Assembly: GCA_903813345.2 (NCBI GenBank)
Contig: CAIIXF020000010.1
Location: forward strand, 11,090,349 to 11,154,348
DNA from: Owenia fusiformis
Lineage: Eukaryota > Annelida > Polychaeta > Sabellida > Oweniidae
Length of the DNA: 64,000 nucleotides
Direction: 5' to 3'
Below are positions 1 to 64,000 of this stretch, one piece after another (within the stretch, counting starts at the first letter, position 1; the number at the start of each line of letters is the position of its first letter). Position numbers and translations under genes: made by a program. The notes beneath the pieces were generated by a model. That model made no database searches. It was given only the letters and a program-made list of their open reading frames with translations, and was not told the DNA's origin.

Positions 1-89
1 CTGTTCTAGCACCATCATAAATATTGAAAGCTGTCCCTTGCGTCACTGAAGTGATTGTTTAAGCAATTAATCTGTAAATTCTATTTCAG

Positions 90-319
90 CTGCCAGTAGT
101 AGTGATGGTGAGGCTTCAGTGGACACACAGGAGGACACTCTCTCTGATAGTGGCTCCCACAATCTTGATGCAATCCCCTTTGATACATCCTCCCTTGAAG
201 ATGATATCCTGGCTGTGCTCTTCAAGTGTCAGCATGAAACAGACCCCTGGGAGAAACTACTGCAATGTTGTGTTGAGCTCAAAAATCCAGTTCTAGCTGT
301 ACTATCAGCTTGTTATAAA
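90..319 (+). CDS. SPG11: SPG11 exon 1 of window
   Basis: The acceptor follows a pyrimidine-rich TTCTATTTCAG and the donor is AAA|GTAAGA. Two bases of a split codon open the exon, and it ends in phase 0. It encodes an acidic Ser/Asp-rich linker and then LEDDILAVLFKCQ and KNPVLAVLSACYK, which resembles the middle of spatacsin. Confidence 0.85.
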
Positions 320-3300
320 GTAAGACTGATCAAACTACTGCCCCTGTTCTAAGGTTTTTTGAGTCGGGTCAATTGAGGTTTAAGAAGACATCTGAGAGAC
401 CCTCATCTAGGGACTGGAGTCTATGATATTTTAAGACAGTACACACGCCCATAGCCAGGATTTGCCAAGGGGGGTTCAGTTTTCGAAAATTTCCAGGGGG
501 GTTCACATTTGACAATTTTGGCCCAAATATGGGTAAAATCACTTGAGAAGTGCTCAAAATGGTGAAAAACTGAATGATTTTGAAAGAATTTTTGGCCAGG
601 GGGTACGCCCAACCCTGCTAACCCCCCCTGGCTACGGGCCTGGTTCATATATGAGTATTAATATAGAGGGGAAGGTAATATAGGCAGCAAGACAAATATC
701 AATGTTTTATGGGAAACTAGTTTTACTGTTAGAAAGGTCAGTCCCCTCATGCAATTCTCGAAATCGCTGTTCCCTCTTCAAAAGAGGAGACGCGAAAATG
801 TTTCCTTATAAGGTCAAAATATTTCCCATGATGCAGTTCGCGGAGGAACAAATTTATACTTCCTTGTTTTCCCTCATAGGTTTAACATGGGGATTTTCAC
901 ACCTATTTTTCAAACGATATATTCGTTCATATCCCCGTACGAGGGTACAGAAAAAATTATTAGAAACGATTGATCTCTTATTAATCTTAATATAACAGCT
1001 ATTTTTTTCATTGTATTGATTCATAGCGTGGTGAAAACGATGATTGAAAAGTGAGAAAATATTCCGGAAGAGAAGGTCACATGATCAGTTGACTAGACGC
1101 CATATTGGAAAAAACAATTCCATTCGACTTTCAATACTTTCATGCCAATCTTACCGCACTACAAACTGCAACATCGATGCAACAACTGAATAAAAGTATT
1201 CATCTTCAAATTACATCATAGAGTTACGTTGAAAACCAACAAATAACTGAGCAGTAGACCAAAGAAGAAGCGTCGCTATTATCTAGGTCACTCTGTTCAG
1301 TGGTTCGAAACCAAAGCTATAGTACTCGTTTCCGAATTTTGTTGTTAATTGTACAATCTTTTATTGATTAAACTAGGTATACTGACTATTAAAGCAATGA
1401 CAAAGAAGAATACTTCCGATGTTGTCATTGTTTTATTTAGCGTGCGGGGGTAAAAACAAAATTGCGTAATTAGTTTGATTTAGAACTTTCGGGTCACGCA
1501 AATAGCTACGCGAAATGCATAGTGAGAAAATATTGACCAATCAAATTTTGTCCTTTTTGAGTGCTCATTCAGTACATATTTGCGAACGCTCTGATTCAAA
1601 GAGCGAATCGCGAAAGGGAGAATTTGTTAAATCTTATTGAGAACCTAATTGAACGTAATCATCCAATCAATGTGCAATAATTCCACTAATAATACCTGAC
1701 TTTTGATCCTCCCAACATAATTAGTTTTCTACAAATTAATGACACATTGAAATATGACTCCACCCCTTGTTGTGATGTTTTATAGGAAAGCAATACATTG
1801 CATTGCCTTTGTTGTGATGTTTTATAGGAAAGCAATACATTACATTGCCTTTGTTGCTGGTTAGCTACTTACTTAGAAGATTCAGCATACAAGAAGATAT
1901 CACACAAAGAAGATGTACCCTCTACATCTTGGCAGTTGACTGACCTAGAAGGAATCATATTTCACTTGCTGGAAAATTCACATACTAATGCCCTTGCAAA
2001 TGGGTTTGCAGTATTTTTACCAGTAAGAACAAAGATTTCGATTTTTGAGATATATTATTACCATTAACTATAATTTGCATTTTGCCATTTGCTCATATTT
2101 GTAAGCATTTGCAATACTGTAACTTTATAAGTGGTGACATTTTTGTTAATGCTCTATGTATTTTTAGGAGTCGCCTCTAGTCCATTTCTTCAAATTCTGC
2201 CATGTACTATACACAAGACCATATATGGCAGAGTGTAGCAGCCATCTTGAATTATGCAAGGATGCCCTCTATAAAACCTGGAAGAAAAGCAGAAATGACC
2301 AGGGGTGCCCTGTTTATGAGACAATATCCTGGGTAGATGACGTAATAATGAAAGTCACAACCTGGCTCTTGAAGACCATTTGCAATCCAACCAGGATGGC
2401 ACATCTCCTGATGGCGTACAATCATACAACATTTTCCCGCCATTTTGAATGCAAAAGTATGTTCTGAATTATATGAAATGAGCTCTAAGTTCATGATGAA
2501 TTATATTATCATCATGTTTGGGACTTGTTCATGAAGTTGAATAAAACTACAGTGTAGTTATTTATAAAACGTATTGACGAAAGAATATCATAAAAATCTG
2601 AAAACTGTTTTTGTGATTCGTGAAAATGTCCTGGTCCACTGTATACATCAAAAGAGATACATAGTTGCACCACATTATAGAGTATCTTTAGACATTTCAA
2701 AAGCAAAAACAGATCTTCACATCATCTCAAAAAAAATGTATAAAAAATTTTATTTTCAGTGCCAGACTTTAGAACCCTGGACAGACTTTATAGCCTCAGT
2801 ATTGAACACCAGATGGCTCTGAACATTGCCAAATGTGTAGACATGACTAGTCAATCAGCTAAAGAGGAATGTGGAAAAGTGTTGCTTGAGTTGCAAGCTA
2901 GATGCAAGTTCAACGAGGCTCTTTTATTTGCACAATTGGCAGGTCTTGATACACATAGACTACATATTAATAAGGTAAAGTGAAACCGTGGCAAATCACA
3001 GTTGGGATAAAGTCATCATATATGATATTGCACCGTTAGGTCTGTGCCCTTTTTATTGCATTTTTTCATAGTGCTATTTTGTCCTTGCCTTGTCCTGCTA
3101 GCTGGGTGCCACATAAATCCTGTCATCAAAATTTCAGGAATAGAACTTACCTATTCAACTTGAAATTTTATAAAGATACAAAAGCAGACTTAAGTGTGAA
3201 GAAATGATTAGTTTTGGGCATGCTTGGTAAACTACTTGGGAGGCTATTTTTGAATCTCCCAGGGGTTTACTTCATTTAAGCACTTGAAGTGGATTTTTTT

Positions 3301-6300
3301 TAATCATTATATTTAGCCTTGAAGGTTTCAGTTTCTCGAGAGGTCTTTGCACTTTTATTGAAATACCTGGATCGTCCCTTGTATAATTTAACATTCCAGT
3401 TGCTAGCAGAGTATGGGGAACTTGAGAAGAGCTGTGCCTGGTCATGTGAGGAGACACGTCTGGGGTTCTATAAGGAGTGCCAGGCACAGCTCCAGCAGAA
3501 TAAAATACCAGGAACAATGGCAGCACAATTCTTTGAGGTGATTTCACTTGTATGGTGTAATGGGTCATGTACATGCTCTTGTGTGTGATATTTATGTTTA
3601 TCCTACACTTAGTGTACTAAATGTATAATAACATGAAAAAATAAATTTGATATTTATTGGCAAAATGAATATCCGGAGGATATCGTTACGATATACTCCA
3701 GGCGGAGGATATCGTGACGATATCCTCCGGAAAACCCAATATACGGAGGATATTGTGACGATATACTCCGCTAGTTGATTTCCCGCCAAATTGACTCTAT
3801 TTGGCATGAAATTCATTTTACAATGATATTATACATTCAGTACACTCCTTGTAAGTGTAGGATAATAAGAACATCCTATGATTTTTTTCAGAATATCATT
3901 TTAATCTACTCGGTGATATTGATATATGCACTCGTTCGCTTCGCTCTCTCGTGCAGATATCAATATCACCTCGTAGATAAAAATGATATTCCTCAAAATC
4001 ATAGGATATCCTATAATTATCCCATGGTTGCAAGGATATAGATCGAATATCACATGAAGATATATTTGATATGTGGATCAAGATATCATATTTTAGCAAA
4101 AAATTCACAAACCATCGAATATCACTTTAAACTATCGAATATCACGTCTTAAAAAGTGATATTCGATGGTTTGAAAAGTGATATTTGATGGTTTCGAATT
4201 ATTTCAAAAAGAATTTCTTTTTTCATTCTTTAATTATTTTCAGAAATATTTTTTTTTTTAAATCAAAATTAAAAAAAAAAATTCAACATTTTTTCACAAT
4301 TTTTTCAATTATTTTTTCAAATTTTTTCTTAAATTATATTTTTCAAATTTTTTCGCTAAAAAAAACACTTTTTTCACTGATGATTTCCCATGGGATAAAC
4401 AGACAATCCTATGGTTTCTCAAAAATCTCAATTATATCCACTCATGGATACAAATATCTTCACTCATTCACTGCGCTCACTCATGAAGATATCAATATCC
4501 ACTCATGGATATAAATGATATTTTTTCAAAACCATAGGATATTCCTATATTATCTTTCATATTAGGTTATTTTGTGATACAAACAATAATTTTACATATG
4601 AGCAATAGAATAGAATAAACATAACGTAGCATTATTACCTTGAGAATATTTGGAATGAAATCCCTGACAAGCTTAGCATGAAGAGGTTTCATCCTGCTAT
4701 TCATATCATTATAAGTCTCCATTTAAAATGAAGTAATTGTAAGAGACATGCGGATTGCACATGTGTATTTGTGTCCAGGAATTATATAACAATTAATTTA
4801 TCCTAATGATGTACTTTTCATACTATTATGTGTATGTGGTGAATTATATAATGAAATAATGAATGAGCAAGTATAATTGAATTAAATATAATTAATTTAT
4901 TATTAAAATAAAAGTGCATGTGTATTTCTAGCTGTTTCAAATTGCATTGTAGGACCTTAGTGCCAAATCTGCAGGTTTAGAGAAGGCGTATCTGCTACAG
5001 TTATCTCTGGAGTGTCTATCCCATCAAATAGATGGCACTAGTGTAGAACAAGCACAAACTCAAGATGACCAATCAGAACATGGTGGACAGGTGTTGTGGG
5101 TTGCTATATGGGAATGTAGATTTGAGGCACTGCGGAAAAAGCTTCAGGTACCTTTACTGTACTTGGTTTGATTTAAAAAAAATGGATTGGACCCATATGA
5201 CATTTATTCATGCCATTCAAAAAATAAATAATGTAGGGCATTCCATTAATGGCAGTTCTAGAAATTCCTAAAGAAATTAAAAATTGGCTCTGAATCTTAT
5301 TATTATTGGCTGCCTGGATAAAAGGGAACTTATGCATGTTATGTTATTCATTTGACAGGGTCGCCCCAATAAGGGAGACGTTAAAGAAGCATTGAACAAA
5401 GTAGTTCCAGTGGGTAGGAATATGTTACCAGATGAGGAGCAGTATTCTAAATTACAGCAGGCATCTATGGATGAAAGTAGTCCCGTTGTTGAGGTAATTG
5501 CCAGTCACTGTAGCTGCTCAGAAAATGTACAACATTAAGTCAAAAATACTTAAATTTTGAAAAGGAAAAAATTCAGTAATTCTCCAAAAGTCTGCATGAA
5601 TGTTTAAATAATTAAAGTCTTAATCATAAAAACTTTACTCATAACTAGGATGCTGACATGGTACAGTTAGTGATTGGCCAGTTGCTGGGAAATGGTCAGA
5701 TTGGAGAGGCATGTGCAGTATCCAGACAGTTCAATGTTTATAGCCAGGATCTAGCCATAATACTTGTAAGTACAATGTATAAGCCATAATACTCATGAAT
5801 TCAATGTTTATAGCCAGGATTGAGCCATAGTACTCAATAATTCAAGTTTATCACTTGGACTAAGCAACATTAATAAAGATTCAATGTTGACTCCATGGAT
5901 CTGGCTACCCCTAACAGTGATTTTTTGTATAGGTGTAACCTAAATGAACATCTACCAGTCTTTGCCAAGAGACAACCTTTTTAGAAATTGCAGACAGTCA
6001 AGTCTTAATTTAAGCCATACTTCTATTTCAGACATGTATTGGACTTGTTGACCAGAGTATTAGTCTGGAAAGGCTGTCTAATGACATGAAGACATTGTTG
6101 CAAACCTCTCCACCTTCCCATAGACGTGGCTCCAAGCTTAGAGCTTCATTAGGGCTTTCTAGAACACTGAGCAGTAAGTTTGTACAGTACACAGTGTAAA
6201 TTACGATAAAATGATATTGAAATCAACAGAGATAAATGTCTATATATTTATCACTATTTGTAGGGTAGGCTTTAACATTGACATTGTCTGTTTGGTGCCC

Positions 6301-9300
6301 CTCCCCTTCCTCGCTTCCCCTCCTCCTATGGGAGGGGCTTAAGTTATGTCTGTCAGTCATGCAATCCTAATATGTACATACATCTAAGACTTGTTTATTT
6401 CAGCCACCAGTCTTTCTAGCACTGTGTCAGCTGCTGAAGACTTCATCGCCATGGAAACTGACAACATTCTTGTTACCATGGAGACACTTAGTTTGCACTG
6501 TGTAAATGGGTTGAAATGCTGCAATAGAATAATCAATGCTCACAAAATTGCTATGGTAAGGTCTTAATTCACAAAAGTGTTTAAGCACCTCAAAATCTGA
6601 TATTACTTTTTTAAAGATTTTTTGTAATTTAGCTAATTTCGTATTCATAGGTGTTTTTCGTAGGCAGATTTTAACAAAACCATCATTGTGCAATTGCTCT
6701 TTTTCTTGGGAATACTGTAGATGTTTTATGTCACTCAATATTACTGAGCTGCAAATAATAGCACATTTATTCTTCCTTCAAATGATATTATGAGATAACA
6801 TTTGATATTTTAAGTACTATGTACGAAAATATTCTGAAAATGTTCATTGTAATAACATGTGAATGAAATATTTGACAATATATTTAAAAATGCTAGAATT
6901 ATAGTAATTATTTTGACCCTCCGCATTATGATGACATTTCAGGCTCTTAGCTGTAGCTATGATAATGTGAGGAGACAGGAGCACTTTGATGTGTTGAACA
7001 GTCTCCTTAGCTGCAGGGAAGCCAATAGATACACACTGGCTAAGGACTATGTCACCTTCAATGGTGTCTCTCAAGATAAGGTACCAAAGTATAGCCAGTT
7101 CACAAACATTGAAATTGTTCTCAGCTCTTAATATAAGATCATGTAATACAATTGGACTCTGTGGATTATCACTCATTACAACTGTACCAAATGTGTGGAG
7201 GTACAGGGTGTCTCAAAATGTACCCAAAAGTATATCAAGAGCACAGATAAACCAATCAATATTTTCAGACATTGTTTGCATGGTCATGTAGCCAAAACAT
7301 GAAAGTTTTCTCCCAAATACACCATTTTTATTTCAGTCTTGTCTTTTTGATGCTTTAACCCTTTATCTTTTACACCACATAATCGATGTAACTCGAGGAC
7401 AGCCTGTATCCGTACTGCTTCATTGTTCATCACATTTGATAATAATTCCAGTGGAATGTTTTGGATTTCTCTTTGGATGTTGCCCTTCAGTTGTTCTAGG
7501 TCTTTTTGCTTGGAATGAGCATTAAAACACTCCTTCAAATAGCCACAGAGAAAGATGTTTGAGGATGACGATGGCAGAACAAACACAGATAATCAGGTCA
7601 ATTATCGGCAAATAATTCAGGAGTTACCTTCCAGAGTTAGGCAGGCTAGCCTGGGGACTAAATGATATCCAAATGAAAACACAGTGGTCTCAAATTGATA
7701 CACACAACAAAGGCTACATTAGAATCCCCACCAATGCAATTTCTTGAACCTCTGACCTCTCTGTATAAGGTGGCTATAAGACATTGTGAGGGCCTCCCTA
7801 TTCACCATATTTGATGGCCCATACTTTTTTCTGAGGTTATTTGAAGGAACATTTTTATGCTAAACCCAAGCTAAGAGACCTAGAACAACTTAAGACCAGA
7901 ATCCGAACAGAAACCAAAACATTCCACCAGAAATATCAAATGTGATGAACAATGTAGTAGTAAGGATGCTGACTGTCATCGAAATATGAGGTTACATTGA
8001 ATATGTGGTGTAAAAGGTAACGGGTTAAAGTATCAAAAAGGCAAAACTGAATTGAAAACTGTGAATATGAGAAAAAAACTTTCATATTTTATCTTCAAGA
8101 CCATGCAAAAAATGTCTGATAATATTGATTGGTTTGTCTATGCTGTTGACATACTTTTGGGTACATTTTTTTGAGACACCCTATATATACTTCAAATAGC
8201 ACATTATTCGATGATTGTGGAATTTCTGGTGATATGATTGTCCAGTGTAAAAATCAGGACCTCATGAAATACAGATTTTCACTTTCAAAATATTCCCCGA
8301 AATTCACTCAAATCTTTGAAGAACTTCTAGTACATGGACCAATCAGTAAAAATTCAAACAATTATACATGAATCTCTGCCTTACCTGTATGTTCCAATAC
8401 CTGTATGTTTTCCTGTTTGTTAGTTTACATTCAAATGTGTTTTTATATCTGTTTGTTTCCATATTTCGCCTGTCTTACCTTTTTTGGGTAGATTTGGCCT
8501 GTGTTTTATCTGTTTGTTTCTATATTTCATCTGTTTTTTCTATATTTCACCTGTTTGTTTCTATATTTCACCTGTTTTTGTCTATATTTCACCTGTTTGT
8601 GTCTATATTTCACCTGTTTATGTCTATATTTCACCTGTTTGTGTCTATATTTCACCTGTTTGTGTCTATATTTCACCTGTTTGTTTCTATATTTCACCTG
8701 TTTGTGTCTATATTTCACCTGTTTGTGTCTATATTTCACCTGTTTGTGTCTATATTTCACCTGTTTGTTTCTATATTTCACCTGTTTGTGTCTATATTTC
8801 ACCTGTTTGTTTCTATATTTCACCTGTTTCTATTTTTGATTTATTCTATATTTTATTTACCTGTTTGTTGCTAGAAATTACCAATATAATACTTCTATGT
8901 TTCAGGTGCTTGATTTTATATGTGATCTTATCCTGTCCTCTCTAAAGCATTCCTTAGATTGGGATGATACAGGTGAGTCTTTGTGATTTTTTTGTTTGTA
9001 TAAGCCGGGATACATTATATGGGGATTCATGACTAGGTGATTTGGGGATTGAGGGGATGGTGAAGGAGATGATATAGAGGAGCGATGTATCGGCAATGAA
9101 TCATATTATATACAAAAGAATCAGTCTTAATATATCTACCTGTTTTAATCTTTATTTATTTTATTCAACTTCACAATTAAATGAAATGATACCCATCATT
9201 TAACATTTAGAAGAGTAATCACCAATAAACATTACATTCTAGATGTACTACAATCCTGGGTGAATATAAACGCCACGCATGAGATTGCCCATATTGAGCC

Positions 9301-12300
9301 TGAATTGCTGCAATTGGGTGACAACCCCTCCCTCATAGGAGAGAGGCTCCTTCATCATACGGCAGCATTCACAGCAACAGATGATAGTGACCAACAGAAA
9401 GTCACAAAAGGTAAGTGGAATTGTGTGTTTTCCTTGTTTAGATTTCAGACCTTATCTTTATAACTTTTAGCCCATTGATGGAAGGAGCAGATGACCATAT
9501 AATGCCAAAATAGGTAAGAGAATTTCGCTTTTACTTTGTTTTTTCAGTTCCTAGATGACGACAGGATGATGCTTCTTATGTGTGAGTGAAATAATGAATC
9601 GATTTGTTTGTTTGTGAAAATTTAGTTATTTTGTTACCATAACAATGGTAAACAAGGATAGAAATCCTGTCTTAGAAGTCAATACTGCTGCAACAATTCA
9701 AAGTTGAGAAATATTCAAAAGAAGTGGTTCAGATAAAGCAGAAGCCAATTAATGGACCCTCTAAAAATAGAACATAGGATAAAAATACATTGTAAATGTG
9801 ATTCTTTCAGAAAGGTTTTCAAATAGGATAGCGGTATATAGTGTGAAGCAAAAACAGAACTTTCTAAAAAATAATAATTTATGTATGACTTTTGCTATTA
9901 GTTTTATTTTTCAGGTACAGAAATAACAATCTATTGATAACATTTATTTTGATATCAAGTTTGATACATTTTGTTCATTGCGTATAATGTGTACATGTCA
10001 TTTGTGATAAGAAGATACTGATAATTTAAAAGTTTTTTAATGGCGCTCTTCAAAAGTGTGTTTGAAGATTTTGGTCATTAGCAGGAGAAGTGAGTAGCTC
10101 CCACAATTCTTTCATATTCTATCGTATTCGGGGATTCCCCATTACGTCATCTCCCGCATCATCTCCCATCAAATTGCAGGATGTGATCACGTGAACAATC
10201 ATGAGCACTTGCTCTCTCAGTGCTGCACATGACAAAGTTAAATTTGAAATCACGGGAATGGCGTTAACATTGGTTCAACATCATCATTTCAAACCTACGT
10301 TAATACTATTGAAGTTACTCGATCCATACTTGTAGAGAATACTCATAAAACTACAGCGAACATTTGGAGATCCATTTCAATGGCAAATGAGGCCTGTTAA
10401 TATAATTTGTTTTCAAATGTGCCAATACGAAAGGTCATCCTTGGGAAATCTCCCCCTGGGTCATTAGTGAGGTCATGCAAGGTCAGTGTCATGTGTGTAG
10501 GTTTATAAGTAACATTAGTATAAGAGTTCACATAAAAGACACGTACAACTTGTTGAACATTTCATAATGTGAGAATGTTTTATTATTTTGCTTATTATGT
10601 CACCATCAAAAGTGGTGACATATTGTTATGTCACCACCAAAAGAGGTGACATATTGTTATGGTCTCCAACTATTGTGACAGCATTCAGCGGTTGGTGGTT
10701 AGCAATCAGAGTTTGGAGTCTGTAACAGTTTACAATAACTTACAAGGTGTGCGTGATGTAATTTATTGCATGAGTCCATTGTAGACTTTCTACACACACC
10801 TATTCAAGGTTTCTTCGTAATCTAGCGTTTTAAGAAATGTGTGATTTATTGTTTACTTTGAACATTGACATTGTTCAAATGGTAGAGCAAACATTTTTAA
10901 GTTCAGTATTAAGTGATAATACATTTCAATTTACCTTCATGAAAAGGCTTTAATGTCTTGATTATTGAAAACCCTTCTACAGTACTCATGTGTTACTTTC
11001 ACTTTGTGTCAACATTCCTTACTTCTATTTAAAGTAATCCTTTTTAAATTAATCATCATACATTTATGTAGTTCGTTGAATCGCATGTCACAAGTTTTCA
11101 ATAGAATGGATAACTTGATAAGAGGGTGAACTTTGACAACAAATGATTTTTGTAACCGAAAGAAAAGATAAACTGTATAAATACATATTTATGTCTTAGT
11201 TGAGACTAGTTCAATTGCAAAGACTTTTCTGATAGTACATGGTACTGTTTAACAAAAGTTAATAAAATGGATTCCAATAGAGACTCAAACGAGGAATCTC
11301 CTTACATGAGCATGAAGAAGGAATCTCCTTATGTGAGCATGAAAAGGGTGACAACAACCAGCCCCGAATCATGCAATGATGATGTGAGAAAACATGGGCA
11401 GTTTAAGCCTCCAGTGCCTTCGCCACGCCCAGGAAGACTTCAGAATGCAAATCCACCAATCGTTTGTGATATTTGCAGACAAGAGGGTGAGCGTATCATT
11501 GCAGTAGGATGGTGTACTCAATGTATGGGACATTTCTGTAACACTTGCAAACGAGCACACTGTCTTTCCAAAGTATCGAGACATCACAAGTTTCTTGAGT
11601 TGAATGGTGATGCACAGAAAGATGATGCAATGGTAAAAGAAATACAACTCAAGAAAGACATCGTGTGTGAATTACATCCAGGTAAAGTCTTGTCACACTA
11701 TTGTCTTGATGATGAAGCTCTTATTTGTGACTTCTGCTGTAGAAGTAACCATACCAAGCACCATTACATTGACATTGAAGATGTTGCATCTGATGCCCTC
11801 AAACAAGAAGATAAACTGGTTACAATCATTAAAAAAAGAATTGGAGACTGTGACAAAGAAATTGATAACTCTATGGATGATATAAGCACAGTCATTCAAA
11901 GTAAGGATGATTTTCTCATCAAAGTAAATGAGGAACGTAAATCGATGCACGAAACACTTGATGCTCATTTTAATAAGATTGAACATGAAGGAAATGGAAG
12001 TCATGATGCAGCTATTGCGAAGATTCAAATCCACCAAAAGATGGTAAGACTTGAGAAGTTCAATAGTGAGAGTGTATTGAATCAGTTAACAACCGCCAAA
12101 GCCAAACATCACCCTGTCCAGATTGTAAAATCTAGTAATGAAATTAAGAGAACACTTGAAGAATGGAGACATGTCCTGCCTCGATTAAGCTCAGAACCAC
12201 TGAACATCAGCACATTTCAACCAGGCGTCCTGGATATGACAAAGCTAGCTCAGGTTATCTCAAGGACTTTACAGGGGTCACAGAGGCTATGTGAGCCATG

Positions 12301-15300
12301 TATACACAGGATAGGGCCTTTATATGATAAGAAACCTGGTTACAAAGCACTGATCGATATCTCTATAGGAGGCAAAGGTGATCTTGCTGTGCTTAACATT
12401 GACAGCTCTAATAGTGCACAGTATCAAATGGCAACATATGATTTAGACACTATTACTGTAAAGAAAACTGTATATGGATTATTCCATGGTCTTTGTACAC
12501 TAAACACTGGATGTTACGCACTTACAGACCATGCTAACAAATGCATTGCAGTGTATGATGCAAATCTCGAGCATCAAAGAAACATTGCTATTAATATGTT
12601 TAAAGATCCATGGGGAATTTGTGAAGGCTCAGCAGGGGAAATTATGGTTACTGATACCGGCTCTAAGTCAGTGAGTCACATAGATTCCTCTTATGGATCC
12701 GTTGTTTCCTCCATCTCCCCTGGTATTCTCAATTGCTCTTGGCCATGGTATGTAGCCATCAACAGTGAAGGCATGGTCATCATCTCTGATGATTATAAAA
12801 ATTGTGTAAAAGGTGTGGGGAAAAAAGGTGAGACAAAGTTCATCTATGGGGGCAAGGGTCAAGGTCAAGGTCAGTTGAAAGGACCAGCAGGTGTTTGTGT
12901 TGATCCACTGGATAATATCATTATAGCTGATAATGGTAATGATCGAGTTCATCTGCTGGATCCCAAGGGGAATTTCATTCGATTTGTTCTAACGTCTGCT
13001 GATAAATTCAAGGGCCCCATGTGTGTTGCTATTGATAAGAAAGGAAATTTGATCGTTGGGTCTCATGATGGAGATATTTGCCGCATCACATATCTGACAC
13101 AGTAAATCGTAAAATGTTCAATTCCATCACATCGGTCGTGTCTGTAATGAGTTATATTGTCCTGATGTGTGGTTTCTTGAATATCTTATATGATTCACTC
13201 TACTATACCTTGCATTTGATGTTCATGAGCAACCCATTTGGCTTATTAGTAATGATTATGTGATTTGTTTTTATTTTTCTGTTCCTTATTAATGGCTCAT
13301 CGGATGATGTTAGATGTTAATAAGGTACTTTCAAATATATACTAAACAATACAATTGGACAAACAGAGTATCTTATGCATTTCTAGGGGTTAGGTATAGT
13401 AGAGTGATGATTGTTTACATGTGTGACAGATTGCAACCATTTCCCATATGGAGCTTAGTAGTGTGGTTTCCAGTTGAATAAATAGATGTCAGGAATTAAA
13501 GCTAGAAACCATTTCATTATTGACAGTGGCATTAATGAGACATTAAACGAAGATCCACTGATATTGAAAAGTAATTGTGTTCAATAGAGGCTGTCATACA
13601 ATTCTGACTCATCTGTACACTGATTTTTAAAAGTAGTGTATCGCATTTGTATTTAAAAGGCTGATAATGGCTTGGAACCTTACCTTGATCATTTGCAGAA
13701 TGCGATTAGCAGACTGTGACAGTCAGTCTGTGGAAACATTCTAGCTTAAAATATGGTCATTGTTCATCAACAAAATGAAAAGCTATGATCATATCCATAA
13801 GTAGATCCCATTGGAGAAACGATTTTTGCAACTGAAGTATTCCTATGAAAATTTGAAAAAATGATTCATCCATTTCATACAGATGCAGTGTTAAATAGAC
13901 TGCAACGAGTTTAACTCTCACTTATCAATTTCCAGATAGAATATCAAATTAGCGATCTTCAATTTTTATTGCCTTAACTGAATATTACATCTACTTTGGC
14001 ATGGATTTATCATGGATTTCAATTCAATTCAATTTCAAAATAATTTATTTCAGTTTTCATTACAAAAATTACAACATTATACAGGCTATGACACCCCAGG
14101 GGGTGTATGACTGCCCATAATTAAATTTACAATAAACATGATAAACTGTGAACATTTAAAGTGGTACATAGGTCAATACAATAATATAATATAAATACAA
14201 TATACAAATACAATAATATGAGACAATAAAGAAATGAAATAAATGTTTTGGTTACTCTGTACTCAGGAGGTCAATTTTCAAACGAGATATGAGTGAATTT
14301 AATGGTTTATTTCTAGCTTGAAGCCCATTGATTTATACAGGCGCAATATGCTGCCATTTGATTCAACATCAGGTAACATATACATCGATTAGAAGCAACA
14401 GAGTCATTTGTGAAAGGCAAGTGAAGCTAATAATCTCACCAATCTCATATCAATTACAAGACTTAATAAAGTTTCATTAAACTTCACAATCTAATGGTTT
14501 CGATGTTGTTATAATGATTGAGCTTAACAGGGCGACAATGTGCTGAATAAAATTGAAATATCATCCAGAACATTGAACTAATGGTTCCGACTTTCAAGTC
14601 GTTGACTTCTGATTCCTTGAATGACTACTATGAATATTTCTCTATTTTGTACAAAATATATGGTTACTTTACAATGTCCCAGACACCCAGAGGGCATGTT
14701 TTACAGTATAACAGTGTTGCAAGCCAGTGTCTCTGACCTCACACTATCTTTGAGTTTTTGATCTTTCGCAGATGACTACAGTCACAATATTGTAGAATCA
14801 TGATAACACTCAGATATTCAATTACTTAACAGTAAGTGAAAATTACTATCTGTGTAAAAACTTGCATCGGAAGCTTTATAACCAATTAAAAAAATGTTGT
14901 GACGTATGTTGTGAAATGAAACAGGTACTTTGTCATTAAACTGTCTAAGATTGAAGAGTACTGGAGATAAAATACAGTAATAGGGAACCTAATGGAGGTC
15001 CTTATTTTATGGAGCATAAGAAGACATCAATATCTAACATCTAATGGATATTAACGTCTTCCACATTGCGGAAGAATAACAAGATTAGATAGTGCTGACA
15101 TACAATGGATCACTGGATACAACAGATTACTAAATCCTATGCACGATAGATGTAATAGCTCAAAAGGAAATGTTGACTGTGAACAAATTAGCAATTTTGT
15201 TATAAATAATTTTGCTGACTTAAAGCAAGGATTTATTTCTGCAGCTGCAAAACTGCTTAGAACATAATAGAATATATTCATAAATAATGATATTCTTGCG

Positions 15301-18300
15301 ATCTGAAAAAGATAATTCTGTTGTTAACACTTGGAAGAAATCTGTTTTAAGCATAGTATGACATGTTCTCTCTCTATACTTCTTTCTCATTTTATTTCTT
15401 TCCACTTAATAGACTAGATGTGAGTAGAAGTAATCTTGATTTCCGTCATTAGAAATTCAAAATTCAGTCAAAGTGTTATCATATTTAAAATCTACATGTA
15501 AAATGACATCTAGAAATGTGGGTTTAAAAAGTGTTTAACAACTTTGAAAATTTAATTTTCTTTGAAAATGTGACTTCTAGGTCGGGGAGACTCCCCATAG
15601 ACAAAAAGTGAAATACGTTTTCTTATATCAGACAGATATTTTCTTTTATTTGACATATTTTAATTTGTATAGTACTAACTATCAGATACATAAAGGTAAA
15701 ATGAAAGTCAAATCACTAAAACTGATGAATATTCAAGTTTAAGGGAACTTTCTTATACCCTGCCATGTTATCTACCCTGAATTAGCCACCTGGTGGTGAA
15801 AATGATAACTACCTACTCCCATCTGGGTGTTTTACAATTAAATTGTTAAAAGATAATAATATCACAATACCATATGCAACACGGACATTTGATATCGCTC
15901 GAGAAAGGTAACACTGGAGATTGCATTAACCAAATTGATATCTTAGGGTAATTGACTATGTAGCTACTCTAGTAGCTGCTTGTCTTAGTTATCCCACCGA
16001 ACGAAGTTGGAGGGGATATAGGAAAGCCATTCATCCATTCATCTGTCCGTTCGTTCGTTTGTCCAATCATGTGTCCAGGCGATAACTCAAATACCAGTTG
16101 ACAGATTTGGTTCAAATTTTACATGCTGATACCTTATAGGGACAAGGGAGGGTAGTTCAAGAAGACTTTCAGGAACATGGCCACTATTTATCAAAACATT
16201 TTTTGCTCAGTGGAACATGCTACTCTGTAGAGTTTTCTAGTTTTCTACCCCAAAAATGAGATCTGCTCTAAAGTATTTACATCACATGGGGGCGAAAGGT
16301 GAACCCACATGGCTTAAGTGTGACAGCTATATAAGATATTATATTTCAATTTGTACTCTATTCATTAACAGGTTAATCAGAATTGTTTTGTTCAGTTTTA
16401 GTATATTTCATGAACGGCAATGAATCCATTTGATAGTAGGCAATTCTGTATTGAGTGAGTTATGAGCTGGTCATTTTTGTTTAGTGGGAATCTTGATTAT
16501 TCTTAATGTGTAACTAATGATCAATCGATTGATCTGTGTACTGTATCATTAAATCCCTTGACTCATTGATATGCATCTTGAGTAGAAAATAACCCAGAAT
16601 TTATAAAGAATGCTTACATTAAAGTACATTTGCAAATGCATGAAATAAAAAAAATTGAAAGAAAAATTAGACGGGACTCAAATTATGTCCCTGGTACTCA
16701 GAAAATATTGCTACAGTGAAAATTGGTCATTTTACACGGATATTCATCTTTGAATTCTGAATTATGCCCTCGCTCATATGGATCCGTGATCAGATCAATA
16801 ATTGTATTTTCACTGTATTATTGATGTAATTGAATTCATATCTTTTAGTAATGTATCTTTGTCTGTTTGTTTAAAGTGAATCGAGCTTAGTATTGACATG
16901 GTGCTTATCAGGCTGTTTTTGAGTCTTTGTCCTCAAGTTAATGATGGAATATTCTTGAAATGTGATTATCTGACATATAATTTTATTATCATAAACATCT
17001 GAGAGTTATCTGAAGGTAACTCTGTATTCTATGTTCAGCATCCCAAACATAGAATAACCTCATGATTGTTCATCGAAATTCTTCACAGAGTTCAAGTATG
17101 TCCATAGTCAGTTTAAAACCATTTTTAACTCATTCTACCTCCTTCCCAAATACCCAGGATTCCTTTCATGGCCATCTCATTTAAGTATGTTGTCACTCAG
17201 TCTAATTAATTGCAGAGTGGGGTGGTCAACAGGTCAATTTTATATAGGCTCCATTTACTTCAGATTCACTATTGAAGAAACGCAAGAAGCTCACTCGTCT
17301 CAAACTCTCAACCTCGTGGTTATGGAGACAGTGCTTGCATAGCATATTCAGTGCTCTAGACCGCTTGGTCAACTCAACCCAAAAAGGTTGTTTCATCAGC
17401 CAATCTGACATTCAAATGCAGTTGAACATTTTTTAAGATTAAGATTTCATTGTTTGGTATAGTCGTAGCTATCCTATTGAGATTCAGGGTATAATACATA
17501 AATGACTTAGGATTATCTGTTATCTGATTGGTTCACAGAAGGCTATTCATGATTATCTGTAATCTTATTGGTTTACAGAAGGATATCCATAGCTATCTGT
17601 AATCTGATTGGTTCAAAGAAGGCTGTACATGGTTATCTTTAATCTGATTGGTTCACAGAAGGCTATCCATAGCTATCTGTAATCTGATTGGTTCAAAGAA
17701 GGCTGTACATGGTTATCTGTAATCTAATTGGCTCACAGAAGGTTATTTATGGTTATCTGTAATCTGATTGGTTCACTTAAGGCTATCCATAGCTATCTGT
17801 GATCTGATTGGTTCAAATAAGGCTGTACATGGTTATCTGTAATCTGATAAAACCTTACAGTATAATGAAAAAGATCAATGGACTTCACAGTGTGAATTGC
17901 ATGGTCGTATGTTTTAAACAAAAACGACTCGTCCAAGCGCACAAAGACACCAAAGTTTGTTGCAATGGCACTCCTGTGGTGCACCAGCGATTGACTGGAA
18001 CGAGTCTACTGACAAAGTTGGCATAACAGTATTAAAAGTTTTAAGTATGCTTCAATGAGCTGTTATTGTTGAAAACATGTGAGCATATAATTTGCATCAC
18101 TGAGCTTATTGTTCTTTTTCGTGATACCTGCTGGCAAGGCTCATTAAGTGCTATGCGAGTGAATTGCTTGCATGTGTATACGAAAATACAGCCTAGATCG
18201 GTATGTTATAAGTTTCTATATTTTCAGTTTCAGTTTCTTCTCCAGAACCAAACACTATTCATTTTTATAAAAACAGGCCTGTAGCCAGCTTTGGCGAAAA

Positions 18301-21300
18301 ATTCCAGGGGGTGTTAAAGTGCTCAGAATGGTGAAAAACTGCATGATTTTGAAAGATTTTTGGGCAGGGGGAAGCTTGCTCACGTATCCCCCTCTGCGCA
18401 AAAAATCTAAACCTGGTGTTTGTGATAAACTAAAAATACTTGTAATTATTCCATAGTTAGCATGATATTCATTGGATAACATGTGAAAATAAAAACGGTA
18501 TTTTTGTAATCAGTGGTAAAATATGATATTTTTGACAAATTTTCACTAAACCATAGCATACGGTTTTTTAGCCATGACATACGACGTCGTATGCGATGGT
18601 TAATGGATTTTTGCTACTTCAGACTCAAAACGAGGCTAAGTGTCAACATCGCCGGATCGTTTGGAAAATTCGAATTAAATGACTTAATTTCCGACAATTC
18701 TGATGATGACTTTAACTATTGAATAAAAAGAACATCCTATGATTTACTCGTGATATGATTTTAATCCACTCATGGATATTGATATCATCACTCTCTCGCT
18801 ACGCTCGCTCGTGCAGATATCATATCCATTCGTGGATAAAAATCATATCACTCATAAATCATAGGATATCCTCTATTTATCCCAAACTTAGTAGTGGAAA
18901 AGGTAAATGTTATGTTATATGATATATATCAGCTGCAAGCCCTGTGAATTTTGTTCTGTGCTTTTTAATGTCCCATGTTAACCTCTTGAATCCAAGGCTC
19001 TAAATTCGGTTGAAACCAGAGAACCTTTGACATTTTACTATATACCTATACAAGAGCAATTTTAGTGAAAATTTTGTGATGGATTTTCTTGTCACCCTTG
19101 GTTTTGAGGTCATTTCTGAGGTGACGAGAAATCTCGTCACTTCAGGTAGTCAAGAGGTAAATAGCTGTTGAGTTTTAAAAACAATAAATGATAAGAACTT
19201 TAAATTGAGATAAAATATTCATGTTTTGATTGTAATTATCATTTATAATTATTACATGAGGGTTCCATAACATTCAATGCATACTCAATCCTCACTTCTT
19301 ACTAAGTATAGGATAAATCAGTTATTAAATGTTCGAATTTTGATACAGGGCATATCCCTCGGTAAATACAATATATTAACCCTCAGTCCCTACAATCCCT
19401 CAGGTTGATATATTGTATTTCCCTCAGATATACCCTGTATCAAAAACCTCCCATTGAATAACCTCTATATATGACTTGCCAGATGGAGATCAATAACTTA
19501 TAATCATAGCTACATGTAGTACAGCACTATCAGGTTGTTCAAATACAGCACTGAGAAATGATTAATTACAAGAGACCACATTGTTCCTCAATTACTGCGA
19601 TATTGAGGGGTGTATCTCTAAATTATTAATGGAATCTTAGATACCTATATATAGATATGCCAGAGACTGTTTCTGCAAGTTCAATACAAGAAGTCAATGG
19701 CTCCTTTGGTTGCATAAATTACATGAAAATAAACAATGAATTTTGATAATAGATCTGTAATGTTTTTTGTTGTTGTATTTATGGTAAACTGAAAGAGGAA
19801 ATGGATTTTTATGTGCATTGATTATCTCTTTGTGAACCATTACCAAGGAAATATTACCAGTACAGCTCATCAAAAGTAAACATGCAAATCGCAGTACAAC
19901 AAAATCACAGTTGCTAATATTTCATTATGAGCAATCTTTCACCATGAACAATCTTTCAGAATAGCCAATTTTTCATCGTGAACAATTATTTTCAGTTACC
20001 AATATTTCATTATGAATAATGTTTCGCTGTAACCAATCTTTCACAATTCACATCTTCATTCAAGAGTATCCGTTTCTATGACATTATAGTCAAAACAATT
20101 CTTGCCAATTTTTGTTCATTTTATTTTTGATGCATTTGTAATAAAAGGCATACCCTGGGATACAGTCTTACCAACCCTCCTCATTTGATTAGTAGTATAT
20201 TACACCATTTTATATTTATAGGAATTTACATGTCAATCAATACATGTACTTGAGAACATTATATTTTCATTGAAATGATAAATTGTCTAACATGATTTCA
20301 CCATGGTAACATTATACAACACAGGAAATCTTTTAAGGAAACCATGTAAGAGGTGTGAATTAAAATTTATCTGACAAATGGGCTTGGATCGTGCGAAGTT
20401 CCTTCGACATTAATATTGTAAATATACTCCAGGTAAAATGTCTCTTGATTGCATATACATAATTTACATTTATATTACATTTGTAGCAATATTTGTAGCA
20501 GTTAATGAAGTTCCGCAAAAGAATGGGATAACTGTGGGAATAATTATAGAGACTTTTTGGGAAAAAAATCTGTTAGGTTTTCATGTTGCTATCAAGATAA
20601 ATATTAGAAAAATATTGATATAGTTCTTGAAAGATGTTCTGCCACCTGTCATGAAAATCAATTTTACAGTCAATTCTGTAGAGTTTCAAGGTTTAAAGTC
20701 AACAGAAACTGGGAGGAGTGAACGACGGACTGCAGAAAAACTACATACTATAAAAATGGCATGCTCCCTCCCCGGAGCATGTTTTATTTCATATTTATTC
20801 AGTATTATTCTATCGCTATATTCTCTCGAAGAATAAAACATACACCAGCTTTTATGGTGTTAATTCTAGTCACCATTTCAATTATTGGTGATGTATTAAA
20901 TCAATAAATAGGTACGCATTCATCCTAGGATTTATTCCTTGTTAGGCACATTGACTTGAATTATTGTTAAGTGTCAGTGTGTGCATGATTTGTTAGTTTT
21001 TTAATTCTGAGAATTTGTGATTCCCTTGTATTGAGATGCATGCATTCTTCAGAATCTGGTATTGTCTTTTTGGAGGTTAGATGAAAATTGTATACCGTGG
21101 TCGTGAAATGCGATGAAATACTATGGTAATACCATGGCTGATCATGATTGTTAAATGGCACCATTGCATTTCATGATTACCAACACTTTTTTAACATGGA
21201 CGGAGTTTTCCATTGAAAAAGTACTTCAGTTTTGCAGTATTTTATGGTCAGGAACCATCAAATGTAGTGATATGGTCAAAGTTCTTGACCATATTTTCAT

Positions 21301-24300
21301 ATAATTGCATTGCAAAAAGACCATTGCATGTCATTGCATATCATGATCAGCCATGGTATTTAATTGCATTTTATGGTCAAACCTGGTATTTCATTGCATC
21401 TCATGGTCAATATCAACTCTGACCAATTTTAGACTTGACACTCCTTAAGAATTCTTTTGGCGATGAAATACCATGGTATAACCATGGTATTTGATGGTCA
21501 TGTTTGACAATAAAATGCTTTGAAATACAATCAACCAAAAAATGCAATGATATGCCATGATAAATGATAGTTATGATTATGGCAATGAAATACCATGGTA
21601 GTTGATAGTCAAATAAAATGACATGAAATACCACCAACCATGAAATGCAATGATAAAACCATGATAAATGAAAGATATGATTTTGACAATGAAATGCCAT
21701 GGTATGACCATGGTATTTGATTGTCACACCGTATCATGAAATGTCATCAACCATGATATAGCATGGTAAATGATGGTCAGGAACATTGAGTTATGATTTT
21801 GGCGATGAATACCATTGTATGACCATGGCATTGGATTGTCACATCTTACAATGAAATACCATATTTGGTTCAAATTTTATATGCTGATGCCTAGAGACAG
21901 AGGAGCTACGCTGAATAGGAAAGTTTCAAAATGGCTGCTAAATATCAAAATGGCGGCCATTTTTTGTAAAAAACAATCTTATAACTCAAATACCAGCGAA
22001 CACGGATTCGGTTCAAATTTATATGAGGGAAAAAGTAGATGTGTTCAAGAAAGAATTTTCAAGATGGGAGCTGAATTTCAAAATGGCTGCCATTTTTAAT
22101 AAAAAGACGTAATCTTTGATAACTCAAATACATCACAAAATATGTTTTGTTTGGTGGGATTTGCTACTCCGTGGAGTTGTTGTTTTTCTAGTTTAGTACA
22201 TACTATACAGAAGTCAGTGAAGTCAGTGTGCGGAAGAAGGGTGTCCACTAAAGCACAGTGTTCACTGGGGAGAGGTGTTCACTAAGACAGGTTTTACTGT
22301 AGTCTATATTTTTCATTCAGCATCAGACTGGAATTTAGCATGCAAGGTTATGCATAGAATGAAACATATGGATTCTACTAGGTACAGGTGTTACGAGAGA
22401 GAGGTGTTTACTAAGTCAGGTTTTACTGCAGTTACATAAGTCTATATTTTTCATTCAGCATCAGACTGGAATTTAGCATGCAAGATTATGCATAGAATGA
22501 AACATCTGGATTCTACTAGGTACAGGTGTTACGAGAGAGAGGTGTTCACTAAGTCAGGTTTTACTGTAGTTACATAAGTCTATATTTTTCATTCAGCATC
22601 AGACTGGAATTTAGCATGCAAGATTATGCATTAAATGAAACATCTGGATTCTACTAGGTACAGGTGTTACGAGAGAGAGGTGTTCACTAAGTCAGGTTTT
22701 ACTGTAGTTACATAAGTCTATATTTTTCATTCAGCATCAGACTGGAATTTAGCATGCAAGATTATGCATTAAATGAAACATCTGGATTCTACTAGGCACA
22801 GGTGTTACGAGAGAGAGGTGTTCACTAAGTCAGGTTTTACTGTAGTTACATAAGTCTATATTTTTCATTCAGCATCAGACTGGAATTTAGCATGCAAGAT
22901 TATGCATAGAATGAAACATCTGGATTCTACTAGGTACAGGTGTTACAAGAGAGAGGTGTTCACTAAGTCAGGTTTTACTGTAGTTACATAAGTCTATATT
23001 TTTCATTCAGCATCAGACTGGAATTTAGCATGCAAGATTATGCATTAAATGAAACATCTGGATTCTACTAGGTACAGGTATAACTAGAGAGAGGTGTTCA
23101 CTATGCCAGGTTTTACTGTAGTGACATAAGTCTATATTTTTCATTCAGCATCAGACTGGAATTTAGCATGCAAGATTATGCATAGAATGAAACATCTGGA
23201 TTCTACTAGGTACAGGTGTTACAAGAGAGAGGTGTTCACTAAGTCAGGTTTTACTGTAGTTACATAAGTCTATATTTTTCATTCAGCATCAGACTGGAAT
23301 TTAGCATGCAAGATTATGCATTAAATGAAACATCTGGATTCTACTAGGTACAGGTATAACTAGAGAGAGGTGTTCACTATGCCAGGTTTTACTGTAGTGA
23401 CATAAGTCTATATTTTTCATTCAGCATCAGACTGGAATTTAGCATGCAAGATTATGCATAGAATGAAACATCTGGATTCTACTAGGTACAGGTGTTACGA
23501 GAGAGAGGTGTTCACTAAGTCAGGTTTTACTGTAGTCTATATTTTTCATTCAGCATCAGACTGGAATTTAGCATGCAAGATTATGCATAGAATGAAACAT
23601 CTGGATTCTACTAGGTACAGGTGTTACTGAAAGAGGTGTTCACAAAGTCAGGTTTTACTGTAGTCTATATTTTTCATACAACATCAGACTGGAATTTAAC
23701 ATGCAAGATTATGCATTAAATGAAACATCTGGATTCTACTAGGTACAGGTGTTACTAGATAGAGGTGTTCACTAAGACAGGTTTTACTGTAGTCTATATT
23801 TTTCATTCAGCATCAGACTAGAATTTAGCATGCAAGATTATGCATTAAATGAAACATCTGGATTCTACTAGGTACAGGTGTTACTAGATAGAGGTGTTCA
23901 CTACGACAGGTTTTACTGTAGTCTATATTTTTCATTCAGCATCAGACTAGAATTTAGCATGCAAGATTATGCATTAAATGAAACATCTGGATTCTACTAG
24001 GTACATGTGTTACTAGAGAGAGGTGTTCACTATGCCAGGTTTTACTGTAGTGACATAAGTCTATATTTTTCATTCAGCTTCAGACTAGAATTTAGCATGC
24101 AAGATTATGCATTAAATGAAACATCTGGATTCTACTAGGTACATGTATAACTAGAGAGAGAGGTGTTCACTATGCCAGGTTTTACACCTGTACCTAGTGA
24201 ATCCAGACTGGAATTTAGCATGCAAGATTATGCATAGAATGAAACATCTGGATTCTACTAGGTACAGGTGTTACAAGAGAGAGGTGTTCACTAAGTCAGG

Positions 24301-27300
24301 TTTTACTGTAGTTACATAAGTCTATATTTTTCATTCAGCATCAGACTGGAATTTAGCATGCAAGATTATGCATTAAATGAAACATCTGGATTCTACTAGG
24401 TACAGGTATAACTAGAGAGAGGTGTTCACTATGCCAGGTTTTACTGTAGTGACATAAGTCTATATTTTTCATTCAGCATCAGACTGGAATTTAGCATGCA
24501 AGATTATGCATAGAATGAAACATCTGGATTCTACTAGGTACAGGTGTTACGAGAGAGAGGTGTTCACTAAGTCAGGTTTTACTGTAGTCTATATTTTTCA
24601 TTCAGCATCAGACTGGAATTTAGCATGCAAGATTATGCATAGAATGAAACATCTGGATTCTACTAGGTACAGGTGTTACTGAAAGAGGTGTTCACAAAGT
24701 CAGGTTTTACTGTAGTCTATATTTTTCATACAACATCAGACTGGAATTTAACATGCAAGATTATGCATTAAATGAAACATCTGGATTCTACTAGGTACAG
24801 GTATAACTAGAGAGAGGTGTTCACTAAGTCAGGTTTTACTGTACATAAATCTATATTTTTCATTCAGCATCAGACTGGAATTTAGCATGCAAGATTATGC
24901 ATTAAATGAAACATCTGGATTCTACTAGGTACAGGTGTTACTAGATAGAGGTGTTCACTAAGACAGGTTTTACTGTAGTCTATATTTTTCATTCAGCATC
25001 AGACTAGAATTTAGCATGCAAGATTATGCATTAAATGAAACATCTGGATTCTACTAGGTACAGGTGTTACTAGATAGAGGTGTTCACTAAGACAGGTTTT
25101 ACTGTAGTCTATATTTTTCATTCAGCATCAGACTAGAATTTAGCATGCAAGATTATGCATTAAATGAAACATCTGGATTCTACTAGGTACATGTGTTACT
25201 AGAGAGAGGTGTTCACTATGCCAGGTTTTACTGTAGTGACATAAGTCTATATTTTTCATTCAGCTTCAGACTAGAATTTAGCATGCAAGATTATGCATTA
25301 AATGAAACATCTGGATTCTACTAGGTACAGGTATAACTAGAGAGAGAGGTGTTCACTATGCCAGGTTTTACTGTAGTCTATATTTTTCATTCAGCATCAG
25401 ACTAGAATTTAGCATGCAAGATTATGCATAAAATGAAACATCTGGATTCTACTAGGTACAGGTATAACTAGAGAGAGGTGTTCACTATGCCAGGTTTTAC
25501 TGTAGTTACATAAGTCTATATTTTTCATTCAGCATCAGACTGGAATTTAGCATGCAAGATTATGCATACGAATGAAACATCTGGATTCTACTAGGTACAG
25601 GTATTACTAGAGAGAGGAGTTCACTAAGTCAGGTTTTACTGTAGTTACATAAGTCTATATTCTTCATTCAGCTTCAGACTTGAATTAAGCATGCAAGATT
25701 ATGCATACGAATGAAACATCTGGATTCTACTAGGTACAGGTATTACTAGAGAGAGGAGTTCACTAAGTCAGGTTTTACTGTAGTTACATAAGTCTATATT
25801 CTTCATTCAGCTTCAGACTTGAATTTAGCATGCAAGATTATGCATTAAATGAAACATCCGGATTCTACTAGGTACAGGTGTTACTAGATAGAGGTGTTCA
25901 CTAAGTCAGGTTTTACTGTAGTTACATAAGTCTATATTCTTCATTCAGCTTCAGACTTGAATTTAGCATGCAAGATTATGCATTAAATGAAACATCCGGA
26001 TTCTACTAGGTACAGGTGTTACGAGAGAGAGGTGTTCACTAAGTCAGGTTTTACTGTAGTTACATAAGTCTATATTCTTCATTCAGCTTCAGACTTGAAT
26101 TTAGCATGCAAGATTATGCATTAAATGAAACATCCGGATTCTACTAGGTACAGGTGTTACTAGATAGAGGTGTTCACTAAGTCAGGTTTTACTGTAGTTA
26201 CATAAGTCTATATTCTTCATTCAGCTTCAGACTTGAATTTAGCATGCAAGATTATGCATTAAATGAAACATCCGGATTCTACTAGGTACAGGTGTTACGA
26301 GAGAGAGGTGTTCACTAAGGTAGGTTTTACTGTAGTTACATAAGTCTATATTCTTCATTCAGCTTCAGACTTGAATTTAGCATGCAAGATTATGCATTAA
26401 ATGAAACATCCGGATTCTACTAGGTACAGGTGTTACTAGATAGAGGTGTTCACTAAGTCAGGTGTTACTGTAGTTACATAAGTCTATATTTTTCATTCAG
26501 CTTCAGACTGGAATTTAGCATGCAAGATTATGCATTAAATGAAACATCTGGATTCTACTAGGTACAGGTATAACTAGAGAGAGATGTTCACTAAGTCAGG
26601 TTTTACTGTAGTTACATAAGTCTATATTTTTCATTCAGCTTCAGACTGGAATTTAGCATGCAAGATTATGCATAAAATGAAACATCTGGATCCCTTCTAT
26701 TGAAGGTTTCACCTCAAGTAGATTCTCCTATTATATCGAAGTTGTGAACATGAAATCGTGTTTCTTTCTATTCATGAGTAGATCTGATTTCAAGAGCAAT
26801 AACCATATTGATGTGACTATAAAGAAGATTTGTATTTTCTCTGCTGTTTATCAAACCATTTATCAGTATGCAGTTGTGAGAATTTGAATTTCATTCTAAC
26901 TTGTTTTGCTTTAATGTCAGGGGTGGTCATGCCCTGGTAATTCCGATTCCTAAATTGGAATACCTTTGAGGTTTAAGCAGATGTGATAGAAAAGAAGTTT
27001 CCAGTAATTCATTTAATAGGGAGTTTAAGCTTGCATATAATTAAATTGAAACGCCAACCTATATGTATGACCAATCACCCATACAAATGCATTGCTTTAT
27101 ATTTCCGTTCACGTTGAGGTTGTGAAAAACATTGCAAGCTTAAACTCCCTATTATCTAAGATAAGTAACTAAAATGGCTGGGAAAACCACAAGTGTATGT
27201 ATTAAAATGTTGTCTCTCAAACCTGGACATTTTTCAAAGAGGTTTATTATGTCACCACCAAAAAGTAGTGACATATTTTTATGGTCTATGTTTTTTGTGA

Positions 27301-30300
27301 CGGCGATTGGCCATCGGCTGTTGAGAATAGGAGGTAACTGACGGTTGGCATCTGTAACAAATGGGGGTGACATTTTGCATGTAAATGCCTTGTTATGGAT
27401 AAGCCGTCCAAGAAATGTGCTGGTTCCCATTACCTTATATTGTAATAATTAGCTAAGCTAAAGTGTCCCATTTGTATTAAGTATAGTATAGAGGCATAGA
27501 CAAATTGTCTCTTGCGTAGGATATAAATATGTTCGATCGGATTTATGAAATGAAATTCTTTAGAGGAAAAAGTCTCGAAGAATAATTATTAGTTATTATT
27601 ATTATTATATCTATTACGATGATTTTTTCATAGATTCTCTATAATAAATCCTGGCCTAAGCCACTGAATAATGGGTTCTTTTAACATAGAAATACAGCAG
27701 GTGGGCATGGCTAAGGAATATAGAGTTCAGTAAAACAGTTGCATTTGAACACCTTCTCAAGTATGATATAGTATATCAGGTTGAATTTCTAATGACTCAT
27801 TTAATGTAAACACCTAACAAAATGAACACTTTTAGATCTTAAAACCCCTATAGACAGTTTGAAATATGAACACTTCAGTCTGACTTTCTAATATCTCATG
27901 AGCTCACATGTTTCAGCATCACTGAACATGAACACATAACAAAATGAACACTTTTAGATGTACTGTATATACCTCTGTTATTAAGACCCCCAAGTGAATA
28001 CAATAAGTGAGGCGTGTAACATTCACTGAGCAAATTTCACTGATCGTTTTTAATGTAATATGCCATAAGTTCTTTGATGTAAATGGCAACTTCAGTTTTT
28101 ATTGTCTTATCTAATATTTGTTCCGTAGATAACACATACATATGGCTGAAGTAGTTTGATTATGCTTGAAGGTCTATGGGGATTTATCGAGAAGCTTTCA
28201 ATAGTGTTTGATCACAAATTGCCATATTATTGAATCTTTACCTTTAGGCAACATAGTCTCTCATCGAGTATTGCATTTTATACCACCCTGTATATCGCTT
28301 ACTTCATTTCAGCATCAACATTCACTTAAAGCTTGTTTTAGCAAATGCAACTAACGGCTACTGGATTAACCTACTATTTTATGACCAACTCATTTAAATA
28401 TGAATGAAATATTGGCAGGTACTATTCATATTTAAATGAGATGGTCATAAAATAGTAGGTTAATCCGGTAGCTGACAGGCGTTAGTTCCCGCGTTAGTTG
28501 CATTTGCCAATACAAGCTTTAACACTTGTCACCCTACACATAAATTTCACCTTGAAAAAGTAGCATGTGATATTTTGCAAGGGCTTGTTCAAAAGATATT
28601 GTGTGATTTTTATTATTCTAGGCATATATTGGATATAAATTGAATTGCCTTTATGGGAGTTTGGAGTTGAATTTTATCTTCTGTTCCTCTACTTGTAGCC
28701 TTGTCAAATCAATAGCTGATATAGTTTATACTGTAGAGGTGCATACATATAATAACAGTAGTATTTCCACACTCTGTACATAGGAATTCACCTGCGAATT
28801 ATTCTTCGGAAAGTATCTAAGTATAAAATGCTCCAGGTGCTTTAGGTTTTCCTAAGGCTTGAATTCTTTCAGCCAACATCGCCAATGTGTTATAACTCTC
28901 GTGTAATTGGAAGGAAAATATATCGGATACAGAGATCACAGGCTTTTAGCACGGAATTAAATAAGCATCAGATTCTATAGGAGCGAATTAGGATGAGTTG
29001 TCGCTGAGAAACACAGTATCATTCCTTACGTGCAAGAAGTAAAGTATGTAATGTATAAAAATACGACTTTATTTTTTGAATTTCAACAAACTACACTTGA
29101 ATAATCAGTTTAAGGAAACATCAAGGAAAAAGAGATAAAAGGGATTTTCATGTGATATATAGACCAAAAACAACTGCGGGCCTATTTACATTTTATATTC
29201 AGTGATATATGGATTTCTAAAGATAAGAAATTTATCAAAGAACTATAGACCTGTTCATTTACATTTATATCAACTGATATATGGATATCTGAAGATAAAG
29301 AAATATATCAGTACAGGTAATTGAAAAAAGGATTGAGAACTTTGCGGATAGATAATTACTATAGTAATTGAGGTAGTATAGATGAACTAGTGAAGGTATA
29401 AGATTGTATCTTGAAAAATTGGATCATTTGACCTTTGCCAGATTTGCCAGATTTGCGAAGTACTCTAGCAAGGTTAGCACTCTCTGTTACTTCCTCTCAG
29501 TATCTGAATTCTATTTGAAATTCCATAGATGAAATAAGATGATACCAGTCTAGTGCATGAAATACATATTAGTGTAGTGTAGTTAATGCAGGCTATATTA
29601 TTGGAAGTAAATATCTGGAGGTCTGCGTATATAAGAGTATTTGAGAGTTTGGTGGTAATGGGTTGTTTATAAATGTACTTCATGTTGAATTTCTTACCAA
29701 ATTAATTTGTTTGAAATCCCTTTATTGATCCAAATGGCACTAGACTATGAAAAGAGTATTAAAAAACTAGAATATTCTCCAGAAATAAAGATGAGATAAA
29801 GATAGGTTTTAGTATGTAACAATGACTGAAGGCTTGAGCCGGGTGTCAATTTGATCATACTCATATCTCATATGAGAAACATTTTTTGTCCAAAACTTAT
29901 TTTCTGGATCAACTCGACTCCTTTCTGTCATTCAGGTATGAAATATATTTTTTGAAAACTGTAGGTTCCTAGATACTAATGGATAATCCAAGTGGCATTT
30001 CATAAAACGATACAAACAGAGTAACAAATTTTCTGTGGGAAATTAGTAGGGAATAGGCATTATGTTATATTAATTATTTGTGGAATAGTGAATCCTCTGT
30101 CTGGGCTTACGACCATGGACCAATTTTCTTCATTTTGAAGAAAAAGAAAATTATTTCTCTCTTAATTAAACATTTATGAGGTTGAATTTTCCAAATGAGG
30201 TATCCTTTCAAATAAATAACTTATATTGATTTGAGAAAAATATTGTTTTTGTTAGAATTTCAGTCTATAAAGTTTCTGTTTCTATTCCCTCTTAGTAAGT

Positions 30301-33300
30301 AATTACTTTGATAACAAAACATTTTACAATAATAGACAGTTTTTATAGTAAATATTATTAATTTTACTATTCGTCATTGTGTAGTATGTGGAAGAAATTG
30401 GTAAAATGTATAAAATCGATCCACTTTGCAAATTGTATCTGCTGACAAGTAGGTAGCATATTCCCTTATTAGTTTTGATGTTTTTTCTATCATCAACTGT
30501 ATCTACTCACAACCACGCAGGTAAAATGAAGTTAATAGCAGGATTATTTCTGACAGCACTTATTACTGGTGTCAGTTACAATAATTAATGAAATAATAAT
30601 AGGTCATAAATATATAGAATACAAAGGGAATAATAACTTTTGGAGAGATGCTGTTATAATTCCATAAAATATTAATCAAAAACAAATGTAATGACATTTT
30701 CTCGGAAAATGTCATTTCGTGTATTATCTGTATTCAAGTAGACTCTGTTTATACATCTTTGTTTTTATGTCACCATCCCAAGGGGTGACATATTGTTATT
30801 GTCTTTTTGTTGTTGGTATTTGGCATTCAGCGGTTGGTGTTCTGTGTTTGGTTAGTGTTCGGTGTTTGGAATCTGTAACAAATGGCAGGTGGTGACATTT
30901 TGCATGTTAATGACTTGTCTTTTATCAGAATGTCACTTCATTTTGGCTTTTAGGAATATCAGTCAATCATCGGGGAATAAGAAAAGCTTTATGGTTGCGT
31001 TTTATTTGGATCGGCATTTGGACTCTTAAAATGAGAACTCTCTAACACATATTAGATGTAAGTGACCTCATAGTCTTATAAGGCATTTATAAAGAGCCCA
31101 CATTTTAAGTCAGGAAAAAAATATCTGAGGTTGCATAGAAAAAATTATGGCCCCTGAAACCAAAAATTGGGCCCAAATTTTGAACATTTTAGGCCGACTT
31201 TTTATTGATGATTTGGCCTAATAAAGGTCCAAAAAGGCCCATTTTTTGAGGCCCTTCAAAATTTTTAGGGCCCAAAATTTTTTTCTTTGGTCAAAATATA
31301 CCGATTTTTCTAAGAAAATTCTAATTTAGATCATATTTATCGTGTATTTGGGAAGTTTTAGGGTCATATACAGGAGAAATAGTATATCCTGAACATGTAC
31401 CAAAATCTTCATTACACAAGGGTTGTCCCATCCCGTCCTGAGAGCAAAGTCGCGAGGGACGGGACAATATCGGGAAACCGTGACATCCCTCCTGTTTTTT
31501 GATTTTTAGGACCTTTTATAAGGTATTTATTTAGATGCTTACCATGTTTAAACGTAAACCTTGATACCATGGTATACCATGGTTTACCATGGTCTATCAT
31601 GATCGGCAATGAAATTACCATCAACTCTGACCATGGTGGCAATGATGTTTTTTGGTCAACTTTTGACCATGGTATACCATGGTATATCATGTTGTACCAT
31701 GTTTCATGGTATTTCATGTCCAAAGTTTGCCATCAAATACCATGGTATTTCATTGCCATGTTCCTGACCATCATTTACCATGGTATTACCATGGTATATC
31801 ATGGTTGATTGCATTTCATGGCATTTCATTGTAAGATGTGACAATCAAATACCATGGTATTTCAATGCCATGTTCCTGACCATAATTTACCATGGTATAT
31901 CATGGTTGATGGCATTTCATTATAAGATGTGACAATCAAATACCATGGTCATACCATGGTATTTCATTGCCATGTTCCTGACCATCATTTACCATGGTAT
32001 TACCATTGTATATCATGGTTGATGGTATTTCATTGTGCAATTTGACAATCAAATGTCATGGTCATACCATGATATTTTATTGTTATGTACCTGACCATCA
32101 TTTACCATGGTATTACTATTGTATATCATGGTTGATGACATTTCATGGCATTTCATTGTACCGTGTGACAATCAATTACCATGGTCATACCATTTCATTT
32201 CATTGCCAAAATCATAACTCTCATTTATCATGGTTTTATCACTGCATTTCATGGTTGGTGGTATTTCATGGCATTTTATTGTCAAACCTGACCATCAAAT
32301 ACTATGGTCACACCATGGTATTTCATTGCCATAATCATAACTATCATTTATCATGGCATACCATTGCATTTTGTGGTTGATTGTATTTCATAGCATTTTA
32401 TTGTCAAACCTGACCATCAAATACCATGGTTTTACCATGGTATTTCATTGCTAAAAAGAACTCTACAAGAGTCTCAAGTCTAAAATTGGTCAGAGTTGAA
32501 ATGGATCATGAAATGCAATGAAATACCACGTTTAACCATGAAATGCTATGAAATACAATGATTGATCATGATATGCAATGAAATGCAATGATCTTTCTTG
32601 CAATGCAGTGAAATACAATAAAAGGCCATGTTCAAAAAGTATTTTTTACATGAAATATCTTTATTAATAAATGTTGATTAGATAATCAAATTATTATAAT
32701 TAGTGATTCTGATATTCATCAAAATCACAACTTTATATACTTTTGTTGCTTTATTTAATAAATTAATTTCTATTATGAATAATTAAGTTAATAACCCTAG
32801 AAACAATTTTTTTTTGTTAAACAAATATGCTTTAATTTTGTTTGACTGTTGTCGGTTATATAGGAGATCAACTTAATAATTTGTAAGTCAAACCTCCAGT
32901 CTTTGATTAAACATCTTGACTGTACTTCATTGCATTTGATGGTTTGCAACCATGAAATACTGCAAAATAGCAGTATTTTTAAATGCAAAAATTTTAAGTA
33001 TAGTTTCCACAGTATACCATAGTAGATCGTGATAATTAAATGGCTCCATTGCATATCATGGTTAAATGTCTAGACCATGATATCACTGCATTTGATGGTA
33101 TTTGACCATTAAATACTGTGAAACGGTGGTATTTTTTAGATACAAAATTACATGTTAATTGACCATGGTATACCATGGTATATCATGATCGTTAAATGGC
33201 ACCATTGCATTTCATGGTCAGGAGCGTTTTTTTAACATGGAGTTTTCCATTGAAAAAATACTGCCGTTTCACAGTATTTCATGGTCAGAAACCATCAAAT

Positions 33301-36300
33301 GCAATAATATCATGGTCAAGAAACCATCAAATGCAATGATATCATGGCCGAGAACTTGACCATGATATCATTGCATTTGATGGTTTCTGACCATGAAATA
33401 CTGCGAAACGGCAGTATTTTTTCAATGGAAAACTCCATGTTAAAAACACACTGTTAACAATGAAATGCAATGGTGCCATTTAACGTTCATGATCGGCCAT
33501 GGTATTACCATGGTATTTCATTGCATTTCATGGCCATATACCATGGTATACCATGGTCATACCATGGTATACCATGGTATGACCATGGTCCATTTCAACA
33601 TGGTAATCCTCTCTTCATGTAGATTCATAAATTATAAGATCCTTGACATGTTATATAAAAAGTTACATAACATTATGTAATTACATTGCCGTGGGGGGGG
33701 GGAATTGCTTTATTGGCACAACCCCTTTGAGAAAATGACAGCCATCCAAGAATACTTTAGGAATCTCAGCCTATCTAGCATGTCTAGACGTGATTATTTT
33801 CAAATGAATTTAATCTTTTCTTAACACATTTCGTGAGACTGGAAAAGTATTAGCTGACAAGTAAATTTGTGTCTAATTCTTTAGAATGGAAATATCGATT
33901 GTTAAAGTGAGCTTTACCTTATCTAACTTTAGTCTAAAATTACTGATTTGGCGAAGGAAATTGTTAACGAAATAAAGATATTGTTACATCTTGTTGGTTG
34001 AATAATGAGACAACTGATCAGTATCGCTAAGTGAGTGGGTGAATGTGGGTAAGCCAAGCTTGATTGATAATTTAGACACTGTAATTGCACAACTCCTTGC
34101 TGTGATATACAGGTTGTATGTTCTTTATTGCAATTCAAGTGAGGTTAAACCATGATAAACTCTAGAGAGATCTTAGTGATATTATTATACTGAAACAAGA
34201 CACCTTTGGGTTAAGTATAGGCTGTCCCTCTGACTTATATGTCAGCTATTGAGAAAAAGATCATGTACATTATGTTTTAATACGCCAGGCAGCAACAAAC
34301 ATATCTATGCATTCATTATCATCCATTTTATTGTTGAAAAAAGATGTGATATATCTGATGAATATGGCAGTACATAATTATCCCAAAGACTAGATGCGAG
34401 TAGAAATAATATTGATTTTCGTCATTAAAAATTCAAAATTCAGTCAAACTGATGTCATATTTGGAATCCACATGTAAAATTACTTCTAGAAATATGGTTT
34501 TGAAAAGAGTTTATCAACTTTCAAAATTTAATTTTCTTTGAAAATGTGACTTCGAGGTCGGGGAGATTCCCCATAGACCCAATGTTGTAAAATCACAAAA
34601 AGTGAAATATATTTTCTTGTGTTGGGCAGATAATATTTTCCTTTACTGGACATATTCTAATTTGTATAACTATAAGATACACAAGGGTAATATGATTTAG
34701 TAAACCACTAAAACATGTTAGAAGCATATTATATTTTCCGATAACAATTTGGCTATACTGAGCAACCATTTTGAAAGTGATGGCCATGGCTGTTCGATGG
34801 GATTTGCTACGCTTTGGCATTGCTGTTGTCTAGTTTGATATCTTATGTACATAGTACTGTCCTGTTCTGGATGTTAGAAAATATGCATGACAAGGAATTC
34901 AGTGAGCAGAAAATATAGAAAACAATATAACAATTTTTCAAAAAGTTACCTTTAACTAAGAGGGGGGAAAACCTCAGGGTTTAGAGATGACATAATGTCT
35001 ATAATGTAAATGTGTATTGAGAAGACTCTATCACTGATTGGTCAAATCGACAGACAAATGAAGTCATTCAATGGTGGTTTAAAATTTTTCTAAAAACACT
35101 TTGAGTAATATTATGTTAATTTCTGGCATATTTACCAATATCATATAGCTTGTTATTTCATATCAAGATGAAATAAAACATTAACAACAATGTGTGGTAT
35201 TTAGAAAACTAGCTGGTGAAAATTCAGAAAAATGAACATAGTAAGTAAGAGTCATAATCATGTCTGTCATCTCTGCTCTGAGGTTTTCCCTCCTCTTCTT
35301 CAACTCTGTATCGACTGTATCGATTCTGTGTATTTGCTATTCTAATAAAACCATGTTGTTTCATGAGTTTAATCTAAAGGAACATTTGACAAATAACAAA
35401 ATAAGCAGCATTAGTTGCTGTAAACCGACTGAAAGAATGATTTAGGGAGATCAATACAAGATAATTGATCATATAATTGCCTGGTTCAGGATAATTGATC
35501 AGGTTGGGAAGGTTGACATGCAAGTGCCCGTTCACTGAGCTTATACTATTGAATGTTAGCCCGCCTTGCTCTTCCGGAATGTTCTATTTAATTACACTAG
35601 GATGCTTTATCATCTGGTTAATCACATTTCGAGATGTGAAAGGTCTCTGGTCCCAAGTTGAGAAATAGATTATTGGGCAATCAGACTGAGGCATGTAGTA
35701 ATATAATGCCACAATCCTACGAGGGAAAAGCAATTATATGAAAACACAGATTTACTTTAGGAGATAATTTATCAAAATTATACATAAACTCTATGTTTGT
35801 ATGGTGCTGTATAACATTGAATAATAGAGAGCTTTCGTACTTTGTTTTTAGCTCAACATCATCTTCATGAACGTGATGTCTGCAGCAGTTGGTAACTACA
35901 TGTATATAAATTGAGGCTTAGTTTGCTAAGTGACAATTTAGCTGATCATAGTAGTGCTATCCTAAGATAGTTTTCTTTGCACCTTTTGCAAAGAGGTTAA
36001 CTAACTGCTTCTCTGAAAGAATTAAGGCTTTCATATTCAAACTCTAGTATAACAAGGGTGGATCTGGAAACCAACAAGGGGAGGGGCCATTGTTTCGTCT
36101 GATAAAAAAGTTCTGCATTTGTGCGAAAAAAGTTTAGGGCCCCTAAAACCAAAGAGGGGGCTCAAATATTTAAAATTTAATTCTTATTTTCTTGATAATT
36201 TGCCCTAAAATGAAAAAGGCCATAAAAGGCCAAGTCATGCCTAAAAGGCCCATCTATTGGGACCAAGAGCCCTGCCCCCCCCCAAGATCCACCAGGAGTA

Positions 36301-39300
36301 CAATGTCATGAAAATTGCTTCAATGAGGTCATAAATCTTTTCAGAATCAAAACTTCAGTATCGGCAGTTGAGATTCTCATAGTGTAGAGTTTACCTGACT
36401 TTTGGGTATTAGGTACCCTTCTCATTTGTTTGCCTAAACTTCTTATATTATAGATTTGTTCTCACTTTTGAAGTTAGAAAAACCTCTGAACTTGCCAAGT
36501 CAAAAAGTGTCTGTCGTTGCCAAATGTATGATTTATATGGTCATTTCCTCTTAGTCATTGACCAACATTACAAGATCATTGAAATGTGTTTCGTTCTGCT
36601 CACTGATTGTTGAGAAAATGTCAGCCCAGTTGGTTTAATTGATTTTTTGACTCACTAGTGGGGGCAGGGAGGCTGCTGAACTGTACAATTGTCTTAACTA
36701 TTCTGTGCTAAGTGTAGGTATCAGGATTTTCCCAATGTTCTGTTGTGCATATGTGCCATCAGTATTATATATTTAAAGGACCACCTTGACACTCTATGTA
36801 CAATCAAGAATTCCTACAGCAGTGAATGAATGAGCCATATAAGTCTATGAATAATGGAATCTCTGATTTATTTTAGTTATAATTCAGAAAATACTAGTAA
36901 TGTCCTCGTAAATCAAAGAATCTTACCGTATGTTTATTGCATGAGGATTGTCTTCAGATATGAAAGTTGCACTTGGAATATTTTAAAAAGACCTACTCAA
37001 TCTTGAAGGTAGACTGAGTAGAATGAGGAGTCTGGCTTATTAACTTGCACCATTTTCATAGCTTGCACCCTGATTTATAGGGTGGCCCAATATAAATGCA
37101 ACAGATCAGCCGAAAATATTGGAACTGACATGTTAAGGATAATGTGAAAGTAATCCAGACCTGCTAATTTGGAAAACAATGGTAATGAAAAGAAAATTCA
37201 AGGGAATTCCATCAAGTTATTCGAAAAAAGGATGGAAGGATTTTTGGGATGTCTTGTATTAAATTATACAAGCACATCAATTGTCATGTTTGATCTACCT
37301 TAGATATTTTTTTCTGAATGTATACATAAAAAATAATATAGGACTATTATAGTTCTCTCTCAAAATTCCTCTAAACAGTGTTTTTAAACCAATCTGCAAC
37401 TTTGCAGATTTTCAACTTTAGGATCAATCCCATAGAAACACAACTTTATTTGTGAGATTTATCAAATTGAGAAATGGGTTTATTAGTTCATATTTCACAA
37501 TGGTGACCTGTTACATGCCCTGGTGTCAGCATGATTTATTTCATTTGCTTGCAAGGGTTGTAGAATGAGGATATGAAGCGAGATTTGTGTTAAAGGAACT
37601 ACTGTAAGAGATAAATGCCTCCATTGAACGTTGAACGTGTGAAAAAATAGGCAGGATTTTGATAAACTATTCAATTTCTAATTAATTACTTATAACATAA
37701 AAATGATAAACAAACTCCTCGCAAAGTCCTCACATTTTAATAGGAACTGGGGAAATAAAATTGATACAGTGCTCTCTCTCTCTGTCTCATAAACCAAAAA
37801 TAATGTTAGATTCCAATAATTTCTTGATAACATATTTAGTTGGAATTTACTCGTGGGAATATGCTGCTAAAATTGGGACTATACATGTATATCCAAAAGC
37901 ATTGACCTGATCATCCCTCCCCAACGCATTGATTATAATGTGCCTAGGCATTGATTGTATATGCACCCTAGCCAAGACATTGATTGTGTATGTGTACCCT
38001 TGCCAAGACATTGATTGTATATGCACCCTAGCCAAGACATTGATTGTATATGCACCCTAGCCAAAACATTGATTGTTTATGCACCCTAGCCAAGACATTG
38101 ATTGTATATGTGCCCTAGCCAAGACATTGGTTGTATATGCACCCTAGCCAAGACATTGATTGTATATGCACCCTAGCAAAGACATTGATTGTGTATGTGT
38201 ACCCTTGCCAAGACATTGATTGTATATGCACCCTAGCCAAGACATTGATTGTATATGCACCCTAGCAAAGACATTGATTGTAAACGTGTACCCTTGCCAA
38301 GACATTGATTGTATATATGTACCCTAGCCAAGGTATTGTTCATATAAGCACTAGTGGTGTCAATTAACCACTTGAGCATTAACCGGTTAACCGGGCTTTT
38401 TTACCGGTTAAAGTCGGTTAACCGGCGGGAAATTTGAACTTATAATTTCAAATGAAATCTTCATCTTCGATCTTGAAAGTTGAAAAAATTGGAAAAATGA
38501 TATATCGGCGTTTATTTTTTACGTTCGTCAAGCTTTACGCTATTCTATGTAAGTAAGCGCGGGAAAGCAATGTGGCAGGGATTAAAGTTGCTGATTGGAT
38601 GTTTGTAAGGAATTATTGGACCTATCACATGTATGAGTAGCTCACATGAAACTGAAGCTTAAAAAACAAACAGATTAAAATGCAAAGTAAGCGCGGGAAG
38701 GCAATGTGGCAGGGATTAAAGTTGCTGATTGGATGTTTGTAAGGAGTTATGGGACTTATGACATGTATGAGTAGCTTACGTGAAACTGACACCATAAAAC
38801 CAAACGGATTAGCATGCAAAATAAGCGCGGGAAATAACAGAATTATACACGGTCAACTAACCGCCCATAAAAACTCAGACCGGTCAAGGCATTATCGGCG
38901 GTTAACCGGTTAACCGGTTAATACTTGACACCTCTAATAAGCACTAGCCAAAGCATTGATTATATATAGACCCTAGCAAAGGCATTGTTTGTATATGTGC
39001 CCTCGCCAAGGTATTGATTGTATATGTGACATTGCCAAGGCTTTGATTATACATGCCCTAGCCAAGGCGTGTGTGCCGTACGTAGCCAAGCCTTTGATCA
39101 AATGTTTCCTAGCCTAGGGATTAATCATATATGTCCCTAAGCCAAGGCTTTGATCATACATGCCCTGGCCAATGGATTAGCCATACATGTCTAGCCAAGG
39201 CTTTGATTATATGTCTCCTATCCAAGGCATTGATCAAACATGCTCTAGTCAAGGCATTGATCAAACATGCTCTTAGGACAATGTGTTTTCAGCTGGACCT

Positions 39301-42300
39301 CATGATGTGACTTAAGGTTAGCAACTCTTCCCCACCTGTTAAATAGAGGTGCTAGCTGAAAAAATGATCTGACTTATATAATTCAGACAATTCGAGAGCA
39401 TCATTAACCATCATGTTACTTCACATTTGTTGAAATAGATTTCCTGTTCAGTGAAAGATTGCAATGTTTCTTTGTCTAATATACTCTTACTTCATTGTTC
39501 AGTGAAATGTTGCCACACGTTAAATTAATGAAAACACAGGAATTCCATTAGGGATAAGGTTGACTTTTCATTAATTTAAGCACATTGTACCACTTCTGAG
39601 CATTTAAGATAGCATTTTATAGATGAATATACACAATTTTTCCTTTTCATTAACTAAGCCAGGACTGCTTCTATTGATTTTGGCCATAGTAATTAGTAGG
39701 TGTCCATTGCTTTAGCAGAAAACTGTATCGTTTTTCAGAAAATCAGAATTTCCATTGATTGAAATGATCACGAAAGCTTAATTATTTCAATTTACACAAT
39801 ATTGAAAAACTATGGGATTGATAAGTCCTTATATTCACTTAGCTATAAAGATTTCCTGAAATATTATTATTATGAGTCATTAATTTTCTAAAATGTTTTT
39901 TCATCATGTGTTGTTCTTCAAGGAAATTAACAGATAATGGTCCTTGATTAATTATCAAATTTCCCTTGTAACAATAGCAGTGTCCAAGTGTCTTAATGTA
40001 GGCAGTAAGTGAGTGTATAAACCTTTTCCAGTCCCTTTTTTCCTCCCATTGACTCCAATGTTACAATACCTTGCTATGTGGATACCCCACAATTTGAACA
40101 GTGAACAGTTATATTTAAAGAATTAACCTCTCTGATATGAACACTTTTCATAAAATAGTTCATATTTTCTTTCAAAATTGCTCAATTATTTTCGATTAAA
40201 CCCTGATTTGTTATGGAAACAGATATCTTGGAGAAAACATTTGAGGGTCTCAATCATACTTGATTTTTCTTGCATGACATTAGATTTTCAAATTATTGGA
40301 ATGCCATGAAGCTATGTGGTTAATAATTGACTGTGTGAGTAACGTTTCTATAATTTTTTGTTCCTTTTTTCATCCTCAGTACTGCACTACGGGGTGAGCC
40401 TATTTGAGGTAGGCAGATTCGTAGGACATGTTTGCATGATTTCAATATACCAGCCTCCATCAGTAATCAGCCAGATTATTCATTCTACCCAGCCTACCTA
40501 AAATTGTAAAGCCACAAAGCTGATCATCTGTAAATGTCTATAGTTTAATTCAAGTCTCTTGGCAATGCTCTCATTGACAGCAATTTAAAATTGGACATTC
40601 CAAAGTGGCTTTGATTTCCCTGTCCAGCCTCTTAGGAAAATGTGGCCCAAGTATATTTGATTTCCCTTGACTGCGTTGACATTTACTATATAACATGCAG
40701 ATATCATCGCGGTAGTCACGTCCCCTTTGTCTTTATCCTTCTGAAATCTCTCACAACTGGCAGATAAGAGGGGCTCTTACACAACAGAATGTCTAGATAC
40801 CAAATATGAAAAGTACAAAATACAACATCCCAGGCAAATGAAATGTTGAAAAGCCCATCAGTATGCCTTATATATGTTTTATAGAGTTTAAGACTAGATT
40901 TTAGTTTATGTTTAATGGTTTACGAGGCCCGATCAGAAAGTAAGTAACCAACTGCTCTCATTTTTTCCTACTTCATTCAATCACATTGAATTTTTTACGG
41001 ATGATGTAGAAAATATTAACCTATTAAAGAAGACCAAGGACAATGGGTTAGCGTCAATGCCATTGTTATGGCTGTTGCTATGGTGATGATTGTTTTGGGT
41101 AGGCGGGGCACCCTTTTGTAAGCGGCTTTGGAAGATGGTTTGTTGAGTTTTTTTACATGCCATATTCCTCCAAATGACCTAACATTTTTTATGCAAGAAT
41201 GAATAATTTGTTTCATGTATTATCACAATGGTAACTACGCTCCATTCCCTCATTTATAAGTCATCGACACAAAGATACCAAGGGTATATCTGTCATAATG
41301 ATGGTCATGATTCAGTCACAGTTTCAATCCAGTCAAATGTTGTTGAAGGGGGGTTTTACTGGCATGATAACAATGGTCCACCTCCACAGAGTCAACATTA
41401 CCAAAGATACAGTAGATATAACCTTTTCTATGGCCACACAACTACCCCAGGCTCACTATTCCCCAGACCTGGCTCCATGTGACTATATTCTTTCCAAATG
41501 AAAAGATGTTGTTATGGAGAGTCCGTTTGGACAGAAATAAGGCCTTCATTAAAGCTTTCAATAGCAGTTTGCACTCATTGAATGGCGCCATGTTGCACTT
41601 CTTTAAGGACGGAGTGAAACATTGCCTCAACTGCATTGACTTTGGTAGCAATTAATTTGAAGGACTTTGTGCTAAAATGTAGTCTTACATTTGAATTTGA
41701 TATATTTTGAGGTATTACAACATGTAGAAAAACTCTACAAATTATCTCAAACGCCACTTAAAACAGGGTGCCCCACCTACCCAAAACAATTGTCACCATA
41801 ACAACAGCAATAACAATGGAATTGACGCTAACCCATTGTCCTTGGTCTTCTTTAATAGGTTAATATTTTCTACATCATCTGTGAAAATTTCAATGTGATT
41901 GAATAAAATATGAAGAAATAAGAGCAGTTGGTTACTTACTTTCTGATCGGGCCTCGTACACGCTTCAGGGAGCATGTCAGTATAATCACTTGTAGTTTGT
42001 TAACATGGTTACAAAGCAATTATGAGCCTGTTGAATAATACATTTATTCAAGCAGGCTATATATCAAAGTATGACCCCTTTCAAACCCCAGTAAGTCATA
42101 CTAATGCTACATTGTCTGAAGAAAGTATTGCATCTCTGGATCACCCATATCTTCCTCACTTCCAGCAATTTTAACACAATTTCCATTCATTTGACTAATA
42201 GCCTCTTTTAAGATAGCTTAGTCTATACTCTAACCTCTGAAGAAGCAGAGCTAGCCAGTCTTAGCTTGTCAATGAAAGACGGACAGTTTTCTATAGCAAT

Positions 42301-45300
42301 TTGAGAAAATGTGAGAGGGCTTGGTTTTAATTGCTTTGTGGCATGGTCTATGATGGCCACCTTCAGTAGGGACGGGGGCTGCTGAACTGTGAAATTGTCA
42401 GTGGTTACTTAGAAGTAAATTCTGTGCTCAGGGTCTAATTAAAAGCCCATGAGGATATGAAATGTGTATGCGTACATGACGGGGGGGGGGTAAAGTTGGG
42501 GGTCACAGCTTGAGGTAATACACTAGCCCTCAGATAAAGATAATACATGTAGATTAATACAGTTGGGCATATTCTATAACCATCCTTGCCAGTGTCAGAT
42601 GAATGAAATTAGAAAAGGTATATTTAAAAGGTATTAGCTGGCCCTCTAAAGTATATTTAATAAATTATTTTCAGTTTTGATTTACTAAAGCAACTTGACG
42701 GCCACCGATAGTGGGAATGGGGAGGCTGAACTGTGAAATTGTCTTAACTTGTCTTAACTAACCTCTGAGCTCAGGGTATAATTTTGACATTATTTTCAGA
42801 TTTTGGTTTATTAAAGCATCTTCATAGTTAAACAGTTCTCAGCCTCCTGATGAAATAAGAGTAATGTGCCATAGTTCAATACAAACAAGCAACTGTAAGA
42901 TGAATTGATTAAATGTCAGAGTAACATCTCCAGCAATGTATTTATTTTAGTCTCAACAGTTTTATTTCCCTTTGTGAATGATAATGTCATATTTTGTATT
43001 CATGTTGTATGATGAGTTTATCACGAAACATATGATTCATTCCATCTTCTTCAATTGATTTGAAAGAAATTTGTCGCCATCTAAATTTCTACAACTGAAG
43101 TTTATTTCACATTGGCCATTTCCTCGGTGCACATTGGGCACAAGGTGGTTCCTATCATTTTTTGATGTGAAGAAAGAAGAAAATCCTGGGGAGATCGCTT
43201 GTCTAAATTAATCAATTTTGGTTACTTGGAAATGAGATATTAAGTTGATAGTATATGTATATTTTCTACATAATATTATATTGTATCTTCTTTATCACTT
43301 TAAAATATTTTTTTCGAAAAAATATTCTTGTGTGACATCAAGAGAAGTTAAGACATATGTGGCTTTATTTAAAAATTTGGAATGTCAGTTTTTTTGGGTT
43401 TATCTCTATTCCTTATTTTGTTGCAGATCAGGTCATTAACTATTTTAAATAGCAATTTATATGTACAGTAAAACCTGTCCGATGGAATACCTCTCTGTAG
43501 GGAAAACCTATGAACAAGGAATGCTTTTCAAAAGAACCGAATATTTTTCCATTGACTTACATGTTAACGGACCCTCTCTGTAGGGAAAACCTATGAACAG
43601 GGAACAAGGAACACTATTTTGGGGCAAATTATGAAAATTCACCTGTGAACAAGGAATATGGAATATTGGTGACACTGTATATTCCATTATTTTTCAGAGG
43701 TGTGAAAGTCTTAAGCCAATATCTGAATATAAAAAGCTTGGATTAATATGATTGAGATTAAGATGAGCAATTGTTTACATAATGTAGCATCCCACCCACT
43801 GTTAATTACCCTGATTTATTTTAAAACTAATACTAATCTGTTTTTGTTACTTATTATCATGACACTAATTCTTACTTTCAAAAACCTAATTGCATCAAAT
43901 CAGTTGTGATAATCTAGGGACTGACACAATTGTTTTATGGAGATAACAGATAAGTACATGTGTCATGTTGAGCCAAATCTCTTTAAATCTTTTACTGATC
44001 CAACTACTAGATTATCATGATATAAAATTTGGTTGATGAAACTTGAAATTCAGTTCTTAGCAATAGATCTCTACATATCATATCAACAATTACATCAACT
44101 AGACACCATCAGACGCTAGCAGCAGCTAAAATCAACATGGGGAGAATGTAACCAAGTATGGAGCCAGCATTTGTACAATCAATCAATATATATACAAATA
44201 TGCTTATTCGGCAACTTTGAGTTTGCTGAAAGTGCGGCCCCTCTCTGTAGGGAAAACCTCTGAACAAGGAAACTTTCCTTCGGTCCCAAGAGCATTCCCT
44301 GTTCGCAGGTTTTACTGTACATCTATTTGCAATGACATGTCATTAATGTACCAGGGGACATTTACAGGAAAACATGTATAGATCGGACATGTACAGTAAA
44401 ACGTGGGTAAATTGAATACTGTTTTAGTTGGTTATATGCTTTTATTTTCAAGCTATTGTACATTTATTTTACATCAACAGACACTATACAGTTGTATAAA
44501 GTTGTTTTGTTGAAAAATAATCAAAATTCAGTAATATCTATACATTTTGTCAGCACACATATGCATCTAACTTATGGTTAATGGTTGTGGGTTGAGAAAT
44601 GTCCATATTAAGAGGGTCTTATCACATTGGAGCCAATGGGAGACTGAATTATCAAGAAATGAAAAAAAATTACAATTTGAAATTTTCATCTTTAAAATGT
44701 TCAATGAAGGGCACAGGTTTTACTGTATTAAAATGGGTTGTGTTGAATGAATAAACATTATACATTGATGGATTACTCAATCCATTTTTATGACAGAATA
44801 TTGTTATTATTATACAGGCGAGGGACGTTATTATTATTCTTCTACAGTATATTTGTCGTACACTTCGGACATATTTGTCGGACATATGTGTTACACTTGG
44901 GATATAGCAGCATATACTTTAATGATATGATAAAACAAGAAAAATGAATGAAATATTTTGAATCCTCTAGTGAATCACTACTCAGTGCCTCTCCCAAGAT
45001 TAATACTTGCCCCTAATGGTCTTATTATTAATGGTCTATAGGGGGTTTGTCTTAGAAGGACAGTGCAATTTAAACTCTCTTGATGTCACTTTTCACTTAA
45101 GAAGAGAATCTCTTCTATGAGTTTCTACATCCGTAACAACTTTGTTCAAAAAGTGATTCTAATCAAGTGGTCCAGACTTAACTTATTTTTATTTTTCCAT
45201 CAATCAACTTAAAGCTAATAGAATGGCTTAATTGGTTTGACACTGGTGTTGATTATTAATATGTCAGAAAATGGATATATATTGTTATCGTCTTCATTTT

Positions 45301-48300
45301 TATGGACGGTGTTTGGTATTCAGCGATCAGCATTTGGTGGTTGGCATTTGGCAGTCAGTGTCTGTAACAAATGGCAGGTGGTGACATTTTGCATGTTAAT
45401 GCCTTATTTGTTCTGAGATGCGTAATGGAATTAATTCAAATGGGAGCCGACATATTAGTTCAGATCAATTAACTTACAGTTTACCCTGACATACGGTTAA
45501 CAAAGTGCTATCACATTTGCCTGTTTAACAAGGCCTTCACTTTGGACTGATCGGATGAATCCCCCAAGTGATCACTTAAAATGTTAAGAGTCAGTGCTAT
45601 TTACCTCTTTTCTAGCTATCAAGGGTTTTAGTTAATCATGTTCGATCAATGATTAGTGTAAGGATGAATAGCGACAGGAATATTTCTTGCTTTTATCAGT
45701 CAATGACGTGGATATGCGCATTATACAGGTTTATGTTTCACACGTCTGTGATTTGATTCGTCAGTTTCATAACATTTGACGCAAGTTCTGATTTACCACA
45801 AGAGGAAATAATAAATCTGGAAAGTAAGGGACATTAATGTTCAAGCAGGATGTCAATTTATAAAAGTCATCTTAATCGAGGCATTCAGCCTATTAACACT
45901 TCCGAATGGTTGTTTGGATCCTAAATTTTCACTTTACAGAAATTGTGATTTCTCAGTTTTTAAATTTTGCATTTTATGTCACCACTTTTTGGTGACGGCA
46001 GTTGGTGGTTGTTGATTAGCGGTTAGCAGTTAGCTATTGGCAGTTGGTGGTTGGCGATCGGCGGTTGGCATCTGTAACAAATTCTTAAAACGTCCAATAA
46101 CTTAACAAATACTGTTTAGACTGACTTCAGTTGTTTTCAAAATCATCTACAAGTTTTCAGAATTTCAAATCTGACTTCATATTTAAGATTTAACTTTCAG
46201 TGACCTTTTCAAAATAAAAAGAATTTCAAAAATGTATTTTTTCAACTTGTAATTTTTTTCCAAAATCATCTACAAGTTATCAGAAGTTCAAATCTGACTG
46301 TTGATCTGAGGTTTGACCTTCATTGACCTTCTCAAGGTAAAAAAAAGGTAAAAAATGTCTTCAACTTGCTTCATATAATATTCACTATTTGTTGCTCATA
46401 TAATATAATATTATGAGCAACTAGGTAGTGACATTTTGTCATGTCAATGTCTTCTTTCATTTCAGTCATATTATAAACACAAAATGGACATTTTGATTCA
46501 TATATTCCAGATATTTTTTTATTTCAGAATTCCTTTAATTTTTAACCCAAAAAGGTATTTTCACTTCCTGAACAAAAGTTTAGTTTAAATTTTTTACTCT
46601 GAAGTATCATTTATTTTTGTCATGTTTAAAGAGCAGTTTTACTTAATTATTTTGAGCTTAAAAGCTCCTAATCCCTCTTCTTTTGCCAGAGTGTTGAGAT
46701 TTCTTGTCACAAACGAATTAATGTGAGACCAGCTAGAACGACAAGATAATCTATCCAAGAATATTTCAAACTGTTCTAACTTTGACAAATATAATCCAAT
46801 CTAATACATCATGTATTAGGTAATCATGTACGATGTTATGTAAAATCTTTCAGTGAAATAAACCTATTGTTTAAAAAAATGTTTAAAAATGTGTACAAAG
46901 ATCAAATGCTTACTAAATACCAAATTATACATGTATGTTGTACATATCTAGTACATATCTTAATAAATGACAAAAAATGGTAAATGAAAAATGCTTTGTT
47001 TTCAAACCCATTTATGAGGCAGGAATTGTATAGGTTAATACACAATGGTATAGATGAAGGTAAAGAGAGAAGTGTATGTAGGTATCAGGTGTTACATACC
47101 TTCAGGTACTATATTCATACACCTTTTACAGGTTATAACCTAACTCACAACAGTATATTATTTAACGAGGATCAGCTCGCTATAAGCTGAATATAAGGTA
47201 TCTCTCAAAATCAACTGCTTCATTTTTAAAAGTGGCAATAGGTCTTTTATTTGATTGAAATTCTCTTAAAATTGGAGGTTCTTGCAATTGCCTTATTGAC
47301 ACCTCGCTGAATTTTCATAACCATCACTATCGTTACATTTTTCAAGACTGAAAGGAAAAGAGTTGGCATTATAACTATTACAGAATGATGTCTTGTATTA
47401 CTTTTTCAAAAACATTATCAGATAAAAAAAGGAAATATTTTTTGCTGAGAGCAATCTTTGTCTTTGCAAAAGAACTAATGAAAATGATTTGAATTGAGGG
47501 GTTCATTTAATAACTTCTCAGTTTTCATATTAATGTTTCCTCTAAAAACTGCAATTTCAATCAAGTGTGATTTATTCATGGACAGTATTCTCTCTATTAA
47601 ATGCACTTTGCAGTTTCCAAATTGAAATTTAAAAGTTTAAGATAGTGAGAGATTCCTAAATAAGCGCACATTCAATCAATTTAAAAGAATATCGCCAATT
47701 ATCTTTTTATTATTATTATTAGTTGTTATCACTAAGGTTGATATACTCTACAGCTCCTGTATTTCTTTTTCTGTATTTTTAAATATAGTCATCAATCAAT
47801 ATCTTCTTATGTATATGATCGAAACTTATGCATTCAATTTTGTGTTTCCTTGAGGCCATATTCAACATAAAATACATGTGCTCAATGTTACTGTGCACTT
47901 ATTAGAAAGAACACTGTAACTTCTTTCCTCTAGGAGCTAATTTCAAAACCAGCTTTCCAGTTTTATGTTTCTTATTAAACTTTCATTTGGAATGATTTGA
48001 TTTAATATTTTGCAATGATTAACTTGTGTTATTTGACGATGGAATTCAGATTCTGTCAAAAGTAATTGTCTTTATGATCTGCGTAATTGTATTTTATCTT
48101 GTATATCCTCTGTTAAGTGTGTGATATACTAGTAAATCAGAAAATGCAATTAAGACCTTACATGCAAACCTTCCCAGCCCTTTAATCTTAGACTGATACG
48201 ATGTTACTGGCAAATGTCTAATTAAATTCACTTTACTTTGTTCTTGAACTAGTAAGTACCTGAGAGCACTAAAAATTAATTAAGTACAATGTATATAGCA

Positions 48301-51300
48301 GGCCCATTATTTACTGCAAGGCCTCTTACTTTCTTTCAATATAAGATAAAATGGATTTTTAATGATTTTGTGTATGATTTAAAGGAGTGCTACACCCAAA
48401 TGACTTCTTCATTGGCAATTCATAAATGCCCCGTTGATTTCTGATTTCACTCATTGTCTCACATTTTTGGTTTGTTAAAATAGTTTTAGAAATAATATAA
48501 AAAAATACTGGAGGCTGCCATTTTGAATTTAATTTCCAAGATGGCTGTTACAGTAACCTTACTATTGTCAACGAGCACATAAAGGTGATTCAAAAGTCAT
48601 TGATTCTTTGATCTCATGTCTGCACTATTTTATAAGGATGTATTCAATGGCAAAAATCTATTTGAAAGGGTATATATTATGTAGCTTATCTGTCTACTTT
48701 TGGACACCATCCTTTAATCCCACTTACAGAATATTTATAATAGCTACATACAAGAGATGATGTCAGTGCATTGAGGTTGATTTTTTATAATGAAATTTAT
48801 TCAATAAATATATAACTACATGTATATTTCATAATGTCATTATACCAAGGTTGAATTGACAATTCTATATCTATCATTTTTACATTGTGACCTATTTTAA
48901 CTTATATTGTAACTACTTCAACAGGGCCAATAATGCTTCGGCGTAGGCCCTGTATCTGTTTGTATGATGTATTATGAAATAATGGTGATATAAAAATTTA
49001 AAAAAAAAAAATTGACAATTTTGTGTTTATTAAGGACAGACAATAGAATGTACTTGTAGCCTTTGAACTTCATATTATTAAGTTCATACACTAGTTGCCA
49101 GTTCTTCATGTGCTATTTTTCTGTTTATTTGTTTTGATGAAAACATGTTAATATATACCAGGTTAAGTTGACTCAGTTTTGTTATTTCTCCAATTTAATT
49201 TAGTAATACAAATGTTTTTCTAAAGAAGACATGAAAATACTGGTACATTTCAGTAGAAATAGGAAGTTCATGTTACTAATCTTTTTAAGTTTGATTTAAG
49301 TTTTGGTTAAATATTTACAAAATCAAATGTTGGTTCAATTGGACAAATGTAGTTTAGCTGACAGGTGAGCAAGTGCTACTGATATAAACGTTGGCAAAAA
49401 TGTGAAAACAGCACACACGTCAACAATTAACCAAAAAATAACAGTAACATGTAAAGATGAAAATAAAGATATACGCTATTTACAGTTCATAGAAATCAAT
49501 GCAAATTTCGGTCAATGGATTTCTTGAAAGGAATGGTGAAGGATTATGGTTAATGGACTACATGTGTACAAGTGATATTCAATATTAGAATAAGATGTTG
49601 AGGTATATCTCTTAAAGATAACACAGTCTAAAGTTTACTTGAGTCACTTTGAAATTAACTATACGACCCTTGATCTATATAGTAATCAGTTTGTCTAGAA
49701 TTAGCACAAGAGTTGAGGTGTTACGATGTCAAAGCTAGATTTACAGTTACTAGAGTCATAAAGTGGGATTTGTCCTCCCAATGAGTTGATTACAGCTCTT
49801 GTCATTTCACAATGGAGCAGTTAAAACATAAATTATTTGAAGCAATTTCGATTGGGGAACTGGCAAAGGTCAAGCAGATCTTAACTGGTTGTTCGGATTG
49901 TCATTTAGCACAGTTATTGCGGTGTAGATTGGATGATACATTGTGTGTGCGTCGCCCGAGTAATGGACGTGAGTTTTATGTGCAACACCCAACCGCACTA
50001 ATGGTGGCCACTATTAGCTGGTATACTGACATAACGGATTATCTGCTTACATTTAAAACTGGCGTCAATGATGGACATACTGTTGAGGATTCAACCAATC
50101 AGCCGGCAGTGTTTGACGGAGTAACCCCATTGTGGCTTGCTGCGATGAGTGGGAAGTATCAGATGTTGAAGAGCATGCTTGAAAATGAAGCTGATGTCAA
50201 CCAAACCACCTCTTTAGGTAAGTATAAAGTGGAGACCATACCATCTTTTCTAAACATGAACATTCTTTCACTAACATATACAGAGAGTAGTTTACTACTC
50301 TTTGTCGGCTTAATTGACAGCTACATGTATGTCTATAATGCTTTAAAAGGATTTATGTTGTTTTGTGTTTTTTCTCATGTTGCCTTTAATATAAGTTTGG
50401 AATGGAAGAAGGCTACAAAACTATATTAATGAATTCAGTCTAGAACATTCTTACATCTTAGCAGTTTTATAGTTAAGGCCTTGCTTATGCCAGTCCCAAG
50501 TGTGGTTGGATTTGTCTCATTGTCTTATAATGAACAAAGTGGCTAAAATAATATGAATACAACTCCTCAATAATTCTTAACTAGGCAAAAGTAATAACTC
50601 TTACATGTTTATGTCGTTATTAGTGTAATAACAGCATTTTCCATATCCTCATATTACCTGTACATCTTTTACAAATGGAATTTTACAAAGCCTAAAGGGC
50701 AAGTCAGATATCACCTTGTGAATGTGCCACAGGTATTCACTGAAACTAGAATCTTGTATCACCTATATTTGAAGAGTAGATTTTTTGAGCATGGCCAGGG
50801 AATGTCCCCTCATCTGTCATTTCATTTCAACCAGGGTGTGATTAATAAATATTAACTTTGAATTGCTTTAATTGGATGGCCATTTTATTTTGGCTGTTCT
50901 GACAGATTGATAAAAACCGCCAAATTAAGTCTCCACCAATTTTTGGAAAAAATCCCTTGGACCTTTGGTCAAAACCATTTTTTATATTTCAGCTCATATA
51001 GTACTATGAAGGTAGAACCTCCATGTGTCACCCCAAGAGTAACCTATGTGATTTCTAAGCCTTCCATATCCATATTTATTTGATGAGTCAATCCTCTGAT
51101 TAAATAGCAGCGGAAATTCCAAAATTTGCCCAAATTAAATAGTGCCAAAATTACATCAATTTACATTACTTATGCTCATATCCATTTTATGACACCCATA
51201 CTGGTAATTTACATCATTGGTCCTGATTTTTTTTATAGTGTTTCCAATTTATATAATTTATGTTGATTGGACTATGATAATAATTCCTGAAACATGGGGC

Positions 51301-54300
51301 TGGGGGATGGTAGGCATCATATCCATTTGTTTTAGATCATAGTTTGAGGTATTGGGGATTTTCTTTCCTTGTGAGTGATTATACTGTATTGTATTTCCCC
51401 TTTTGACACTTCTGCTTATCTATAGATGCATAATATCCCTTGAAATCTCACATCAATAGTGAAATAACTTTTATTTCGTTTATAACTGCATTCAATTGAA
51501 CCTGTAACTTATATGGCTTTGATAAGTTCTGCATATTAAAAAGCTAATGGTTTATAAATATGTTATCACTAAATTCAATGCACAATCCATCATATTATTT
51601 GCTTGTTCCCCTTAAAGCTTTGAGCATTTCTCAATTGCAAAGTTCTTTCGCTCTTAATAATTAATGAATCATCCTTAAAAATCCATCCATTAAACAAAAT
51701 TGATTATGTGTAGAATATAGTGTGAAACATGAGATGGCGCCTAAAAACACACAGTATCTCATGCTGTTATATTCAGCTCTATTGACTGAGATATGACACG
51801 CAACTCATAATTAATATAATAAACATTATATTCTAGTAATGTAGGATAAGCCACAATAATTTGCATCTAGATATCATAGAAAAATAGTGAAGCTGAAAGT
51901 TCCACACACTAGACCTTATTTGTAAGAATATAGGCCATATTTGTAAATGTGGGCCTAAAAATAGGCCTTGAAAATGCGTCTTTGAAAAACAATATTCCCA
52001 TTTTTTTTAAATCTCCAAAAATTACAGGAAAAATATTCAAAATTATGTGGTCCCCATTGTGAATTATCAGGCCCACCCTTTTATTACCTAATCTCTATAG
52101 AACATGCTTTCCATCTGATGGCAATGAAAGGGCAGTGTACCTTCAAACATTGGCTGATATTGTATGTCAGTATATTCCCCACATATCTATGGGATTTAGT
52201 TGCAAGTTTCATTAGTTAAAACGATTGTCTACATAATCAGTAGCCCACATAAACAACCATCACTGTCACAAATGCTTAGTGGAAAATTGCACAATCTATC
52301 TTTACTTAATACTTCAAGAATTTTAAAAGCCACTCTGTATTTATGTCAGTGTATATCTGTATAATGTCATAATTCTTAAGACTAAGGTTGGCATAATAAT
52401 ATTAATTGTAATGCACCCATGGTATCGAGATCTATTGAAGGTCATTGTAATTTGTTATATGAATTTCACATTATTGAGACCTTATATACTATGCCTTTTC
52501 TCAATTGAAGAAGAATGTTTTGGATTATTATGGCACCATTGAATATCAATATGAGAATATGCCTGTTGTGTTTTGGGGTATATAATGCCTGTTGTTTTTG
52601 GGGTATATAATGCCTGTTGTTTTTGGGTATATATCTGTTTTATAACAAAATCGCATAAAGAGACATATAAAAATACAACAGCCATAAGGAAACAAATCCT
52701 TAACAGCCACTATGAACTAATAAATGTTGCAAGTGACTCCCCCCCCCCCAGTTTATCTCCATTACAAAAATACTACCAACCATAGAACTCTATCATACTG
52801 GATTCATTAAGATACATGTTGATGAATAATTTAATAGAAGAGACTGTATCAAATGTAACTGTCAATACTAGCCTAAACTAATCTCAGTTGATAGATAAAT
52901 CTAGAAGCAAAATCTAATCAGTGTCAAAACTCAAAGGTCAATAGATCAACAGATTAAAATGCAAAAACAAATGTACTGTAGTGGCTAACTTCTGATTTGA
53001 GCAAAAACATAATTGTTTCTAATATTAATATTAAGGAATGAAGACCGAGATTCTATGATTTATGGCGCAATCTATGACTTATGATTTTTCTGATTGAGCG
53101 ATTGAGGTCTTTGGCAATGGGCAGAATAAAATCTAAGGTTATATATTTGCCATAAATCATAGAATCAAGGTCTTTGTTATGATTCTATGATGAACATAAC
53201 CAGAAAAAACATGTATGTACATTGAGGAAAAGTGGTCATATATATTCCATCCATAGAACAGTAAATCAATGATTAAACAAGTACAGTGAACATCTATAAT
53301 CTACTTGTATAATGATGTATTTTCAGGTGAAAGTCCACTGTTTGAAAGCTGTTTTGAAGGTCATCTGAATATCGCTAAACACCTTGTCGAGAAGGGTGCA
53401 GATGTCAATGCAGTTAACAGCCGCAATATATCCTGCTTGATGATTGCTGGATACGCTGATTCGTATGATATTGCCAAATTCCTTGTTGACAATGACGCTG
53501 ACATTCACATGCTTGATGACGAGAACAGAAATGTCCTATTCTACACTGTATCAGGTGGTCACCTACGTATGCTCAAGTATTTTGTATCTTTGGGAGTTCA
53601 GCCTACATTGGATAGACAACAACGAGATATATTAATGGAGGCTGTGCAAAATGGATTTCAGCATATTGTTGAATACATCATTACTGCAATGACTGAAAGT
53701 GTAAATATTAATCAACGTGACAAGAATGGACGTAACGTCTTATTCTATGCAGTTGAAAGTGGAGTGCTCCCTATACTTGAGATGCTTTTAAGAAAGGTTG
53801 CACTTATTGAAACTGCGGATGATGGACGTTCGTTAACAATGGTTAGTGCATTAAAAGGGCATGGCCATATTGCTCGCTATCTTCTCATCAACCACCACAA
53901 CCTTGGCATAGATGTCAATGAAAAAGATACTAAGGGGCGCAACGTATTATTCTATTGTGTCACTGGAGGGGACCTGAACTTATTTACAACCTTCTTAAGA
54001 CATGGGGTCAGAGTAGAGAGCAGCACTGATGGTATCACAATTCTCATGCAGGCTGTTGCAAAGGGCCAAATGGAATTCACTCTGTATATTCTGAACAACA
54101 TTTCCCGTATCGGACTTGACATAAACCAGCAAGATAAGGATGGTTGGAACGCCTTATTTTATGGCATTGCAGGTAATTATGGATGGTAATGTTCAGATAA
54201 ATGTATTTTGATGGATTATTTTTTGTAAGAGAAAACCTTTATGACAAATTAAGCATAACTAATAACTGCTGTAGTATTCCTATGAAAGAAATATGATATT

Positions 54301-57300
54301 GCCTTTTATGGTAGATTAGGCTTATTATACTCAATGAACGAATCATTAATCATCTTTAATTGTTTTAGAAATGTATTTTGTCTGGTGACATTTCAATTAT
54401 CACTTTAATTATATTTTTAGGAGGTCATCTAGAGCTTTTCAAGACTGTTGAAGCCCATGGTGCTGTTGTTACTTCTTCCAAAGATGGCCGGTCCATCTTG
54501 ATGCAAGCTGCATTGAAAGGCCATATGGAGATGGTTCAATACTTGGTGGAACATACAAGTCAATTTGGTCTTTCTGTTAATCAAGTAGACACTGATGGTT
54601 GGAATGTCCTTTTCTATGCAATACAGAGTGGTAATTTGGATGTCTTCAAATATCTCCTTAGTCATGGTGCAACACCACTGCCAGCCAAAAATGGTGTTAC
54701 TTGTCTCATTGAAAGTATTGATAAAAGCAAGGATGACTTCGTAGATTACATCATCGATAACTCAGAGAAGTTGGGAATTGACTTACATGAATCTGATGAT
54801 CAAGGTGCTCACTGTCTCTTTTATGCTGCTGCTACTGGACACATTGACTTAGCAAAAGTGCTTATCTCAAGAGGACTAAAGGCTAATGATGATAAACAAA
54901 AACGTTCTGTATTGATGCAGTCAGCCTTAAGCGGTCACATGGACTTAGTCAATCATTTTCTGCTTACTGACATGCATCTTGGACTTGACATCCATCAGTG
55001 TGATGTCCATAATAAAAATGCAGTATATTTTGCAGTTGAAGGTGGCAAAGTTGCTATTGTGAAAAGACTGGTTAGTGAAGGGATTAAATGCATCCCTGAT
55101 GACATGGGAAAGACATGCTTGATGATAGCTGCTGGGAAACATGACAAACAAATGGTGAATTACCTCCTTACAAATGCACAAACTCTAGAATTAGAAATCA
55201 ATGCAAAAGATAATAATGGGGAAAATGCGCTTTTCTATGCAATGAATTCTGGTAGTATTGACATTTTGGCAAATCTTTTGACAGCAGGAGTGGAACTTAC
55301 TTCTAATAATAGCGGCATTAATGTGTTTGCCCAGTGTATGCGACAGAATAATCATGACATGATCAAAAGTATTATAGCCAGTAATATTGACCTGAAGGAT
55401 GCTGCAAATGGAAAGGACAGTAAAGGATGCACCACACTTTACAACTGTGTCAGCCAAAGTGATATTGATTTGCTGTTATTGCTAGGTAAGGATTGTCTAG
55501 ACTTAATAGCACATGTCTAGAGCAAGGCAAACAAACCCTTTCATTACCACAATAAATGTTCTTTTAATCATATAAATCACAGTTGCAAACTTGTCTTTTT
55601 AGGCCAATACTATGATGAAACCACTGACTTTGATTCTGAAGGGAAAACAATACTGATGAAGGCCTGTCAGCAAACAAATGTACAAATTGTGCAATATCTG
55701 CTTGAGGATATGTTGGTGGATGCAGAGAGAACTGACAGAGATGGTTGTAATGCTTTATTCTATGCTGTACAAGCTGGTAACATGGAAGCAATGAGGTTTC
55801 TGTTTGGCTTTGGTGCAAGTTGTGTCAGTGACAATCAGGGACGTACACTATTAATGGCTGCTGCTGAATCTGGAAATTTAATGATCACTGAACATCTCTT
55901 GAAGTATATATTCAAGAAGGGAAAGATGGAAATGTTGGATAATGATGGAAGAAATGCTGTTCACTATGCTGCCAAACAGGCAGACCCCTTTGTTGTATCT
56001 CTCCTTCAAAAGTATGGGTGCTCAATAGACCTCAGAGACAATTCTGGGGTAAGACCAATCATGATTGCTTGTCAGTATGGTAATGTGAGAGTGTTTGATG
56101 AGTTTGTTCTGCTCAAATGTGATACTGTACAATGTGATGATAAAAATAGGGGTCTTCTCCATCATTCCCTGACATCTTCAACTCCAAGCAAGATTTTACT
56201 TGATTCCATCATCCAATTGCCACATGTAACAATTAACACTCAAGATAACAATGGGACAACACCATTCATGGTTGCCTGCTTAAATTGTGATAGAACCCAT
56301 GTCCACATTATTGAAGTATTGCTCAAACTTGGTGCCAATCCAGAAACTCAGGACAAGAAGGGTAAAACTGCAATTGATTATTGCACCAAAGATCAATCCT
56401 TCATCAAGTCATATCTCAGAAGGTATTCTTCACTTGACAAATCATTAAGAAATATCCTCCGTCTCAATGCAAAGTCCCTTGCCACAGTTATTTCTGTCAG
56501 TCAAATTTTACCTTATCTAGTCAGAACCAGATTTTTAACAAAGCACCATGTCTCTGTCTTAACCCAGAAGCAATCTGAAGTTGAAAAATGCAAAAAGCTC
56601 ATTCAAATATTACAAACTAGAGGAAGCAGATCATTTGCAGTATTTTGCAATGCACTTGAGTATGGGGGCTATAATATAATAGCTTACAGGCTAAAAAGAT
56701 TAGCTTATCAGAAAACTGTAGAGATAGTAGTTTAAATGTTAGAACATTCCAACAAGAAACTTGATACTAAATCAATGCACTATGTCGGTCTTTATTGTTA
56801 TTTCTGATTAGTTTCTCTCATGTGACTTCACGATGGCTTTGTTATTTTGATAATCTTCAATTTGAATTCAGTGCCATGCTCACTTCGATTCGTGTATATC
56901 ATGATTTATTCCATGCCTGCCATTGTATTGTATGTCATGTAAGTTTATAACATTTATAATAAATGTGCATTAATTTTACTTAATGTCTCAAAATGTGTGT
57001 TGAGTTTTGAATCGTAGTTTAAAATGTATAGCATAATGCAGCCAAGCATGTGCCTTACTATTTTCTAGTTGTCTTTTCTGGTAATTATAAAGTATTCCAT
57101 TGGCAATTTACGAAATGTATAAGCATCCAGTAGTAGTATATAGAAGTCTAACATTCAGTTTAGTAATGATAAATCACAACAATGAAAATTAGTCATAAAT
57201 CATATACCTTTCTTATATGCTTAAAATATCGATGAACTGATACAAAACATCATTAAATCATTCTAGACAATAATGATGGTGTTGGATAACATGTACGTAT

Positions 57301-60300
57301 ATTTGTATTTCAAGCAATCTAACTTCATCTATAAACTTTTTTTTGTTTTGTATTTAAGCATCCTGATTTATTAGACATTGGGCTTAGACATACAGACAGC
57401 ATTTAATTGCATGTCTAGCATGTTAAATCAGGTAAATTTATTCATTATTTCTCCACTTGGCTCAACATAGAATTGATGAGGACTTAACACCTGCCACAAT
57501 GTACTTAAGGTATGTACAAAGGACATAAAACAAACGATTTGTTAACAATAAGATCAGTATCTAAATTTCTTAGTAATGTACATGAAAAAGTTATTGATTA
57601 TTTAAGAATTCAGTTCTAAATATATTATTAGGTCTCAGGCCTTTAAATCTTTGGAGATCTTTCCATTTCCACAGCCTTGGAGACATAACATTATGATTTC
57701 CATTATGTTGCAATTAGATATTTAGAGATCTTTTCTTTTCCACAGCCATTTGGTTTTAACTCTCTATTCAAACAACACACTTTTGTAAAAATTAGCCTAA
57801 AATGATTTCCTTCAGAAGGTCTTGAAGTATTGTCCCCCTCCTAAAACATCTTATGATTGGTTACTTACTTAACATATGTACAGGGTGTTTCATCTGTATG
57901 CACCCCCCCCCTCTCTAAAATCAGTTCATCCTGTATATGCTTCCCTCACCATACCTTGAGTTAGGTACACATTCTTTGATTTCTAAAATGTTGCATAATT
58001 TTGGATATTTGAGCATCCATGATATTGTAGAAACAATTAACGAGTCAATGTAATATTCTGAGTTGATGAGAGCCCTGGATAGGCTAATAGCTAACTTAAA
58101 CAATGTTTCAAATAAAAGGTGGTAAACTATCATGTGATAGAATTGATTGTGTTAGATAATTACCATACTTAATTATATATTTGCGCCTTTCTAATTTTTC
58201 CCGATTTTTTCATCATAGGCCTTTATATGGAGGTAGAGCTGTTGATTAAAGCTCATGACTGTCACACAATGGCATGTAATATGGAGGGGGTCTCCAATGT
58301 GCTACAGCAAGCAAGACAGTGCAATATAAGACTCACTGCAGCAGAGGAATACTCCCTCATGGTATGTTCTTTGTTATTGTATTAAAGGGACTTGTCTCTC
58401 TAAAACTGATTAAATCTATTTAAAAGTGGTTTCTAGTAGCACTGGTCAGTATCAAGCGATGGTAACGGCCGTAACCTTCGCATTTAAGATGGTGGATGGT
58501 AATTCAGTAATTGTCAATTTTAGTTTTAATTGAATTAAACTACTTTATAGTTGATGTTATGCTTTGATATCTGGACCAAATCAGGCTATATGACATGGGA
58601 ACTCTGGAATATGATAATTTGTTCATATATCATGTGTCTGCCTCAAGGATATCTTAAGGGACGGTAACTGTACATGTATGATACGGTTAATTTTCAATAC
58701 GCGGCAACTGGACATCTTAGCTTCCATTATAAACTCTCATAACATTATGGTTTCACTGCATATCAGTTATCTTGTCATCTGTAAAAGCAAAATCCCAGTT
58801 ACCTTCCCTTAAGCAGTGGAAGATATCGGGAACTGTGGTGCTTACACATGGTATATGAAGAAACGATCATACTCCAGTTTCCATGTCATGTATGCCTGAT
58901 ATAATTCAAATATCAAAGCATTATGCCAACTATAACGTCGTTTAATTCGATGAAAACTAAAAATATTGAAATCGCCACTCACCATCTGCCATCTTTGATC
59001 TGAAGGTTATGGCCATTTCCTTCGCTTGATACTGACCAGTGAGTAGGGTACACATAGCTTGCCATGTAAATAAATTCATTTGTTCACTTGGAATTGAAAT
59101 GCAATATTTCTCTCCACTTGTGAATTGTTTACATACTAAACATGAAATACAAGTTATTTTACTTAACATACAATCTGAATATTTAACTGCCATTCCAGAT
59201 AAGACTTCTGACTGGATTGGGAAGATATGGAGAGATGGTCTACATATTTGACACTTTGAAGGAGTCGCATCAGTTTGAGCTTCTATTCAGGAAAGGTATT
59301 GAAAAGGTAAGTTTTCCAGTTTGGTTATAAAGTCATGTTTGTTGAAAATATGTTGCAATACCCAAAGCAGCCAAGTTTGAGCTTAAGGAAGCTTGAGAAC
59401 AAAAACAAAAACTCATGTATTGAGATTTCGTCTTTCAAGTGACCTTGACTTATGTAAAGGTGATCATGGACTCTCTTGATCCTAACACTAATTGTGTACT
59501 ACGTGTACTGAGTTTTATTAAAATACATTGTCCTATAAACGTTGAAGTAGATGGCCATCTGGCATTGAATCATACTTCAAAGATGACACTCAAATAAATA
59601 TTGCATTCAGAAGATTCAGATGGACTTACAATGTCATATTAATTAATTTAATTAATTAAGATTTTGCTTTTGTTATGACACCATCAGGAAGTGATATCCC
59701 ATGTCACTATCAAGAAGTGGCAACATTTTGTTATTGCAACCATTTCTGTGACTGGGATTTGTAACAAATGGTTACACTAAATATAACCAGGTGGCAACAA
59801 TTTTAAATTGGAATGCCTGTTCTACTTGCTTGTTATCTCCAAAATATGAACTTTACATTACAGTACATTTGTTTCAGAATGATGGTTTGAAACTTGCTAT
59901 TCTGGACTACTTAAAGCGCTTCCACCCTGATGACACTGAAACATTTACGATGGTGTCTCTTCACTTCACCATGTATAGAGAGATAGCCAGCATGTTAGAG
60001 ACCACTGCTCTTGCACAACTCAACTCCCTCAAACACAAAACACTAGGTGAGTATTCGTAAGGTCAAGGTCACGCAAGGTGACATTTACATCACTATGCCT
60101 GGTATCTATGCAGATAAAATGACTTTCTTAGAATTATCTCCACCTTCAAATCACAATATTATAGTTGGACATTAGTTCTGTAATATGTGTGAAATTAAAG
60201 TTGTCCTACTTGTAGGAGGGATAGAGAACCCCCACAATTGTTTCTGTATAACATGTGACACAGGTAGGGCAGCTTTAGACAATTGTGTACATGGAAGGCC

Positions 60301-62717: not shown

Positions 62718-62874
62718 TCATTCCATACACTGATTATTGAATAATAACAATTTCTGTGTTTTCAAACATTGAAGTGTATTACTATTTCATAAAACTATTT
62801 TTTGTATTGATAAAAACCTAAATGATGAACATTTCATAATACATCTATTTTTATATTGGACTTATCTTGTTGTT

Positions 62875-62880
62875 AATAAA
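62875..62880 (+). other. SPG11 polyadenylation signal
   Basis: AATAAA 158 bp after the stop codon; it is the first perfect hexamer. Confidence 0.65.
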
Positions 62881-64000
62881 GTACCAATTGGAGACACTCT
62901 AAATCTTGTTTGTTAAGGAACATTATAAAACTAGAAATGGGCAACTCCACAGAGTAGCAAATCCCGACAAAATATTCATGGATCTGTATGTCATGTCATT
63001 ATAATGTTATATTTACCATCTACTCTACCCATGATTTGCAAATAATAAAGACAGACATTGGACTTGGAGATGTATCAAAAGGGGACATGCCATTAAGAGG
63101 CCATTCTCTGACTTAGTCATTTTTTCAAAAGTGTGAAAATAAAAATATTCATGAAAAGTTCTTAAAATATTCTGAATAACAAGTTGAATATATATACTTA
63201 AATGATGGCACAAGCAAAAGTCTGAAAATTAACATGAAATGAAGGGTTTTGACAGATGCAAAAGATTTGTGATGAAGAAATAGAGGTTTTTGCAGTAACA
63301 ACACAATTACCTCGAATTTTTCGGTTATGAGAGACTGAGGACTAAACTTGACATAATTTTCAATCTCAGATTATCAGTAGTATCTTACTTAAGCCGGACA
63401 GCCACTCAAAATGTATATGGAGCCCATAAGATTCATTTTTTCTCAATTGAAGTCACTATTTCTGTTTTTAGCTTCAGAGGATAGGAGGTACATGAACATG
63501 CTAAGTTTACCTAGATCACAAGCCTTACCACAAATATAAAGTATATAAGAATAGAGTTGATATGTGTGAAAACCTTAAACTTCCCATTTTATTGGGGATG
63601 GAACTTGTGGACCTTGTGTATTTCTAACTTCTTCACATGTGCATGGATCCAAAATTGTGGCAGCCATCTTGGATTTGTCATATTATGTGGACATGGTTTT
63701 GGTTGTGCTGAATTTGTTCAAAATAACATTTCTTGTATACCTTCGATAAGTGAGATAAGCATTTGAAATTAAAAACAGATAGTATACTTGACATTTAATG
63801 CAGTAAACAGTAATACAATTCATTCTTACATAATAAGTGAGTCCAGACAAAAAGTTATTATTGTGTTAGTTTAACTGGGCATAAATTACACTCATTGGCC
63901 TTGGTTTTCTTAATTGGCTTGGATAAAATGTTGTTCTGTTTATTCAGAAAAGGAGTATAGTTCAATATACAAGTTCACATTCGTTCCATCCTCTTGTAGA
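62881..64000. other. Intergenic DNA after SPG11
   Basis: An inverted fragment of the 15975-16250 repeat family lies at 62930-62975 (AAACTAGAAATGGGCAACTC, AGAGTAGCAAATCCC). The frames at 63025-63213 and 63557-63766 show no domain. No other gene is seen. Confidence 0.55.

Follow-up and report, generated by a model that had tools for sequence, protein, structure and literature searches.

The window analysed is a stretch of 64,000 nucleotides of the Owenia fusiformis genome. A gene at positions 49812-56735 of its forward strand comprises four exons with 3450 bp of open reading across them and encodes a protein of 1149 aa, in agreement with the coordinates and product length given in the first-pass annotation. 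Coding exon 1 (49812-50217, +) holds aa 1-135 and the first base of codon 136, opens in the start context ACAATGG with an upstream in-frame stop at 49782, and ends at the donor TAG/GTAAGT; it contains a weakly FEM1-like N-terminus up to aa 101 and an ankyrin repeat from aa 102. Coding exon 2 (53327-54172, +), which ends at the first base of codon 418, carries the remaining FEM1-like repeats and also starts the series of two-repeat units, and coding exon 3 (54421-55485, +) the middle part of the ankyrin stack. Coding exon 4 (55603-56735, +, stop included) holds the last ankyrin repeats and a CARD in a single unbroken frame. The three introns, 50218-53326 (3109 bp), 54173-54420 (248 bp) and 55486-55602 (117 bp), are all GT-AG and in phase 1.

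Splicing at the exon 1/2 junction restores an ankyrin repeat and yields a gap-free alignment to host FEM1, and the 69-aa repeat spacing is preserved across the exon 2/3 junction. The GC content at codon positions 1, 2 and 3 was 0.499, 0.335 and 0.356, a coding signature, and a possible polyadenylation signal, AATAAA (56958-56963, +), is located 223 bases past the stop. The gene is real. The joining of ankyrin repeats and CARD is not a splicing guess, because both share one unbroken exon, and a splice artefact uniting them was thus discarded. Membership in a close gene family was also rejected: across the genome nothing else closely resembled the last 132 aa (next E 2.3e-4, 26% identity), and the top non-self hit of the middle stack, with 115 of 294 candidates scored, had 73.6 bits and 29% identity.

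Ankyrin stack and CARD

In the predicted protein a continuous ankyrin stack is joined directly to a C-terminal CARD. The FEM1-like start is followed by 11 tandem two-ankyrin-repeat units (53512-56141, +, a span that includes introns; aa 198-952), a few irregular repeats and the CARD. Anchor motifs picked by eye gave unit spacings of 68, 69, 69, 69, 69, 69, 69, 69, 67 and 68 aa (exactly 69 in seven of ten), and a self-comparison independent of the anchors peaked at lags 69 and 138. The Pfam scan detected ankyrin-type families (Ank_2, E=1.2e-125, bearing out the very long stack noticed at first pass), CARD models, DUF7829 inside the ankyrin stack and FBD below threshold, and no nucleotide-binding, enzymatic or TPR domain. 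Summed phmmer scores against the PDB were of little use, being dominated by designed ankyrins.

The CARD (56442-56696, +), a domain type that drives assembly in cell death and immunity, occupies about aa 1053-1137. Six helices in a death fold, the first of them broken, are what a CARD is expected to have. PF00619 matched aa 1057-1126 with 37.3 bits against a curated cut-off of 23.9 (E=2.8e-9), which confirms the C-terminal CARD proposed earlier, and PF16739 matched aa 1053-1137 below its cut-off. The nearest solved CARDs in the PDB by sequence were those of RAIDD (5.5e-5) and APAF-1 (8.2e-5), and also CARD11 and caspase-9. A low-confidence, single-sequence model of the 190-aa C-terminal piece predicted helices at model residues 95-99, 103-109, 112-121, 127-133, 139-152, 155-167 and 171-189; its pLDDT, obtained with no alignment, averaged 57.7, with blocks of 54-84 for residues 101-180 and 34 for 91-100. 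The top Foldseek matches of this model were designed ankyrins, and the APAF-1 CARD (1cy5) appeared at rank 39 (TM-score 0.75 by target length, rmsd 4.9, E 9.4e-3).

Among the CARDs of the Owenia fusiformis genome this one stands out as basic, its net charge being +11 in a stretch of 87 aa and +8 in the Pfam-matched portion. The first CARD at each of 33 other host loci had a charge from -8 to +3, zero or negative in 27 of the 33, and the second CARD present in four of those loci from -4 to +1. Basic charge alone is no proof of CARD pairing, and binding to nucleic acid or membrane could explain it equally well. Candidate partners in the host genome include 37 caspase-domain matches, one of them preceded by a CARD match approximately 660 bp upstream (C1:37.747 Mb). 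Twelve contigs, C1-C12, make up about 477 of the assembly's 498 Mb, which points to 12 chromosomes. No relatives of the exon 4 product were confirmed in prokaryote and viral contigs.

FEM1 likeness and degron groove

The FEM1-like region, for which host FEM1 loci were the best non-self matches, extends from aa 102 (50115-50217, +) up to aa 254 (53327-53682, +). When the N-terminus was ranked across the genome, with 150 of 652 candidates scored, the top non-self matches were three host FEM1 loci (67.4, 62.5 and 61.2 bits; next 56.8), identified as such by their match to solved FEM1B/C. FEM1 was the best match in four of 13 windows of 155 aa of the protein, starting at aa 1, 76, 100 and 226, and in none of 89 such windows of ordinary host ankyrin ORFs, a lenient control since ordinary ankyrins have their own relatives in the comparison set. 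Against a FEM1 profile the N-terminus topped the non-FEM1 set (112.7 vs 107.2 bits) and was, among the 30 rows listed, the sole sequence beyond the FEM1s to align end to end; in one such ranking the host FEM1B scored below ordinary ankyrins. Residues 1-101 reached 5.8 bits against the FEM1 N-terminal profile, a score equalled by one of 2000 shuffled copies (1393 reported at all), and a structure model of exon 1 alone was of little use (mean pLDDT 40.9). In the reciprocal direction FEM1 queries did not rank the protein first: exon 2 appeared in row 27, and the spliced N-terminus came between 5th and 23rd of 32 sequences.

The FEM1 likeness is modest and concentrated in aa 100-254, and the N-terminus appears nearer to FEM1 than to the other host ankyrin proteins. 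The initial description, in which roughly the first 200 residues are ordered as in FEM1, holds in part: aa 102-254 are closest to FEM1, aa 1-101 resemble it weakly, and the reciprocal ranking fails. It is nevertheless conceivable, if unlikely, that this reflects general ankyrin likeness and that the gene encodes an ordinary ankyrin-CARD protein without FEM1 ancestry. The reciprocal ranks and small profile margin favour this reading, as do the intron at the exon 1/2 site, absent from all three host FEM1 genes, and last repeats unlike the C-terminal repeats of FEM1; the genome-wide ranking, the window control, with its leniency, and the groove residues in common with FEM1 speak against it.

FEM1A/B/C are described as CUL2 substrate receptors, and the FEM1B residues that hold the degron include Ser122 and Arg126 at the degron end (PMC11053023). 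With numbering transferred through an equal-length match assumed to be without gaps, these two correspond to Glu137 and Phe141 in the 1149-aa protein, and Tyr153 and His185 to Arg168 and Asp200. Trp93, Phe130, Ile160 and Tyr163 are retained as Trp108, Phe145, Ile175 and Tyr178, the position of Phe193 is still aromatic (Tyr208), and the equivalent of Tyr84 is uncertain. The stretch DGHTVE was set on the FEM1 hairpin (DGETIE/DGYSIE) by one alignment and elsewhere by the pairwise alignment to L002.

A VHL box (elongin BC box plus CUL2 box) was found neither in the protein nor in the three forward frames of positions 49001-58200, using a profile built from the 32-aa tails of the FEM1s L007 and L008 that recovered the held-out third host FEM1, L003, at 14.0 bits; the earlier statement that no VHL-type CUL2-binding box is visible therefore stands. 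The BC-box letter pattern was likewise absent from the protein, an insensitive search that found the box in only one of three host FEM1s. Neither the TPR part nor the C-terminal ankyrins of FEM1 were found in the protein: as matches of the last repeats, host FEM1 C-terminal pieces ranked 28-30, and the FEM1 N-terminal piece scored weakly (33-39 bits), on par with other ankyrins. A FEM1 in which a CARD has taken the place of the VHL box was discarded as an explanation, since the last ankyrins are unlike those of the FEM1 C-terminus.

A role as CUL2 degron receptor is unlikely, because the searches detected neither a TPR part nor a VHL box and Ser122 and Arg126 are replaced. Of the FEM1-type ligand surface coupled to a CARD tail that had been proposed, the ankyrin-CARD join and the FEM1-nearest N-terminus survive and the degron-reading surface is not supported. 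The protein might still be a FEM1-type degron receptor with CARD output in place of the ubiquitin ligase, its groove reading C-terminal peptides and binding leading to CARD assembly. An N-terminus nearest to FEM1, the retained groove residues, one placement of DGHTVE and the reported binding of FEM1B to APAF1 and to the death domains of Fas and TNFR1 (PMC12319709) point that way, but the altered groove positions, the hardly FEM1-like aa 1-101 and the reciprocal ranks make it very unlikely.

Proposed function and comparison with known systems

The 1149-aa protein is probably a CARD adaptor or sensor that acts inside the cell with its ankyrins as scaffold. The ankyrin stack would hold a protein ligand or an active caspase, and the CARD would then self-assemble or pair with a caspase or adaptor whose CARD is neutral or acidic, a pairing proposed because this CARD is strongly basic. 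This working mode would be broadly like that of Caiap. The FEM1-like start probably descends, with divergence, from a FEM1 ankyrin arm; the ligase parts would have been lost, and it would no longer work as a degron receptor. The poor reciprocal ranks, the small profile margin and the place of host FEM1B in one ranking count against FEM1 ancestry. A more specific version is quite unlikely: a captured FEM1 ankyrin arm, minus ligase parts and carboxylate clamp, plus the two-repeat array and basic CARD, would form a cytosolic sensor in which peptide or protein binding leads to CARD assembly. If true, a degradation receptor would have been rewired as a death-fold receptor. That the protein is instead a brake, binding and blocking the CARDs of caspases or adaptors with its ankyrin stack and its own CARD as CARD-only decoys do, agrees with the absence of nucleotide-binding and enzymatic domains from the Pfam scan and with the many host CARD proteins available to a basic CARD, but is highly improbable given the activating precedent of Caiap (PMC5662874).

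A FEM1-like start combined with 69-aa units and a C-terminal CARD had no match in the Owenia fusiformis genome, solved structures or the literature covered, nor in prokaryotic and viral contigs, which were searched with the exon 4 product. No FEM1-CARD protein was met among the papers listed, judged by titles and abstract starts, and Caiap was the only ankyrin-CARD protein retrieved; the word ankyrin is absent from the main text of PMC2575513, and the portion of PMC8260672 covered mentions ankyrins only with NF-kappaB. Compared with FEM1A/B/C, the ankyrin repeats at aa 102-254 are collinear and rank closest, with several groove residues retained, whereas the 1149-aa protein has a CARD, lacks detectable TPR part, C-terminal FEM1 repeats and VHL box, and has Ser122 and Arg126 replaced. 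The FEM1-like start offers a testable link to the reported binding of FEM1B to APAF1 and death receptors (PMC12319709).

The CARDs of RAIDD, APAF-1, CARD11 and caspase-9 are the closest solved ones by sequence, and that of APAF-1 by fold too. Their partner domains are, respectively, a death domain, NB-ARC/WD40, a coiled coil/MAGUK and a protease, not ankyrins. A second host protein of 597 aa (L062:2432-4222, -) also ends in a CARD preceded by ankyrins, all in a single open frame, with a shorter stack and a CARD net charge of 0 (listed as L024). In the genome of this invertebrate two ankyrin proteins thus end in a CARD, and ankyrin scaffolds may for this reason have joined CARDs on more than one occasion or earlier than thought.

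The earlier remark that such an architecture is not known from vertebrates needs correction. Caiap, a vertebrate inflammasome adaptor of 744 aa, pairs an N-terminal CARD with 16 ankyrin repeats, and reportedly its CARD mediates self-oligomerisation and its ankyrins bind active Caspa (PMC5662874). As described there, its orthologues range from cartilaginous fish to marsupials, with none found in invertebrates, and the combination of CARD and ankyrins is called unprecedented, without the existence of other CARD-ankyrin proteins being denied. The reversed domain order and the lack of an invertebrate orthologue in that account count against a Caiap-like view. A FEM1-like start or 69-aa units are features of the 1149-aa protein that the portion of the Caiap paper covered does not describe. 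Both proteins share a single CARD and a long ankyrin stack, the CARD being N-terminal in Caiap and at aa 1057-1126 of 1149 here, and Caiap is the closest functional precedent. Since fish pair the two kinds of domain in the opposite order, the arrangement here appears to be a new layout for a scaffold type already known.

Gene structure and genomic context

The ankyrin-CARD gene consisted of four coding exons on the forward strand (window positions 49812-50217, 53327-54172, 54421-55485 and 55603-56735), separated by predicted phase 1 introns with GT-AG borders, 3109, 248 and 117 bp long. The predicted product was 1149 aa, confirming the length and the span (49812-56735) proposed in the first-pass annotation. 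An in-frame stop was located 5' of exon 1 (49782), and AATAAA was found on the same strand 223 bases 3' of the stop codon. The codon-position GC was 0.499/0.335/0.356. Ankyrin repeats were rebuilt across the exon 1/2 and 2/3 junctions; the exon 3/4 junction was less regular, and its two-repeat unit was one of the two most diverged. The last ankyrins and the CARD shared a single open frame, so their joining is independent of any splicing guess.

Spatacsin (SPG11) pieces were collinear on the forward strand at 71-349, 3304-3585, 58173-58382, 59752-60057 and 61073-61390. The first two were weak PDB matches, to spatacsin aa 1439-1478 (E 0.19) and aa 1696-1761 (E 0.01), and the last three were strong Spatacsin_C matches 3' of the ankyrin-CARD gene. 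The gene seems to be nested inside a spatacsin intron. Between spatacsin pieces, a 612-aa open frame (11267-13105, forward strand) carried a B-box and NHL repeats, a TRIM-like layout. A short tandem repeat at 8350-8945, open in several frames, is probably non-coding satellite-like DNA.

CARD and ankyrin array

The C-terminal CARD recognized previously was recovered by Pfam at aa 1057-1126 (37.3 bits, E 2.8e-9; cut-off 23.9 bits). By sequence, the closest solved domains were those of RAIDD (5.5e-5) and APAF-1 (8.2e-5), followed by CARD11 (4.8e-4) and caspase-9 (8.6e-4). A single-sequence model of aa 960-1149 showed a helix pattern consistent with a CARD, and Foldseek matched it to the APAF-1 CARD 1cy5 (E 9.4e-3, rmsd 4.9, target-length TM-score of 0.75), but the mean pLDDT was 57.7 and the rank only 39, below mostly designed ankyrins. 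In ten-residue blocks, pLDDT stood at 34 over model residues 91-100, ranged from 54 to 84 across 101-180 and fell to 31 in the final block.

Residues 198-952 formed a tandem array of 11 units, each made of two ankyrin repeats, with ten spacings of 68, 69 (seven times), 67 and 68 between anchor motifs picked by eye. Self-comparison of aa 231-830, independent of the anchors, gave sharp peaks at lags 69 (1.25) and 138 (1.18) and a negative value at lag 33. Pairwise identity between units was 7-49%. Duplication of repeat pairs appears to have lengthened the stack.

FEM1 likeness and counterparts of the FEM1B degron pocket

Three host FEM1 genes were found and named against solved FEM1: L007 (FEM1C, 2.8e-154), L008 (FEM1B, 1.4e-130) and L003 (FEM1C, 8.5e-92). 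With aa 1-227 as query against the host genome, they were the top non-self loci (67.4, 62.5 and 61.2 bits; next 56.8; 150 of 652 candidates scored). Against 30 selected host sequences that included the three FEM1s, FEM1 was the best match in 4 of 13 windows of the protein (starting at aa 1, 76, 100 and 226) and in none of 89 155-aa control windows from ordinary host ankyrin ORFs, an easy control because ordinary ankyrins have their own relatives within the set. The N-terminus aligned end to end with a profile built from the N-terminal parts of the three FEM1s at 112.7 bits, versus 107.2 for the top ordinary ankyrin. The FEM1-like N-terminus described earlier held in forward ranking but not reciprocally: FEM1 queries placed exon 2 27th and the spliced N-terminus 5th-23rd of 32, and in the reverse ranking host FEM1B (52.9) fell under several ordinary ankyrins (56.6). 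Residues 1-101 alone reached 5.8 bits against FEM1, equalled by 1 of 2000 shuffles. The final ankyrin repeats showed no correspondence with the FEM1 C-terminal repeats, and the host FEM1 genes, all three, lacked an intron where exons 1 and 2 meet in this gene. This N-terminus is probably of FEM1 ancestry. The large contig C10 carries the gene (11.14 Mb) and two of the three FEM1 genes (5.11 and 6.37 Mb), a weak hint of intrachromosomal duplication.

According to PMC11053023, FEM1B Ser122 and Arg126 grip the degron's C-terminal residue, which Tyr84, Trp93 and Phe130 surround, while Ile160, Tyr163, Phe193, His185 and Tyr153 serve preceding residues. Under a fixed alignment offset taken as gap-free, Trp93, Phe130, Ile160 and Tyr163 corresponded to Trp108, Phe145, Ile175 and Tyr178, and Phe193, His185 and Tyr153 to Tyr208, Asp200 and Arg168; a loop insertion makes the Tyr84 position uncertain. 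Under the same offset, Ser122 and Arg126 were replaced by Glu137 and Phe141, which does not support a FEM1-type surface in the degron-reading sense. As previously reported, a VHL box was not detected, here with a profile of two host FEM1 tails that recovered the third. The altered pocket and the lack of a detected VHL box make a degron-reading ligase unlikely; an altered groove in the FEM1-like start is possible.

Host CARD genes and known systems

The host genome contained 38 CARD matches at 34 places, including this gene, and the other 33 were all fetched. Within the fetched stretches, a home-made ankyrin model detected ankyrins at one of these 33 loci, and Pfam on ORFs from 22 of them detected ankyrins at that same locus, L062. 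This second ankyrin-CARD protein (L062:2432-4222, reverse strand) has 597 aa in one frame and a C-terminal CARD. The CARD under study was basic, with a net charge of +11 over 87 aa (+8 over the Pfam slice). At the 33 other loci the first CARD ranged from -8 to +3 (27 zero or negative), and the second CARD, taken from four of them, from -4 to +1; some of these slices were partial. Host CARD fusions were a varied set: with NHL repeats (L012, L021 and, slightly below the cut-off, L011), a Ras-type GTPase (L014) or leucine-rich repeats (L036), besides tandem CARDs (L013, L016, L020, L022). Caspase-domain matches numbered 37; near C1:37.747 Mb, one of them and a CARD match were separated by about 660 bp.

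Binding of FEM1B to Fas, TNFR1 and APAF1 has been reported (PMC12319709), a possible link of FEM1 to CARD pathways; no FEM1-CARD protein appeared among the matches listed in the literature searched, seen in part. The protein is most likely an ankyrin-scaffolded CARD adaptor or sensor, Caiap-like in reversed order, with a FEM1-like but altered start; the protein would bind a ligand, assemble via its CARD and engage a partner. Caiap, as described in PMC5662874, has an N-terminal CARD and 16 ankyrins; the ankyrins bind active Caspa and the CARD self-oligomerises, and orthologues extend from cartilaginous fish to marsupials, the authors having found none in invertebrates. Both proteins join a CARD to many ankyrins; the CARD is N-terminal in Caiap and C-terminal in the Owenia protein.
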